This document shows positions 1 to 64,000 of a stretch of DNA of 64,000 nucleotides, piece by piece; position 1 is the stretch's first letter; every line of letters begins with the position of its first letter. This stretch comes from Pelagibacteraceae bacterium AG-464-P07 (GTDB lineage: Bacteria; Pseudomonadota; Alphaproteobacteria; Pelagibacterales; Pelagibacteraceae). The translations under genes were made by a program, and so were the position numbers. The notes under the pieces are model-generated. The model worked only from the letters and a program-made list of their open reading frames with translations. It was not told where the DNA came from and did no database searches. The stretch is taken from assembly GCA_003211695.1 (NCBI GenBank), contig QCSA01000006.1, forward strand, positions 1 to 64,000. The letters run 5' to 3'.

Positions 1-2
1 TA

Positions 3-1229
3 TCAAAAACTATTTCAAATATTTCTAAATTTAGACAACTTTACTCTCTTGGTACAGGTGGAGAATTTAATTATGCTGATAGTCAAATCTTATTTCATAA
101 AACCATGGATTTTGTAAATATTTTGTGTAATAAAGATTCTGTGGAAAATCAAGTTAAAACAAATTATTCAAATATTCAATTAAATGCTCAAGTTAAATTG
201 GGTAACCAAGTAGTTGGCGATGGAAATGCTCCATATATTATTGCTGAAGCAGGCTTAAATCATAACGGTGATATAGAATTAGCTAAAAAATTAATTGATG
301 AAGCAAAAAAATTAAAATGTGATGCTATAAAATTTCAAACATTTACTGCAAAAGAAAGGATCTCGAAAGAGGTAAAATCCGTAAAATATTATGAAGAAGC
401 TGATGGTTTGCAGGAAAATATTTTTGATATGTTTGAAAGATTATCATTTAACAAAGAAGCACATAAAAAAATTTTTAAATATGCAAGATCAAAAAAAATA
501 GATATATTTTCTACTCCTTTTGATGGAAAAAGTATTGATCTTTTGGAAGAATTAAATGTTAAGTTTTACAAAATTGCTTCTGTCGATTTAGTAAATCTAC
601 CTCTTATTGAAAAGGTTGGAAAAACTGGTAAACCTTTAATTCTATCTACTGGCATGTCAAGACTTGGAATTGTAGAGGAGGCAATAGAAAGATTTAAAAA
701 AACCGGGAATAAAAATTTAATTTTGCTTCATTGCTTATCAAGTTATCCTGCAAATGAAAGTGAGATGAATCTAAATGCGATTAAAACATTAAAGAGAAGT
801 TTTAACGTTCCAGTCGGTTTATCAGACCACTATCCAGGAATTGAAATATCACTGATGGCTTTAGGTCTGGGGGCAAATATTATAGAAAGGCATTTTACAA
901 TTAGCAAATTATTTGTGGGACCGGATCATATTTTATCTAGCGAACCTGAAGAATTCAAAAAACTAGTTAATATTGCAAAGAATACTACTTCAATTTTAGG
1001 TGATGGACAAAAAATAATTCAACCAAGTGAATATGTGGTAATTAACTCACAAAGAAAAAGTATTTATGCTGCAAAAAATATTAAGACAAACGAAAAATTT
1101 AGTCGAAATAATATTTGTATTAAAGGCCCCGGAGGTGGAATGCTTCCAAAATATTACGAACTTTTACTTAATAGAAGAGCAAAAAAAAAAATTAATCAAG
1201 ATCATCCAATACAATGGGGTGATATTTAA
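3..1229 (+). CDS. neuB: NeuB-family nonulosonic acid (sialic/legionaminic-type) synthase, open at left edge
   Basis: This protein condenses phosphoenolpyruvate with an N-acylated hexose to make a nine-carbon sialic-acid-like sugar for surface glycans. The NeuB barrel starts near codon 45 counted from the ATG at 105 (IAEAGLNHNGD, then AIKFQTFTAK), continues through STPFD and ILSTGMS, and ends with an antifreeze/SAF-like C-terminal domain (RKSIYAAKNI...). The first in-frame ATG is at 105, but the same frame stays open back to base 3 with 34 more codons and no stop. There is no ribosome-binding site before 105, and the NeuB fold is preceded by about 45 extra residues. The real start may therefore lie outside the window and the protein may be an N-terminal fusion; the extension is not recognised. 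Family assignment is secure; the exact sugar is unknown. Confidence 0.88.
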   Translation, partial: SKTISNISKFRQLYSLGTGGEFNYADSQILFHKTMDFVNILCNKDSVENQVKTNYSNIQLNAQVKLGNQVVGDGNAPYIIAEAGLNHNGDIELAKKLIDEAKKLKCDAIKFQTFTAKERISKEVKSVKYYEEADGLQENIFDMFERLSFNKEAHKKIFKYARSKKIDIFSTPFDGKSIDLLEELNVKFYKIASVDLVNLPLIEKVGKTGKPLILSTGMSRLGIVEEAIERFKKTGNKNLILLHCLSSYPANESEMNLNAIKTLKRSFNVPVGLSDHYPGIEISLMALGLGANIIERHFTISKLFVGPDHILSSEPEEFKKLVNIAKNTTSILGDGQKIIQPSEYVVINSQRKSIYAAKNIKTNEKFSRNNICIKGPGGGMLPKYYELLLNRRAKKKINQDHPIQWGDI

Positions 1230-1252
1230 TAACTAAATGATTCATTTAATGT

Positions 1253-2524
1253 TTAAGATGTTTCAACATTGAAAAACTTCTCTTTAATAATTTTTATTAT
1301 TTTATTTGTACCAAGCTTATTTGGCTCAAAGCAATGATAAGTTGAAATGTATTTTTCATAGTTATTTAAATTTTGATTCATTTGACGTAGAATTTTATCT
1401 TTATCAAAGAAATAATCCTTTTTAGTATTTAACAATAAATAACCTGCTTGTTTAGCGTAAAATTTAGAGTGATTGATTTCATTATTAGACATAAAGTCAG
1501 AAACGAATCCGATAATTTTTTTTTTTAAAAGAATTGCATCAGCAATCATGCCCGAGTCGAATCCCGTGACTAAAAAAGATTTATATATTTTTTCTCTCGT
1601 TTTAAATTTTAAAACATCAAAATCTTTAAAATATTTTTGATGTTCGCTATGGTTATAAAGTGGATGAATACAAACCAAAACTTTTTTGTTAAATTCTATA
1701 GATAGTTTTTTCAAAATTCTTTCTAAATAATAATAATGATCAGTAACTCTTTTTTCATTCATTTTTCCTCTTAACTCTGTCTCAAGCCTATAATTTAAAC
1801 TTGCATCTAAATGAACTATAAACTCTTCTGAGGTGCTATTATTATTATTTATTAAAATATCATAAGATCCGCTGTTTACTAAAATCAATTCTTTAGCAAA
1901 AAAAAATTTATTTTTATAAAAAAATTTTTTTATAAAACTCTTTTTAATATTATCTAAAATTATTTTTTTGCATGTAAATTTAATTTCTACCTTAGAAATA
2001 ACACCTATGATGCTAAGTAGAACTGTTATTTTTTGAAAGATGATTTGATTTAAAAAATATATTGTAGTTTTTAAAAAATGTTTAAATTGGACTTTAACAG
2101 ACATTTTAATGTTAGGAATAATATCTATTTGAACCTGTTTTATGTTATTTTTTTTTAATAAAAGATGTATTTTTAAATCAAAAAATTTTCTTGCTAAATT
2201 ACTTATTACTAATAGGTCTTTGTTACTTAAAAAATCACTAAATTCGTTTATACTTTTGGGGTCAAATAAAACATAATTATTTGGTAAATTCTTTACCATT
2301 TCAGAAAAATTATAATTTTCTTTATAAAGATATTCTGGCTGATGTTCAATTTTTCTTGAAAGCTTAGGAAAAAATTTTAGATTTTCATCATTAATTATAT
2401 AAATTTTTTTAAAATTTTGTGATAATTTTTCAACTAGTATATTCATAGCTAACAAGGTCGCATCTAATCTAGCAAAACTTGTAATTATAGATAAATATTT
2501 TTCTTTAGTTATATTGTTGTCCAT
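1253..2524 (-). CDS. Putative GT-B-like surface polysaccharide protein
   Basis: This 423-residue protein is not firmly recognised. The C-terminal half has a glycosyltransferase-B look: VLVCIHPLYNHSEH is followed about 35 residues later by VTGFDSGMIADAILLKKKIIGF. This resembles the HP motif and nucleotide-binding segment seen in polysialyltransferase/CDP-glycerol transferase-like proteins. The middle of the protein is very rich in Lys, Ile and Phe with no clear membrane segments. Its start overlaps the 3' end of the upstream SDR gene by 16 nt, so the two are probably co-translated. The island context favours a role in sugar transfer, but that is inference and other roles are possible. Confidence 0.5.
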   Translation of the reverse strand: MDNNITKEKYLSIITSFARLDATLLAMNILVEKLSQNFKKIYIINDENLKFFPKLSRKIEHQPEYLYKENYNFSEMVKNLPNNYVLFDPKSINEFSDFLSNKDLLVISNLARKFFDLKIHLLLKKNNIKQVQIDIIPNIKMSVKVQFKHFLKTTIYFLNQIIFQKITVLLSIIGVISKVEIKFTCKKIILDNIKKSFIKKFFYKNKFFFAKELILVNSGSYDILINNNNSTSEEFIVHLDASLNYRLETELRGKMNEKRVTDHYYYLERILKKLSIEFNKKVLVCIHPLYNHSEHQKYFKDFDVLKFKTREKIYKSFLVTGFDSGMIADAILLKKKIIGFVSDFMSNNEINHSKFYAKQAGYLLLNTKKDYFFDKDKILRQMNQNLNNYEKYISTYHCFEPNKLGTNKIIKIIKEKFFNVETS

Positions 2525-3300
2525 CCACCATCAACAATTAGATTTGTTCCAGTGATATACTGTGAGTCGTCACTGCATAATAATTTAATTATTCCATTTA
2601 GATCATTTGGCCTTCCCATTCTTTTAAGAATAGTTCTTTGAGAATAATTTTTTATGAATATTTTTTTTTGATTATCTTCTATTCCACCTGGTGAAATACA
2701 ATTAACTCTTATATTTTTATCTCCCCAGTAAGATGCCAAAAATTTAGTAAAGCTTATGACCCCACCTTTTGCTGTTGGGTATGCAGGATTTTTAAAATAA
2801 AAAGGCATTTTTTTTTTGTCGAGATAAATTGATTGATCTGGTGAAACCATTCCGTATATAGATGAAAAATTGATTATAGATCCTTTTTTTTGTTTAGCCA
2901 TTATTGATCCAAAAGTTTTGCAAAGCATAAATACACTTGTAAGATTTGTTTGGATTGATTTATTCCAGTCGTTTAAAGAATAATTTTCAAACTTATTTTT
3001 TTTTATATTTTTTATATTCTTCGGCGACTCATTTATTGCAGCTAAATTAATTAAAACATCAATTTTTTTAAATTTTTTTATTATAAAAGTTTTAGCTTTT
3101 CCTAGTTGACGAATATTGTTTATATTACATTGTAAATAAAATAATTTCTCATTTCTTTTACTTAAATTATGTAGTTCCTTTTTTTTAATATCTAATACAA
3201 TTACTGTACAACCATGATGTACTAATGTTTTTGATATTTCTTTACCTATTAATCCCGCACCCCCAGAAATTAGTATTATCTTATTCTTTAAACTATACAT
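2509..3300 (-). CDS. SDR-family NAD(P)-dependent oxidoreductase
   Basis: A classical short-chain dehydrogenase/reductase of 263 residues. The Rossmann motif GGAGLIG lies near residues 13-19, NLAA near 85-88, the catalytic Ser at 146/147 (NFSSIYG) and the Y174-x3-K178 pair (YPTAK). It ends in TGTNLIVDGGWTTI, typical of the family. It resembles reductases found beside nonulosonic-acid genes (PtmA-like) and related 3-oxoacyl reductases. The nearby neuB makes a sugar-modifying role likely, but the substrate cannot be read from the sequence. It lies between the methyltransferase and the GT-like gene on the same strand, with a 59-nt gap upstream and a 16-nt overlap downstream. Confidence 0.85.
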   Translation of the reverse strand: MYSLKNKIILISGGAGLIGKEISKTLVHHGCTVIVLDIKKKELHNLSKRNEKLFYLQCNINNIRQLGKAKTFIIKKFKKIDVLINLAAINESPKNIKNIKKNKFENYSLNDWNKSIQTNLTSVFMLCKTFGSIMAKQKKGSIINFSSIYGMVSPDQSIYLDKKKMPFYFKNPAYPTAKGGVISFTKFLASYWGDKNIRVNCISPGGIEDNQKKIFIKNYSQRTILKRMGRPNDLNGIIKLLCSDDSQYITGTNLIVDGGWTTI

Positions 3301-3359
3301 TAATAAATCTCTTATTATTTGAATTAAATAAACCGTTATCTTTAATAAATTTAAACATT

Positions 3360-4283
3360 TTAATTTCTCTTAAATAAAATTCCCATTGAGGAAGCGGGAT
3401 GTTCTCCATAATTGACCTCTACTCTTTCAACTGTATCAAATATATATTTTAAGTTATTTTCTTTAAGTATTTCATGTTTAAACATTTTTTTATTCTTAAT
3501 ATTTTCAAATATTTGATGCATTAAGGTTGAATATCTGCCCATATATCTCCGGCCAGATTTTTCATTAAATTTTATTATCTCCTCAAGACTTTTATCTGCT
3601 AATGAAAAATCTTCTAAAATATAAATACCCCCAGGCTTTAGGGCAGGATAAAAATTCTTTAAATTATTTGTAAACGCTGGATAGCTATGATCTGAATCAT
3701 CAATAACAACGTCAAACTGGTTGTTTTTTTTTATATATTTTTTAACTAAAGAATCGTTCATACAGTCTAAACTTTGATATTTAATTCTTTTGCTTTTATA
3801 AAAAAATTTGTCACTTTTTTTTATATCTACAGCGTGTAATTGTGAATTTTTAAAATAATAAAACCAGCTTGCAATTGAATGCCCATTTGCAACTCCAACT
3901 TCCAATATTTTTAAGGCTTTATCTTTTATTTCATCTAAATATTTTTCGTAGTATGGAGTATAATTAAGGCCTAATTGATAATCAAAGTTTTGCGGATCTC
4001 TTCTGTTTATCCATGAATAATAATTTTTAAATTGTTTTCTTCCTTCTTTAGATGATTTTAAAAAATCATATGTTTTTTTTCCATCCAAAAAACCTTTATC
4101 AGTACCAAATTTTAAAAATAGATCATCTAACTTTAAATTTTCATTAATAATTAATTTATCTAAATCAATTTTATTTGAATAAAAAATTGTATTAAAAATT
4201 TTTTTCAAAACAACAAGTATATTGTCATTTTTTAATGAATGAAAAAAACGCATAATTAAATATTTAAATCTGAGTACGTTCAT
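3360..4283 (-). CDS. SAM-dependent methyltransferase, macrocin O-methyltransferase-like
   Basis: A 307-residue class I methyltransferase. The segment DLFLKFGTDKG followed by YTPYYEKYL is characteristic of demethylmacrocin O-methyltransferase-like sugar methyltransferases. Motif I is ILEVGVANGHSIASW, with an acidic residue after the next strand (AVDIK). FDVVIDDSDHSYPAFTNNL and LKPGGIYILEDF supply the metal-binding-type acidic residues and the post-strand loop. It probably O-methylates a sugar of the surface glycan. It lies between the dioxygenase and SDR genes on the same strand, suggesting one transcript for 1,253-5,156. The substrate is unknown. Confidence 0.78.
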   Translation of the reverse strand: MNVLRFKYLIMRFFHSLKNDNILVVLKKIFNTIFYSNKIDLDKLIINENLKLDDLFLKFGTDKGFLDGKKTYDFLKSSKEGRKQFKNYYSWINRRDPQNFDYQLGLNYTPYYEKYLDEIKDKALKILEVGVANGHSIASWFYYFKNSQLHAVDIKKSDKFFYKSKRIKYQSLDCMNDSLVKKYIKKNNQFDVVIDDSDHSYPAFTNNLKNFYPALKPGGIYILEDFSLADKSLEEIIKFNEKSGRRYMGRYSTLMHQIFENIKNKKMFKHEILKENNLKYIFDTVERVEVNYGEHPASSMGILFKRN

Positions 4284-4319
4284 TGAAAAAATTTAAGTCA
4301 TATAAACATATTTTATATT

Positions 4320-5156
4320 TTATCTATCAATCTCTGGAATTGATAAGCCATTTATTTCTTCTTTTCTCTCAGGTATTGGAAAATAAATATTTTTACTTTT
4401 TAACAAATTAACAAATTTATTACGCATTTCTTCGTTACTCATTTCGTATCCTTTACGATGTTTCATATAATAATTTACAAAATTTTTTGAATGTTTGTTA
4501 TTTGTGCCATAAGAAAGAAAAATCGATTCTCTTGTACCATACGTTGGTACTGATGAATGAAGCAAATTTTGAAAAAATAATATACAATCACCTGGATCTA
4601 CTTGTATATTTAAACCAACATACTTTGAAATTTTTCTCCTTATTGGATTTAGTATTGAAACTTTTTTAGTTTTATAATGCAATAATCTTAGCAAATTAGA
4701 TAAAGTATATCTCTTCTTATTTGACTCAGGAATAATGTTTATTCCAGATCCTGTATTACTAAAAGACGATAAATAAATAGCTACTCTCAGTACATTGTAA
4801 GATTCATTTTTATCCCAATCGGCACCCTTACCAAATATTCTACAGGCACTATCTCTATGCCACGAATGATAAACTTGATTTTCTTTAAAAATTGTAGAAC
4901 TTGAATTGTAAAGATAGTAAATATCAGGACCAATTAAGTATCTCATAACGTTTAAAAGCCTTCTGTTTACTATTAAATCCCAAAATCCTTTATAGTTATG
5001 TAGTCCCGAAAGAATACTTTCATTTTGATGTTCAGCTCTTATGGTGCTTTTATAATTTTCAACATCTTCGCCACTAAAAAGATTTCTTACTACACAATAA
5101 CCATACTTATGAAGTTGTTGTTTATTTGTTAGAAGTTCAGACGTACCCATGTTCAT
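4320..5156 (-). CDS. Phytanoyl-CoA dioxygenase (PhyH) family Fe(II)/2-oxoglutarate oxygenase
   Basis: A 278-residue PhyH-type protein. The N-terminal GYCVVRNLFS is the usual family opening. The metal site appears as HSWHRDSA (an H-x-D motif) with a distal His in FFQNLLHSSVPT, and a later basic segment (GTRESIFLSYG) could bind 2-oxoglutarate. Such enzymes hydroxylate lipids or small molecules. Within a polysaccharide island it may hydroxylate a sugar, acyl or amino-acid substituent, but this is inference. It is probably the first gene of the minus-strand group ending at 1,253, and the 222 bases upstream contain no other convincing gene. Confidence 0.78.
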   Translation of the reverse strand: MNMGTSELLTNKQQLHKYGYCVVRNLFSGEDVENYKSTIRAEHQNESILSGLHNYKGFWDLIVNRRLLNVMRYLIGPDIYYLYNSSSTIFKENQVYHSWHRDSACRIFGKGADWDKNESYNVLRVAIYLSSFSNTGSGINIIPESNKKRYTLSNLLRLLHYKTKKVSILNPIRRKISKYVGLNIQVDPGDCILFFQNLLHSSVPTYGTRESIFLSYGTNNKHSKNFVNYYMKHRKGYEMSNEEMRNKFVNLLKSKNIYFPIPERKEEINGLSIPEIDR

Positions 5157-5378
5157 TTATTGAACAATAGAGTATTAAATTGTTTAAATCAAGAACTTAT
5201 TAAAAATTTAATGAACTCTATTAATTATAAAAAATTTTTTGATAATTTCTCGATCAAAAAATTATTAATTAAGATCGATGCGTCCAAATTAGTAAAGCCT
5301 GTTAATATTGACAAATATTTTTTTTTATTATTCATAAAATATTTGAAATTCTTATATTATTTATGTATAAAATATCTA

Positions 5379-7052
5379 CTAACCCATCAACCAACGCTTC
5401 AATAGCCTCTTTTCACTACAGACGATAGGTTCTTCGTGTACATTAAAAGATGTATTGACCAATGCCATTTCACCTGATGCTTTCTCCCATTTCTTAAGCA
5501 GTGTCCACAAAAACAGATCCTTATCTTTGTGAACAATTTGAGGTCTGGCAGTTTGATCAATATGTGTGACGGCCGGACATCTTTTCGAAAATTCTTCCGT
5601 ACAGTAAATCGTTGAAGTCATAAATCTGAGTGTTAAGTCATCTGAAAAATAATTTTTGAAAGCCACTTTTGCTGTTTCATTTCTAATCACTGGGGCAAAT
5701 GGCATAAATTCAGTTCTTTTCAACCTTTTGTTAAGCCAATCATTAATATTTTTATCACTTGTTTTATAAATTATACTTCTGTTGCATAGCGCACGAGGAC
5801 CAAACTCCATTCTGCCACGCACTAATCCTAAAACGCGGTTATTAATCAAATCTTCGCACATTTTATTTTCAATTGATGAACACGCTTCAAAACGTAAGTT
5901 CGGAAATTTATTTTTCCACACATCAATCTCATCAATCTGGACCAATGGTCCTAAATAAACATCTTCTAATGGTTGGACTTTTAATTTTCTCAAATGTACA
6001 GAGAGAGCAGCGGCTCCGATACATAATCCACCATCACCCATCTGTGGCTGCACGAACACTTTGCTAACACAATCGAGAGACTTAAGAGCCTGTGTTACTT
6101 TTACATTTCCAAATGTCCCGCCAGCCAACATCAATGGCATTTGCGAAAGTTTAAGTTTTTTTGAATAATAACTTAGAATTTCACAGAGGCACCATTCCAA
6201 GTGCTTTTGAGCCGATGCCGCGATATCTTCGCGTGAAAATTTTTTAACCTCAGCAACTAAAGATTTGCTATATGGTGTAAAGAATGGACTATAATTGTCT
6301 CCAAGTGAAGCAATCAACTCTCCGTCTTTTACATCAATCATTGACCGCATTAATGGTCGAGCGTTTGATGGGTCGCCATATCCAGCAAGCCCCGTTATTT
6401 TTCCTTCATGACGCATCGGCTTAAAACCGAGAAGACCAGTAATACGTCCGTAGAAATAACCTAAAGAATCACTTGAGGTAGATGAATATACTTTAGTTAA
6501 CGGCTCAGGATTGTTTCTGTCAAAAAACCAAATCGTAAGCGCCTCAAAGTCACCACGGCCATCCGATGTGAGTACCAAACCTTTAGTAAAAGGACTCAGT
6601 AATGACGCGCTCGCAGCGTGAGCCTCATGATGATAAAATCGTGTTATTGATCTTAGTTGTTGATGTGTTAATGAAGATTTCGCCCACTTTTGGAATTGTT
6701 CTCGCTTTATTTTGTCACGTAGCTCTTCCACTTTAATCCTTTTAGAGAAGATTTCAAACGATTTGTCGCCATTTTTTTTGCAGCCAACAGAACGTTTGTC
6801 ATACTTTAGTTTTAATTCTGGATAAAAATCTTTAGCAGAAGCATATGAAATATTTTCGACGCTGTGTAAGCTGATATTAGCATGCTTAAGGATGTAGTCT
6901 ATAGCTTGAATTGGGAATGAATTGTCAAGTTTTTTTCTAGAAAATCTTTCTTCACTTGCAGCAGCAACCAAGACTCCATCGCTAAACAAGCAAGCAGAAG
7001 CTGTCTCACCATTACAGATTCCAATTGTATAAGATATTTTGTTTTTAATCAT
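5379..7052 (-). CDS. NodU/CmcH-family carbamoyltransferase, foreign composition, C-terminus frameshifted
   Basis: This family transfers a carbamoyl group from carbamoyl phosphate to a hydroxyl, usually on a sugar. Landmarks include the N-terminal actin-like fold (VAAASEERFSRKKLD), HHEAHAASASLL (metal-binding His cluster), LMLAGGTFGNV, QPQMGDGGLCIGAA, GPRALCNRSI and NTSFNVHEEPIVCSE. After that last motif the frame ends in RLLKRWLMG. Adding one A to the AAAA run (TTTT on the plus strand at 5410-5413) restores EAIEALVDGLVDILYINN and moves the stop to a TGA at 5332. That matches the usual family C-terminus, so a one-base deletion or sequencing error is likely. By eye the gene is about 40% G+C against about 25% around it, suggesting recent transfer. 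The normal N-terminal GHDASA-like motif reads NGETASA. Confidence 0.85.
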   Translation of the reverse strand: MIKNKISYTIGICNGETASACLFSDGVLVAAASEERFSRKKLDNSFPIQAIDYILKHANISLHSVENISYASAKDFYPELKLKYDKRSVGCKKNGDKSFEIFSKRIKVEELRDKIKREQFQKWAKSSLTHQQLRSITRFYHHEAHAASASLLSPFTKGLVLTSDGRGDFEALTIWFFDRNNPEPLTKVYSSTSSDSLGYFYGRITGLLGFKPMRHEGKITGLAGYGDPSNARPLMRSMIDVKDGELIASLGDNYSPFFTPYSKSLVAEVKKFSREDIAASAQKHLEWCLCEILSYYSKKLKLSQMPLMLAGGTFGNVKVTQALKSLDCVSKVFVQPQMGDGGLCIGAAALSVHLRKLKVQPLEDVYLGPLVQIDEIDVWKNKFPNLRFEACSSIENKMCEDLINNRVLGLVRGRMEFGPRALCNRSIIYKTSDKNINDWLNKRLKRTEFMPFAPVIRNETAKVAFKNYFSDDLTLRFMTSTIYCTEEFSKRCPAVTHIDQTARPQIVHKDKDLFLWTLLKKWEKASGEMALVNTSFNVHEEPIVCSEKRLLKRWLMG

Positions 7053-7394
7053 TTTTTATTTTTCCGCAATATATTTTAGATACAATTGAAATGTTTATAT
7101 AAATTATAATTTGATTTTTTTTTAACTTTTATAAATTTTGCTTTTATATTAAGTGTCATTTTTTTAGCTTATGAAAAAATATATTCTTAATTTCTCTTGT
7201 AAATATTTATTAAAGTTAATAAAATATAAAATAATTGAACCAAAAAATTGGTTATATTTAATATTAATAGATATAAATAGTTTGAACAAAATATAACAGT
7301 TTTAATATTTTTTTTATTAAAAATATATTTATTAAATAATCACTAATGTAATTTATGATTAATAAAATTAAAATACAAATAAATAATATAGCAA
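7053..7394. other. AT-rich divergent intergenic region
   Basis: These 342 bases separate two genes that diverge, so promoters for both are expected here, though none stands out from the extreme A+T background. A short inverted repeat (AACCAA, loop AAAA, TTGGTT) lies at 7238-7253. A 41-codon ATG frame at 7171-7296 is Lys/Ile/Leu-rich, as expected by chance in such DNA, and is not called as a gene. Confidence 0.5.
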
Positions 7395-8321
7395 ATGCTT
7401 GAGCGTATAAAAAATTTTTTTAGTTTAATAATAACAAAATCAAATGACAGAAGTATTTTTGCAATTGGATCATCACATTTTTCCTTAATGAAACAATATT
7501 ATTCAAAAATTAAAAATTTGAATGAAGTAGATTATAAAGTTTTTTCCCAAACAGGCGAAGATGGAATAATTGACTATTTGTTATATTCATTAAATATTAA
7601 AAGACCAAAATTTGTAGAGATCGGAATTGGTGATTATAGAGAGTCAAATACTAGATATATTTTCGAAAAAAATTATTGCAGAGGCTTAATTGTTGATAAA
7701 AATATAAATCTCAAAAATAAAGTATCTAAAGTAGTTAAACTGTGGAAGGGCGATTTAACGATAAATGAAACTACAGTTACAAGCGAAAATATTTTAAATA
7801 TTTTAAATTCAAATAATTTTGATAATAATTTAGATGTATTTAGTTTAGATGTTGACGGAATTGATTATTGGATATTAGAAGCTTTGCCTGAAAAACTAAG
7901 TAAAATTTTTATTGTTGAATATAATTCAATATTTGGGCCAAATTTAGAAGTGACAGTACCAAATTTAAAAAATTTTGATCGAAAAAAATATCATTATTCA
8001 TATTTATGTTATGGAGCTTCTTTAAGAGCACTTATTAAATTAATGAATAAAAAAAAATATGTTTTTGTGGGAACAAATATTGCTTGTTTAAATGCCTTTT
8101 TTGTTTTGGAGAGTGAAGTAACAAAATTAAACCTTACTTTGCCTGATAAAAGTGATTTAATAAAATATACCAGATCATTCATTAGAGAAAGTAGATCAAT
8201 TGCAGGAAAACTTAATTATTTATCAGGTAAGCAGAAATTGAAAGAAATCGAAAAATGTGAAGTAATAGATTTAACTGATCCAGAAAAAAAATTAGTTAAA
8301 CTAAAGAGTATTATTGATTAA
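7395..8321 (+). CDS. FkbM-like methyltransferase-fold protein
   Basis: A 308-residue protein with an N-terminal KVFSQTGEDGIIDYLL segment, then FVEIGIGDYRESNTRYIF (a SAM-binding-like strand and loop) and FSLDVDGIDYWILEAL (an FkbM-like D-x-D segment). This layout occurs in uncharacterised proteins of polysaccharide islands usually described as FkbM-like or methyltransferase-related. I see the fold signature but no proof of methyl transfer. It opens a plus-strand group running to 11,425, and its stop overlaps one possible TTG start of the next gene. Function is tentative. Confidence 0.5.
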   Translation: MLERIKNFFSLIITKSNDRSIFAIGSSHFSLMKQYYSKIKNLNEVDYKVFSQTGEDGIIDYLLYSLNIKRPKFVEIGIGDYRESNTRYIFEKNYCRGLIVDKNINLKNKVSKVVKLWKGDLTINETTVTSENILNILNSNNFDNNLDVFSLDVDGIDYWILEALPEKLSKIFIVEYNSIFGPNLEVTVPNLKNFDRKKYHYSYLCYGASLRALIKLMNKKKYVFVGTNIACLNAFFVLESEVTKLNLTLPDKSDLIKYTRSFIRESRSIAGKLNYLSGKQKLKEIEKCEVIDLTDPEKKLVKLKSIID

Positions 8322-8352
8322 TGAAGATAATTTGCTTATAAAACCAAATTTA

Positions 8353-9489
8353 ATGAAATATAGATTAAGCTCACCGAGTTTAGGTAAAAAAGAAATAGGC
8401 TATGTTAATAGTGCTTTAAAAAGTAATTGGCTATCATTTGGAGGAAAAAATACAAAGATTTTTGAAAAAAAATTTGCAAAATTTTTAGGAATCAAACATG
8501 TCTTGGCTGTTCAGAGTGGGACAGCAGCCTTACATTTAGCATTAAAAGCCGTTAATATTAAACCTGGAGACAATGTTATAATTCCAAATTATTCTTGTGT
8601 TGCAAGTATTTCGAGTACAACACAAAGTTCTGCTAAACCTGTAGTGGTTGAAGTAGAAAATGATACCCTGGGGCTCGACTTTTCTTTGATTAAAAATGCG
8701 ATCAAAAAATATAATCCTAAAGCATTACAACTTGTACATGTTTATGGTTTTCCAGCAAGAGACAGCCTTAAAATAAAAAAATATTGTAATAAAAAAAAAA
8801 TTACACTTATAGAAGATTGCAGTGAAGCATTGGGTGCAGAAATTAACAATAGAAAAGTTGGAACACTTGGTGATATTAGTATTTTTTCTGTTAGGTCCGA
8901 CAAAATGATTGGAGTCGGAGAAGGTGGTGTAATTTGCACTAATAAATCTGGCTTATTTAATAAAATCCAATTATTGGCCGCAAGAAATGCACCTCATAGA
9001 TCTGATAATGATCACTTTTGGAAAAAATATTATCATTTGGGAGAAGGCTACAATTATTTAATGCCACATCTTTTAGGCTCTGTAGCAAGGGCACAAATTG
9101 AAAGGTTTAAAAAAGAGCTATTATACAAAAAAATTAAAGTTGGAAATTTTTACAGAAAATTAAGATCTAAAAATTTTAGAATGACACAAAAGGTCATAAA
9201 AAATACAAAACCTGTCTACTGGTTAAACAGTATATATTTTTATAATTTAGGCAAAAATAAAGTAAGAAAAATAGGTCATAATCTAATGAAACATGGCATT
9301 GAAGTTAGATCTGGTTTTTGGCCTTTGTCAGATTTAAAAAAATTTTCATCTAAATATGTCGGAAATAGAAAAATTAGCAGAGATATTTTTGAAAAAACTT
9401 TAGTCTTACCTTCAAATATTAATTTAAATGAGAAAGATATTAAATTAATTGTTAAAAAAGTTGAATATTTAATCAAAAAAATTAACTAA
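8353..9489 (+). CDS. DegT/DnrJ/EryC1/StrS-family sugar aminotransferase
   Basis: A PLP enzyme that aminates keto-sugar nucleotides. Counting from the ATG at 8353 (378 residues), it begins YRLSSPSLGKKEIGYV and continues NWLSFGG, VQSGTAALHLAL and LIEDCSEALGA with Asp155 for the PLP nitrogen. The Schiff-base Lys184 lies in FSVRSDKMIGVGEGG, a slightly unusual version of the normal FSF-x-K-x-GEGG motif. A longer frame begins at a TTG at 8314 and would overlap the previous gene, but the ATG fits family N-termini better. The N-formyltransferase 12 nt downstream suggests the product amine is then formylated. Confidence 0.9.
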   Translation: MKYRLSSPSLGKKEIGYVNSALKSNWLSFGGKNTKIFEKKFAKFLGIKHVLAVQSGTAALHLALKAVNIKPGDNVIIPNYSCVASISSTTQSSAKPVVVEVENDTLGLDFSLIKNAIKKYNPKALQLVHVYGFPARDSLKIKKYCNKKKITLIEDCSEALGAEINNRKVGTLGDISIFSVRSDKMIGVGEGGVICTNKSGLFNKIQLLAARNAPHRSDNDHFWKKYYHLGEGYNYLMPHLLGSVARAQIERFKKELLYKKIKVGNFYRKLRSKNFRMTQKVIKNTKPVYWLNSIYFYNLGKNKVRKIGHNLMKHGIEVRSGFWPLSDLKKFSSKYVGNRKISRDIFEKTLVLPSNINLNEKDIKLIVKKVEYLIKKIN

Positions 9490-9501
9490 AAAAATTTAAA
9501 C

Positions 9502-10200
9502 ATGAAAGTTATTTTATGTGGTCATCAATGGGCAGCTTGTGAAGCGTTAAGACAGTTAATCACAAAAAAGCATAGAGTATATGTTTATACACATGTAAAT
9601 CAATATTTTCAACCAAGCCTAATAAATTTATGTAAAAAAAATAAAATAAAATATACTACAAAAAAAATTTCGATATTAAATTTACCTTTTAATCCAGATA
9701 TGATCTGTAGTATTTTTTATAAATATAAAGTACCTCAAGATGTTTTAAATATTTCAAAAGGTAAAGCACTGAATTTACATCCTTCACTGCTTCCAAAATA
9801 TAGAGGTTCCAGTAGTTCAGCTTGGGCAATACTAAATAATGAAAAATTTGTTGGTTTTACCTATCATTATATGGATTCAAAATTTGATAATGGAAGAATT
9901 ATTTTACAAAAAAAAATAAAAATGAATAATTTTGATTTAAATTTTACATTATTTTACAGGATAATGTTTGAATCAATGAAGTATTTTTTAACAGTTATTC
10001 AAAATGTAAAAAGAAAAATTAAAGGAAAAAAACAAGTAGGAAAAGTTTCATATTTTTTGAAAGGTCCTCCATTTAAAGGAAAAATTAATCCAAAATGGTC
10101 ATTTAGCAAAAAGGAGAGATTTATAAGGTCTATGATTTTTCCACCTAGGCCTCCAGCAACTCTAAATAAGCGTAAAATTCGAAGAATTGAAGAATTATAA
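9502..10200 (+). CDS. Sugar N-formyltransferase (formyl-THF dependent)
   Basis: A 232-residue formyltransferase-fold protein. The active-site segment LNLHPSLLPKYRGSSS contains the catalytic Asn and His, and the conserved Asp follows in MDSKFDNGRIILQ. The N-terminal MKVILCGHQWAACEAL is a typical opening. It is much shorter than methionyl-tRNA formyltransferase and lies directly after a sugar aminotransferase, so N-formylation of an aminodeoxy-sugar nucleotide is the likely reaction. The C-terminal third is basic and poorly conserved by eye. The sugar is unknown. Confidence 0.83.
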   Translation: MKVILCGHQWAACEALRQLITKKHRVYVYTHVNQYFQPSLINLCKKNKIKYTTKKISILNLPFNPDMICSIFYKYKVPQDVLNISKGKALNLHPSLLPKYRGSSSSAWAILNNEKFVGFTYHYMDSKFDNGRIILQKKIKMNNFDLNFTLFYRIMFESMKYFLTVIQNVKRKIKGKKQVGKVSYFLKGPPFKGKINPKWSFSKKERFIRSMIFPPRPPATLNKRKIRRIEEL

Positions 10201-10234
10201 AATTTTGTAACATTTAAGGAAAAAATTTTTATTT

Positions 10235-11425
10235 ATGATCAGAATTGGTTTTTTAATAAATTTTAATAAAAATAAATGGCTTGGAGGATATAATTATTTT
10301 AGAAATTTACTTTTTGTTTTAAAAAAATTTTCATATCAAAAAATTGAACCGGTTATTATAACTGATAACATAAAAAGATTAGACAAAACTGCTTTTAAAC
10401 ATAATTTTGAAATTTTAGAACATCCTTATTTTTCAAATTCTAATTTGATAAAAAAATTATCTAATAAAATTTTACTTGTTTTATTTGGTAAAAATTTTTT
10501 TGTTGATAAATTTTTATTAAAAAACAAAATCAATATTATGAGTCACTCTGGATATTATGGAAAAAAAAGTAAAATAATAAGCTTTCAGTGGATACCTGAT
10601 TTTCAAGAATTTCATTATCCAATTTTTTTTTCATTTAAGGCCATATTTTTAAGGAAATTGAATATAATAATGGGTGCTAAACATTCTACAAAAATTATTT
10701 TGAGCTCTGATGCCATTAAAAGAGATTTAAAAAAAATAAACTTAGCTGCTTATAAAAAATCGGTAGTTTTAAAGCATACAAATTCAATTCCTGAATTTAA
10801 AGAGATTGTAAATCTTAGATATCTTCAAAGTAAATATAATTTAAAGAAAGACTTCTTTTATTTGCCTAATCACTATTGGGTTCACAAAAACCATATAGTT
10901 GTTTTGAAAGCCTTAAGATTAATGAGAGAAAAATACAAAAATATTCAAATTATATCTTCTGGATATTTACATGATCATAGACATCCAGATCATTATAAAT
11001 TTATAAAAAATTATATAAAAAAAAATAATTTGGAAAATAACTACATTATTTTGGGGATTATTCCCACGAATGAAGTTATGAGTCTTATGTATTATTCTAA
11101 AGCACTTATTAATCCATCTAAATCTGAGGGCTTAAGCAATACTGTTGAACAGGCAAAATTGTTAAACAAGACTGTAATTTTATCAAATAACCCAGTTCAT
11201 AAAGAACAGAAATCTAAGAACTTTATATTTTTTAATCAAGATAATGATCTTGAACTTTCTTTAATTTTAAAAAAAATTTATTTAAATGATATAAAATACG
11301 TTAAATCAAAAAAAAAATATAATAGATTAAAAAAAATAGAAATGACTAATCAAAAAAAATTTAGTGAAAAATTTGAAAAATTTATATTAAAAAATACAAA
11401 AGAAAAGATGGAATTAATTTTGTAA
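10235..11425 (+). CDS. Family 1/GT4-type glycosyltransferase
   Basis: A 396-residue GT-B retaining glycosyltransferase. The N-terminal IGFLINFNKNKWLGGYNYFRNLL is an acceptor-domain glycine-rich loop. The C-terminal donor domain shows FFYLPNHYWVHKNHIVVLKAL, IILGIIPTNEVMSLMYYSKALINPSKSEGLSNTVEQAKLLN (the E-x7-E-like motif) and KTVILSNNPVHKEQ. It should transfer a nucleotide-activated sugar to a growing surface glycan at the inner membrane face. It is the last plus-strand gene of the island, converging on the minus-strand gene 23 nt away. Confidence 0.85.
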   Translation: MIRIGFLINFNKNKWLGGYNYFRNLLFVLKKFSYQKIEPVIITDNIKRLDKTAFKHNFEILEHPYFSNSNLIKKLSNKILLVLFGKNFFVDKFLLKNKINIMSHSGYYGKKSKIISFQWIPDFQEFHYPIFFSFKAIFLRKLNIIMGAKHSTKIILSSDAIKRDLKKINLAAYKKSVVLKHTNSIPEFKEIVNLRYLQSKYNLKKDFFYLPNHYWVHKNHIVVLKALRLMREKYKNIQIISSGYLHDHRHPDHYKFIKNYIKKNNLENNYIILGIIPTNEVMSLMYYSKALINPSKSEGLSNTVEQAKLLNKTVILSNNPVHKEQKSKNFIFFNQDNDLELSLILKKIYLNDIKYVKSKKKYNRLKKIEMTNQKKFSEKFEKFILKNTKEKMELIL

Positions 11426-11448
11426 TAAAAGTTTTGGTACTTTAAATT

Positions 11449-12624
11449 TTAATTTAGCTTTTGACCATCACCTATTAAGCTTTCTATCTCATCATTAAAT
11501 CTTTTTTTTGATTTCCCCAAATATTTTATCTCATCTTTTAGTTTTGAAATTGAAAGTTCATATTTTTTATTGGGTTCATATTTAAGTTTATTTATTTTTT
11601 CAGAGATTGAAGTAGTTTGATTTATAATAATACCAATTTTCTCTCTGTTAATAAAATAATTTCTATTACGCCAATTATATAATTTTATTTTTTCTTCTTC
11701 GCTGTTAATAAAATGATTTAAATTATCGTTAGAGAAAAAAAGCACTGGACGCATTGTTAAAAATGCAAACATATATGCTGTATCAGATGTATCTGTTAAT
11801 AAACATATAGATTTAGAATAAACCGATGAGTAATCTTCACTAGTATCAAAAAGAAATTTTGCATTGGTTTCAAAAAGTTTTTTAATTTGCAGAATTTTTG
11901 GATTAAGCCTGTTTGAAGGATGTGGTCTAAAAATTATATTGAAGTCTGTTTTATGAATTAATTCATCAATTAAATCTTTTAAATTATTTATTAAACTAAA
12001 TTTTGGAGTAGATTCAATATCAGTAGGGGCAATAATAATGCTATCTTTTGGACTTTCTGACATATTTTTTATTTTTTTTTCTAAAAAGTCAAATTTTGGA
12101 TACCCTATCTCTTTAAGTATAGGAAGCTTAATTTTTGGAGAATTATTATACCTATTAAACATTTCATTAAACAATTTAATTACGTTTTGAGAAGGTAATA
12201 AAATAATATCGTATAACGAAAATCTTTCACACATTTTTTGTTCTTTTTCAAAACTAACATACGGCGAGTCATATATGTCATGGCTCAAGTAAATCCTCTT
12301 AGATGATTTTGTAAAAATATCACAGAGACCACTACTTATGAATATGTCTACATTTAGTATAAATTTAAGGTAGCCTTCTTTAATGAAGAAATAATTTTTT
12401 CCTATGTTCTTGTTACCTAGATGACCATAAATTAAAACAAAATTTTGATGATAATCTTTAAACAAATCTTCAATATAAAATGTATGAATGCCAATTAATA
12501 ATTTTCTATGATAATAAAAAAAAATTATTTTTTTATTTTTTAATTTGAAATAAATAATTAATATATTTATAATTATAACTGAAAATAAACTTTTCAAAGA
12601 TTTTGAAAAACTAAAATTGTTCAT
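11449..12624 (-). CDS. CDP-glycerol glycerophosphotransferase-like protein
   Basis: A 391-residue protein with an N-terminal hydrophobic segment (about residues 14-27, SVIIINILIIYFKL). The C-terminal part resembles TagB/TagF-type CDP-glycerol glycerophosphotransferases: IYLSHDIYDSP, FNIIFRPHPSNRLNP, and SICLLTDTSDTAYMFAFLTMRPVLFFSN (the D/S-rich loop). Such enzymes add glycerol phosphate or related polyol phosphates to envelope polymers. In an alphaproteobacterial island it may modify capsule or O-antigen. Family placement is reasonable; substrate is unknown. It is transcribed alone, away from the tRNA genes. Confidence 0.68.
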   Translation of the reverse strand: MNNFSFSKSLKSLFSVIIINILIIYFKLKNKKIIFFYYHRKLLIGIHTFYIEDLFKDYHQNFVLIYGHLGNKNIGKNYFFIKEGYLKFILNVDIFISSGLCDIFTKSSKRIYLSHDIYDSPYVSFEKEQKMCERFSLYDIILLPSQNVIKLFNEMFNRYNNSPKIKLPILKEIGYPKFDFLEKKIKNMSESPKDSIIIAPTDIESTPKFSLINNLKDLIDELIHKTDFNIIFRPHPSNRLNPKILQIKKLFETNAKFLFDTSEDYSSVYSKSICLLTDTSDTAYMFAFLTMRPVLFFSNDNLNHFINSEEEKIKLYNWRNRNYFINREKIGIIINQTTSISEKINKLKYEPNKKYELSISKLKDEIKYLGKSKKRFNDEIESLIGDGQKLN

Positions 12625-13086
12625 AAATTTTAAATTTTAATTATGATTTAATTTTGTCATTTTTTATTTTTTTCAAAAAATTATATACATCATTATCCTT
12701 AATTATGAAATTATAAAAAGACTATTTACTTTGAACAATAAATTTATTCAATAATATGAGTTATAATTGCCTAAATTTTTTTTTAATTATAACAACATTA
12801 ACGTTTCCAGAATGATCACAGCTGGCAGATCCAATCGCTGAAATTTCACTAAATGGTACAGTTTGTTGAACGAAGGCATATGTCCACTCGTGAAACGAAA
12901 CTTAAAAATCAAATTTATCTTGATAATAATGCCCGTGTAAAGAAGGCACAATAATATAATCAAAAATAGCCTAAAAGTTAATTTACTAAATAAAATCAAC
13001 TTGAACAGCTTATAACAACGTTGAAAAATTTCTTTTAGCTTTGCCTTTCATAATTTCTTGCTATAAATAAAAGGAAATTAATACTG
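12625..13086. other. Gene-free island/core boundary with a higher-G+C patch
   Basis: The longest stretch without a recognisable gene. Bases 12625-12786 and 12960-13086 are extremely AT-rich. Bases 12790-12900 are visibly richer in G+C (about 40% by count) and read like former coding or structured-RNA sequence. An ATG frame at 12756-12905 is interrupted only by TGA codons at 12813, 12867 and 12891. A second ATG frame at 12853-12954 has 33 codons. CGTTTC at 12812-12817 can pair with GAAACG at 12892-12897. No known RNA family was recognised. Confidence 0.4.
13072..13077 (+). promoter_or_regulatory. Possible -10 element for the tRNA genes
   Basis: TATAAA stands 9 nt before the first base of tRNA-Val, which would put transcription a few bases upstream of the mature 5' end, as is common for tRNA operons. 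No convincing -35 element is found at the right distance, and such hexamers are frequent in this DNA, so the call is weak. Confidence 0.25.
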
Positions 13087-13162
13087 GGGCGGTTAGCTCA
13101 GTTGGTAGAGCATCTCGTTTACACCGAGAGGGTCATAGGTTCGAGTCCTTTACCGCCCACCA
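13087..13162 (+). tRNA. tRNA-Val (anticodon TAC)
   Basis: A complete cloverleaf. The 7-bp acceptor GGGCGGT pairs with ACCGCCC, the D-arm starts TAGCTCAGTTGGTAGAGC, the anticodon loop CGTTTACACCG is centred on TAC, and the T-arm contains GGTTCGAGTCC. The discriminator is A and CCA is encoded (13160-13162). It sits 5 nt before tRNA-Asp, so the two are surely co-transcribed. Confidence 0.96.
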
Positions 13163-13167
13163 TTTGT

Positions 13168-13244
13168 GGGGGTGTAGCTCAGTTGGTTAGAGCGATCGCC
13201 TGTCACGCGATAGGTCGAGGGTTCGAGTCCCTTCACTCCCGCCA
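13168..13244 (+). tRNA. tRNA-Asp (anticodon GTC)
   Basis: A complete cloverleaf. GGGGGTG pairs with CACTCCC with one G-U pair, followed by T8/A9 and D-arm GCTCAGTTGGTTAGAGC. The anticodon loop CCTGTCACG is centred on GTC, and the T-arm is GAGGGTTCGAGTCCC. The discriminator is G and CCA is encoded (13242-13244). It is 87 nt upstream of nuoA and may share a transcript with it. Confidence 0.96.
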
Positions 13245-13331
13245 CAATATTCCAATATGATAATAAAATTAAGTTATACTGTGACTTTTAAATCCACCAT
13301 CAATTGAAAAAAGTATTATAATGAGCAAATC

Positions 13332-13700
13332 ATGTTAAGTGAATTTTTACAAAACTATTTTTCAATAATAATTTTTCTATTTATAGCCATGGGACTAAGT
13401 GTTGGTTTTATTTTTTTAAATTTTTTGCTATCACCAAAAAAACCAGATCCTGAAAAATTGTCAGCATTTGAAAGTGGATTTGAGGCTTTTGGAGACTCAA
13501 GAATGGAATTTGATGTAAGATTTTATCTAGTGGCAATTCTCTTTATTATATTTGATTTAGAAATAGCCTTTTTATTTCCTTGGGCCATTTCCTTAGGAAA
13601 AATTGGATTGTTAGGATTTTGGTCAATGATGATTTTTCTTTTTATACTTACAATTGGATTTATTTATGAGTGGAAAAAAGGCGCTTTAGACTGGGATTGA
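13332..13700 (+). CDS. nuoA: NADH-quinone oxidoreductase subunit A
   Basis: A small membrane subunit of respiratory complex I, 122 residues with three transmembrane helices (about 10-32, 64-84, 93-113). The conserved loop [42 protein letters not shown] is present. It is the first gene of a complete 14-gene nuo operon in the standard order A-N. The start is an ATG with no clear Shine-Dalgarno sequence. nuoB begins 4 nt after the stop. Confidence 0.97.
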
Positions 13701-13704
13701 CGTA

Positions 13705-14229
13705 ATGATAAATGTTGAAAATAGAGAAAAAAAAATGCCAGATGAATTTAAAAAATTGGCTAAAGATTTTACAGATAAAGGTTTTATTACAACATCCATG
13801 GACAATCTTGTAACATGGTCGAGAACAGGATCATTGCATTGGATGACTTTTGGTTTGGCATGTTGTGCAATAGAAATGATGCAAACCGCAATGCCCAGAT
13901 ATGATTTGGAGAGATTTGGTGCGGCTCCTAGAGCATCTCCTAGACAATCTGATGTAATGATTGTAGCTGGTACACTTACAAACAAGATGGCTCCAGCACT
14001 CAGAAAAGTTTATGATCAAATGCCAGAACCTAGATATGTGATATCCATGGGTAGCTGCGCAAATGGAGGTGGCTATTATCACTATGCTTACTCAGTAGTC
14101 AGAGGCTGTGATAAAATAATTCCAGTTGATATATATGTTCCAGGTTGTCCACCTACAGCTGAAGCCTTGCTATATGGAATTTTACAACTTCAGAACAAAA
14201 TAAGAAGAGAAGGTTCAATCGAAAGATAA
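13705..14229 (+). CDS. nuoB: NADH-quinone oxidoreductase subunit B
   Basis: This 174-residue subunit carries the N2 [4Fe-4S] cluster that reduces quinone at the foot of the peripheral arm. The cluster ligands are visible as adjacent Cys53-Cys54 ([11 protein letters not shown]), Cys118 ([10 protein letters not shown]) and Cys148 (VPGCPP). The motif [19 protein letters not shown] is the conserved quinone-site segment. Length is normal for Alphaproteobacteria. It lies between nuoA and nuoC with very short spacers. Confidence 0.97.
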
Positions 14230-14236
14230 ACTTTTG

Positions 14237-14836
14237 ATGGTGACTGAACTTCATAATTTAGAAAAAGCTATTAATTCTGGTCTAGCTACCACAGTTAAGT
14301 CATCAACTATTAGATTTAATCAGTTAACCATAGAAGTTGAAATAGAGAATATTAATAAAACCATTTTATTTCTAAAAACCAATGCAAAATGTAAATTTAG
14401 ACAGCTAATTGATATTACTGCCGTTGATTATCCAGAAAAAGAAAGAAGATTTAAATTAGTTTATTTATTACTTAGTCATGAAAATAATCTTAGAATAATT
14501 ATTAATTCCAATATTACGGAAAAAACTACAGTGCCATCGATAACTAAAATTTATCCATCGGCAAATTGGATGGAAAGAGAAGTTTTTGATATGTATGGAA
14601 TTACTTTTAAAGATCATCCTGATTTAAGGAGAATATTAACCGATTATGAATTTGAAGGATATCCTTTAAGAAAAGATTTTCCTTTAACAGGTCATACAGA
14701 GGTTAGATATAGTGAGAAACAAAAAAAAGTAATATATGAATCTGTAAAATTAGAACAAAACTATAGAGATTTTGATTTTGAATCTCCTTGGCAAGGAACA
14801 AAATACATTAAAGATCAAATTAAAGATAAAGATTAA
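14237..14836 (+). CDS. nuoC: NADH-quinone oxidoreductase subunit C
   Basis: The 30-kDa-type subunit of the hydrophilic arm, about 199 residues. Conserved elements are FRQLIDITAVDYPEKERRF, the segment with NWMEREVFDMYGITFKDHPDLRRILTDYEFEGYPLRKDFPLTG, and the C-terminal ESPWQGT. An in-frame TTG lies one codon earlier (14234), but the ATG at 14237 is the better start. It is a separate gene here rather than fused to nuoD as in enteric bacteria. Confidence 0.96.
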   Translation: MVTELHNLEKAINSGLATTVKSSTIRFNQLTIEVEIENINKTILFLKTNAKCKFRQLIDITAVDYPEKERRFKLVYLLLSHENNLRIIINSNITEKTTVPSITKIYPSANWMEREVFDMYGITFKDHPDLRRILTDYEFEGYPLRKDFPLTGHTEVRYSEKQKKVIYESVKLEQNYRDFDFESPWQGTKYIKDQIKDKD

Positions 14837-14843
14837 AATTTAA

Positions 14844-16019
14844 GTGGCAAAACAAACTAAAACTTTAAATTTAAATTTTGGGCCAGTACATCCTGCGGCC
14901 CACGGTGTATTAAGATTGATTTTAGAATTAGATGGTGAAGTTGTAGAAAAAGCAGACCCACATATCGGTTTACTTCATAGAGGAACAGAAAAATTAATAG
15001 AGCATAAAACGTATGTTCAGGCAGTGCCATATTTTGATCGTTTAGATTATGTAGCCCCAATGAATCAAGAACATGCCTTTGCTTTAGCTATAGAAAATTT
15101 GCTCAACTTAGAAGTGCCAATAAGAGCACAATACATAAGAGTAATGTTTTGTGAAATAGGAAGAATTTTAAGTCATCTATTGAATGTGACTACCCAGGCT
15201 CTTGATGTGGGTGCCCTTACTCCTTCTTTATGGGGATTTGAGGAGAGAGAAACATTAATGACTTTTTACGAAAGAGCTTCTGGCTCAAGACTCCATGCAA
15301 ATTATTTTAGAGCAGGAGGTGTCCACCAAGATTTACCAATGGGCTTAAGCGAAGATATAGAAAAATTTTGTAATAACTTCCCGAAGATAATTGATGATTT
15401 AGAAACTTTACTGACAGACAATAGGATTTTTAAACAAAGAAATGTCGACATTGGCATTGTAACAAAACAAGAAGCACTTGATCATAGTTTTTCTGGGGTA
15501 ATGCTTAGAGGATCAGGGGTTCCATGGGATTTAAGAAAATCTCAGCCCTATGATTGCTATGAGAATATAAATTTTAAAATTCCAATTGGAAAAAATGGTG
15601 ATTGTTATGACCGATATTTATGCAGAATAGAAGAAATGCGTGAAAGCGTAAACATTATAAAACAATGTTTAAAGAATATGCCTAAAGGACCCATTAAAAC
15701 TATTGATGGTAAAATTTCACCTCCTAAAAAATCTGAATTGAAAAATTCAATGGAAGCATTAATTCATCACTTTAAATTGTTTAGTGAAGGATACAGGGTT
15801 GATTCAGGAGAGATATACACGGCGGTAGAAGCTCCCAAAGGTGAATTTGGAGTATTTTTAATATCAGATGGTTCAAATAAACCTTATAAGTGTAAAATTA
15901 GAGCTCCAGGATTTTCACACCTACAAGCTATGGATTATTTAATCAAAGGACATATGCTTGCCGATGTTCCTGCTGTGCTCGGATCTTTGGATATTGTATT
16001 TGGAGAAGTTGATAGATGA
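14844..16019 (+). CDS. nuoD: NADH-quinone oxidoreductase subunit D
   Basis: The 49-kDa-type subunit, 391 residues, which forms the quinone pocket with NuoB. It has the conserved [58 protein letters not shown], and a C-terminus reading [11 protein letters not shown], the family's invariant end. It starts with GTG. Its stop overlaps the ATG of nuoE by 4 nt (ATGA), indicating translational coupling. Confidence 0.97.
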
Positions 16020-16624
16020 GTGTAAAAAAAGTAGCAACAAATCAGCCGGAATTTTTTCAGTTTTCAGATGAAAACTTAAATAAAGCAAAAAAAATAATAA
16101 ATAAATATCCTGAAAAAAAACAATCAAGCGCATTAATGCCTTTGTTGTTTTTAGTTCAAAAGCAAAATGAAAATTGGATTCCTTTGGTTGCAATGAAATA
16201 TTTAGCTAAAATGTTGGATATACCTTATATACAAGTTTATGAAGTTGCTACATTTTATTCAATGTACAACCTTTCTCCAGTTGGAAAATATTTTGTACAA
16301 GTATGTACTACAACCCCCTGCATGATTAGTGGAGCGGGAAAATTAGTTGAAGTATGTAAAAATAAAATTTCTCAGAATCAAAATGAACTTTCAGCAAACA
16401 AAATATGTTCTTGGATGGAAGTTGAATGTTTAGGTGCGTGTGTTAACGCACCAATGCTGCAAATAAACGATGATTATTTTGAAGATCTAGATAAAGAAAA
16501 AACAGAGGAAATTATAGATATGATACTAAATGATAAATCTCCAAAAGCAGGTTCTTATAAAAATCGTAAAAGCTCTGAACCTGAGTCAGGAAGAACAACA
16601 TTAATAAATTTAAAAGATGCTTAA
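16016..16624 (+). CDS. nuoE: NADH-quinone oxidoreductase subunit E
   Basis: The 24-kDa-type subunit, a thioredoxin-fold [2Fe-2S] protein (cluster N1a) of the NADH-oxidising module. The ligands are Cys97 and Cys102 (VCTTTPC) and Cys138 and Cys142 (CLGAC). The helical front contains [16 protein letters not shown] and [14 protein letters not shown]. The 202 residues are normal for Alphaproteobacteria. It overlaps nuoD by 4 nt and nuoF by 8 nt. Confidence 0.96.
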
Positions 16625-17951
16625 AGATAGCGATAGAATTTTTAAAAACTTATACAATGATTATAGTTGGGAAATTGAATCAGCAATCAAAATAGGTGAT
16701 TGGAAAAATACTAAAGAGATTTGTTCCAAAGGGAAAGAATGGATTATAAATGAAATCAAAACTTCAGAGCTTAGAGGTAGAGGTGGAGCAGGTTTTCCTA
16801 CAGGACTTAAATTATCTTTCATACCTAAAGAACAAGGAACGAGACCTCATTATTTGGTAATAAATGCCGATGAATCCGAACCTGGAACATGTAAAGATAG
16901 AGACATTTTAAGATTTGAACCTCAAAAATTAGTAGAAGGAAGTTTGATAACCTCTTATGCAATTGGAGCGCACACTTGTTATATTTATATTAGAGGAGAG
17001 TTTTTTAGAGAAGGCGAAAGACTTCAACAAGCTATTGATGAAGCGTATGAAAAAAATTTTATTGGAAAAAATGCGTGTGGAACTGGATGGGATTTAAATA
17101 TTTATCTACATTATGGCGCAGGTGCTTATATTTGCGGCGAGGAAACAGCATTATTAGAAAGTTTAGAAGGAAAAAAAGGTCTACCTAGATTAAAACCTCC
17201 TTTTCCGGCTTTAGTTGGCCTTTATGGTTGTCCAACAATTGTAAATAATGTTGAAACAATAGCTGTAATCCCAACTATTTTGAGAAGAGGTGCTAAATGG
17301 TTTACTTCCCTTGGTAGACCAAAAAACACAGGTACAAAAATATTTTGTATTTCTGGAAACGTAAATTACCCTTGTAATGTTGAAGAAGAAATGGGTATTC
17401 CACTAAAACAGCTTATCGAAAAACATGCTGGCGGTGTTAGTGGTGGTTGGGATAATCTTCAAGCAGTTATTCCTGGTGGATCATCAATGCCTCTATTGCC
17501 AAAAAATATTTGCGATACCATAAGAATGGATTTTGACTATTTACTTGATCAGAAAAGCGGATTAGGGACAGCAGCTATAGTGGTTATGAATAAGGACCAA
17601 GACATAATTAAATGTATGGCAAGAATTGCAAAATTTTATAAACATGAAAGCTGTGGACAGTGCACACCTTGTAGAGAAGGTGCTGGATGGATGTGGCGCA
17701 TGCTTGAGAGGATGGCAAAAGGAGAGGCGACCTTAAAAGAAGTCGATTTGTTATTTGATGTAACAAAACAAATTGAAGGGCATACTATTTGTGCTTTTGG
17801 AGAAGGTTCAGCTTGGCCTGTACAAGGATTACTTCGACACTTTCGAAAAGAAATTGAAAGGAGAAACAGCTCCGATCCATTAACGAAAAGAATAGGTGAT
17901 AAAATACCATATTTAATAGATCAACATTTATTAGAGAACGAAAATGCCTAA
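16617..17951 (+). CDS. nuoF: NADH-quinone oxidoreductase subunit F
   Basis: The 51-kDa-type subunit, 444 residues, which binds NADH and FMN and carries cluster N3. The nucleotide-binding glycine-rich segments are [17 protein letters not shown] and [21 protein letters not shown]. The [4Fe-4S] ligands are in [11 protein letters not shown] plus the later Cys in HTICAFGEG. It overlaps its neighbours by 8 nt on both sides, as expected for a tightly coupled operon. Confidence 0.97.
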
Positions 17952-20001
17952 AATTACAGTGAACGAAAAAAAAATTGAGTTTGAGGAAGGATTAACAGTA
18001 CTTCAAGTTTGTGAACTGGCTGGAGCTGAAATTCCAAGATTTTGTTACCATGAAAAACTTTCTATCGCCGGTAATTGTAGAATGTGTTTGGTCGAAATTG
18101 AAAAATCTCCTAAACCTATTGCATCTTGTGCTATGCCAGCAACTGATGGAATGGTTGTTAAAACAAATACTCCGTTTGTTGAGAAAGCTAGAAAAGGTAT
18201 GATGGAATTTTTGTTAGCCAACCACCCTTTAGATTGTCCAGTCTGTGATCAAGGAGGAGAATGTGATTTACAGGATCAATCTTTATATTATGGATTTGAT
18301 CACTCAAGATTTACCGAAAATAAAAGACAGGTGAAAGAAAAATACATGGGTCCATTGATAAAAACTGAAATGACCAGGTGTATTCATTGCACTCGCTGCA
18401 TTAGATTTGCGACTGAAGTGGCCGGTATTCCTGAATTAGGAGCTATAGGACGAGGTGAAGATATGGAAATTACAACTTATCTTGAAAAGTCTATGGACTC
18501 AGAATTATCCGCAAATGTCATTGATTTATGCCCAGTGGGAGCACTTACGTCCAAACCATATGCTTTCGAAGCAAGACCTTGGGATCTTAAAAAAACTGAA
18601 AGTATAGATGTTATGGATGCGGTAGGATCAAACATCAGAATAGATACCTATGGCTGGGAAGTAAAAAGAGTTTTACCAAAAATAAATGAAGATATTAATG
18701 ACGAATGGATTTCAGATAAAACCAGATATGCCTGTGACGGGTTATTAAAACAAAGATTGGATACACCTTATATAAGAGAAAATGGAAAATTAATTCAAAC
18801 ATCTTGGACTAAAGCATTAAAAAAAATAGTTAAAAAATTAAATAATACTAAACCAGAAGAAATAGCAGGTATAGTAGGCGATTTGGTGGATATGGAAAGC
18901 ATGTTTATTTTTAAAGAGTTTTTTAACAAGATTTTAACTTCATCAAATCTAGAGTGTAGAACTAAAAAGACTTATTTAAATCCTAAAAATAGAATGAATT
19001 ATATTTTTAATTCATCAATAAATGGAATCGAGCAATGTGACCTAATGTTGCTGGTTGGAACTAATCCTAGGTCAGAAGCTACTATATTAAATGCAAGAAT
19101 TAGAAAAACTTATGTAGAGAATGATATTGAAATATTTTCTATTGGAAATCCCGGAGATCTTACTTATCCATATAAAATTATTGGCTCAAACACTCAAGTT
19201 TTAAAAGAAATTATTGATGAAAAACATGAAATTTCGGACAAGTTTAAGCAGTCAAAAAAACCGATAGTTATAATTGGAGAATCAGCGCTTAAAAATGATT
19301 ACGGCGAATACGTATTTGAAAGTATAAAAAATTATTTAATAAAAAATAATCATATTACCAATGAGTGGAATGCTTTAAATATTTTAACACAAAATGCATC
19401 TCGAGTTGGAGCAGTTGATTTAGGTCTGTATAAATTAAATAAAAAAGATAATTTTCCAATTTTAAATAAACTTGATACAAACGAATTCAAAATATTGTAT
19501 CTACTTGGAGCTGATGAGTTAAGATTTAATAAAAAAAATGAATTTATAATTTATCAAGGTTCACATGGTGATTTAGGAGCACAAATAGCTGACGTTATCT
19601 TGCCAAGTCCAACCTATACAGAAAAAGATGGACATTTCATAAATTTAGAAGGAAGAATTCAAAAGGCATTCAAAGCTTCGTATCCTCCTGGTGACGCAAA
19701 AGAAGACTGGGATATAATAAACCAACTATCAAAAGCTTTAGGAAAAACTTTAAATATTAATAGTCGAAAAGAATTGGAGGAAAGATTAATTAATTCTAGT
19801 AGTATTCATTCAAAAATAGGAGAAATAGTAAAATCAAAAGTTGATACAAATGAAACTCAAGAGTTTTCGTTTGTAAATTCAAAGATAGAGATTGATTTTG
19901 TAGATTATTATTTTAGCAATCATATCGCTAGATCGTCAATGACCATGAATGAATGTAGATCCATAAAAAATAAACTTTTATCAACTGGAACTAAGGGATA
20001 A
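17944..20001 (+). CDS. nuoG: NADH-quinone oxidoreductase subunit G
   Basis: The 75-kDa-type iron-sulfur subunit, 685 residues. The N-terminal [2Fe-2S] ferredoxin domain has [17 protein letters not shown] and SCAMPA. The His-ligated cluster is in [19 protein letters not shown], and another [4Fe-4S] is in [16 protein letters not shown] with CPVGAL. A molybdopterin-oxidoreductase-like domain follows from about residue 220. It is a structural remnant without cofactor use in complex I, and its middle looks poorly conserved (about 300-550). Confidence 0.96.
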
Positions 20002-20003
20002 AT

Positions 20004-21005
20004 ATGAATTATTTATTTCTTTTATTTAACGAAATTTATAAAATTTTATTTTTATTAATTCCGATTTTAGTATCCGTTGCATTGATAGTTTGGTTTGATA
20101 GAAGAGTTTGGGCCTTTGTTCAAAAAAGACGTGGACCTAATGTAGTGGGTCCTTTTGGTTTATTTCAAACGGTAGCTGATGCATTAAAATATATTTTTAA
20201 GGAAATAATTATTCCGGCTAGTGCAAATAAAATAATTTTTATCTTAGCTCCAATTGTAACTATGACTTTAGCCTTAATTGCTTGGGCAGTAATTCCTTTT
20301 AGTGAAGAACTAGTGTTATCAAACATTAATGTTGGAATACTTTATCTTTTTGCCATTTCATCATTAGGGGTTTATGGAATTATAATGGGTGGATGGGCTT
20401 CAAATTCTAAGTACCCTTTTTTGGGTTCCATACGATCTGCCGCACAAATGGTTTCATATGAGGTGTCCATTGGAATTATTATAGTTAATGTCTTACTTTG
20501 CGTTGGTTCGCTGAACCTGAAAGATATAGTTTTGGCTCAGAAAAATATTTGGTTCATCATCCCTTTATTTCCCATGTTTGTTATTTTTTTTATTTCGGCT
20601 TTAGCAGAAACCAATAGGCCACCCTTTGATTTACCTGAAGCAGAATCCGAGTTAGTAGCTGGGTATCAGACGGAATATTCTGGAATGATGTACGCAATGT
20701 TTTGGTTAGGCGAATATGCAAATATTTTATTAATGTGTGCAATGGGTTCAATTCTATTTTTAGGAGGCTGGTTATCACCCATCAATTTATATCCTTTTAA
20801 TCTGTTACCATCTCCGTTTTGGATGATTTTAAAAATTTTATTATTATTTTTCTTATTTGCCTTAGTTAAAGCGATTGTTCCAAGATATAGATTTGATCAA
20901 CTAATGAGATTAGGATGGAAAGTTTTTTTACCATTTTCGTTAATTTGGGTCATCTTAACAGCGAGCTATCTATATTATTTCGGAATGTTGCCAAATAGTA
21001 CTTAA
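20004..21005 (+). CDS. nuoH: NADH-quinone oxidoreductase subunit H
   Basis: A membrane subunit linking the hydrophilic arm to the proton-pumping arm and forming part of the quinone tunnel. It has 333 residues with about eight hydrophobic helices. Landmarks are [64 protein letters not shown] and the C-terminal [22 protein letters not shown]. It follows nuoG by 2 nt and precedes nuoI by 1 nt. Confidence 0.97.
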
Positions 21006-21006
21006 A

Positions 21007-21492
21007 ATGAAATTGAATAGAATTATAAAAACTATTTTTTTGTTAGAGTTTGTTAAAGCCTTAGCTATTGCAATTAAGGAAATTTTTAAATCAAAAAAAA
21101 CAATCAATTATCCCTTTGAAAAGGGAAGAATTAGTCCACGATTTAGAGGTGAACATGCTTTAAGGCGCTATCCAAACGGAGAAGAAAGATGTATTGCATG
21201 CAAACTTTGTGAAGCGGTATGTCCTGCTCAAGCCATAACAATAGAATCTAAACCTACGGCTGACGGAAGTAGAAAAACTATCCGATATGACATTGATATG
21301 TTGAAATGTATTTACTGCGGACTTTGTGAAGAGTCTTGCCCGGTTGATGCAATAGTTCAAGGCCCAAACTTTGAATTTGGAACAGAAACACGAGAAGAAC
21401 TTTATTACAATAAAGAAAAACTATTAGAAAATGGGGATAAATGGGAACAAACTTTAGCAGAAAATATTAAAGCTGACTTGCCATATAGATAA
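21007..21492 (+). CDS. nuoI: NADH-quinone oxidoreductase subunit I
   Basis: The 23-kDa-type ferredoxin subunit, 161 residues, carrying clusters N6a and N6b. The two C-x2-C-x2-C-x3-C motifs are at Cys62/65/68/72 ([13 protein letters not shown]) and Cys101/104/107/111 ([13 protein letters not shown]). The N-terminal amphipathic helix and [17 protein letters not shown] are typical. nuoJ follows immediately. Confidence 0.97.
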
Positions 21493-22125
21493 ATGATTGC
21501 ACACTCTATATTTTTTTATTTTTTTTCAATCATTGCAGTTTTTTCCGCCATAATGGTTATAGCTTCCCAAAATACAGTTCATTCGGTTTTTTTTTTAATT
21601 TTAGATTTTATTAGTATTTCCTGTCTTTTTATAATGATTGGGGCAGAATTTTTGGGAATGATTATGTTGATAGTTTACGTTGGTGCTGTAGCAGTACTTT
21701 TTTTGTTTGTAGTGATGATGCTTAATGTGGCTCAACAGAAAGATGAGTGGTTTAAAGGAAAATTTTTTACTTCTCATATTCCTTTTGGAACTTTAATTAG
21801 CATAATTATTTTTCTTGAATTAATAATTGTTATTGGTGGCTGGAAATATAAACCTAACTTAATTGAAACATCATCTATTCAAATTGATAACAATTTTACC
21901 AATACTCATGCTTTAGGAAATGTAATTTATACTGATTATATACATTTATTTCAATTGGCTGGATTAATACTTCTGGTTGCAATGATTGGAGCGATAGTTT
22001 TGACGTATAGAAAAAGAGAGGGAGTTAAAAGACAAAGTTACTTTAGGCAAGTTAGCAGAGAAAAAGCAGAAGGGGTCACATTAGTCGATGTCAAAAGTAA
22101 TAAAGGAGTTAATTTGAATGATTAA
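21493..22125 (+). CDS. nuoJ: NADH-quinone oxidoreductase subunit J
   Basis: A membrane-arm subunit of 210 residues with about five hydrophobic helices. Conserved parts are [20 protein letters not shown] and the third-helix segment [29 protein letters not shown], whose pi-bulge is important for coupling. The C-terminal tail (about 175-210) is charged and variable. It overlaps nuoK by 8 nt. Confidence 0.95.
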
Positions 22126-22429
22126 TATTGCTTTGGGTCATTATCTAATACTTGCAGCAATAATCTTTATGATTGGTGTAGTTGGAATATTTTTAAACAG
22201 AAAAAATGTAATTATAATTTTAATGTCAATTGAACTAATACTTTTGGCGGTAAATATTAATTTAGTTTCTTTTTCAATTTTTACACAGGATTTAACTGGT
22301 CAGATATTTACGATGTTTATTTTAACTGTTGCTGCTGCTGAAGCTGCCATAGGACTTGCAATTATAGTTGCTTATTATAGAAATAAAGGATCAATTAGAA
22401 TTGAAGATATCAGCTCTTTGAAAGGTTAA
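22118..22429 (+). CDS. nuoK: NADH-quinone oxidoreductase subunit K
   Basis: A 103-residue membrane-arm subunit with three helices, related to MrpC. Conserved acidic residues needed for proton movement are seen in [16 protein letters not shown] (Glu in helix 2) and [25 protein letters not shown] (Glu in helix 3). Length and position in the operon are standard. It overlaps nuoJ by 8 nt, and nuoL begins directly after the stop. Confidence 0.96.
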
Positions 22430-24343
22430 ATGGAATACGCGATTGTATTTTTACCTCTGATTGGTGCAATAGTTTCGGGTTTTTTTGGCAAAATAACTGG
22501 CGATAGATTTTCTGAAATTTTTACAAGCTTTTTAGTATCAATATCTACAATTTTATCTTTTGTAGTTTTTTATTTTGTTGTTGTGCAAGGTTATGCAAAT
22601 AATATTACAATTTATTCCTGGATAACATCTGGAGATTTAAAAGTAAATTGGTCAATTAAAATCGACGCTTTATCATCCACTATGCTAGTTGTCGTAGGTA
22701 TAGTTTCGTCATTAGTTCACATTTATTCTATTGGTTATATGGTCCATGATGATTGTAAGACTCGATTTATGTCTTATTTATCGTTGTTTACATTTGCAAT
22801 GTTAACTTTGGTGACATCTGATAATTTCTTTCAATTATTTTTTGGCTGGGAAGGAGTAGGTTTGTGTTCCTATTTATTGATTGGATTTTGGTACAAAAAA
22901 CCTTCAGCTAATGCTGCCGCAATCAAAGCATTTATTGTGAATAGAGTTGGTGATTTTGGTTTTGCTTTGGGTATTTTTTTAATTTTTTACTATTTCGGAA
23001 CGGTTAACTATTCTGAGGTTTTTGCTCAAATTCCTTTTATTGTAGGAAAACAAATTAATTTTTTGGGAATTGAAACAAACGTTATCACATTAATTTGCTT
23101 ACTCTTGTTTATCGGCTGCATGGGTAAGTCTGCACAAATTTTTTTGCATACATGGTTACCCGATGCCATGGAAGGACCAACTCCTGTTTCAGCCTTAATA
23201 CATGCGGCTACCATGGTAACGGCTGGTGTATTCTTGGTAGTGAGATGTTCGCCAATATTTGAATATTCTCAATTTGCTTTGAATTTTGTCTGTATAGTGG
23301 GAATGACCACAGCTTTTATTACAGCAACAATTGCACTTGTTCAAAATGATATTAAAAGGATTATAGCTTATTCTACCTGTAGTCAATTAGGGTATATGTT
23401 TTTTGCGGCAGGAATTGGCGCTTATCATGTTGCAATGTTTCATTTATTCACTCATGCTTTTTTTAAGGCTCTTCTCTTTTTAGGTTCTGGTTCCGTTATA
23501 CATTCTTTCAAAAACGAACAGGATATCAGATTAATGGGGGGTGTTTGGAAAAAAATTCCCTATACATGGATCTTAATGTTAATTGGAACCTTAGCTTTAA
23601 CAGGTTTTCCATTTTTATCAGGATATTATTCTAAAGATGCCATCATAGAATTTGCATATTTAAAAAATTCAACTATTGGATTTTATGTTGTCTTCATTGG
23701 AATACTCACAGCAATCTTCACTTCCATATATTCGTGGAGATTATTTTTTAAGACGTTTCATGGAAAATACTCCAATGAAAAAATTATTATTGAAAACATT
23801 CATGAAAGTCCAATGATAATGCTAGCTCCATTAATTTTATTGGCTGTTGGAGCTATTGGATCAGGTTATTTATTTAAGGATTTATTTATTGGTTATGGAA
23901 GCAGCGGTGAGTTTTGGAGAAATTCAATATTATTCTTAAATCCAATAATTAATGATCATCCGCCAATTTGGATAATATTAATAACACCATTATTAATTAT
24001 GATTTCAATTCCAATTTCTTATTATTTATTTTTAAAGGACAAAAAAATTCTTACGAAATTTGTTCAGTCACACAAACAAGTTTATGAATTTTTATTAAAC
24101 AAATGGTATTTTGATGAACTATATGATTTCATTTTTGTTAAACCGATAAAAAGACTAGGTTTAATTTTTTGGAAGCATGGTGATATTAAAACAATTGATC
24201 AATTTGGTCCCGATGGATTTGCAAAATTAGTAAAATTTTTTTCTAATAAAGCAGTTCAATTTCAAAATGGATATATTTATCATTATGCTTTTGTTATGCT
24301 TGTGGGCTTCTCTATATTATTAACCTATTTAATTTTAATTTAA
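22430..24343 (+). CDS. nuoL: NADH-quinone oxidoreductase subunit L
   Basis: The distal antiporter-like proton-pumping subunit, 637 residues. It has the conserved DNFFQLFFGWEGVGLCSYLLIGFWY, IFLHTWLPDAMEGPTPVSALIHAATMVTAGVF and NDIKRIIAYSTCSQLGYMF. The C-terminal portion (about 530-637) matches the long lateral amphipathic helix that clamps the membrane arm. Length is normal. nuoM starts immediately after it. Confidence 0.97.
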   Translation: MEYAIVFLPLIGAIVSGFFGKITGDRFSEIFTSFLVSISTILSFVVFYFVVVQGYANNITIYSWITSGDLKVNWSIKIDALSSTMLVVVGIVSSLVHIYSIGYMVHDDCKTRFMSYLSLFTFAMLTLVTSDNFFQLFFGWEGVGLCSYLLIGFWYKKPSANAAAIKAFIVNRVGDFGFALGIFLIFYYFGTVNYSEVFAQIPFIVGKQINFLGIETNVITLICLLLFIGCMGKSAQIFLHTWLPDAMEGPTPVSALIHAATMVTAGVFLVVRCSPIFEYSQFALNFVCIVGMTTAFITATIALVQNDIKRIIAYSTCSQLGYMFFAAGIGAYHVAMFHLFTHAFFKALLFLGSGSVIHSFKNEQDIRLMGGVWKKIPYTWILMLIGTLALTGFPFLSGYYSKDAIIEFAYLKNSTIGFYVVFIGILTAIFTSIYSWRLFFKTFHGKYSNEKIIIENIHESPMIMLAPLILLAVGAIGSGYLFKDLFIGYGSSGEFWRNSILFLNPIINDHPPIWIILITPLLIMISIPISYYLFLKDKKILTKFVQSHKQVYEFLLNKWYFDELYDFIFVKPIKRLGLIFWKHGDIKTIDQFGPDGFAKLVKFFSNKAVQFQNGYIYHYAFVMLVGFSILLTYLILI

Positions 24344-25846
24344 ATGAATTTTCCAATATTATCTGCAGTAACTTTTTTACCTCTTATAGGATCTATATTT
24401 ATTCTTTTAATAAGAGACTCTTCTGAAAAAGCTATCAACAACACAAAGTACGTTGCTATTTTTACATCCTTTGCAAATTTTTTTCTTGCAATCTTTTTAT
24501 GGTTTTGTTTTGACACTTCGACGGCTGATTTTCAATTTATTGAAAATAAGCAATGGGTGAGAGGATATTTTAATTTTAGATTTGGCATTGATGGGATCTC
24601 AATATTATTTATCTTGCTTACAACTTTCATTACTCCGCTTTGTATTTTATCAGTCATAAATAGCGTCAAGGAACGAGTTAAAGAGTTTTTAATTGCGTTA
24701 CTCGTAATGGAAACACTGATGATTGGGGTATTTTGTTCTTTAGATTTAGTCCTATTTTATCTGTTTTTTGAAGGCGGTTTAATTCCAATGTTCCTAATTA
24801 TAGGAATATGGGGTGGTCCAAGAAGAGTGTATTCAGCTTTTAAATTCTTCTTGTTTACTCTTTTAGGATCAGTATTGCTGCTAATTGCAGTTATATCTAT
24901 TTATTGGATTACTGGCACAACTGATATAACTCAACTATTAGAGATTAAAATACCTAAGGAATATCAATATTTATTGTGGTTAGCCTTCTTTAGTTCTTTT
25001 GCAGTCAAACTACCTATGTGGCCAGTCCATACTTGGTTGCCAGATGCTCACGTTGAAGCACCAACAGCTGGTTCAGTAATATTAGCTGCAATATTACTAA
25101 AGATGGCTGGTTATGGATTTATTAGATTTTCAATTGGTTTATTTCCGGTAGCTTCAGATTTTTTTACTCCATTAATCTTTTTGTTAAGCATTATCGCTAT
25201 TGTTTATACATCACTTGTCGCTCTAATGCAGGAAGACATAAAAAAATTAATTGCCTACTCTTCAGTTGCTCATATGGGTTTTGTGACTGTTGGTATTTTT
25301 ACGTTAACCAAACAAGGTTTGGAAGGAAGTATTATTCAGATGATTAGTCACGGATTAATATCAGCAGCTCTGTTTTTATGTGTGGGTGTTGTTTATGATC
25401 GAATTCACTCAAGAATGATCTCATCCTATGGTGGTTTAGCACATATTACTCCAAAGTATGCGGTTATGTTTATGATTTTTACTTTAGCAGCGGTGGGCTT
25501 GCCTGGTACAAGTGGCTTTGTTGGTGAAATTTTAATTTTGATGGGCGCTTTTCAAAAAAATATATTAGTTGCAGTATTAGCTAGTTCGGGTGTTATTTTT
25601 TCCGCAGCTTACATGCTTTGGCTTTATAAAAGAGTGTTTTTTGGAAAAATTAATAATAATGAATTAAAAAAAATTTATGATTTAAATAAAACTGAGATTT
25701 TTATTTTATCTTCTTTAGCTTTTTTAACTTTATTTTTTGGTTTTTATCCGGACCCATTATTTAGAACTATTGATATATCTGTTTCCGAGTTAATAAAAAA
25801 TTATGAAATGAATTTAGCTTTTTATTTAACTGAGGCTGCAAAATAA
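24344..25846 (+). CDS. nuoM: NADH-quinone oxidoreductase subunit M
   Basis: An antiporter-like proton-pumping subunit of 500 residues. Signature segments are DLVLFYLFFEGGLIPMFLIIGIWGG (helix 5 Glu), KLPMWPVHTWLPDAHVEAPTAGSVILAAILLKMAGYGF (helix 7 Lys and loop) and QEDIKKLIAYSSVAHMGFV. Its TAA stop shares one base with the ATG of nuoN. Confidence 0.97.
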   Translation: MNFPILSAVTFLPLIGSIFILLIRDSSEKAINNTKYVAIFTSFANFFLAIFLWFCFDTSTADFQFIENKQWVRGYFNFRFGIDGISILFILLTTFITPLCILSVINSVKERVKEFLIALLVMETLMIGVFCSLDLVLFYLFFEGGLIPMFLIIGIWGGPRRVYSAFKFFLFTLLGSVLLLIAVISIYWITGTTDITQLLEIKIPKEYQYLLWLAFFSSFAVKLPMWPVHTWLPDAHVEAPTAGSVILAAILLKMAGYGFIRFSIGLFPVASDFFTPLIFLLSIIAIVYTSLVALMQEDIKKLIAYSSVAHMGFVTVGIFTLTKQGLEGSIIQMISHGLISAALFLCVGVVYDRIHSRMISSYGGLAHITPKYAVMFMIFTLAAVGLPGTSGFVGEILILMGAFQKNILVAVLASSGVIFSAAYMLWLYKRVFFGKINNNELKKIYDLNKTEIFILSSLAFLTLFFGFYPDPLFRTIDISVSELIKNYEMNLAFYLTEAAK

Positions 25847-27261
25847 TGGATCAATTAAATCTTATTATTCCAGAATTATTTTTAACTACTTCTATTATGA
25901 TTTTATTAATGCTTGGAGTTTTTTATAAAAATAGTTTTAATCTTATTTTTAAATTATCAACGATTGTTTTGTTGGCCACGTTTATATTATTATTCAATCA
26001 TTCGGTAGATACTTCAGCTACACTATTTAACAATAGTTACACGATTGATTATCTTTCATTATTTATGAAAGCCCTAACCTTGGTAGCTTGTATTTTTGTC
26101 ATGTTATCTTCATTTGATTATATAAAATTGATTGGTATTAACAAAATTGAATATCCAATTTTAATTTTATCTGCCACTTTAGGCATGATGATAATGATAA
26201 GTTCATATGATCTTATTGTTTTTTATATGGGCTTGGAGTTACAATCTTTATCTTTATATGTGTTGGTATCATTTAACAGGGATTCCTACAGATCTACTGA
26301 AGCAGGATTAAAATATTTTGTTTTGAGCGCATTGTCATCTGGATTATTACTTTACGGATGCTCTCTGATTTATGGTTTTTCAAATTCAACAAATTTTGAC
26401 CTAATAAGCCAAAACATTGATCAATTCAATACTGGATCAATTTTTGGTATTGTGTTTATTTTAGTAGGGCTTGCATTTAAGGTTTCAGCTGTACCATTTC
26501 ATATGTGGGCCCCTGACGTTTATGAAGGTTCGCCTACCTCGGTTACCGCTTTCTTCGCGATCGTACCAAAAGTAGCTGCATTAACTGTCTTTATAAGATT
26601 TTTATATGTGCCATTCATTAATTTAGTCGATCAGTGGCAAATGATCATAATTTTTATTTCCTTAGCATCCATGATTTTGGGTGCAGTTGCTGCAATAGGT
26701 CAGACAAATCTTAAAAGACTGATGGCATACAGTGCCATTGGTCACATGGGCTATGCATTGGCGGGCTTAGCTACCGGAAGTAATGAGGGAATACAAAGTG
26801 CAGTAATTTATCTCTCAATTTATCTATTAATGAATCTTGGTATTTTTTCATGTATTTTTATGATGAAAAGAAAAGATATATTTTATGAAGATATTCAAGA
26901 TCTATCAGGTTTATCAAAAAACCATCCTATAATCTCAGTTTGTTTGCTAGTGTTATTATTTTCTTTAGCAGGGATCCCTCCCTTAGCAGGTTTTTTTGCC
27001 AAATTTTATGTATTTATGGCTGTTATAAAAGTAGAAATGTATACGCTTGCCATTATAGGATTGATAACAACCGTAATCTCGGCTTTTTATTACTTGAGAA
27101 TAATTAAGATAATATATTTTGATGATCCAAAAGAAATATTTGAAATTGATAAAAATTTAGGTCTTAAGGTATCATTATTTTTATCTACAATAATTATTTT
27201 GATTTACTTTATTTATCCAAGCCTTCTTATAGACATGGTTTCAAATATAAATGTCATTTAA
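25846..27261 (+). CDS. nuoN: NADH-quinone oxidoreductase subunit N
   Basis: The third antiporter-like subunit, 471 residues. It shows DLIVFYMGLELQSLSLYVLVSF, VSAVPFHMWAPDVYEGSPTSVTAFFAIVPKVAAL and TNLKRLMAYSAIGHMGYALAGLATG. It overlaps nuoM by 1 nt and birA by 1 nt. The complex I operon is therefore complete and runs straight into unrelated genes with no terminator visible between them. Confidence 0.97.
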   Translation: MDQLNLIIPELFLTTSIMILLMLGVFYKNSFNLIFKLSTIVLLATFILLFNHSVDTSATLFNNSYTIDYLSLFMKALTLVACIFVMLSSFDYIKLIGINKIEYPILILSATLGMMIMISSYDLIVFYMGLELQSLSLYVLVSFNRDSYRSTEAGLKYFVLSALSSGLLLYGCSLIYGFSNSTNFDLISQNIDQFNTGSIFGIVFILVGLAFKVSAVPFHMWAPDVYEGSPTSVTAFFAIVPKVAALTVFIRFLYVPFINLVDQWQMIIIFISLASMILGAVAAIGQTNLKRLMAYSAIGHMGYALAGLATGSNEGIQSAVIYLSIYLLMNLGIFSCIFMMKRKDIFYEDIQDLSGLSKNHPIISVCLLVLLFSLAGIPPLAGFFAKFYVFMAVIKVEMYTLAIIGLITTVISAFYYLRIIKIIYFDDPKEIFEIDKNLGLKVSLFLSTIIILIYFIYPSLLIDMVSNINVI

Positions 27262-27842
27262 TGAAATTTAAAATTATTAGTTATGATACAGTCAATAACA
27301 CTAATGAGACCGCTATAGATTTAATTAAAAGGAACAAATTTGAAAATGGATTTGTTTACGCTTTATCACAAAAAAAAGGAAAAGGACAATATGGAAAAAA
27401 ATGGATCTCAAAAAAAGGAAATCTATTTGGTTCAATCTTCTTTCACCTGAAAAAAAATTATCCAAGTGTTGAAGAATTTTCTTTAATTAATCCAATTTTA
27501 AATATTAATGTAGTAAGTAATTATTGTGGTAAAAAAAATACGTTTTTTAAAGCACCTAATGACATTTATATTAATAAAAAAAAAATATGTGGTATATTAC
27601 AAGAAGTAATTATTAAGGGATCAAAAAAATATTTAATTGTTGGTATTGGCATTAATATTTTATCAAATCCCAAAATTACAAATTATCCTTCTACCAATAT
27701 TTATAAGGAAACCAAAAAAAAGCCTCGATTGTTAAAAATTATAAAACAGATAATAGCTAAATATGAACAATTCTTTTATAATTTAGATGTATATAAATTT
27801 TCAAATTTTAAGTTAAAATCGGAAAAATTGTCGTTAAATTAA
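27261..27842 (+). CDS. birA: Biotin-[acetyl-CoA-carboxylase] ligase, short form
   Basis: This enzyme activates biotin as biotinyl-AMP and attaches it to the biotin carboxyl carrier protein. The catalytic core is visible: ISYDTVNNTNETA, the loop KKGKGQYGKKWISKKGNLFGS (biotin/ATP loop, with Lys replacing several of the usual Arg), APNDIYINKKKICGILQEV and LIVGIGINI. At 193 residues it has no N-terminal DNA-binding domain, so no repressor role, and seems to lack the small C-terminal SH3-like domain. Its position after nuoN is typical of Alphaproteobacteria. coaX starts 10 nt downstream. Confidence 0.88.
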   Translation: MKFKIISYDTVNNTNETAIDLIKRNKFENGFVYALSQKKGKGQYGKKWISKKGNLFGSIFFHLKKNYPSVEEFSLINPILNINVVSNYCGKKNTFFKAPNDIYINKKKICGILQEVIIKGSKKYLIVGIGINILSNPKITNYPSTNIYKETKKKPRLLKIIKQIIAKYEQFFYNLDVYKFSNFKLKSEKLSLN

Positions 27843-27852
27843 TTAACATAGT

Positions 27853-28617
27853 ATGACACATTTAATTGGAGATATTGGGAATACAGAGACTAAGTTATGC
27901 ATTTTGAACAAAAGTTTTAAAATTGTTAGAAGATTGAAAATTAATACTTTAAAAATAAATAACCAATATTATCTTAAAAAAATAATTTTTTCATTTGTTC
28001 AAAACAAATTCATAAATAAAAAAGCTTTATTTTCTAGCGTAGTACCATCTGTTTTTTTTGCCATCAAAAAAAATTTAAAAAAATATTTTAATATTCAATG
28101 TCAAGAATTAAAGCAAACTAATTATTCAGAAATAATCAAAATTAAAGCAAATAAAAAACAAGTTGGTTCAGATAGAATAGCTAATGCAATTGGTGCATAT
28201 TATAGATATAAATCTGATTGTATAGTTTTAGACTTTGGCACAGCCACGACGTTCGATGTAATCAATAAAGGAACATATTGGGGTGGAATTATTGCACCTG
28301 GTGTAAATCTTTCTTTAAACACGCTAATTAAAAAAGCTGATCAAATACCCTCGTTTACTCTAAAAAAAATAAATAAAGTGGTGGGAAAAAATACTATTTC
28401 AGCTTTAAGATCAGGCTTTTATTGGGGATATGCAGGTTTGATTGAAAATATTTTACAACTAATTAGAAAAGAAACAAACAGAAATTACAAAATTATTTTA
28501 ACAGGTGGCTTTTCTTCATTATTTAAAAACTCTATTAAATCTAAAGTGTTTATTGATAAAGATATTACTGTAAAAGGTTTAATAGAATTATTAAAAGTAA
28601 AAAAGATTTTCGATTAA
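27853..28617 (+). CDS. coaX: Type III pantothenate kinase
   Basis: The first enzyme of coenzyme A synthesis, phosphorylating pantothenate. The ASKHA-fold phosphate-1 loop is MTHLIGDIGNTETKLCIL. GSDRIANAIGAYYRY supplies the substrate Asp/Arg, followed by VLDFGTATTFDVI (phosphate 2) and WGGIIAPGVNLSLNTL. At 254 residues it has the normal length. It lies between birA and the RNase J gene with a 3-nt spacer to the latter. Confidence 0.93.
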   Translation: MTHLIGDIGNTETKLCILNKSFKIVRRLKINTLKINNQYYLKKIIFSFVQNKFINKKALFSSVVPSVFFAIKKNLKKYFNIQCQELKQTNYSEIIKIKANKKQVGSDRIANAIGAYYRYKSDCIVLDFGTATTFDVINKGTYWGGIIAPGVNLSLNTLIKKADQIPSFTLKKINKVVGKNTISALRSGFYWGYAGLIENILQLIRKETNRNYKIILTGGFSSLFKNSIKSKVFIDKDITVKGLIELLKVKKIFD

Positions 28618-28620
28618 ATT

Positions 28621-30288
28621 ATGAGTCCAAAAGATCAATTAATTTTTTGTCCCTTAGGTGGATCTGGAGAAATTGGTATGAATATGAATCTTTTTTCCTA
28701 TGGAAAACCAGACAATCAAAAATGGATAATAGTCGATATAGGGGTTACTTTTGCAGACGATACTTTGCCAGGAATAGATCTAATTTATCCTGACCCAGGT
28801 TTTATTATAGATAAAAAAGACGATTTATTGGGAATAATTTTAACCCATGCTCACGAAGATCATATCGGTGCCATTGCATATATATGGCCTCAATTAAAAT
28901 GCAATATTTATGCTACGCCATTTACAAGTGTTTTAATAAAAGAAAAATTTAAAGAAAAAAAAATTGAAATTGGAAATAATTTAAAAATTGTTGATTTAAA
29001 CGGTACAGTCAAATTGGGTCCCTTTAAAATTGAATTTATTACTTTGACACATTCTATTTTAGAACCTAATGGCCTGAGTATAGAAACACCAGTTGGAACT
29101 ATTCTACATACAGGTGATTGGAAATGTGACCCTAATCCTTTGATTGGAAATACAATAAATGAAAAAAAATTAAAACAAATTGGTGCGAAAGGTGTTCTGG
29201 CTATGATTTGTGACTCTACTAATGTTTTTAATCCCGGCCGGGCTGGTTCAGAATTAGATGTTAGGCAGAGTCTTTTAAAAATCATGCAAAATAAAAATAA
29301 AAGAATTATTGTTACATCGTTTGCATCTAATGTAGCAAGAATGGAAACAATATTTTATTGTGCTAAAAAAATTGAAAGACAGATTTCCCTTGTTGGGAGA
29401 TCTATGCACAGAATTTATAAAGCAGCAAGACAATGTGGTTATTTAAATAATGTTATTGATCCTATTGACTCAAGGGAAGCTAAAAAAATTTCCAGAGAAA
29501 AAATTATTTATTTGTGTACTGGTAGCCAAGGCGAACCTATGGGAGCTATGATGAGAATAGCAAATTATGTTCATCCAGATGTTTTTATAGAGAAAGATGA
29601 TACGGTAATTTTTTCATCAAAAATAATTCCTGGTAATGAAAAAAAACTTTATAGTTTACATAATCAACTTGTTAAAAATGGTGTTGAAGTAATTTCAGAA
29701 GAAAATGAATTTGTTCATGTTTCCGGCCACCCAAATCAGGAAGATTTAAAAGATATGTATAATTGGGTTAAACCTAAATCTATCATCCCGGTACATGGTG
29801 AACATCGCCATATGATAGAACATATAAATTTTGCAAAAGAAATGCAGGTACCTTACCCAGTACAAATTGAAAACGGTGATATAGTTCAGATTTATCCTGA
29901 CAATGAACCTCATGTTGTTGATAAGGCACCCGTTGGACGCATGTATGTAGATGGGAACATTAGTATTAGCGAAGATTCTCAGTCAATAAAAGAGAGAAAG
30001 AATTTAGCAAACAATGGTTATTTGGAAGTTACAATTATCATCAACAACAAAGGTAAAGTGATTAAGAAACCTATTTTTTCATTTAAAGGATTGCCTATTG
30101 AAAATCAAAATGATGATTTCATTTTTGATCTTGAAGATGAGATTAAAAAAACAAGTAGAACATTTTCTTTAAATAACACTAAACAAGAAAATATTTTAAA
30201 AGAAGAATTGAAAAAAAATTGTAGAAAATTAATCAAAGAAAAAACTGGTAAAAAACCTTATACAAATATTAATTTGGTTAGGGTTTAG
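28621..30288 (+). CDS. rnj: Ribonuclease J
   Basis: A metallo-beta-lactamase/beta-CASP ribonuclease for RNA maturation and decay, 555 residues. Metal ligands are in THAHEDHIGA (His76, His78, Asp80, His81), ILHTGDWK and the beta-CASP FSSKIIPGNE plus VHVSGHPNQEDL. The C-terminal domain follows PVHGEHRHMIEH. Alphaproteobacteria commonly carry one RNase J at this position after coaX. Domain order and length fit. Confidence 0.94.
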   Translation: MSPKDQLIFCPLGGSGEIGMNMNLFSYGKPDNQKWIIVDIGVTFADDTLPGIDLIYPDPGFIIDKKDDLLGIILTHAHEDHIGAIAYIWPQLKCNIYATPFTSVLIKEKFKEKKIEIGNNLKIVDLNGTVKLGPFKIEFITLTHSILEPNGLSIETPVGTILHTGDWKCDPNPLIGNTINEKKLKQIGAKGVLAMICDSTNVFNPGRAGSELDVRQSLLKIMQNKNKRIIVTSFASNVARMETIFYCAKKIERQISLVGRSMHRIYKAARQCGYLNNVIDPIDSREAKKISREKIIYLCTGSQGEPMGAMMRIANYVHPDVFIEKDDTVIFSSKIIPGNEKKLYSLHNQLVKNGVEVISEENEFVHVSGHPNQEDLKDMYNWVKPKSIIPVHGEHRHMIEHINFAKEMQVPYPVQIENGDIVQIYPDNEPHVVDKAPVGRMYVDGNISISEDSQSIKERKNLANNGYLEVTIIINNKGKVIKKPIFSFKGLPIENQNDDFIFDLEDEIKKTSRTFSLNNTKQENILKEELKKNCRKLIKEKTGKKPYTNINLVRV

Positions 30289-30295
30289 CTATATG

Positions 30296-30314
30296 TTAAG
30301 TTGACTAAACTTAA
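30296..30314 (+). terminator. Possible weak hairpin between RNase J gene and proS
   Basis: A perfect 7-bp stem, TTAAGTT/AACTTAA with a 5-nt loop GACTA, lies in the 44-nt gap after the RNase J gene. The stem is A/T-rich and is followed by A and T bases rather than a clean T run. It could be a weak terminator or a chance palindrome in AT-rich DNA. Confidence 0.3.
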
Positions 30315-30332
30315 AAAATTATTTTAATTTAC

Positions 30333-31661
30333 ATGCATTTATCAAAATTATTTCTTCCAATACTTAAAGAAAATCCTGCGGAAGCAAAAATAAAATCCCA
30401 CCAACTTATGCTTCGTGCAGGTATGATAAAACAATCTTCCTCAGGAATTTATTCTTGGTTACCTCTTGGTTTAAAGATTATGAAAAAAATTGAAAATATT
30501 GTTAGAGAAGAACAGAACAATATTGGTGCACAAGAGTTACTTATGCCAACTATCCAATCCGCTGATATCTGGAAAGAGAGCGGAAGATATGACGATTATG
30601 GTGAAGAAATGTTAAGAATTAAAGATCGTCAGAATAGAGAAATGCTTTATGGCCCAACTAATGAAGAGTTGATAACAGAAATATTTAGGGCAAGTATAAA
30701 ATCATACAAATCACTTCCTCAAAGTCTTTATCATATTCAATGGAAGTTCAGGGATGAACTTAGACCAAGATTTGGAGTAATGAGATGTAGAGAATTTTTA
30801 ATGAAGGATGCCTACACTTTTGATTTAAGTGATGAGGACGCAGTTAAATCCTATAATAAAATGTACTTTGCCTATCTTAAAACCTTTCAACGAATGGGAC
30901 TTGTGGCTATTCCTATGGCTGCAGAAACAGGTCCTATCGGCGGAAATTTATCTCATGAATTTGTTATTTTGGCAGAAACGGGAGAAAGCAAAATATATGC
31001 TGACAAAAGAATTTTTGAAATCAATACAAAAAACTTTAATTTAAATGACTCATCATTAAAAAAAATGAGAAATGACTTTGATATATATTATGCGGTTACA
31101 GACGATAAATTTAATAAAAGTGACTTTGAGGAAAAAGTGTTGCAAGAAAATCGATTAATAACAAAAGGTATAGAAGTTGGACATATTTTTTATTTTGGAG
31201 ACAAATACTCAAAACCATTAAATGCCAATGTGGATTTACAAGGGGGAAAAAAAATATCGGTCAAAATGGGATCATACGGAATTGGGGTATCAAGGTTAGT
31301 TGCCGCCATAATAGAGGCAAAATTTAATAACAATATAATGAAATGGCCAATATCAGTCGCACCTTATGAAGTTGCTATTATACCTATGATAAGTAAAAAC
31401 AATGAAACCAATCTGATAAAAGCACATAAAATTTATAAAGAATTAATAAAACATAATATAGATGTGTTATTAGATGACACAGATGAAAACATTTCAGCAA
31501 AAATAAAAAAATTTAATTTAATTGGTATTCCATATCAAATAATAATTGGTCAAAAATCAGAAGGTGATCTTTTTGAGTTTAAAGAAATAGATAAAGAATC
31601 TCAAAATTTGAGTCTTGATAAAGTTGTTCAAAAATTAACTAAAGAGAAAAATTCAATTTGA
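30333..31661 (+). CDS. proS: Prolyl-tRNA synthetase (short alphaproteobacterial form)
   Basis: This class II synthetase charges tRNA-Pro. The 442 residues match the short ProRS type that lacks the editing insertion of enteric bacteria. Motif 2 lies in YHIQWKFRDELRPRFGVMRCREFLMKDAYTFD, motif 3 in GSYGIGVSRLVAAIIE, and the anticodon-binding domain begins around WPISVAPYEVAIIPM. Its stop overlaps the TTG start of lolC by 4 nt (TTGA). Confidence 0.95.
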   Translation: MHLSKLFLPILKENPAEAKIKSHQLMLRAGMIKQSSSGIYSWLPLGLKIMKKIENIVREEQNNIGAQELLMPTIQSADIWKESGRYDDYGEEMLRIKDRQNREMLYGPTNEELITEIFRASIKSYKSLPQSLYHIQWKFRDELRPRFGVMRCREFLMKDAYTFDLSDEDAVKSYNKMYFAYLKTFQRMGLVAIPMAAETGPIGGNLSHEFVILAETGESKIYADKRIFEINTKNFNLNDSSLKKMRNDFDIYYAVTDDKFNKSDFEEKVLQENRLITKGIEVGHIFYFGDKYSKPLNANVDLQGGKKISVKMGSYGIGVSRLVAAIIEAKFNNNIMKWPISVAPYEVAIIPMISKNNETNLIKAHKIYKELIKHNIDVLLDDTDENISAKIKKFNLIGIPYQIIIGQKSEGDLFEFKEIDKESQNLSLDKVVQKLTKEKNSI

Positions 31662-32893
31662 TCTCCGAAATTGAAAAATTAATTGCTTTTAGATATTTAA
31701 AACCAAAAAGGAAAGAAGGTTTTTTAAAAATAATATCTATTTTTTCGTTTCTAGGAATTGCCTTAGGTGTTGCTGTACTAATAATTGTAATGTCCGTAAT
31801 GAATGGTTTTAGAACGGAACTAATAGATAAAATTTTAGGATTTAATGCTCATATCATAATCAAACCTTACGAAAAGAAAATTGAAAATCAAAATCTTAAC
31901 GAACTTAATTCACTATCAAATATTATTGAGCAAACGATGTTTTCTTTCAATGGAGAGGGAATTTTAATTAATAAAGATGAAACAAAAGGAATTTTAGTCC
32001 GCGGCTATCTTAAAAACGACTTAAAAAAAATAAATTTACTACAAAAAGGAATTTTTGAGGGTTCTTTGGAAAATTTTAACAAGAATACAGTTTCCATTGG
32101 AAAAGATTTGGCAATATCCTTAGACTTAAAAGTTGATGATAAAATTACTTTAATGTCATCGGCAGGTATCCAAACTATTGTTGGCAGTCTTCCAAAACAG
32201 GAAAGCTTTACTATTTCATCAATTTTTAATAGTGGATTTGCTGAATTTGATCAGAATGTTATTTTTATGCCAGTTAAAGATGCTATTCCATTCTTTGAAG
32301 CATCTGATGATGATCTTTTTTTAGAGATTTATTTAAAAAAACCAGAACATGTTGATAAAGCTAAGAAAAAAATTCAAAATTTATTTTCTGATCATTTTGT
32401 TTATTCGTGGGCAGACTTAAATAAATCTTTTTTTGGTGCTTTGAAAGTAGAAAGAAATGTGATGTTTATTATATTGTCGCTAATTATTGTTGTAGCTGCA
32501 TTTAATATAATATCTGGATTGACAATTTTAGTTAAAAATAAAACCAAAGAAATTGCAATTTTAAGAACACTTGGTGTCAGTCAAAAGTCTATTGCTAAAA
32601 TATTTTTTTTAGTAGGTTTTTCCATTGGTTTTTTTGCAACTTTGACTGGCGTATTATTAGGAGTACTATTTTCTCATAATATTGAAAAAATTAGATCGTT
32701 ATTTTCCGATTTATTTAACATTAGTCTTTTTCCAGAGGAAATATATTTTTTAAGTAAAATGCCTTCAGAAATAGATTTAAATTCAATATTAATTATTACT
32801 TTGTGTTCATTAGCAATAACTGTAGTTGTATCAATATTTCCTTCTTACTCGGCATCCAAGTTAGATCCAATTAAAGCATTAAAGTATGAGTAG
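31658..32893 (+). CDS. lolC: Lipoprotein-releasing ABC transporter permease LolC/E
   Basis: The inner-membrane subunit that extracts outer-membrane lipoproteins for delivery to the carrier LolA. The 411 residues contain an N-terminal membrane helix (about 24-46), a large periplasmic domain, and three C-terminal helices (about 270-295, 315-340, 370-395). The start SEIEKLIAFRYLKPKRKEGFLKIISIFSFLGIALGVAVLIIVMSVMNGF is characteristic. It uses a TTG start overlapping the proS stop, and overlaps lolD by 8 nt. A single permease gene implies a homodimer-type LolF arrangement. Confidence 0.93.
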   Translation: MISEIEKLIAFRYLKPKRKEGFLKIISIFSFLGIALGVAVLIIVMSVMNGFRTELIDKILGFNAHIIIKPYEKKIENQNLNELNSLSNIIEQTMFSFNGEGILINKDETKGILVRGYLKNDLKKINLLQKGIFEGSLENFNKNTVSIGKDLAISLDLKVDDKITLMSSAGIQTIVGSLPKQESFTISSIFNSGFAEFDQNVIFMPVKDAIPFFEASDDDLFLEIYLKKPEHVDKAKKKIQNLFSDHFVYSWADLNKSFFGALKVERNVMFIILSLIIVVAAFNIISGLTILVKNKTKEIAILRTLGVSQKSIAKIFFLVGFSIGFFATLTGVLLGVLFSHNIEKIRSLFSDLFNISLFPEEIYFLSKMPSEIDLNSILIITLCSLAITVVVSIFPSYSASKLDPIKALKYE

Positions 32894-33563
32894 TATTATT
32901 AAAGTAGTTAATCTCTCAAAAAGTTTTTTTTTAAAAAAAAAACTCAATATTTTAAAAAAGATAAATATTGAAATAAAAAAAGGAGAACTAATAGCTTTAC
33001 TAGGTCCTTCGGGATCAGGCAAATCAACATTTCTTCATCTGATTGCGCTACTTGATCAACCATCAAATGGAGAAATTTATTTCGAAGGAAAAAAAACTTC
33101 TCAGATGAACGATGTTGAAAAAGATCAAGTGAGAGGTAAAAAGATTTCTATTGTATATCAACAAAACAATTTGTTGAGTGATTTTACATCTTTAGAAAAT
33201 GTTGCTATAGCAATGATTTCTACTGGGAAAAATATAAAGTATGCAAATAATGAAGCAAAAAAAATTCTAAGAAACGTTGGAGTATCTAAAAGGCTTGATC
33301 ATTTTCCAAGCGACCTTTCAGTGGGAGAACAACAACGCGTAGCAATTGCACGAGCAGTTATAAATGAACCACAACTTATTTTGGCAGATGAACCAACGGG
33401 AAGTTTGGATCAATCTACCTCAAATGAAATATTTAATTTGTTTTTAAAATTTAAGTCTCAAAATCGATCAATAATTTTTGCAACTCATAATAGAGAGCTA
33501 GCCAATAGAGCCGACTACAAGTTACAGATAATTGATGGTAATATTAGACGCTCAGATGAGTAA
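32886..33563 (+). CDS. lolD: Lipoprotein-releasing ABC transporter ATPase LolD
   Basis: The ATPase partner of LolC. It has Walker [10 protein letters not shown], the Q-loop in IVYQQNNLL, the signature [15 protein letters not shown], Walker [13 protein letters not shown] and the H-loop FATHNREL. At 225 residues it is normal for the family. It overlaps lolC and dnaE by 8 nt each, so the three are likely co-translated. Confidence 0.95.
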
Positions 33564-36500
33564 TACAAATAAAAATCAATTTACACATTTAAAGATCCAT
33601 ACTCAGTACTCAATATGTGAAGGAGCAATTAAAATTATTGATTTAAAAGATTTATGTAAAAAAAATAAAATTCAAGCAATAGGGTTAAGTGATACCAAAA
33701 ATTTATGTGGCGCATTGGAGTTTGGAGAAAATATTTCAAAAGTGGGTACACAACCCATTATAGGCAGCCAGATTAATTTTAAATTTAAAGATCAAATAGG
33801 TATTTTACCAATAATTGCTAATAATTTTGAAGGCTATAAAAGTATTATTGGATTATCTTCAAAATCTTACTTAGAAAATAAAACTACAGATGAACCACAT
33901 TGCTTACTCCAAGAATTATTGAACATAAAATCTGGAGTAACAGTCCTCTCAGGTTCTATTGGTGGATTAATTGGAAACTTATTTTCAAAAAATTTACTGA
34001 CGGAGATTGATGATGTCCTCAAATTAATAAAAAATGCATTTGGAGATAAATTTTATTTAGAAGTTCAAAGACATAACGATGTTGGGGAAAAATTATTTGA
34101 AGAATTTATATTAAAAAAATCTAATGACTTAACAATTCCCTTGATAGCAACTCACGAGGTTTTTTATTTAGATAGGGATATGCATGAAGCCCATGATGCA
34201 TTGATCTGTATAGGAGAAAAAACCTATGTAAATGAGAAAAAAAGAAAAAAATATTCAGAAGAACATTATTTAAAAAGTTCTGAACAAATGATCGAAATAT
34301 TTTCTGATTTGCCTGAAGCACTGGAAAACAATTTTAACTTTCCTTTTAAATGTAATTACAAACCCAAATCCTCATTGCCAATACTTCCAAATATAAGGGT
34401 GAGCAAAGATATAGATGTTGATCAAGAATTATTAAATTTAGCAACAAAGGGTTTGAAAGAAAAATTTAATAAATACGTCTTTAAACAGAATTCTGATCAG
34501 GAAAATAAAAACAATCTAGAAAACTATAATAAACGGCTTCAACATGAATTCAATATTATAAAAGAAATGCGTTACTCAGGATATTTTTTGATTGTTTCTG
34601 ATTATATTAAATGGGCAAAAAATAATGATATACCAGTTGGACCTGGTAGAGGATCTGGCGCAGGATCTTTAATAGCGTGGTGTTTACGTATTACAAACAT
34701 TGACCCAATAAAATTTAATTTAATTTTTGAAAGATTTTTAAATCCAGATAGAATTTCAATGCCTGATTTCGATATCGATTTTTGTGAAGAAAAAAGAGAT
34801 TTGGTATTTTCTTATCTTAAAAAAAAATATGGTAATGGAGTTGCTCATATAATTACTTTTGGAAAATTAAAAGCAAGAATGGTAGTTAGAGATGTTGGAA
34901 GAGTTTTGGGCTTTCCCTATGGATTTGTTGATTCTATCAGCAAAATGATTCCTTTTGATCCATCCAGACCTAGGAGTTTGCAAGAAACTATTAATGGCGA
35001 ACCAAGAATTCAAAAAATGATATCTCAAGATAGTCGTGTGAAAAAATTAATGGATTTATCTTTAAAACTGGAGGGATTAAACAGGAATGTTGCGACTCAT
35101 GCAGCTGGAGTTGTAATAGCAGAAAAAAATTTATCAGAAACAGTTCCTCTTTATAAAGATTTTTCTTCTGATTTATTATTACCCGCAACTCAATTTGATA
35201 TGTATTCTGCAGAAAATGCTGGATTAATAAAATTTGACTTACTTGGATTAAAAACTTTGACAGTTATAAGTAAAACTCAGATTCTTTTAAAAGAAAAAAA
35301 TATAGAAATTGATATAAACAATATTAATTTTGAGGATAAAAAAGTTTTTGAATTACTATCGTCTGGTCATACAGTTGGCTTGTTTCAGCTCGAAAGTGCA
35401 GGAATGAGAGAAGCTTTAATGCAAATGAAACCTAATAGATTGGAGGATATTATTGCTCTGGTAGCTTTATATAGACCAGGTCCCATGAGCAATATATCCA
35501 TCTATAATGATTGCAAGCACAAAAAAAAAGAACCTAATTATCTCCATCCAAAGTTAACAGAAATTCTGGAACCAACTTATGGAATTATTATTTATCAAGA
35601 ACAGGTAATGCAAATAGCCCAAATTTTATCGGGTTTTACCGCAGGCGAAGCTGATATTTTAAGAAGAGCAATGGGAAAAAAGAAACGAGCTGAGCTAGAA
35701 AAACAAAAACAAAATTTTATTGAAGGAGCCATAAAGAATGGAATTCAAAGAGATGTAGCAGATTATATTTTCAAAAAAATAGAACCTTTTGCCGAATATG
35801 GTTTTAATAAAAGTCATGCCGCTGCTTACGCAGTCATTGCTTATCAAACAGCTTTTTTAAAAACTCATCACCCCAAAGAATTTTTTGTGGCATCTATGTC
35901 AACGGAATTAGCCAACCAAAATAAATTAAGTGAATTCTATGAGGAATTAAAAAGACTTAATATTGAAATTCAACGTCCATGCATAAATAGTTGCTTTGCA
36001 GAATTTAAATCGACCGACCAAAAATTTTATTATGCATTAGGGGCAATTAAAAGTGTTGGTTTTGAAGCAATTAATCAGATTGTTAAAGAAAGAGAAACTA
36101 ACGGTTCGTTTAAATCATTAGATAATTTTATTAATAGAGTTGATCCAAAAAATATTAATAAACTGCAACTTGAAGGATTAGTGAAAGCAGGCGCATTTGA
36201 CTCTTTAGAAAATAACAGAAAAGAATTTCACGATAATATTTCAAATATTATATTAGCTTCTAAGTCTGTATTTGAAAATAAAATTAATAACCAAATAAAT
36301 TTATTTGATGAAAGTAATCAAACCAATAAAAGTTTGATTAAAAATAATATTAAAAAAGACTGGCCGTTTGAAGAGAGATTATCAAAGGAATTTGAAGCAA
36401 TTGGATTCTTTATTTCGGATCACCCGATTAATGAATACAAAGAAGTTTTTGATATTTATAAAATACAAAACTTTAATTCATTTATAATCTCATCCAAAAA

Positions 36501-36975
36501 TGAAACTATCCTTGCCGCAACAACAATGAAAATTCAAGAAAAAAAAACTAGAGATGGCAACCCTTTTTTAGTTGTTAAATTTAGTGATTTGGGGGGCGTA
36601 TTTGAACTATTTCTTTTTTCAGAAATTTTGGAACAAAGTAGAAATATTCTTAAGGAGGGAAAATCATTTTTAATTACAGTTATAAAAGATTTGAGTAACC
36701 AAAATAATCGATTTAAAAGAACGAGTGTAAGAAAATTAGTAAGTTTAAATGAAATTTTTAAACAATCCATACCTAATATTACATTTGAAATTGAAAAATT
36801 AGAAAATCTTAAGAATTTTTCAAATTTAATTTCTGAAAAAGGTGATACTGATGTTAAAATTGTTGTTAAAAATAATTCAAAAAATCTTATTTTTGAACTT
36901 TCTAAAAAAAGAAAAATAAACCCAGAAATATTAAAATCGTTAAAAAACGAGCCTTATTTGAAAAAAATAAATTGA
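33556..36975 (+). CDS. dnaE: DNA polymerase III alpha subunit
   Basis: The replicative polymerase catalytic subunit, about 1,139 residues from the ATG at 33556; a TTG eight codons earlier is less likely. Domains in order are the N-terminal PHP domain (FTHLKIHTQYSICEGAI), then the polymerase core with GPGRGSGAGSLIAWCLRIT and the catalytic Asp pair in MPDFDIDFCEEKRD. These are followed by HAAGVVIAE, the fingers, GFNKSHAAAYAVIAYQTA, and a C-terminal OB-fold region. It overlaps the lolD stop by 8 nt. Confidence 0.96.
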   Translation: MSNTNKNQFTHLKIHTQYSICEGAIKIIDLKDLCKKNKIQAIGLSDTKNLCGALEFGENISKVGTQPIIGSQINFKFKDQIGILPIIANNFEGYKSIIGLSSKSYLENKTTDEPHCLLQELLNIKSGVTVLSGSIGGLIGNLFSKNLLTEIDDVLKLIKNAFGDKFYLEVQRHNDVGEKLFEEFILKKSNDLTIPLIATHEVFYLDRDMHEAHDALICIGEKTYVNEKKRKKYSEEHYLKSSEQMIEIFSDLPEALENNFNFPFKCNYKPKSSLPILPNIRVSKDIDVDQELLNLATKGLKEKFNKYVFKQNSDQENKNNLENYNKRLQHEFNIIKEMRYSGYFLIVSDYIKWAKNNDIPVGPGRGSGAGSLIAWCLRITNIDPIKFNLIFERFLNPDRISMPDFDIDFCEEKRDLVFSYLKKKYGNGVAHIITFGKLKARMVVRDVGRVLGFPYGFVDSISKMIPFDPSRPRSLQETINGEPRIQKMISQDSRVKKLMDLSLKLEGLNRNVATHAAGVVIAEKNLSETVPLYKDFSSDLLLPATQFDMYSAENAGLIKFDLLGLKTLTVISKTQILLKEKNIEIDINNINFEDKKVFELLSSGHTVGLFQLESAGMREALMQMKPNRLEDIIALVALYRPGPMSNISIYNDCKHKKKEPNYLHPKLTEILEPTYGIIIYQEQVMQIAQILSGFTAGEADILRRAMGKKKRAELEKQKQNFIEGAIKNGIQRDVADYIFKKIEPFAEYGFNKSHAAAYAVIAYQTAFLKTHHPKEFFVASMSTELANQNKLSEFYEELKRLNIEIQRPCINSCFAEFKSTDQKFYYALGAIKSVGFEAINQIVKERETNGSFKSLDNFINRVDPKNINKLQLEGLVKAGAFDSLENNRKEFHDNISNIILASKSVFENKINNQINLFDESNQTNKSLIKNNIKKDWPFEERLSKEFEAIGFFISDHPINEYKEVFDIYKIQNFNSFIISSKNETILAATTMKIQEKKTRDGNPFLVVKFSDLGGVFELFLFSEILEQSRNILKEGKSFLITVIKDLSNQNNRFKRTSVRKLVSLNEIFKQSIPNITFEIEKLENLKNFSNLISEKGDTDVKIVVKNNSKNLIFELSKKRKINPEILKSLKNEPYLKKIN

Positions 36976-37020
36976 TAATAAAAGTTGTAATTTATTCGAT
37001 TAAATTGTAGAACATTCCAA

Positions 37021-37098
37021 AAACGCACACAGTTGTTGGTCGTTTAGACCGCCGGTCCTTAAATGGTAAAACTGTGGTGGAACAACCGGGAAAATATA
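37021..37098 (+). promoter_or_regulatory. Structured rpsB leader, candidate S2 autoregulatory RNA with pseudoknot
   Basis: The region between dnaE and rpsB is richer in G+C and foldable. A 7-bp stem pairs CACAGTT (37028-37034) with AACTGTG (37070-37076). Inside it, GGTC (37038-37041) and GACC (37047-37050) form a hairpin with loop GTTTA. CCGGT (37052-37056) pairs with ACCGG (37085-37089) outside the stem, making a pseudoknot that would cover bases just before the probable start. GTTGTT (37032-37037) can instead pair with AACAAC (37081-37086), giving an alternative fold. Ribosomal protein S2 leaders that control translation are known in several bacterial groups; assignment here rests on position and pairing only. 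Confidence 0.6.
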
Positions 37099-37947
37099 TT
37101 GGATACACCTAATTTAACAATTCAACAATTATTAGAAGCCGGCGTACATCTGGGTCATAAGACATTTAGATGGAATCCAAAAATGAAGAATTATATTTTT
37201 GGTAAAAAAAACTCAATTCACATAATTGATTTAGTCCAAACTCTCGAGTTGACTAAGGAAGCTCTCTCAAAAGTTTCGAGTGTTATTACAAGTGGTGGTA
37301 AAATATTATTTGTTTCAACCAAAAAACAAGCTTCAGAGTCAATTGCTAATTTGGCTAAAGACACATCACAATATTATGTAAATTATAGATGGCTTGGCGG
37401 AATGTTAACTAATTGGAAAACAATCTCAAATTCAATAAAAAAGCTGAAACAAATTAATGAAGCGCTTAAAAAAGACGAAAATATAGGTTTTACAAAAAAA
37501 GAAATTTTAAAGATGGGACTTAAAAGAGATAAACTCGAGAGATCTCTTGGAGGAATTTTAGAAATGAAAAGTGTTCCAGATTTAATATTTGTTATTGATA
37601 CAAATTATGAAAAGTTAGCTATTAAGGAGGCTGCTAAGCTAAATATACCTATAATTGCAATACTTGATACTAATTCTGATCCTACAGACATCGATTATCC
37701 AATACCTGGCAATGATGATGCACGAAGAGCAATTAATTTATACTGTGATATATTAAAACAAACCATTCAAAACGCACAAAAAGAAAATAAGATCTCTAGT
37801 AATAAAAGTGATGAAATTAATACTCCAAGCGAAAAAATAAAAGTTGAAGAAAAAAAAGATAAAAAAGAAGATAAAGTGCGACTGATTGATAAGATAAAAG
37901 AAAAAGTTATTAGCACAATATCAAAAGAACGCAATCTAGAAAAATAA
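37099..37947 (+). CDS. rpsB: 30S ribosomal protein S2
   Basis: A small-subunit ribosomal protein. [52 protein letters not shown] and the [22 protein letters not shown] region are diagnostic. The frame is open from an ATG at 37063, which lies inside the folded leader and would add a 12-residue Trp/Asn-rich head. A TTG at 37099 gives [14 protein letters not shown] after the initiator Met, the usual S2 opening, and is preferred. A Lys/Glu-rich tail follows residue about 240. tsf follows 11 nt downstream. Confidence 0.93.
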
Positions 37948-37958
37948 TAATTTTTTCA

Positions 37959-38822
37959 ATGTCATCTTCTAGTTATTTAGATAAGATTAAAAAACTTAGG
38001 GAACTTACAGGAGTAGGTTTTGGAGATTGCAATACTGCAATCAATGAATGTGGTGGAGATATAGAAAAATCCATAAAATATTTGCGAGTTAAGGGGATTT
38101 CTAAGGCCAGTAAAAAGATGACACGTATTGCAAATGAAGGTCTAATTTGTATTCATGAAGAAAATAATAAATCATCGATAATTGAGATTAATTGTGAAAC
38201 AGATTTTGCTGCAAAAAATTTAGAGTTTTTAAATTTTTCTGAAAATCTTTCTAAATTGTGTTTTGAACTAAAGGGAGATTTAAATAACTTAAAAAAAAAA
38301 AAAATGAAAGATGGGAATAGTGTTGAAGACAATGTGATTAAGCTTATTTCTAAAATTGGAGAAAAAATTACAATTAGAAGATGCAATTTTTTTGATGATA
38401 ATAAATTTATGAATTTTTCATATGTACACGCAGCATTAAAAAAAAATATTGGAAAACTAGGTGTGATAGTTAGCATAGAATCAAAAAAATTTAATGAACA
38501 AATTAAAGATTTTGGACACAAATTGGCAATGCACATAGCAGCATCAAGTCCGTTGGTAATTGAAGTTAGTCAACTTGACAAAAAAATGTTGAAAAATGAA
38601 AATGAGATAATTAGTGAGGAGCTTAGAAATTCAGGTAAAGATAATAATATTGTAGAAAAAATTTTAAAAGGAAAATTAGAAAAATTTAAACAAGAAAATA
38701 CTTTAATTAATCAAATTTGGATTAAGGATCCCAAAAAAAAGGTAAAAGACGTTATAGCTGAATTAGGTAATGAAAATAGTATAATCATTAAAGATTTTGT
38801 TAGATATAAAGTTGGTGAATAA
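37959..38822 (+). CDS. tsf: Elongation factor Ts
   Basis: The nucleotide exchange factor for EF-Tu. The N-terminal UBA-like domain contains IKKLRELTGVGFGDCNTAINECGGDIEKSIKYLRVKG, then the core with CETDFAAKN and LAMHIAASSPL. It has 287 residues. The usual next gene, pyrH (UMP kinase), is absent: frr starts 33 nt after the stop. Confidence 0.95.
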   Translation: MSSSSYLDKIKKLRELTGVGFGDCNTAINECGGDIEKSIKYLRVKGISKASKKMTRIANEGLICIHEENNKSSIIEINCETDFAAKNLEFLNFSENLSKLCFELKGDLNNLKKKKMKDGNSVEDNVIKLISKIGEKITIRRCNFFDDNKFMNFSYVHAALKKNIGKLGVIVSIESKKFNEQIKDFGHKLAMHIAASSPLVIEVSQLDKKMLKNENEIISEELRNSGKDNNIVEKILKGKLEKFKQENTLINQIWIKDPKKKVKDVIAELGNENSIIIKDFVRYKVGE

Positions 38823-38855
38823 ATAAGATTTAGGCTTTAAAATATATATTTTTTT

Positions 38856-39407
38856 ATGTTTGATAAAAATAATTATAAACAAAAAATGAACAAAACCTTT
38901 GAGGCTTTTACAAAGGATTTATCAACTTTAAGAACAGGCAGAGCGAACGCTAGTATGTTGGATACTATCAAAGTTGATGTTTACGGACAAAAAATGCCAA
39001 TCAATCAATTAGCAACTATTACTGCACCTGAACCTAGATCTTTGAATATCCAAGTTTGGGATCAAAACAATGTGGAACTTATTGACTCTTCAATACGAAA
39101 ATCAGAAATGGGTTTAAATCCTCAAATTGATGGTCAATTAATTAGAATTCCGATTCCAAATTTGAATGAGGAGAGAAGGAATGAGTTAAAAAAAATGATT
39201 AAAACTATGGCAGAAAAAAGCAAAGTATCAATTAGAAATATAAGAAGGGAGGCCAACGATATATTAAAAACAATGTTGAAGGAAAAGAAAATTGGGGAAG
39301 ATGAGAACAATAAATACGAAAAAGAAGTTCAAACTATTACAGATCAAGAAATAAAAAAAATTGATGAAAAAGTATCTCAAAAAGAAAAAGAGATAATGAC
39401 AGTATGA
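38856..39407 (+). CDS. frr: Ribosome recycling factor
   Basis: This factor splits post-termination ribosomes together with EF-G. The 183-residue protein shows the standard FEAFTKDLSTLRTGRANASMLD, NQLATITAPEPRSLNIQVWD and PIPNLNEERRNELKKMIKTMAEKSKVSIRNIRREAND. Its TGA overlaps the ATG of uppS (ATGA). It is normally preceded by pyrH, which is missing here. Confidence 0.96.
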   Translation: MFDKNNYKQKMNKTFEAFTKDLSTLRTGRANASMLDTIKVDVYGQKMPINQLATITAPEPRSLNIQVWDQNNVELIDSSIRKSEMGLNPQIDGQLIRIPIPNLNEERRNELKKMIKTMAEKSKVSIRNIRREANDILKTMLKEKKIGEDENNKYEKEVQTITDQEIKKIDEKVSQKEKEIMTV

Positions 39408-40081
39408 ACCCAGCTAATCATGTTGCCATAATTATGGATGGTAATGGTAGATGGGCATTAAAAAAAGGGAAATCAAGAAATTATGGCCATCAACAAGGAC
39501 TCAGGACAATAGAAAAAATTGTTAATTATTCAATTAAAAAAAAAATTTCTTATTTAACATTATTTACATTTTCAAGTGAAAATTGGAAAAGGCCAAAGAA
39601 TGAAGTTAATTTCTTATTTAATTTAGTAGTAAATTATTTCAAAAAAAATTTACTTAAAGTTATTAAAAATGGCATTAAGGTAAAAATCATTGGAGATAAA
39701 TCCATGTTAGCAGGTAATTTGAGGAAAATAATAAAACTTACAGAGAATAAAACTAAGAATAATAAGAAAATTTCAGTTCAACTAGCTTTAAATTATGGAT
39801 CGAAACATGAAATAATTAATAGCTTCAAAATTATAAATAAAAATAAACAGGAAATTACAAACAAAAACTTTGAAAAAAATCTTTATACTTCAGGTTTTCC
39901 TGACCCTGATATTTTAATAAGAACCGGTGGCCAAAAAAGACTTAGCAATTTTTTGTTATGGCAAATAGCTTATACAGAAATTTTTTTTGTACATAAAATG
40001 TGGCCTGATTTTAATAAAAATGATTTTCAAAAAATATTAAATAAATTTATAAAAATTAAAAGAAATTTTGGAAAAGTTTAG
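39404..40081 (+). CDS. uppS: Undecaprenyl (polyprenyl) diphosphate synthase
   Basis: This cis-prenyltransferase makes the C55 lipid carrier for peptidoglycan and O-antigen. The catalytic IMDGNGRWA segment is near residue 10, followed by LTLFTFSSENWKRPKNEV, LALNYGS and [27 protein letters not shown]. At 225 residues it is slightly short but complete. It overlaps frr by 4 nt, and its TAG shares a base with the GTG start of cdsA. Confidence 0.95.
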   Translation: MNPANHVAIIMDGNGRWALKKGKSRNYGHQQGLRTIEKIVNYSIKKKISYLTLFTFSSENWKRPKNEVNFLFNLVVNYFKKNLLKVIKNGIKVKIIGDKSMLAGNLRKIIKLTENKTKNNKKISVQLALNYGSKHEIINSFKIINKNKQEITNKNFEKNLYTSGFPDPDILIRTGGQKRLSNFLLWQIAYTEIFFVHKMWPDFNKNDFQKILNKFIKIKRNFGKV

Positions 40082-40761
40082 TGACTGTAGAACTAAGAAA
40101 AAGAATAATAACATCAATCATTTTGTTTTTAGCTACAATTTTTTGTGTTTTGATACATAAATTTGTTTTTATACTCTTACTTTTTGTAATTTTATTTATA
40201 TGTTTTTATGAGTGGAGCAATATTAATAATAAATATTTTAAGCATAAGCAGCGAAATAGTTGGAAATATTTCTTTATTCAATTTGTTGGATTAGTTTATT
40301 TATTTATTTTTTTAGGTACGTCTATAGCTTTAAGAGGCAATAATTTTGATAGCATAATTTTTTTTATTATTATTTTATGTATATGTTTTTTTTCTGATAT
40401 AGGTGGCTATGTTTTTGGTAAAGTTATAGGAGGAAAAAAATTAACCAAAATTAGTCCAAATAAAACAATTTCAGGAAGTTTGGGTTCTTTTATTTTTTCT
40501 ATATTACCAGTATTTTTATTTAATTTACAAAATTATGTCGCTATGTCTTTTGATGTTTTACCAAAAAATATACTACTCTGTTTAATTATTTCGTTAATCT
40601 GTCAATTAGGAGATTTATTGATTTCTTATTTTAAAAGATTAAACAAAGTTAAGAATACGGGAGCTATTTTACCTGGGCATGGAGGATTGCTAGATAGAAT
40701 AGATGGATTAATTTTTGCTATACCTACAGCATATATTTTAAAAATTACACAGATATTTTAG
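40081..40761 (+). CDS. cdsA: Phosphatidate cytidylyltransferase
   Basis: This integral membrane enzyme makes CDP-diacylglycerol for all phospholipids. The signature KISPNKTISGSLGS and the C-terminal QLGDLLISYFKRLNKVKNTGAILPGHGGLLDRIDGL are clear. It has 226 residues with about six hydrophobic segments. It begins with GTG overlapping the uppS stop by 1 nt, and dxr starts 1 nt after its own stop. Confidence 0.93.
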   Translation: MTVELRKRIITSIILFLATIFCVLIHKFVFILLLFVILFICFYEWSNINNKYFKHKQRNSWKYFFIQFVGLVYLFIFLGTSIALRGNNFDSIIFFIIILCICFFSDIGGYVFGKVIGGKKLTKISPNKTISGSLGSFIFSILPVFLFNLQNYVAMSFDVLPKNILLCLIISLICQLGDLLISYFKRLNKVKNTGAILPGHGGLLDRIDGLIFAIPTAYILKITQIF

Positions 40762-40762
40762 T

Positions 40763-41926
40763 ATGAAAATTAATATTGCAATACTTGGCTCAACTGGTTC
40801 CATTGGTGAAAACATATTGGATATTGTCAGAAAAGATAAAAAAAATCTTAAAGTAGTTTTATTAACAGCTAATAAAAATTATAAAAAATTAATCAAACAA
40901 GCCAAAGAATTTAAAGTAAAAAATATTCTAATTTACAATGATAAATATTATGAATTTTTAAAAGTAAAATTAAAAGACAGAAAAATAAATATTTTTTCAA
41001 GAAAGACAAAATTAAATATAATTTTAAAAAAAAAAGTTGATTATACTATATGTGGTATATCAGGCTTAAGCGGTCTTAAACCTACTTTAGATGTAATAAA
41101 ACTTACAAAAACTATAGCTAGTGCAAATAAAGAATCCATTATCTGTGGTTGGAATTTAATAATGAAAAAATTGAAAAAATATAACACTAAGTTTATTCCA
41201 ATTGACTCTGAACATTTTTCGATATGGAATTTAACTAAAGAATATTCAAATGACGATATAGAAGAGATCATACTCACTGCTTCTGGAGGGCCACTTCTTA
41301 ATTCACCAATTAAAATTCAAAAAACAATAACGCCAGAAAAGGCAGTCAGGCATCCAAATTGGAAAATGGGTAAAAAAATTTCAGTGGATTCAGCAAACTT
41401 GATGAACAAAATTTTTGAAATAATAGAAGCTAATAGAATGTTCAATTTTGATTTAGATAAATATAAAATATTAATTCATCCACAGTCATATGTACACACA
41501 ATCATAAAATTTAAGAATGGATTAATAAAAATGTTACTACACGATACAAATATGAAAATACCAATTTTTAATTCTATTTATGACAATAAGATAAAATATA
41601 TATCTTCAAAAAAAATTAATTCAAAAACTTTAAATAACTTGAACTTTTATGAAGTTGATAAATTGAAGTTTCCTTCAATTAAACTTTTAAAAAAAATATC
41701 TAAAGAAAATACTCTTTATGATACCGTCATAACTATTGCTAATGATGAACTGGTTAAACTTTTTTTACAAAATAAAATTTCCCTTAGGCAGGTGGTAGAA
41801 AACTTAACAAAAATTATAAATTTGAAAGAGTATAAAAAATATTATTCAAAAAAACCCACTTCACTTGACGAAATATATAAAGTTAGCGAATTGGTGAGGT
41901 TGAAAACTAACCGTATAAGTGTATGA
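40763..41926 (+). CDS. dxr: 1-deoxy-D-xylulose 5-phosphate reductoisomerase
   Basis: The second step of the MEP isoprenoid pathway, making 2-C-methylerythritol 4-phosphate with NADPH. The Rossmann motif is ILGSTGSIGENILDIV, then KESIICGWNLI, the metal/substrate segment PIDSEHFSIWN, and HPNWKMGKKISVDSANLMNK. It has 387 residues. In most Proteobacteria rseP separates dxr from bamA, but here the bamA frame begins at the dxr stop. The last pathway enzyme seen in this window is ispF at the right edge. Confidence 0.95.
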   Translation: MKINIAILGSTGSIGENILDIVRKDKKNLKVVLLTANKNYKKLIKQAKEFKVKNILIYNDKYYEFLKVKLKDRKINIFSRKTKLNIILKKKVDYTICGISGLSGLKPTLDVIKLTKTIASANKESIICGWNLIMKKLKKYNTKFIPIDSEHFSIWNLTKEYSNDDIEEIILTASGGPLLNSPIKIQKTITPEKAVRHPNWKMGKKISVDSANLMNKIFEIIEANRMFNFDLDKYKILIHPQSYVHTIIKFKNGLIKMLLHDTNMKIPIFNSIYDNKIKYISSKKINSKTLNNLNFYEVDKLKFPSIKLLKKISKENTLYDTVITIANDELVKLFLQNKISLRQVVENLTKIINLKEYKKYYSKKPTSLDEIYKVSELVRLKTNRISV

Positions 41927-41937
41927 TCTGTGATTCC

Positions 41938-44178
41938 ATGAAAAAAACTTTATTACAATCGTTATTCTTTCTTGTTTTTTTAATAACAATATCTTACGCA
42001 GAAATTGTTAAAGAAGTTAAAATTGTGGGTAATATCAGAGTATCCCCCGAAACCATTGTCCTGTTTGGTGATGTAAGAGTAAATGAAGATTACAATGTTC
42101 AAAAGATAAATGAACTGTCTAAGCAATTATATGATACCAATTTCTTTTCTTACTTAGAAATTGATTTAAGTAATGGTGTCCTAAAAATCACGGTTAAAGA
42201 GAATCCTATAATCCAAACATTAATTTTCAATGGAATTAAAGCAAAAAAACATAAAGAAGCAATAAAAGAAGTTATTGAATTAAAAGAAAAAACTTCATTT
42301 GTAGAAAATAAATTGGCTAGAGATATTCAAAGAATTAAAAGTGCTTTTAGAAATCTTGGATTTTATTTTATTGAAGTAGAAGCTTATGCGAAAGAAAATG
42401 TAAACAATTCAATAGATTTGATTTATGAAATTAATAAAGGGAAACGTGCTAGAATAGGAAAAATTGTTTTTATAGGAGATAAAGAATTTAAAGACAGCAA
42501 ATTAAGAGGAATTATTACATCGGAAGAGAGTAAAGCATGGAAAATTATATCTTCTAAAAAATATTTAAATAAAGAGAGAATTAATTTGGACACTCGTCTT
42601 TTAGAAAATTTTTATAAAAGCAAAGGTTATTACCAGGTCAAAGTACTAGCGACAAATGTAATATACGAACAAGGTGAAGGATTTCTATTGACCTATAATA
42701 TTAATGCAGGAAAAAGATTTAGGTTTGAGAATGTTTCCTTAATAATATCGGAAACTTTGGATAAAAATTCTTTTGTCGAAATCACAAAAGATCTTCCTAA
42801 ACTTAAAAATAAGTATTATTCGCCAAAAAAAATTAAAAAAATTCTTGATAGTATAGATAAATTATCTACGAAAAAAGATCTTCAGTTTATAAAATCTGAA
42901 CTAATCGAAACAATTAAAAATGATAAGTTATTAGTAACAATAAATATTTTTGAAGGTCAAAAATATTTTGTTGAAAGAATAAATATAGTTGGAAATAGTG
43001 TTACTGAAGATAATGTTATAAGAGGTGAATTAGAACTGGACGAAGGAGATCCTTACAGTTTGTTACAACTGAATAAATCTTTAAATAATCTCAAAGCAAG
43101 AAATATATTTGGAAAAGTTGATAAAACTATTTATGAGGGCTCTTCACCAGATCTTAAAATTATTACTATTGAAGTTGAAGATAAAGCTACCGGTGAAATT
43201 TTTGCTGGCGCCGGGGTGGGTACTTCAGGAGGAACAATTGGGGGTGGTGTTAAAGAAAATAATTTTTTAGGTAGAGGCATTAGATTGGATGCTAATCTAA
43301 GTGTTAGTGAAACAGCTATAAGAGGAAAGTTTTCTGTAATTAACCCAAATTATAATTATAGCGGCAACGAAATTAGATTTACAGGAGAAAGTACTAAAAC
43401 AAGTAAAATGACATCATTTGGTTACGATAGCAGTAAGACAGGTGTTTCTTTTGGTACTACATTTGAGCAATATGAAGATCTTTATGTATCTCCAGAACTA
43501 TCTACTTATTATGAATCTTTATCAACAAATGATAATGCTTCTGCAGCTCTCAAACTGCAAGAAGGATCATATATTGATACTGAGTTAAGATATTCAATAA
43601 TTCAAGACAAGAGAGATCGTAAGTTCCAGCCAACAGAAGGTTATAGAGCATCATTTAACCAAAAGTTGCCCCTATATTCAGAAAGTCCATCTATTTTAAA
43701 TGGATTTAATTACTCGGCTTATCATAGCTTCAGCGAAAATTTAATAGGTTCTCTTAAATTTTACGGAAGAGCAATTAATTCGCTTTCAGACAGTGATGAC
43801 GTTAAACTTTCTGAAAGATTATATATACCCGCAAGATACTTAAGAGGATTTGAGGCTGGAAGAATAGGACCTGTTGATGCATTAGATCATGTGGGTGGAA
43901 ATTACGCAACATCCTTAAGTTTTAGTGCTGGATTACCAAAACTGTTACCTAATCTTACAAATGCAGATGTTAGTGTATTTTTTGATACAGCTAATGTATG
44001 GGGAGTTGATTATGATAATAGCATTGATGACTCAAACAAGATTAGATCAGCATTTGGAGTTAGTGTAGATTGGTTTACGGTTGTAGGGCCATTGAATTTT
44101 TCTTTTTCAGAAGATATAACAAGCGCAGGTACAGATAAACCTGAGTCTTTTAGATTTAATATTGGTACAACATTCTAA
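41938..44178 (+). CDS. bamA: Outer-membrane protein assembly factor BamA
   Basis: The central Omp85 insertase of the outer membrane. A signal peptide (MKKTLLQSLFFLVFLITISYA) begins at the ATG at 41938; an ATG at 41923 would add five residues and is less likely. About five POTRA repeats follow (to roughly 400, including VERINIVGNSVTEDNVIRGELELDEGDPY). The C-terminal beta-barrel begins with GEIFAGAGVGTSGGTIGGGV and ends in a terminal Phe (NIGTTF), the usual barrel signal. It is followed directly by skp. Confidence 0.95.
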   Translation: MKKTLLQSLFFLVFLITISYAEIVKEVKIVGNIRVSPETIVLFGDVRVNEDYNVQKINELSKQLYDTNFFSYLEIDLSNGVLKITVKENPIIQTLIFNGIKAKKHKEAIKEVIELKEKTSFVENKLARDIQRIKSAFRNLGFYFIEVEAYAKENVNNSIDLIYEINKGKRARIGKIVFIGDKEFKDSKLRGIITSEESKAWKIISSKKYLNKERINLDTRLLENFYKSKGYYQVKVLATNVIYEQGEGFLLTYNINAGKRFRFENVSLIISETLDKNSFVEITKDLPKLKNKYYSPKKIKKILDSIDKLSTKKDLQFIKSELIETIKNDKLLVTINIFEGQKYFVERINIVGNSVTEDNVIRGELELDEGDPYSLLQLNKSLNNLKARNIFGKVDKTIYEGSSPDLKIITIEVEDKATGEIFAGAGVGTSGGTIGGGVKENNFLGRGIRLDANLSVSETAIRGKFSVINPNYNYSGNEIRFTGESTKTSKMTSFGYDSSKTGVSFGTTFEQYEDLYVSPELSTYYESLSTNDNASAALKLQEGSYIDTELRYSIIQDKRDRKFQPTEGYRASFNQKLPLYSESPSILNGFNYSAYHSFSENLIGSLKFYGRAINSLSDSDDVKLSERLYIPARYLRGFEAGRIGPVDALDHVGGNYATSLSFSAGLPKLLPNLTNADVSVFFDTANVWGVDYDNSIDDSNKIRSAFGVSVDWFTVVGPLNFSFSEDITSAGTDKPESFRFNIGTTF

Positions 44179-44708
44179 TGAAATTGAAATATATTGTAAA
44201 AATATTTGTAATTATTTATTTCATTTTTGGAATTACAAATTCTTTTGCTGAGAATAAAATTGTTTATATTGATATGAATAGGATCTTAGAAAAAAGCAAA
44301 GTAGGCATTTTCGTTGAAAAAGAACTAACAAAAATTCATGAAGAAAAATTAGATAAATTTAGTAAAACAGAAGAAGAATTGAAGAAGGAAGAAATAGATC
44401 TTATATCCAAAAGAAATATTATGGATAGAGAGGAGTTTGATAAAAAAGTTAAATTTTTGAATGAAAAAGCTCAAAATTATCAAATTGAAAGAAGAAAATG
44501 GTTTGATGAGATAGCCGATAAAAGAAATAAAGCTAGAGCTGAAGTATTAAAATCTTTAGACCCAATTTTAAGTGAGTATTTTGAACAAAATCAGATTTCA
44601 ATTATGTTATACAAGAGAAATATAGCTATTGGAACTAGTGAACTAGATATTACTGATATAATTATAGATAAATTAAATAAAAAACTACCATCTATAAAAT
44701 TAAATTAA
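44178..44708 (+). CDS. skp: Periplasmic chaperone Skp/OmpH
   Basis: A periplasmic holdase for outer-membrane proteins, 176 residues. A signal peptide (MKLKYIVKIFVIIYFIFGITNSFA) is followed by NKIVYIDMNRILEKSKVG and a long charged coiled coil (about 50-110), as in Skp trimers. It lies between bamA and lpxD, the classical order, sharing one base with the bamA stop. Sequence identity is low, as usual in the family. Confidence 0.88.
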   Translation: MKLKYIVKIFVIIYFIFGITNSFAENKIVYIDMNRILEKSKVGIFVEKELTKIHEEKLDKFSKTEEELKKEEIDLISKRNIMDREEFDKKVKFLNEKAQNYQIERRKWFDEIADKRNKARAEVLKSLDPILSEYFEQNQISIMLYKRNIAIGTSELDITDIIIDKLNKKLPSIKLN

Positions 44709-44710
44709 GA

Positions 44711-45709
44711 GTGAGTAATAATTTTTTTTTTAAAAATAAAGGTCCTTTTTCTATAAAAAAGATAATAGCTGTATCTGGTAGTGAAAATTATTCTGAACTA
44801 GATAAAAAAATTAAAATACACAATATAACAGATTTATTTAGAGCTAAAGAAACAGATATTACTTTTTTACATTCTGTAAAATACAAAAATCCTGCTTTAA
44901 ATACAAAAGCAATTGCTTGCATCACAACAAAACGTTTAGCAATATATTTGCAAGAAAATTGTTTTAAAATAATCGTTAATAATGTTTTATTGTCTGCTGC
45001 AAAAGTATCAAAATTGTTTTACCCAGAAGCTGACTTTGATTATCTTGATCAAACCCTTGCCTCTTCTGACAAACTTAAAAAAAAATATATTGATGTAAAA
45101 TTTGGAAAAAATGTATTAATTGGAAAAAATGTTCATATTGGTAAAAATACTATTATAGGAAACAACTCTATAGTTGAACATAATGTTAAGATCGGTCAAA
45201 ATTGTCAGATAGGTTCTGCTGTTATAATAAAAAATTCGATACTTGATGATGAGGTATACATAAAAGATGGAGTTAAAATTGGTATCAAAGGATTTGGTTT
45301 TATACCTGATAAATTAGAAAATTTTAGAATTCCTCACGTTGGCAAAGTTTTATTAAAAAAAGGAGTAGAAATTGGTTCAGGATCTACAATTGATAGAGGT
45401 TCAATCACAGATACAGTCGTAGGTGAAAATACTTTCGTAGATAATCTGGTTCAAATAGGTCATAATGTAAAAATTGGCAAAAATTGCATGATAGTCTCCC
45501 AAGTTGGAATATCTGGAAGCACAATTATAGGTGATAATGTTGTAATTGGAGGTCAAGCCGGAATTTCAGGTCATTTAAAAATTGGCAATAATGTTAAAAT
45601 TGGTGGGAATAGTGGAGTTATTAAAGATATTCCTGATAATAAAAAAGTAATGGGATACCCTTCTATGGATTTCAAAAAATTTGTTAAAAATTGGAGAACA
45701 AATGGATAA
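44711..45709 (+). CDS. lpxD: UDP-3-O-acylglucosamine N-acyltransferase
   Basis: The third step of lipid A synthesis, adding a hydroxyacyl chain from acyl carrier protein. The N-terminal domain (to about 105) precedes a long left-handed beta-helix of hexapeptide repeats (IGKNVHIGKNTIIGNN...). The catalytic His is in VQIGHNVKIG, and GGQAGISGHLKIG follows. It has 332 residues and a GTG start. It overlaps fabZ by 8 nt. Confidence 0.94.
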   Translation: MSNNFFFKNKGPFSIKKIIAVSGSENYSELDKKIKIHNITDLFRAKETDITFLHSVKYKNPALNTKAIACITTKRLAIYLQENCFKIIVNNVLLSAAKVSKLFYPEADFDYLDQTLASSDKLKKKYIDVKFGKNVLIGKNVHIGKNTIIGNNSIVEHNVKIGQNCQIGSAVIIKNSILDDEVYIKDGVKIGIKGFGFIPDKLENFRIPHVGKVLLKKGVEIGSGSTIDRGSITDTVVGENTFVDNLVQIGHNVKIGKNCMIVSQVGISGSTIIGDNVVIGGQAGISGHLKIGNNVKIGGNSGVIKDIPDNKKVMGYPSMDFKKFVKNWRTNG

Positions 45710-46157
45710 TAAAGCTCTTAACAAAGAACAAATAATAAATTTGCTTCCACATAGAGAGCCAATGCTACTAATTGATGAATTAATAAACATTATACCAAAT
45801 AAATCTGCAGTAGGAGTTATACATGTTAAAAAAGAATCTTTTTTTTTTCAAGGACATTTTCCAGGTCAACCAATTATGCCTGGAGTAATAATTGTAGAAG
45901 GTTTTGGTCAGGCAGCAGCAGCACTTACAGCTTATAGTTTATCTTCAAATGAAGTTGAAAACAAATTAGTTTATTTAATGAGTGTAGATAAGGCCCGTTT
46001 TAGAAATCCAATTATGCCAAACTGTAAGCTTCTACTTGAAATTGAAGCTATCAGATCACGTGGTAGAGTTTGGAGATATAAAGGAATAGCAAAAGTTAAT
46101 GGTAAAAAAATGGCCGACGCAGAATGGGCAGCAACAATTATGGATAGAAGTAAATAA
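45702..46157 (+). CDS. fabZ: (3R)-hydroxyacyl-ACP dehydratase
   Basis: This enzyme dehydrates hydroxyacyl-ACP in fatty-acid elongation and competes with LpxA/LpxD for the same substrate. The hot-dog fold carries the catalytic His in LLPHREPMLLID and Glu in GHFPGQPIMPGVIIVEGFGQAAA. The ATG at 45702 is chosen over a TTG at 45681 because GGAG lies 5 nt upstream of it and it gives the normal 151-residue protein. It overlaps the lpxD stop (ATGGATAA). Confidence 0.95.
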   Translation: MDNKALNKEQIINLLPHREPMLLIDELINIIPNKSAVGVIHVKKESFFFQGHFPGQPIMPGVIIVEGFGQAAAALTAYSLSSNEVENKLVYLMSVDKARFRNPIMPNCKLLLEIEAIRSRGRVWRYKGIAKVNGKKMADAEWAATIMDRSK

Positions 46158-46160
46158 ACA

Positions 46161-46943
46161 ATGATTCACAAAACTTGCATAATTGATTCAAAAGCCAAAA
46201 TTTCAAAAACTGCTAAAATAGGCCCGTATACAATTATAGGTCCAAACGTTGAAATTGATGATGAAATTGAAATACATTCACACGTTAATATTACAGGTTA
46301 TACAAAAGTTGGAACAGGTACCAAGATCTTTCCATTTGCAAGTATAGGAACCCAACCCCAAGATTTGAAATATAAAGGTGAGAAAAATAGTTTAGTTATT
46401 GGAAAAAATAATATTGTTAGAGAGTATGTAACAATTAATCCTGGTACAGAAGGAGGCGGAGGCGTAACAAAAATTGGTGATAATTGTTTGTTTATGATCT
46501 CTTCTCATATAGCCCATGACTGTATAATTGGAAATGATGTTGTCATAGCAAATAATGTCCCTTTGGGAGGACATGTAGCTATTGAAGACGGGGTTATTAT
46601 TGGAGGAAACTCTGCTGTACAGCAGTTTACTAGAATAGGAAGATTGGCCATGATTGGTGGTATGACTGGAGTATTAAAAGATGTCATTCCCTTTGGTTTA
46701 TCATTCGGCAATAGAAACTTTTTAAAGGGTATTAATATTATTGGTTTAAAAAGAAAAAAATATGAAAATAAAACTATCATGCAATTAAATGAAGCTTATG
46801 AAAAAATATTTTCATCAAAAAATTTACATGAAAATTTAAGTAATATTAACGGAGAATATAAAAATAACGAACTTGTGCAAGAAGTTACAAATTTTATTTC
46901 TAAAGATAAAAAAAGACCTATTTGCTCGCCTTTGAAGAATTAG
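46161..46943 (+). CDS. lpxA: UDP-N-acetylglucosamine acyltransferase
   Basis: The first step of lipid A synthesis. The 260 residues have a hexapeptide beta-helix (IGPYTIIGPNVEI...), the catalytic His segment MISSHIAHDCIIGN, ANNVPLGGHVAIEDGVIIGG and a C-terminal helical domain. It follows fabZ by 3 nt and precedes lpxI by 7 nt, matching the standard alphaproteobacterial lpxD-fabZ-lpxA-lpxI-lpxB order. Confidence 0.95.
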   Translation: MIHKTCIIDSKAKISKTAKIGPYTIIGPNVEIDDEIEIHSHVNITGYTKVGTGTKIFPFASIGTQPQDLKYKGEKNSLVIGKNNIVREYVTINPGTEGGGGVTKIGDNCLFMISSHIAHDCIIGNDVVIANNVPLGGHVAIEDGVIIGGNSAVQQFTRIGRLAMIGGMTGVLKDVIPFGLSFGNRNFLKGINIIGLKRKKYENKTIMQLNEAYEKIFSSKNLHENLSNINGEYKNNELVQEVTNFISKDKKRPICSPLKN

Positions 46944-46950
46944 AATAATC

Positions 46951-47745
46951 ATGTTGGGTTTGATATTTGGAGAAACAAATTTTCCATTAGAAATTCTAAA
47001 AAAGGTTAAAAAAAAACATATAAAATATTTAATTATTGATTTGACCAAGAAAAAAAATTTCAAAAAAGACAAGAATAGTTATGCGGTATCCATCGGACAA
47101 TTTGGAAAAATCATAAAAATTTTTAAAAAAAATAAATGTAGAAAAGTCTTATTTGCTGGAAAAGTTAAAAAACCAAATTTTTCTAAGCTTAGATTAGATT
47201 TTAAGGGCATTTATTATATTCCTAGGATTGTTAGGAGCTCAAAACTAGGTGATGCAGCAATTTTAAGAGAAATAATTAAAATATTAAAACAGGAAAAAAT
47301 AATTACTCTAAGTTCTTTAACTTATAATCCTGAACTTACACTTAAAAAAGGAACTTATTCTAAAATTAAACCTAACAAAGAAGACAATCTTGATATTGAA
47401 AAAGCGATATCAACACTAGGCAAATTAGGTAAATATACTTTTAGCCAAGGAACTATAGTTAGAAACAACAAGGTTGTTGTGATTGAGAGGAAAGGAGGGA
47501 CTGAAAGAATGTTAAAAATAAACAGAACTAAAACACAAAGAAATAAAGGTGTTTTAGTTAAGTTTCCTAAGAAAAAACAAGATCTAAGAATTGATTTACC
47601 AACAGTTGGATTAAAAACTTTAGTTCAATGCAAAGCTGCAGGACTTAAAGGAATTGTTTTAAAAGCAAAGCAACATGTTTTTTTAGAAAAAAACAAATGC
47701 ATAAATTTTGCTAATAAAAACAAGATGTTTTTAACAGTTAAATGA
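46951..47745 (+). CDS. lpxI: UDP-2,3-diacylglucosamine pyrophosphatase LpxI
   Basis: This enzyme hydrolyses UDP-2,3-diacylglucosamine to lipid X. It is the alphaproteobacterial replacement for LpxH. The 264-residue protein has KVLFAGKVKKPNF, LGDAAILREI and VVVIERKGGTERML, matching the DUF1009/LpxI family. Its place between lpxA and lpxB supports the call. Its stop overlaps the lpxB ATG by 4 nt (ATGA). Confidence 0.92.
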   Translation: MLGLIFGETNFPLEILKKVKKKHIKYLIIDLTKKKNFKKDKNSYAVSIGQFGKIIKIFKKNKCRKVLFAGKVKKPNFSKLRLDFKGIYYIPRIVRSSKLGDAAILREIIKILKQEKIITLSSLTYNPELTLKKGTYSKIKPNKEDNLDIEKAISTLGKLGKYTFSQGTIVRNNKVVVIERKGGTERMLKINRTKTQRNKGVLVKFPKKKQDLRIDLPTVGLKTLVQCKAAGLKGIVLKAKQHVFLEKNKCINFANKNKMFLTVK

Positions 47746-48869
47746 AAAAAATATTTATTCTTACAGGCGAACCTTCGGGCGATAGATTAGCTTCAAAGGT
47801 AATTTCTAAGCTTAAAAATTCAAAGCTTGATATAGACTATCTATCTGTAGGTGGAGAACATTTAAAAGCTTTAGGAATTAAATCTCTTTATGATTTAAAA
47901 GAGATTACTTATCTTGGTTTTACGAGAGTGTTACTAAATATATTTAAAATTAAAAAAAAAATTAATCAGACTGTAGATAAAATAATAGAGTTTGATCCTG
48001 ATATTTTATTTAGTGTAGATAGTCCTGATTTTACTCTAAGGGTGGCAGAAAGAGTCAAAAAATTAAGGTCTGAGATCAAAACTATTCATTATGTAGCTCC
48101 CCAGGTCTGGGTTTGGAGAGAAAATAGAGTAAAGAAATTAAAAAAATTTATTGATCATATTTTATTATTATTTCCTTTTGAGAAAAAATATTTTGAAAAA
48201 GAAAACATTAACTGTACTTTTGTTGGACACCCCTTACTTGAAGATAATGAAAAAAATAAAATTGATATCAGTAATATTATTGGTAAAGATAAAAAAATTA
48301 TTTCTATTTTTTCTGGTAGTCGTGCTTCAGAAATCAATGTTTTAATGCCTATTTTACTTAAATTTATAAAAATGATAAAAGAAAAATATAATGACATACA
48401 TTTTATTTTTCATACAACAAGCGAACATAGGACGACACTCAAAAATCAATTATCCCAAGTAGATTTTGAAAACTGTGATGTTATAAGTGATGAAAAAATA
48501 AAATCTTATATTCTTAAAAAATCTTTTTTTGCTGTAGCTAAGTCTGGAACGATTTCTCTAGAAATTTGTAATGCAAATATCCCATCAATAATAATTTATA
48601 AAATAAATTTCATTAATTTTTTTATTGTTAAGATGTTGGTCAAAGTTAAATTTGCAAACATTATTAATATAGCAGCTGGTAATGAAATTATACCCGAGCT
48701 TTTACAAGAAAAATGTAATGCTAAAAATATATTTAATAAAGTTGATGAATTTTTAACTAATCCTGACCTTTCAACAATTCAAATTAATAAGTTTAAAGAA
48801 ATAATTAAAGATTTTAAAAATAATAAATCTTCTGACCTATCAAGTTCTGTTTTAATTAACAGTCTTTAA
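47742..48869 (+). CDS. lpxB: Lipid A disaccharide synthase
   Basis: A GT19 glycosyltransferase joining lipid X to UDP-diacylglucosamine. It starts IFILTGEPSGDRLASKVI, then HYVAPQVWVWRENRVKKLKKFIDHILLLFPFEKKYF, FVGHPLLED, IFSGSRASEI and KSGTISLEICNANIPSIIIYK. It has 375 residues. Its 3' end overlaps the 3' end of the convergent gltX by 18 nt, leaving no space for a separate terminator. Confidence 0.94.
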   Translation: MKKIFILTGEPSGDRLASKVISKLKNSKLDIDYLSVGGEHLKALGIKSLYDLKEITYLGFTRVLLNIFKIKKKINQTVDKIIEFDPDILFSVDSPDFTLRVAERVKKLRSEIKTIHYVAPQVWVWRENRVKKLKKFIDHILLLFPFEKKYFEKENINCTFVGHPLLEDNEKNKIDISNIIGKDKKIISIFSGSRASEINVLMPILLKFIKMIKEKYNDIHFIFHTTSEHRTTLKNQLSQVDFENCDVISDEKIKSYILKKSFFAVAKSGTISLEICNANIPSIIIYKINFINFFIVKMLVKVKFANIINIAAGNEIIPELLQEKCNAKNIFNKVDEFLTNPDLSTIQINKFKEIIKDFKNNKSSDLSSSVLINSL

Positions 48870-50246
48870 TCTTTTTATTGTTTCATTTTTATCAAGAGAA
48901 TGAATGATATCGTAAATCCCGGGTCCAAATTTAGAACCTGTTAAAGCAATTCTTAAGGGTTGTCCTACCCCTTTAAAGTTTGTTTTGTACTTGTCTATTA
49001 ATCCTTTTATTACTTTCTCTAAATTTTCTTTATTTAAATTTGATAGATTTTCAAATTCTTTTAAAAAATCATTTAAAATTTTCTTAGATAAATTGTCTAA
49101 AAGCTTTAAATCTTGTGGTGAAATTTTAATTTGATCGTTAATAATATATTGAGCATTATTGTATATATCACCAAGTGTTTTGGCTTTATTTTTAAGAAAA
49201 TAAAGTGATTTTTTCAAAGTATCATCAAATTTATTATCAATCTTTTTCAGGTATATTTCACAGTAACTTTTAAGGCTTGAAAATAACTTATCTTCGTTAA
49301 TATTTTTAATATATGTTTCATTCATTGATAAAATACGGCTCATATCCAATTTTGATGGTGATTTGCCTACACCCGATAAACCAAAATGTTTTATACTTTC
49401 ATCTAAGGTAAATATTTCTTTATCTTTAAAAGACCAACCAAGTCTTAATAAATAATTTCTTAGAGCATCTGATAAAATTCCAATTTTTATATAATCATCT
49501 ATTGTGGAATCGTTGTCTCTTTTTGATAATTTTTTTCCTTCATTACTATGAATTAGAGGTATATGAGCAAAATTTGGAACCTTCCATTTCATAGCATTAT
49601 AAATTTGTTTTTGTTTGATAGTGTTAATTTTGTGATCATCTCCTCTAATAACATGAGTAATATTCATTAAATGATCGTCTACGGTAGCAGATAATTGATA
49701 AGTAGGAGAACTGTCCTGTCTAAGAATTACAAAATCCTCAATTGTTGAATTTGAGATATTTATTTCACCTTGAACCAAATCTTCAATAATAGTATTTCCA
49801 CTCATTTTACTTTTAAATCTTATGACCGGATCTACGTTAGTAGGAATTGATAAGTTTTTTGGTTCCCTCCACTTTCTATTATATATAAAGGGTATTCCTT
49901 TTTTCTTGGCATTATTTTTTTGTTCATTAATTTCTTCTTCTGAACAATAGCATTTATAAGCAAAGCCTTTTTTTAAAAGCTCCTCTGCAACTTTTTTATG
50001 ATCGCTAATTTTTTCAGATTGAATATACTCTTTGTCATCATGTTTAATACCAATCCATTTTAATGATTGAATAATTTGTTTTTTATATTCATCTTTTGAT
50101 CTTTCTTTATCAGTATCTTCAATTCTTAGGTAAAAAGAACCTTTTTGGTTTTTGGAAAATAGCCAATTAAATAGAGCAGTTCTTACTCCACCAATATGCA
50201 AAGGACCTGTAGGTGAAGGAGCAAATCTAGTTGCTACTTTTGGCAT
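48852..50246 (-). CDS. gltX: Glutamyl-tRNA synthetase
   Basis: A class I synthetase that charges tRNA-Glu. The N-terminal RFAPSPTGPLHIGGVRTALFNWLF contains the HIGH-type motif, YLRIEDTDKERS follows, and the KMSKS-type motif is GKKLSKRDND near residue 240. The C-terminal anticodon-binding domain ends with ALTGSKFGPGIYDIIHSL. It has 464 residues. Many alphaproteobacterial clusters have comEC and gltA next to it; both are absent here, with lexA 21 nt upstream and lpxB converging. Confidence 0.95.
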   Translation of the reverse strand: MPKVATRFAPSPTGPLHIGGVRTALFNWLFSKNQKGSFYLRIEDTDKERSKDEYKKQIIQSLKWIGIKHDDKEYIQSEKISDHKKVAEELLKKGFAYKCYCSEEEINEQKNNAKKKGIPFIYNRKWREPKNLSIPTNVDPVIRFKSKMSGNTIIEDLVQGEINISNSTIEDFVILRQDSSPTYQLSATVDDHLMNITHVIRGDDHKINTIKQKQIYNAMKWKVPNFAHIPLIHSNEGKKLSKRDNDSTIDDYIKIGILSDALRNYLLRLGWSFKDKEIFTLDESIKHFGLSGVGKSPSKLDMSRILSMNETYIKNINEDKLFSSLKSYCEIYLKKIDNKFDDTLKKSLYFLKNKAKTLGDIYNNAQYIINDQIKISPQDLKLLDNLSKKILNDFLKEFENLSNLNKENLEKVIKGLIDKYKTNFKGVGQPLRIALTGSKFGPGIYDIIHSLDKNETIKRLKTVN

Positions 50247-50267
50247 TATATATTATTAGACAATTTT

Positions 50268-50948
50268 TTAGAAATTTCTATATAAAGATACTAAAACACC
50301 TTGAACTTTGACTCTATCAGGACCAAATATCTTAGTTTCGTAATTTTTGTTTGCACTTTCAAGGGCCACGGAATTACCTTTTCGTCTTATTCTTTTTAGC
50401 ATTGCTTCATTATCATCGATCAAAGCAACAATAATTTGTCCGTTATCGGCGTGGTTTGTTTTTTTAATTATTACGGTATCTCCTTCATTGATGCCAGCCT
50501 CAATCATTGAGTCACCCTGAATTTTCAAACCAAAAAAATCACCTTTGTTGTGAAATTCTACTGGAAGTGTAATTTTGGAGACTTCGTTTTGAATTGCTTC
50601 AATGGGCGTAGTACCTGCAGCAATATTACCCACAACTGAAATTTCCTCATTATTTAATTTAGAATTGGCATCATCCAAACCACCTTTTATCACACTTGGA
50701 GTAAAGCTGTTATAAATGTCATTCGCGCTAGCAGTTTCTGGCAATTTTAACACCTCTAAAGCTCTAGCTTTATGAGGTAGTCTTTTTATAAATCCTCTTT
50801 CTTCAAGAGCACTGATTAATCTATGTATTCCTGATTTAGATTTTAAATTAAGAGAGTTTTTCATTTCATCGTAGGAAGGAGAAATCCCTGTGCTTCTTAT
50901 TTTTTTATTTATGAAAATTAGTAAATTTCTTTGTTTTTTTGTTAGCAT
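50268..50948 (-). CDS. lexA: LexA SOS repressor
   Basis: The repressor of the DNA-damage response, self-cleaved with RecA. From the ATG at 50948 it has 226 residues and starts MLTKKQRNLLIFINKKI, the normal family opening; a TTG at 50966 is rejected. A winged-helix DNA-binding domain covers about 1-65. The cleavage site Ala111-Gly112 lies in VVGNIAAGTTPIEAIQ, with catalytic Ser147 (GDSMIEAG) and Lys185 (DDNEAMLKRI). An SOS box lies 23 nt upstream, so it is autoregulated. Confidence 0.95.
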   Translation of the reverse strand: MLTKKQRNLLIFINKKIRSTGISPSYDEMKNSLNLKSKSGIHRLISALEERGFIKRLPHKARALEVLKLPETASANDIYNSFTPSVIKGGLDDANSKLNNEEISVVGNIAAGTTPIEAIQNEVSKITLPVEFHNKGDFFGLKIQGDSMIEAGINEGDTVIIKKTNHADNGQIIVALIDDNEAMLKRIRRKGNSVALESANKNYETKIFGPDRVKVQGVLVSLYRNF

Positions 50949-50970
50949 AGAACAAATCCTGTACAAATCT

Positions 50971-50985
50971 GTTCTATAAAAGTTC
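50971..50985 (-). promoter_or_regulatory. SOS box (LexA operator) upstream of lexA
   Basis: GTTC-N7-GTTC on the plus strand (GAAC-N7-GAAC in the direction of lexA) is the direct-repeat operator described for alphaproteobacterial LexA, and here both half-sites are perfect. A degenerate second copy, GAAC-N7-GTAC, lies at 50950-50964, next to the start codon. Position and spacing support LexA autoregulation. Confidence 0.82.
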
Positions 50986-50997
50986 TCTTATAATTAC

Positions 50998-51018
50998 AAC
51001 CAGCTAAAAGCACTGGTT
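50998..51018 (-). terminator. Hairpin between trpC and lexA
   Basis: A perfect 6-bp stem, AACCAG/CTGGTT with a 9-nt loop, lies directly after the trpC stop and before the SOS box. Read along the minus strand it lacks a strong T run (GTAATTAT follows), so termination would be weak. It could still separate the trp transcript from the SOS-controlled lexA transcript. Confidence 0.4.
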
Positions 51019-51822
51019 TTATTGGTTAATTTGCACAATTTTTTTAAGTAAAGACGTTCCCTCAATATTTTCTAATAATGATTCACCGATTAAGAAATTC
51101 ATTATTCCGGTTTTATTTGTAATTTCTTTAACATCTTTTTCTGATTTAAAGCCACTTTCAGAAACTATCGGGCAACTATGAGATGATAAAATTTTATATA
51201 ATTGCAAAGTAGTTTTTATATCAGTTTTCAAATCTTTAAGATTCCTGTTATTAATTCCAATTATTGCTTTTTCAAAATTAAGAGATTCTTCTGCCTCATC
51301 AGGGGTATGCACTTCAACAATTGAAGTGACATTTAATTCGTTTGCGGTTTGATATAAATCCATGGCTAACTTGTTATCAACCCCGGATAGTATGATTAAT
51401 ATTGCATCAGCTCCAAAACTTTTTGCGAGAGGAACTTGATATGGATCTATAAAAAAATCTTTGCATAAAATTGGAATTTTAAACTTATTTTTTACATCAG
51501 CAATATGCTGTAAATCACCCAAAAAAAATTTTTCTTCAGTTAAGATAGATAGGCAGGTAGCCCCATTCAGAAAGAAATTTTTAGCAATTGCTATTGGGTT
51601 GTATTGTTTAATTATTAAACCTGCAGATGGACTTGCTTTTTTAATTTCCGCAATAACTGAAATTTTATTTAATTTATTATTTTCATTTATTTTTTTTATA
51701 AAATTTAAATTATTTTTATTTTCTTTGATTTTTTCAATAATTGATGAAAATGAATATTTATTTTTAAGATTTATTAGAGTATTTTTTTTTTCTTCAATAA
51801 TTTTATCCAATACACTAACCAT
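51019..51822 (-). CDS. trpC: Indole-3-glycerol phosphate synthase
   Basis: A TIM-barrel enzyme of tryptophan synthesis, converting CdRP to indoleglycerol phosphate. It shows VIAEIKKASPSAGLI (phosphate and catalytic Lys), ILCKDFFIDPYQVPLAKSFGADAILII, EVHTPDEAEE, IGINNRNLKDLKTD and VSESGF. The 267 residues are a monofunctional TrpC, not fused to TrpF. It is the last gene of the trpE-G-D-C group; its start overlaps neither neighbour, but only a few bases separate it from trpD. Confidence 0.95.
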   Translation of the reverse strand: MVSVLDKIIEEKKNTLINLKNKYSFSSIIEKIKENKNNLNFIKKINENNKLNKISVIAEIKKASPSAGLIIKQYNPIAIAKNFFLNGATCLSILTEEKFFLGDLQHIADVKNKFKIPILCKDFFIDPYQVPLAKSFGADAILIILSGVDNKLAMDLYQTANELNVTSIVEVHTPDEAEESLNFEKAIIGINNRNLKDLKTDIKTTLQLYKILSSHSCPIVSESGFKSEKDVKEITNKTGIMNFLIGESLLENIEGTSLLKKIVQINQ

Positions 51823-52818
51823 TTAAAATTTTGTAATTTGAATTAAATGTTCATAAACTTTACCAGATAATATTTGATTTCTTGTTAATTTGTAAGCTTC
51901 TCTAAAGTTACTTGCTCTTTCAGAAACAATCAAACCTGCTGCAGCATTAAGTGATACTGCAACTGAAAATTCATTATCAGTTCCTTTAAAAATTTCTTTG
52001 ATTTTTTCAGCATTATATTCAGCTTCTTTACCCAAAATATTTTCAAATTTAGTTAATTTAATATCTAAATCATCTGGATTAATGGAAAATTCTTCAATTG
52101 AATTATTTTTTAATTGAACAATATTTGTTTTTGCAAAAGGAGAGATTTCATCTAAACCATCCTCACTATTAACTATCCAAGCTAATTTAATATTTAAATT
52201 TTGAAGAGCTAACGCAAAAGGATTTAACCATTTTTTATCAAAAACACCTATTACTTGCCTCTCTATTTTGGCCGGACTACTTAAGGGACCGATCAAATTA
52301 AAAATTGTTCTTTTTCCAATTTTTTTTCTAATCGGAGCAACATATTTCATAGCAGAATGATAATTAGGCGCAAACATGAAACCAAAATTAACTTTATCAA
52401 TACTTTCTTCTACTTGATTAGGTTCTAGATTAATCTTTATATTTAGTTTTTCTAGAACATCTCCAGATCCACATTTAGAAGACACAGCTTTATTGCCATG
52501 CTTTGCTACTTTAATTCCTAAGCTGGACAATAAAATTGCAGAGGCAGTAGATATGTTTAGAGTATTTTTACCATCTCCTCCTGTTCCACAGGTATCAATT
52601 GCATTGCCAATAATATTAACTTTTTTTGCTTTATTTCTTAGAACATATACTCCACCAGCTATTTCATCTGATGTTTCGCCCTTTTCTGAAAGCAAAGTTA
52701 AAAATTTATAAATATGTTCTGCATTAACTTGCCCAGTCATTATTTGTTCAAAAGTATCTTTACTTTCATCAAAGTTTAAATTTTGTTTATTAGCTAATTT
52801 TTTTAATATATTTTCCAT
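51823..52818 (-). CDS. trpD: Anthranilate phosphoribosyltransferase
   Basis: This enzyme attaches phosphoribose from PRPP to anthranilate. The PRPP-binding segment DTCGTGGDGKNTLNISTASA is followed by VAKHGNKAVSSKCGSGDVLE and GFMFAPNYHSAMKYVAPIRKKIGKRTIFNLIGPLSSPA. It has 331 residues, the standard length. It lies between trpG (3 nt upstream) and trpC on the minus strand. Confidence 0.96.
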   Translation of the reverse strand: MENILKKLANKQNLNFDESKDTFEQIMTGQVNAEHIYKFLTLLSEKGETSDEIAGGVYVLRNKAKKVNIIGNAIDTCGTGGDGKNTLNISTASAILLSSLGIKVAKHGNKAVSSKCGSGDVLEKLNIKINLEPNQVEESIDKVNFGFMFAPNYHSAMKYVAPIRKKIGKRTIFNLIGPLSSPAKIERQVIGVFDKKWLNPFALALQNLNIKLAWIVNSEDGLDEISPFAKTNIVQLKNNSIEEFSINPDDLDIKLTKFENILGKEAEYNAEKIKEIFKGTDNEFSVAVSLNAAAGLIVSERASNFREAYKLTRNQILSGKVYEHLIQITKF

Positions 52819-52821
52819 TAT

Positions 52822-53394
52822 CTAATTTTTATATTTTAAAAAATTTGACAAAATTTTTAATCCACATAACGTTTTAATACTTTCAGGGTGAAATTGTACT
52901 CCATGTACATTAAAGTTTTTATGCATAATTCCCATAACAACATTATCTTTGGTTTCAGCCGTAATAATAAGGTCTTTACCTAAGTTTTTCTTATCCACGA
53001 TTAAACTATGATATCGTGTTGCTTCAAATTGTTTTTTAATATTTTTAAAAATACCAATTCCTTTATGTCTAATTGTACTTAATTTTCCATGCATTATTTT
53101 TTTTGTATTGATGATTTTGGAACTAAAAACTTGCCCTATGATTTGGTGTCCCAAGCAAACACCCAAGATAGGTATACTGGGAGCAAAATATTTGACTATT
53201 TGAGGGCATAAACCCGATTGATTAGGAGTGCCAGGACCTGGAGATATAATAATTTTTTTATACTTCTTTTTTTCAATTTCCTTTATTGAAATTTTATCAT
53301 TCCGATATATTTCAACAGAACAACCTAGTGAAGAGAAATAGTGATATAGGTTGTAAGTGAAACTATCGTAATTATCTAATAATAAAATTCTCAT
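52822..53394 (-). CDS. trpG: Anthranilate synthase glutamine amidotransferase subunit
   Basis: A class I glutaminase that supplies ammonia to TrpE. It shows LLLDNYDSFTYNLYHYF, IISPGPGTPNQSGLCP, the catalytic Cys in PILGVCLGHQIIGQ, and the His/Glu pair in VQFHPESIKT. It has 190 residues. Such subunits can also serve para-aminobenzoate synthesis, but the trp context favours anthranilate, perhaps serving both. Confidence 0.95.
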   Translation of the reverse strand: MRILLLDNYDSFTYNLYHYFSSLGCSVEIYRNDKISIKEIEKKKYKKIIISPGPGTPNQSGLCPQIVKYFAPSIPILGVCLGHQIIGQVFSSKIINTKKIMHGKLSTIRHKGIGIFKNIKKQFEATRYHSLIVDKKNLGKDLIITAETKDNVVMGIMHKNFNVHGVQFHPESIKTLCGLKILSNFLKYKN

Positions 53395-53400
53395 TTATTT

Positions 53401-54867
53401 TCAATTAAGAGCATTTATTAATGCTTTGGCCTTATTTACTGTCTCCTGGTATTCTTTTTCAGGAATGCTATCTGCAACAATACCAGCGCCAGCTTGAATA
53501 TAGAATTTATTATTTTTAACCAAAGCGGTTCTTAAAGCTATACATGTATCAAAATCATTGTTTGCAGAAAAATAACCAATTCCTCCAGCATAAATTTTTC
53601 TTTTTGACTTTTCTAATTCATCAATTATTTCCATGGCTCTAATTTTAGGAGCTCCCGATACAGTTCCAGCAGGAAAACCAGATAATAAAGTATCAATTTT
53701 AGAGTTTTTTTTATTAAAACTTCCTTTAACATTAGAAACGATATGCATTACATGTGAATATTTTTCTATTTTAAATCTTTCTGTAACTCTTACAGAGTTA
53801 ATTTTGGAAACTTTTCCAACATCGTTTCTGCCTAAATCCAAAAGCATCAAGTGTTCAGCAAGTTCCTTCTTATCTTTTAATAAATCTCTTTTGTAGTATA
53901 AGTCCATTGCCTTATTTTTTCCTCTTGGTCTTGTACCAGCTATTGGTCTTATAGTTACTTCTTCATTTCTCAGTCTAACTAATATTTCTGGACTGCTACC
54001 TATAATTTGGAAATCAGCAAAATTAAAAAAATACATAAATGGTGATGGATTAGTCATTCTTAATTTTTTATAGATTTCCAAAGGATGTTTTGTAAGATTA
54101 GTTTCAAATCTTTGACTAAGAACAACTTGAAATATATCACCTTTTCTAATGTAATTTTTCGCCTTTAAAATTATTTTTTTAAAATATTTTTTGCTTAAAT
54201 TACTTTTTATTTTTTTGATTTTATTTTGTTTAGAATAAATTTTTAAAGAATTTACAATATTATACTTCGTACATTTTTTAAGATTAATTAATTCCTGTTT
54301 TATTTTTTCTAATTTTTTTTGATAATCACTTATTTTTTCATCGTTATAACAGTTAACAATATAAAAGATTTTTTTCTTCACATAATCATGAATAATTAGC
54401 GAAGTAGGTCTTAATATTCTAACGTCAGGCAAGTTTAAATCATCGGCACAATTGTTTGGAATTTTTTCAATATAACGAATTATATCGTATGAAAAAAAAC
54501 CAGCTAATAATGAACAAATTGGGGGTAAATTTTTAGGCGTTTGAAATTTAAATTCTTCGACCATTTGTTTTAAAAAAATATATGGGGATTTATTAATTAT
54601 TTTTTTTGTTTGTTTTTTATAGAGATATACTTTGTTTTTTTTTAATTCCCATATTTTATCAGGATTTTTTCCAAAAATGGTATATCTACCTCTGATTTTT
54701 CCTTTTTCGACAGACTCAAAAACAAAGCTATTGTTATCAATTAAGAAATTTTCAATTAAGTTTTCAATTATCCGCATATTTTTAAGACTTTCTACACGAT
54801 AAATAATTTGATTATTTTTTTTTAAGTGTTGTTTTCTAAAATTTTTTAGATTTGTATTAATTCTCAT
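53401..54867 (-). CDS. trpE: Anthranilate synthase component I
   Basis: The chorismate-using subunit, 488 residues. The C-terminal catalytic domain shows FQVVLSQRFETNL, NPSPFMYFFNFADFQIIGSSPEILVRL, TIRPIAGTRPRGKNK, EHLMLLDLGRNDVGKVS, TLLSGFPAGTVSGAPKIRAMEII and AGAGIVADSIPEKEYQET. The N-terminal allosteric domain is more divergent. It overlaps the upstream PpiD-like gene by 4 nt, so no leader peptide or attenuator is possible directly before it. Confidence 0.95.
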   Translation of the reverse strand: MRINTNLKNFRKQHLKKNNQIIYRVESLKNMRIIENLIENFLIDNNSFVFESVEKGKIRGRYTIFGKNPDKIWELKKNKVYLYKKQTKKIINKSPYIFLKQMVEEFKFQTPKNLPPICSLLAGFFSYDIIRYIEKIPNNCADDLNLPDVRILRPTSLIIHDYVKKKIFYIVNCYNDEKISDYQKKLEKIKQELINLKKCTKYNIVNSLKIYSKQNKIKKIKSNLSKKYFKKIILKAKNYIRKGDIFQVVLSQRFETNLTKHPLEIYKKLRMTNPSPFMYFFNFADFQIIGSSPEILVRLRNEEVTIRPIAGTRPRGKNKAMDLYYKRDLLKDKKELAEHLMLLDLGRNDVGKVSKINSVRVTERFKIEKYSHVMHIVSNVKGSFNKKNSKIDTLLSGFPAGTVSGAPKIRAMEIIDELEKSKRKIYAGGIGYFSANNDFDTCIALRTALVKNNKFYIQAGAGIVADSIPEKEYQETVNKAKALINALN

Positions 54868-56333
54868 CTAAAGTAATTTTTTAATCTTTCTAAAGTTTGG
54901 TAATTTATTTCAACTTTGTATTTTTGATTAATGAAGTGATCAAATGAAGTGTAAATATTATTTTTTAAACCTATTACTGTTTCATGGTAATATTTTTCAT
55001 ATTCATCTGAAGTTTTATCTAAATATGGTTTTTGAATTTCTTTTACCCGAATCAAAAAAATTTTATTTTTTTCAATTTCACCTACTATCGTAAAATTATT
55101 TTCTTGGAGTTTAAATATTTGATTATTAGATTTTGTAGAAAAAAAATTATTGTCACTTATACCATTTATTGAAATATCTTTAATATCTATCTGACTTGTC
55201 TTTGCTAGTTGAACAAAATCCGATTCTGTAAGAGAATTTGTTTTAATTTTTGCAATTAATTTCGTATTATATTCAATAATATCTCTGTTGATTAAACTAC
55301 TTATTATTTTTTCTTTGAATTTTTTAGAAGTAATATTTGGGATAGAATTTTTAATTTCGTCAATAATCAAAAGCGTATATTCATTTCCATATTCTAATAA
55401 ATGAATATTCTTAACTTCTTTGAATTTTAATCCGAAAATTTTATTTACTAGATCTTGGCTTATATTTTCTTGAATAATACCATTTTCATTATTGCCGTCT
55501 TTATTAATTAATTTTATAGTGGTAACATTTAAATTATAATTTTTTACAATTTCTTTATAGTTAGTACCATTTATTATTAAATTTTCTATTTCATCTATTT
55601 TTTCGAAAAAAAGTTCATTAAATTCTTTTGAATCAATAAGTAATAATGGATTGAAAGAAGCAAATCTGATGGAAATAAAATCTTCTTTTAAATTATCTTG
55701 ATTATCATCAATATATTTTTTTATACTTGATTCATCAAAATCTTGTTCTTTTTTATAAAGAGGATTTAAATTTATGGCTTGAACGATAAGCTTTTTATTT
55801 TGATAATCATAAGTATTTTTTACTAAAAAGCTTGGTGGAAAAGTTCCTCCACTGACATAATTAAATAACAATTTATTTGTCTGTTTATTCTTTAGATTAT
55901 TTTCGTAAAAAGCTACATTAAAGTTATTGGTTATTAAAAATTTTTCATATTTGGTTCTTGAAAATTGATTATTTTTATCAAGAAATTTTTCATCTTTTTT
56001 TATTATATCAGATAGAATATTATCCGAGAGAACTATTTCTAAATCTTTTGACTGGAAAGCTAAAGTGGTTTTGCTAATTAAATCAGATAAAAATTGTTCA
56101 ATTATTGAATTGTCAATATTCTCTCTAATAATTTCTGGATTAATATTTAATGAATTAATATGTTCCAAAAAAATTTTTGTGGAAATATTGTAATTATTAA
56201 TTTTTGCGACTGTGTTTTGACTCCCTCCTCTGAATACACTACCCATTCCCCAAAAAACGAATGGAATAATAATAATAACAAGTAATATTTTTGCCCAAAA
56301 AGACTTTGTAAAGTTTCTGATAGAATTAAGCAT
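54864..56333 (-). CDS. PpiD/SurA-like periplasmic folding factor, membrane anchored
   Basis: A 489-residue protein with an N-terminal membrane anchor (FWAKILLVIIIIPFVFWGMGSVF), typical of PpiD-like proteins that precede trpE in Alphaproteobacteria. A SurA_N-type helical domain follows (residues about 35-170, with AKINNYNISTKIFLEHINSL). I could not find clear parvulin (PPIase) motifs in the remaining Asn/Lys/Ile-rich part, and the protein is shorter than typical PpiD. It probably acts as a periplasmic chaperone near the translocon. It is the first gene of the ppiD-trp group. Confidence 0.72.
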   Translation of the reverse strand: MLNSIRNFTKSFWAKILLVIIIIPFVFWGMGSVFRGGSQNTVAKINNYNISTKIFLEHINSLNINPEIIRENIDNSIIEQFLSDLISKTTLAFQSKDLEIVLSDNILSDIIKKDEKFLDKNNQFSRTKYEKFLITNNFNVAFYENNLKNKQTNKLLFNYVSGGTFPPSFLVKNTYDYQNKKLIVQAINLNPLYKKEQDFDESSIKKYIDDNQDNLKEDFISIRFASFNPLLLIDSKEFNELFFEKIDEIENLIINGTNYKEIVKNYNLNVTTIKLINKDGNNENGIIQENISQDLVNKIFGLKFKEVKNIHLLEYGNEYTLLIIDEIKNSIPNITSKKFKEKIISSLINRDIIEYNTKLIAKIKTNSLTESDFVQLAKTSQIDIKDISINGISDNNFFSTKSNNQIFKLQENNFTIVGEIEKNKIFLIRVKEIQKPYLDKTSDEYEKYYHETVIGLKNNIYTSFDHFINQKYKVEINYQTLERLKNYFR

Positions 56334-56351
56334 TATGTATCTTAAAGTTAT

Positions 56352-56378
56352 TTGATTTATAGATTACATACCTATAAA
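56352..56378 (+). promoter_or_regulatory. Possible tpiA promoter in the divergent gap
   Basis: TTGATT (56352-56357) and TATAAA (56373-56378) are 15 nt apart, ending 14 nt before the tpiA ATG, in the 59-nt gap between two divergent operons. A start near 56385 would give a very short 5' leader. The spacing is short and A/T-rich hexamers are common here, so this is tentative. Confidence 0.3.
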
Positions 56379-56392
56379 TTAAAACCAAATTC

Positions 56393-57148
56393 ATGACATA
56401 CAAATACAAGTATTTTATTGCAAATTGGAAAATGTTTGGTGATTTTTCATCATTCAAGATAATAAATTTAGTTAATAATTATATTAACAAAATAAAATCA
56501 AAAAAAAGTAGAATTATATTTTGTGTTCCAAGCACTTTAATCAGCTATTTTAGCAATAGATTAAAAAAAAGTAATATTTTTATTGGAGCGCAAAATTGTC
56601 ATTACTTAGATGAGTATGGTTCCCACACTGGTTCAATTAATTCAAAAATGATTAAAAGCGCTGGGGCAAAGTATGTAATTCTAGGACACTCAGAAAATAG
56701 AATTGAAGGGGATACGGATAATCTAATCAATAATAAGATTAAATCTGCGATTAAGAATAATCTGGTCGTTATTTTTTGTATTGGAGAAACTTTAAATCAA
56801 AAAAAACAAAATTTAACCAATAAAATTTTATCTATGCAAATCGACAAAGGACTTAGGTTAGTAAAAAGCTTAAATAAAATTATTGTTTCATATGAACCTG
56901 TTTGGTCTATCGGGACTGGAAAAATTCCAACACATAAAGAATTAAATAACGCGGTTTCGTTCATAAAGTATAAATTGAATAAAAAGTTTAATAATAAACA
57001 TTCGGTGAAAATAATTTATGGTGGCTCGGTAAATGTAAAAAATATTGGTGAATTGATTACCATTCAAGGTATTAATGGTTTTTTGATAGGAGGAGCATCA
57101 CAATCCGCAAAAAAATTTATTGATATATTAAAAAATTGTTATAAGTAA
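56393..57148 (+). CDS. tpiA: Triosephosphate isomerase
   Basis: Interconverts dihydroxyacetone phosphate and glyceraldehyde 3-phosphate. The TIM barrel shows FIANWKMFGDF (catalytic Lys), AQNCHYLDEYGSHTGSIN, YVILGHSENRIEGDTD (catalytic His), the active-site Glu loop SYEPVWSIGTGKIPT, and IIYGGSVNVKN with FLIGGAS. It has 251 residues. It heads the plus-strand group tpiA-secG-pyrG-kdsA-eno, an order familiar from Alphaproteobacteria. Confidence 0.96.
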   Translation: MTYKYKYFIANWKMFGDFSSFKIINLVNNYINKIKSKKSRIIFCVPSTLISYFSNRLKKSNIFIGAQNCHYLDEYGSHTGSINSKMIKSAGAKYVILGHSENRIEGDTDNLINNKIKSAIKNNLVVIFCIGETLNQKKQNLTNKILSMQIDKGLRLVKSLNKIIVSYEPVWSIGTGKIPTHKELNNAVSFIKYKLNKKFNNKHSVKIIYGGSVNVKNIGELITIQGINGFLIGGASQSAKKFIDILKNCYK

Positions 57149-57153
57149 TCACT

Positions 57154-57459
57154 ATGGAAAATATACTCTTCACATTAAACATTATATTTGCAATTATCTT
57201 GATTATTTTGATCTTATTACAAAAATCAGAGGGAGGAGCTCTTGGAATTGGTGTTTCCCAAGAGAGCTTCATGTTTTCAAGATCAGCTAGCAATTTTTTC
57301 ACTAAAGCAACAGCGATAATTGCCACCTTATTCATAATTTGTAGTTTAAGTTTAACTATTATTGGCAAAAAAGAATTGCCTACCTCAATTTCAGTAATAG
57401 ACAAGATTGAAGAACAAAAAGAAGATTCATTACCTAAAATTCCTAAAAACGGCAATTAA
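57154..57459 (+). CDS. secG: Preprotein translocase subunit SecG
   Basis: A small inner-membrane protein with two hydrophobic helices (about 4-21 and 50-70) that assists SecYEG. The loop LLQKSEGGALGIGVSQESFMFSRSASNFFTKATAI is diagnostic. A short acidic/basic tail follows. It has 101 residues and lies between tpiA and pyrG, the usual alphaproteobacterial context. Confidence 0.92.
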   Translation: MENILFTLNIIFAIILIILILLQKSEGGALGIGVSQESFMFSRSASNFFTKATAIIATLFIICSLSLTIIGKKELPTSISVIDKIEEQKEDSLPKIPKNGN

Positions 57460-57499
57460 TCCTTTAAATTTGAAATTTAATTAGTTATAACATACTTCC

Positions 57500-59125
57500 A
57501 TGGCGCGATATGTATTTGTCACGGGCGGCGTGGTCTCATCGCTTGGAAAAGGATTATCTTCAGCATCGCTAGCAGCGTTATTGCAGCTAAGAGGTTTTAA
57601 AGTCAGAATTCGAAAACTAGATCCTTATTTAAACGTAGATCCTGGAACGATGAATCCTTTTCAACACGGAGAAGTTTTTGTAACCGATGATGGAGCAGAA
57701 ACTGATTTGGATATAGGTCATTACGAAAGATTTACAGGAATTTCAGCTACCAAATCTGATAATATTACAACAGGAGGTATTTACAGCGATATAATAAAAA
57801 AAGAAAGAAAAGGAGATTACTTAGGTGGAACTGTCCAAGTGGTTCCCCATGTGACTGACCGGATAAAAAAATTTATATCTCACGATATAAAAAACGAAGA
57901 TTTTGTAATTTGTGAAATTGGTGGAACGGTTGGTGATATAGAAAGTTTACCTTTTCTTGAAGCAATTAGGCAATTTTCTAACGACATAGACAAAAAGAAT
58001 AGTCTGTTTATTCATCTAACTCTAGTTCCATACATGAAAGCTTCAGGTGAACTCAAGACCAAACCAACTCAACATTCAGTAAAAGAACTAAGAAGTTTAG
58101 GTATTCAACCCGATATAATTATATGTAGATCAGAAAAGAAAATTCCAATCTCAGAAAGAAAAAAAATATCTTTATTTTGTAACGTAAATATTGAAAATGT
58201 TATTGAAACTATTGATGTCAAAACGATCTATGAAGCACCAATTAGTTTTCATAAAGAAAAACTTGACGATAGAGTCTTATCGCAATTTAATATTAAGAGT
58301 AAAAAATACCCGAATCTTACAAAATGGAAAAACATTACTTCAAAAATCCTAAATTCAAAAAAAGATGTAAACATAGGTATCATAGGAAAGTACGTTAATC
58401 TTAAAGATGCATATAAATCTTTAGACGAAGCGTTAATACACGGAGGAATATCAAACAATTTAAAAGTTAATCTTACTAGAATAGATTCGGAAAATTTAAA
58501 AATTCAAAACTTAAAATCATTATTAAAAGACGTGTCAGGCGTACTTATTCCTGGTGGTTTTGGCAAAAGAGGTAGTGAGGGAAAAATCGCTGCCATAAAA
58601 TATGCAAGATTAAACAATATACCTTTCTTTGGAATCTGTTTTGGTATGCAAATGGCAGTAATTGAGGCAGCCAGAAACTTATTAAAGATAAAAGACGCCT
58701 CAACCAGCGAATTTGGTAATAATTGTACTCCAGTTGTTGGTTTACTAGAAGAATGGCAAAAAGGAAAAAAAATATTTAAAGGAAGTGAAAAAAATTTAGG
58801 TGGAACAATGAGATTAGGTTTATATGAGGCAATATTAAAAAGTAACTCTTTGATATCTAAAATCTATTCGATGAAAAAAATTAAAGAAAGACACAGACAT
58901 AGATATGAAGTAAACATAAAATACAAAAAGGAATTTGAAAAAAAAGGATTGATTTTTTCTGCTTTATCACCAGACGGTATGTTACCTGAAATAATTGAAT
59001 TACAAAATCATCCATGGTTTGTTGGTGTTCAATTTCATCCTGAATTCAGATCAAAACCTTTTACTCCTCATCCTTTATTTTCATCTTTTGTTAAAGCCGT
59101 AGCAATAAATAAAAGGAAACATTGA
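57500..59125 (+). CDS. pyrG: CTP synthase
   Basis: Aminates UTP to CTP using glutamine. The N-terminal synthetase domain shows [70 protein letters not shown] and [19 protein letters not shown]. The C-terminal glutaminase has the catalytic Cys in [18 protein letters not shown] and QFHPEF. It has 541 residues, full length. Its stop shares a base with the kdsA start. Confidence 0.97.
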
Positions 59126-59961
59126 TGGAAAACAAACTAGTTAAGTGCGGGAAATTAAATATTTCAAACTCTAGTCCATTTACTTTGATAGCAGGACCAT
59201 GCCAATTGGAAAATGAGAAACACGCCATAGATGTTGCTAGTAAGTTAAAAGAAATCACTCAAAAACTTAATATAGGGTTGATATTTAAAACGTCTTTTGA
59301 CAAAGCTAATCGAACTAGCCTAAAAGGCAAAAGAGGAGCTGGTCTAGAAAAATCTCTTCCAATTTTTGATAAAATTAGAAAAGAAGTAGGAATACCAATA
59401 TTAACAGATGTTCATACAATAGAACAATGTGAAATTGTTTCTAAACACGTAGACGTTTTACAGATACCAGCTTTTTTATGTAGACAAACAGATTTATTGG
59501 TTGCTGCTGCTAAAACAGAAAAAATTATAAATGTTAAGAAGGGTCAATTTTTAGCACCGTGGGATATGGTAAATGTTACAAATAAAATAGAAAACTCAGG
59601 TAATAAAAACATTTTAGTCACAGAGAGAGGTGCAAGTTTTGGTTACAATACTTTGGTTTCTGATATGAGATCACTAGTCATCATGGCAAAGAATGGTTAT
59701 CCAGTTGTTTTTGATGCTACACATTCAGTTCAACAACCAGGAGGTTTAGGAGATCAAACTGGAGGCCAGAGAGAATTTGTTGAGTATCTTGCACGCGCTG
59801 CTGTAGCAGTAGGAGTAGCTGCAGTTTTTATGGAAACACATCCTGATCCAGATAACGCACCATCTGATGGACCCAATATGGTTCCACTATCAAAAATGCC
59901 AAATTTATTAAAGCAACTCGTTGAAATTGATAAATTAATTAAGAATGCCAAAAATCATTAA
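59125..59961 (+). CDS. kdsA: 3-deoxy-D-manno-octulosonate 8-phosphate synthase
   Basis: Makes Kdo-8-phosphate from arabinose 5-phosphate and PEP for the LPS inner core. It shows [87 protein letters not shown] and [35 protein letters not shown]. The ATG at 59125 is preferred to the TTG one codon earlier. It overlaps eno by 17 nt. Together with the lpx genes, it shows that the cell makes Kdo-lipid A. Confidence 0.96.
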
Positions 59962-61213
59962 GATTAAAGGCCGACAGGTTTTTGATAGCAGAGGAAATCC
60001 TACGGTTGAAGCTGAAGTTTATTCAGATGATGGTAATCATGCTTCCGCAATAGTTCCGTCAGGAGTTTCTAGGGGCACTCACGAAGCATTTGAGCTAAGA
60101 GATTTAGAAAACAAAGAATATTTAGGAAAGAGTGTTTTAAAATCTATTGAAATTGTGAATACTATTATTTCCAAATCTTTGAATAATTTTGACACTTTCG
60201 ATCAAAGAAAAATAGACCAAACTTTATTGAATTTAGATGGAACGAAGCAAAAAAAGAAACTAGGTGCAAATTCAATTTTGGCAGTTTCTATAGCTTCAAG
60301 CAAGTTAGCTGCAATTTCAAAAAAAATTTCATTATTTAAATATTTAGGTGGAATTTCAAGTAATCAATTGCCATTACCATTAATGAATATAATTAACGGC
60401 GGAGCACATGCTAGCAATTCACTTAGAATACAGGAATTTATGATACGTCCAGAAAAAGCAAAAACGTTTTCAGAAGCAGTAAAAATATGTTTTTTGGTAA
60501 TACAAAAATTAAAAACTCTTTTAAATCAAAAAAATTTTTCAACATCGGTAGGTGACGAAGGTGGCTTTGCTCCATCCTTAAATAATAATGAGGAGGCAAT
60601 TGAATTTATTTTAGAGTCTATAGAAAAAGCAGGCTTTAAACCAGGCAATGAAGTTTCAATTTGTTTAGATGTTGCTTCAAACGAATTGTATAAAAATGGA
60701 AAATATTCTGTGCAGTCTGCAAATTTTGATGATCCAAAAAAAACAATTGATTACTATTTAGATTTAATTGATAAATATCCAATCAAATCTATTGAAGATC
60801 CTTTTGCAGAAGATGATTGGATGTCTTGGGCTAGATTTATGCAATTAATCAAAGCCAGTAATAAAAATATCCAAGTTGTTGGAGATGATTTATTTGTGAC
60901 CAATAAAGAAAGATTGAGTAAAGGTATAAAAGAGCAGGGAGCAAATGCTATATTAGTTAAACCAAATCAAATAGGTACACTAACTGAGACTATAGATGTC
61001 ATCAAATTAGCACATAAAAATGCTTATAAAACAATCATATCACACAGATCAGGAGACTCAGAGGATACTTTTATAGCTGATCTAGCAGTAGCCACAGGTT
61101 CTTCTCAAATTAAAACGGGATCTTTAGCAAGATCGGAAAGAGTTGCTAAATATAATAGGTTATTAAGAATTGAAGAAGAACTTGGAAAACATGCAAAAAT
61201 GGCTAATATTTAA
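59945..61213 (+). CDS. eno: Enolase
   Basis: Converts 2-phosphoglycerate to PEP. The opening [38 protein letters not shown] (with Ser-Arg-Gly-Thr in place of the common SGASTGxxEA), [32 protein letters not shown], and [33 protein letters not shown] are all present. It has 422 residues. Its product also feeds KdsA, encoded just upstream, and NeuB at the other end of the window. Confidence 0.96.
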
Positions 61214-61216
61214 TGA

Positions 61217-61513
61217 ATGAGGATAGTTGAAATATTAAAAAAAAATTATTTTCTTCTAATTAATATATTCTTCTTTATTTATATTGCTTTTAATTTATTG
61301 GATGGAGAACGTGGATTATTTTCATATTTTGAAAAAAAGGTAATTCAAAATCAATTAATTCAGAAAAAAAATAATTTAACAACTGAACTTAATGATGTTG
61401 AAAAAAAAATTCTTCTTTTGACAGAAAATATTGATTTAGATTATTTGGAAATTCTCTATAGAGAAAAATTTTTTTACGGAAAACCAAATGAAGAAGTATA
61501 TTTAAATCGATAA
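61217..61513 (+). CDS. ftsB: FtsB/DivIC-type septum formation initiator
   Basis: A 98-residue bitopic membrane protein with one N-terminal hydrophobic helix ([19 protein letters not shown]), then a coiled coil (residues about 40-75) and a short C-terminal tail ([20 protein letters not shown]). This architecture and the position after eno identify a FtsB-like divisome protein. In many relatives the pyruvate dehydrogenase genes follow, but here lipA begins 1 nt downstream. Sequence identity within the family is always low. Confidence 0.8.
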
Positions 61514-61514
61514 T

Positions 61515-62453
61515 ATGATAATTAGACACCCAGAAAAAATTAACAAACCATCAAATCCAATTAAAAAAAAACCTGAATGGATAAGGTCCAAAATAACCAA
61601 TTCCCAGAATTTTTTTTTAACAAAAAGCATAATTAAAAAAAATAATTTGAATACCGTTTGTCAGGAAGCGAACTGTCCAAATATTACTGAATGTTGGAGC
61701 AAGAAACATGCTACATTTATGATCATGGGTGATACTTGTACGAGAGCATGTGGATTTTGTGATGTTAAAACTGGCAAACCAAAATCCTTGGATTTATTAG
61801 AACCCATAAAAATTGCAAAAGCTACCAAAGAACTTAGTTTAAAACACGTTGTAATTACATCGGTCGACCGGGACGATTTAAGAGACGGTGGCGCAGAACA
61901 TTTTTCAGAAGTAATAAGAGAAACTAGAAGACTTAATAAAAATACGACTATTGAAGTTTTAACTCCAGATTTTTTAAGAAAAGGTAATGCTTATAAAAAA
62001 GTTGTAGAGGCCAATCCTGACGTGTTTAATCACAATATAGAAACAGTCCCAAGTCTTTATTTAAAAGTTAGACCAGGTTCAAGATATTTTGCTTCCGTGG
62101 AACTATTAAAGTCTGCCAAAAAAATAAATAATAAAATATTTACTAAATCTGGAATTATGCTTGGACTAGGAGAGGAAAGAGATGAGATTTTGCAAGTAAT
62201 GGATGATCTAATTAGCGCTGAAGTTGATTTTTTAACAATAGGGCAATATTTACAGCCTTCTGTTAAACATTACCCTTTAAAGAGATATGTTCATCCAGAA
62301 GAGTTTGAGGAGTTAAAAACAATTGCAAAAAGTAAGGGATTTTTAATAGTCGCTTCATCACCACTTACTAGATCATCATACCACGCAGATGAAGATTTTT
62401 CTAATATGAAAAAATTGAGAGAAAATCAGTCTCAATGCCATCAGCTTCAATAA
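61515..62453 (+). CDS. lipA: Lipoyl synthase
   Basis: A radical-SAM enzyme that inserts two sulfurs into protein-bound octanoyl groups. The auxiliary cluster Cys49/54/60 lies in [12 protein letters not shown], and the radical-SAM CxxxCxxC is Cys75/79/82 (CTRACGFC). [35 protein letters not shown] and [10 protein letters not shown] are conserved. It has 312 residues. It overlaps the next gene by 19 nt. The pyruvate dehydrogenase that it normally serves is not in the window. Confidence 0.96.
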
Positions 62454-62884
62454 CAAAAAAAATTCCCTGTTCTAAAAAGAATTTAATTGGAATGGTACTT
62501 GATATTGAAAAATATCCAGAATTTGTCCCGTGGTGTTTAGGTGGAAAAATTCACACTAACATTGATAAGGGAAATACAGTAGAAATTACTGCTGACCTTA
62601 CCATTGGAAAAAGTTTTTTTAGCGAAACATATAAAAGTTTTGTTATTTACAATAAATCTACTGACTCAATAAATGTAACTAATATAGAAGGACCGCTAAA
62701 ACATTTGGAAAATAAATGGACTTTTAGGCAAACTGGCGATTTAAGCGAGGTAGATTTTCATGTTGATTTTGAGCTTAAAAATAAAATTTTAAATATTTTA
62801 ATGATTAAAACTTTTGATTTAGGTTTAAAAAAAATAGCAGATGCTTTTGAAAAAAGAGCTAACGAGTTATTTAATAAAACTTAA
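62435..62884 (+). CDS. Coq10/RatA-family START-domain protein
   Basis: A 149-residue START-like lipid-binding protein. The opening [35 protein letters not shown] and the ending [17 protein letters not shown] match the Coq10/RatA family, which binds ubiquinone or is annotated as a toxin in enteric bacteria. Beside lipA and pncC this is the normal alphaproteobacterial neighbour. Ubiquinone handling is more likely than toxicity in this core context, but that is inference. It overlaps lipA by 19 nt and converges on pncC with an 18-nt 3' overlap. Confidence 0.85.
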
Positions 62885-63346
62885 AATAAGATCTAGAGAT
62901 TTATTGACCGCGGCTTTTTGAATATACAAACGACCTTTGTTTTTAAATAAGTGTTTTTTAATTAAAGTTTTATTACCCTTTTTAATACCGATATAAACCA
63001 AGCCCACAGGTTTTTTCCTTGTACCACCTTTTGGGCCAGCTATACCTGTAATTGAAACAGATACTCTTGTTTTACCGATTTTACTTAAGTTTCTTAACAT
63101 AGAAAGGCAGGTTTGATAACTAACTGCACCATACATTCTTATGATTTTTTTTGGAATTTTAAGAACACTATTTTTAGATTGATTTGAATAAGTAACTAAA
63201 CCAAGAGCAAATACTTTAGAAGATCCACTAACCGAAGTAATAGTACTTGAAAGTAAACCTCCAGTACAAGACTCTGCAAAAGAAATTTTTAATTTTTTTC
63301 TTTTTAATAAATTTATAATTTTTTTTGCTATAGTTTCCATATACAT
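62867..63346 (-). CDS. pncC: CinA C-terminal/PncC-like nicotinamide-nucleotide amidase
   Basis: A 159-residue stand-alone CinA C-terminal domain, which deamidates NMN in pyridine nucleotide recycling. It shows [36 protein letters not shown], the GAVS segment, [27 protein letters not shown] and a basic C-terminus. The N-terminal MoCF domain of full-length CinA is absent, as is usual in this gene cluster. It overlaps pgpA by 19 nt. Confidence 0.92.
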   Translation of the reverse strand: [159 protein letters not shown]

Positions 63347-63819
63347 AATATTATTATAGAAGCATAAATTCCCGCAATAATATCATCAAGTAATACACCT
63401 AAACCATTTTTCATTTTTTCATCAATAATGCTACATGGGAAAGGTTTCGATATATCAAAGAGCCTAAACAGAAAAAAAGCTAAAAAAGTACTGTAAAACA
63501 AATTCCCATGTAAAAAAGGTTCATTAGAGTTTATAAAAAATATGGTGAATAAAGGCATTAACTGTCCAAAAAATTCATCAATAACTATTTCTTTTGGATC
63601 TTTTTTTTTAAAAAATTTTGAGTATTTATCTATTAAAGAAATTGATAATAAAAAAAAAATTATTAAAATAATAAAAACAAAAATTAAATTTTCAAAAATA
63701 TTTTTATAAAAAAAATAAAATAAAATACATGTTATTAATGATGCAAAAGAACCAGGAGCATATTTTATGCGACCTATATTACACATTGTTAATATAGCTA
63801 AATTAATTTTATCAATCAT
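63328..63819 (-). CDS. pgpA: Phosphatidylglycerophosphatase A
   Basis: This membrane phosphatase makes phosphatidylglycerol. The 163-residue protein begins near GRIKYAPGSFASLITCILFYFF. IVIDEFFGQLMPLF and FRLFDISKPFPCSIIDEKMKNGLGVLLDDIIAGIYASIII carry the conserved acidic residues, and four hydrophobic segments are visible. It overlaps pncC by 19 nt and the upstream ispF by 8 nt. Confidence 0.92.
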   Translation of the reverse strand: MIDKINLAILTMCNIGRIKYAPGSFASLITCILFYFFYKNIFENLIFVFIILIIFFLLSISLIDKYSKFFKKKDPKEIVIDEFFGQLMPLFTIFFINSNEPFLHGNLFYSTFLAFFLFRLFDISKPFPCSIIDEKMKNGLGVLLDDIIAGIYASIIILCIWKL

Positions 63820-64000
63820 ATTTAATAACTGAAGCTATAACTTCTGCAGCTATAGCTTTTTCTTTTCCAATTAAACCAAGTTTTTCTGTTGTCTTACCTT
63901 TGATGTTTATTTGATTAGAATCTATTTCACATATCTTACTTATTCTATTTATCATTTTATTTGCATATTTTTTTATTTTAGGTTTTTGAGCAATAATATT
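63812..64000 (-). CDS. ispF: 2-C-methyl-D-erythritol 2,4-cyclodiphosphate synthase, C-terminal part (IspF or IspDF)
   Basis: Sixty-two codons plus a TGA stop at 63812 enter from the right edge. The end reads AQKPKIKKYANKMINRI, then INIKGKTTEKLGLIGKEKAIAAEVIASVI, the conserved IspF C-terminus containing the substrate-binding Thr-Thr-Glu. In Alphaproteobacteria this domain is often the second half of a fused IspDF; the front is outside the window, so fusion cannot be judged. It overlaps the pgpA start by 8 nt. Confidence 0.9.
   Translation of the reverse strand, partial: NIIAQKPKIKKYANKMINRISKICEIDSNQINIKGKTTEKLGLIGKEKAIAAEVIASVIKYD

Follow-up and report, generated by a model that had tools for sequence, protein, structure and literature searches.

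A SAR11 form of the rpsB motif upstream of rpsB-tsf in a Pelagibacteraceae genome, with a pseudoknot close to the rpsB start

The element between dnaE and rpsB

In the 64,000-nt stretch of Pelagibacteraceae bacterium AG-464-P07 DNA that was analyzed here (the window), dnaE and rpsB are 123 nt apart, and a GC-rich leader lies in this gap. Its GC content is 51.5%, versus 28.0% for the window, a level reached by 0.5% of windows of 66 nt. The tsf gene is probably cotranscribed with rpsB (Table 1). Neither a terminator-like site nor a promoter above chance was found in positions 36800 to 37200. Among named Pelagibacteraceae/Pelagibacterales records, the best match of the window's rpsB, that to SCGC AAA288-G21, reached 87% in its best segment. 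Further downstream, tsf is followed after 33 nt (38822-38856) by frr, without pyrH between them; pyrH between tsf and frr is the common order elsewhere, and one partial amino-acid-kinase match is found on another contig.

Table 1. Coordinates of the leader elements and neighboring genes in the window
Feature	Coordinates	Strand	Basis or remark
dnaE, upstream neighbor of rpsB	33532..36975	+	NF004226 / TIGR00594
P1, 5' strand, with bulged A37027	37024..37034	+	Pairs with 37070-37079; covaries in SAR11 and across Alphaproteobacteria
P2 hairpin, GGUC 37038-37041 with GACC 37047-37050	37038..37050	+	Both-side changes in 4/4 pairs (94 family rows)
Pseudoknot 5' strand CCGGU, junction J2-3	37052..37056	+	Near-invariant in SAR11; compensatory changes in other Alphaproteobacteria
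Short P3, CC 37057-37058 with GG 37065-37066, 2 pairs	37057..37066	+	By eye
P1, 3' strand	37070..37079	+	Rfam alignment; covariation
Pseudoknot 3' strand ACCGG	37085..37089	+	Ends 9 nt before TTG 37099
rpsB start codon TTG	37099..37101	+	Aligned to ATG in 132/135 SAR11 places
rpsB, ribosomal protein S2	37099..37947	+	TIGR01011, 315.7 bits (cutoff 76.3)
tsf, elongation factor Ts	37959..38822	+	TIGR00116; 11-nt gap 3' of rpsB

The leader (37024-37089) is the SAR11 form of the known rpsB motif (Rfam ID RF01815). The element itself is already known, having first been described in 2009 in “Candidatus Pelagibacter ubique” as a long P1 with two short stems, P2 and P3, in which J2-3 forms a pseudoknot with a 3' extension of P1 (PMC2704228). 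According to the same source, P3 of “Ca. Pelagibacter ubique” also has 2 bp, and the motif is flanked by dnaE (SAR11_0906) and rpsB (SAR11_0907), so that dnaE lies upstream of rpsB there as it does in the window. The window shares the dnaE-rpsB location, the long P1, the junction of P2 and a short P3, and the pairing of J2-3 with the 3' extension as a pseudoknot. An earlier note on this DNA, made from the sequence alone, had left open whether its leader is the one predicted in SAR11-type genomes; the RF01815 match, together with the anatomy and place reported in 2009, identifies the two as the same motif. The elements named in that note can be read directly from the sequence, namely, a 7-bp stem (CACAGTT 37028-37034 with AACTGTG 37070-37076), an internal GGTC/GACC hairpin, and a CCGGT/ACCGG pseudoknot with the noted distance to the start. 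P1 extends beyond this stem, as the Rfam alignment pairs C24, G25, and C26 with G79, U78, and G77 below the bulged A27, giving 10 pairs around the bulge, one of them G-U. The pair 25/78 is nonstandard in 41 of the 47 gap-free rows of the wider alphaproteobacterial alignment.

In a permissive search of positions 36950 to 37200, RF01815 aligned over its full length at 37024-37103 with 29.7 bits and an E value of 2.5e-4, which falls short of the 40-bit gathering score; this threshold is one of curation and not a biological feature. At Rfam thresholds, the whole window yielded two tRNAs only. Among relatives, RF01815 matched 23 of 61 genomes at an E value of ≤0.001 and reached its cutoff in none of the 61; a Caulobacter control was also short of it, and the stricter filters of that search returned no match in the window's own genome. 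Of the 6 matches that a covariance model built from 94 SAR11 rows gave in the genome, the one at the window scored 82.8 bits and the runner-up 17.6 bits; across the class, this model found the element in 53 of 289 genomes (with strict filters and 15 candidates scored in each). A second match of this model, at 14130-14188 on the minus strand (21.6 bits; E value, 7e-4), lies inside nuoB and was taken as a chance match; it is absent from the hits of the genome-wide search with the same model.

The rpsB leader of Escherichia coli, t44 RNA (Rfam ID RF00127), likewise precedes rpsB. It has a CACACACG...CGUGGAGG stem and, by eye, carries GGGGU/ACCCC in place of the CCGGU/ACCGG of the window, with about 24 nt between ACCCC and the ATG. 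RF00127 matches the E. coli leader at 83.5 bits, and RF01815 is absent from the matches listed for it; conversely, RF00127 gave no match up to an E value of 10 in positions 36950 to 37200 of the window. Compared with RF01815 elsewhere, the SAR11 form has a shorter 3' tail than that of other Alphaproteobacteria, mostly lacks a separate Shine-Dalgarno-like word, and, in the genus of the window, precedes a TTG.

Conservation and covariation of the fold

Conservation was assessed in 134 SAR11 upstream regions that were picked by rpsB, blind to the motif, and that make up 135 places with the window. They come from the window's family, in which 146 genomes have rpsB (139 + 7, the window's included) and from which 98 genomes besides the window were hand-picked across 14 genera (99 places, one genome being used twice), and from all 35 members of the sister family; dropping 8 identical rows left 94 and 33 distinct rows, respectively. 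CCGG followed by ACCG is found upstream of the rpsB start in all 135 places, and the 3' strand of the pseudoknot ends 3 to 12 nt before that start (median, 8 nt; 135/135).

In the 94 family rows, P1, P2, and the pseudoknot together form 93.1% standard pairs, versus 84.2% in shuffled alignments, and the same pairs slid by 1 to 3 columns drop to 30 to 49%. Changes on both sides are seen in 10 of the 19 pairs (shuffled mean, 7.9; 20 of 500 shuffles were as high). The number of further pair types shows no excess in these rows (26 versus 25.2 in shuffles), pair 22/71 is broken in 32 of the 94 rows, and pair 30/42 is broken in 34 of 91. The pseudoknot does not covary inside SAR11, owing to its strong conservation; two of its columns do not pair in 8 rows, which seemingly stand one base out of register, as judged by eye. 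In the 33 rows of the sister family, P1 covaries, P2 and the pseudoknot are invariant, and P3 consists of 3 pairs (98% paired); in the window's own family, P3 was left uncounted since that part of the alignment is not in register. Invariance in the sister family applies to a GATAGC...GCTGTC P2 and to a ACCGGAGAA tail, in which its leaders differ from those of the window's family. The folding energy of the leader is no better than that of shuffled sequences (z = 0.06).

The wider comparison covered 60 other Alphaproteobacteria fetched out of 127 with rpsB (one per family, hand-picked, mostly better scoring) and E. coli. The SAR11-built model aligned 49 of these 61 sources, and 4 of the 49 were dropped because of gaps or a missing inner loop. 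P1 and P2 are 89.6% paired in the class rows, versus 73.1% in shuffles, with both-side changes in 12 of 14 pairs. For the pseudoknot, the 3' strand was taken from the model columns, blind to the 5' side, and its exact complement was sought in the inner loop. Such complements were found in 42 of the 45 usable rows, compared with a permuted mean of 29.5 and a maximum of 38 in 20,000 permutations, and with 4.0 rows when the loops were shuffled. The variant strands were matched as well: ACCAG/CTGGT in 3 of 3 rows, ACTGG/CCAGT in 3 of 4, and ACCGA/TCGGT in 1 of 1. An automatic choice of the 3' strand, which gave 13 complements in 59 rows (permuted mean, 6.3), placed sites that were plainly wrong by inspection and was given up in favor of the model-aligned columns. 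The stem, the hairpin, and the pseudoknot of the earlier note thus withstand the covariation check, P1 and P2 within SAR11 and the pseudoknot across the class.

Proposed control by S2 and its alternatives

In E. coli, S2, aided by S1, represses translation of rpsB-tsf via the 5' untranslated region, by a mechanism that is described as unclear (PMC10931766). By homology, the SAR11 rpsB motif very probably forms a folded leader at the 5' end of the rpsB-tsf mRNA and serves feedback by S2 on translation, and we infer that SAR11 S2 would be its ligand. Three parts would make up the putative S2 site: P1 including the bulged A, the short junction of P2 and P3, and the pseudoknot that ties J2-3 to the 3' tail. 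S2 in excess over 30S assembly sites, perhaps together with S1, would bind there and stabilize the leader fold; the stabilized fold just upstream of the start would keep 30S subunits off, and the output of rpsB, and by coupling that of tsf, would drop. Control is predicted to be translational because no terminator was found in positions 36800 to 37200, and the block to be direct because the fold ends 3 to 12 nt from the start. The SAR11 leader is therefore expected to do the job of the E. coli leader with a more direct block. The ribosome binding site of E. coli is reported to lie outside the S2 operator (PMC10931766), so that such a direct block may not apply everywhere.

The alternative that survives best, which is nevertheless unlikely, is a constitutive structure whose role is to protect or place the mRNA or to bring in S1 or the 30S subunit, without any sensing of S2. 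It would fit the statement that S1 favors pseudoknots (PMC10931766) and draws on the fact that S2 regulation in SAR11 is assigned by homology with E. coli; however, the homologous E. coli leader is regulated by S2, and the element stands before rpsB throughout the class.

The earlier note had proposed an S2-sensing switch between two competing folds. Its first part, that rpsB has a pseudoknotted leader with a probable S2-sensing role, is retained on the grounds of E. coli homology, whereas the switching between two folds is not. The pairing invoked there, GUUGUU (37032-37037) with AACAAC (37081-37086), is a weaker competitor in the window than another hairpin, GACC (37047-37050) with GGUC (37054-37057), which would consume P2 and the 5' strand of the pseudoknot. 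This hairpin is present in the computed minimum-energy fold, and 71.1% of its cells pair in the family. Yet none of its pairs shows changes on both sides, its outer pair fails in 70 of the 92 rows with letters, the overlap follows from the GGU word that is common to P2 and the pseudoknot, and the 3' strand of P2 differs from GACC in the sister family, all of which makes a switch based on this hairpin quite improbable.

A two-state switch between GUUGUU/AACAAC and P1 plus the pseudoknot is far less credible still: the two strands are complementary and the shared bases make the folds mutually exclusive, but the pairing is unconserved, with 54.5% of cells paired versus 55.5% in shuffles and no measure above the shuffled mean, so that the covariation check counts against it, and it is energetically weak, being worth −2.7 kcal/mol alone (P1, −10.2; P1 and P2, −15.0), with the best fold that contains it at −13.9 versus −21.1 kcal/mol for the free fold, i.e., 7 kcal/mol worse.

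The reading of the region as the beginning of the rpsB coding sequence, from an ATG at 37063 that sits within P3, can be dismissed with similar assurance: the window does have an open frame from 37063, and TTG, as the other possible start, is the weaker codon, but the upstream frame stays open for 12 codons in only 61 of the 135 SAR11 places and contains an in-frame ATG in 21, the distance from the pseudoknot to the start varies by single bases among these places, and a sister (L028) has this ATG outside the rpsB frame, so that the protein code from 37063 envisaged in the earlier note does not hold.

Distance from the pseudoknot to the rpsB start

In other Alphaproteobacteria, the distance from the pseudoknot to the start was measured in the 56 of 60 regions that had an in-frame ATG together with a recognizable pseudoknot (one containing wobble pairs in 3 cases). 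The distance has a median of 17 nt, although some of these starts, with linkers of 31, 35, and 79 nt, may be misassigned, and it is 12 nt or less in 4 of the 56 (L255, L292, L293, and L303). A GGAG, AGGA, GAGG, or AAGG word is found between the pseudoknot and the start in 50 of the 56 class regions versus 6 of the 135 SAR11 places, the rows being related; the six SAR11 places all belong to one genus. When the count also takes in the end of the pseudoknot strand, such a word appears in 48 of the 135 SAR11 places (again related rows). The most extreme spacing is seen in one case (L076, G140) in which ACCGG ends 3 nt before the rpsB ATG. Use of TTG as the start of rpsB was found only in the window and in the other two sampled genomes of its genus among the 135 places, and this replacement of ATG perhaps lowers S2 initiation.

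An initiating 30S subunit has a footprint that would cover any stable pseudoknot this near the start. Because the pseudoknot ends a median of 8 nt from the start, the SAR11 fold probably lies inside the footprint of the ribosome. E. coli and most Alphaproteobacteria have a separate Shine-Dalgarno sequence downstream of the pseudoknot, whereas in SAR11 the two would share bases. We tentatively suggest, while leaning against it on balance, that the SAR11 leader has been shortened in such a way that the 3' strand of the pseudoknot replaces the Shine-Dalgarno sequence, making the pseudoknot and 30S binding directly exclusive. The anti-Shine-Dalgarno CCTCC was found at a candidate 16S end in 5 of 13 genomes, these five being relatives. 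Shine-Dalgarno-like words occur upstream of 8 of 59 genes in the window, versus 13.6% of 177 inner control stretches (the starts being crude), and there is no clear G peak upstream of the window genes; this lack of enrichment argues against the pseudoknot strand as a true Shine-Dalgarno sequence in this genome.

The four non-SAR11 Alphaproteobacteria with short distances have the pseudoknot 7 to 10 nt from the start, and three of their four genomes are 0.8 to 1.4 Mb in size. A like shortening possibly arose independently in a few other small-genome lineages. Among the papers listed in literature searches, none described the shortened SAR11 tail in its title or in the opening lines of its abstract; the founding paper may show it in its figures or supplementary alignment.

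The SAR11 copies score under the Rfam threshold and are therefore missed by standard annotation; according to a 2019 survey, the motif is also unannotated in SAR11 strain HIMB5 (PMC6429828). One unusual feature of the leader is the closeness of the fold to the rpsB start. If pseudoknot and ribosome loading site are one in the short tail, SAR11 would offer a simple natural version of S2 repression, which could be tested as plain competition.
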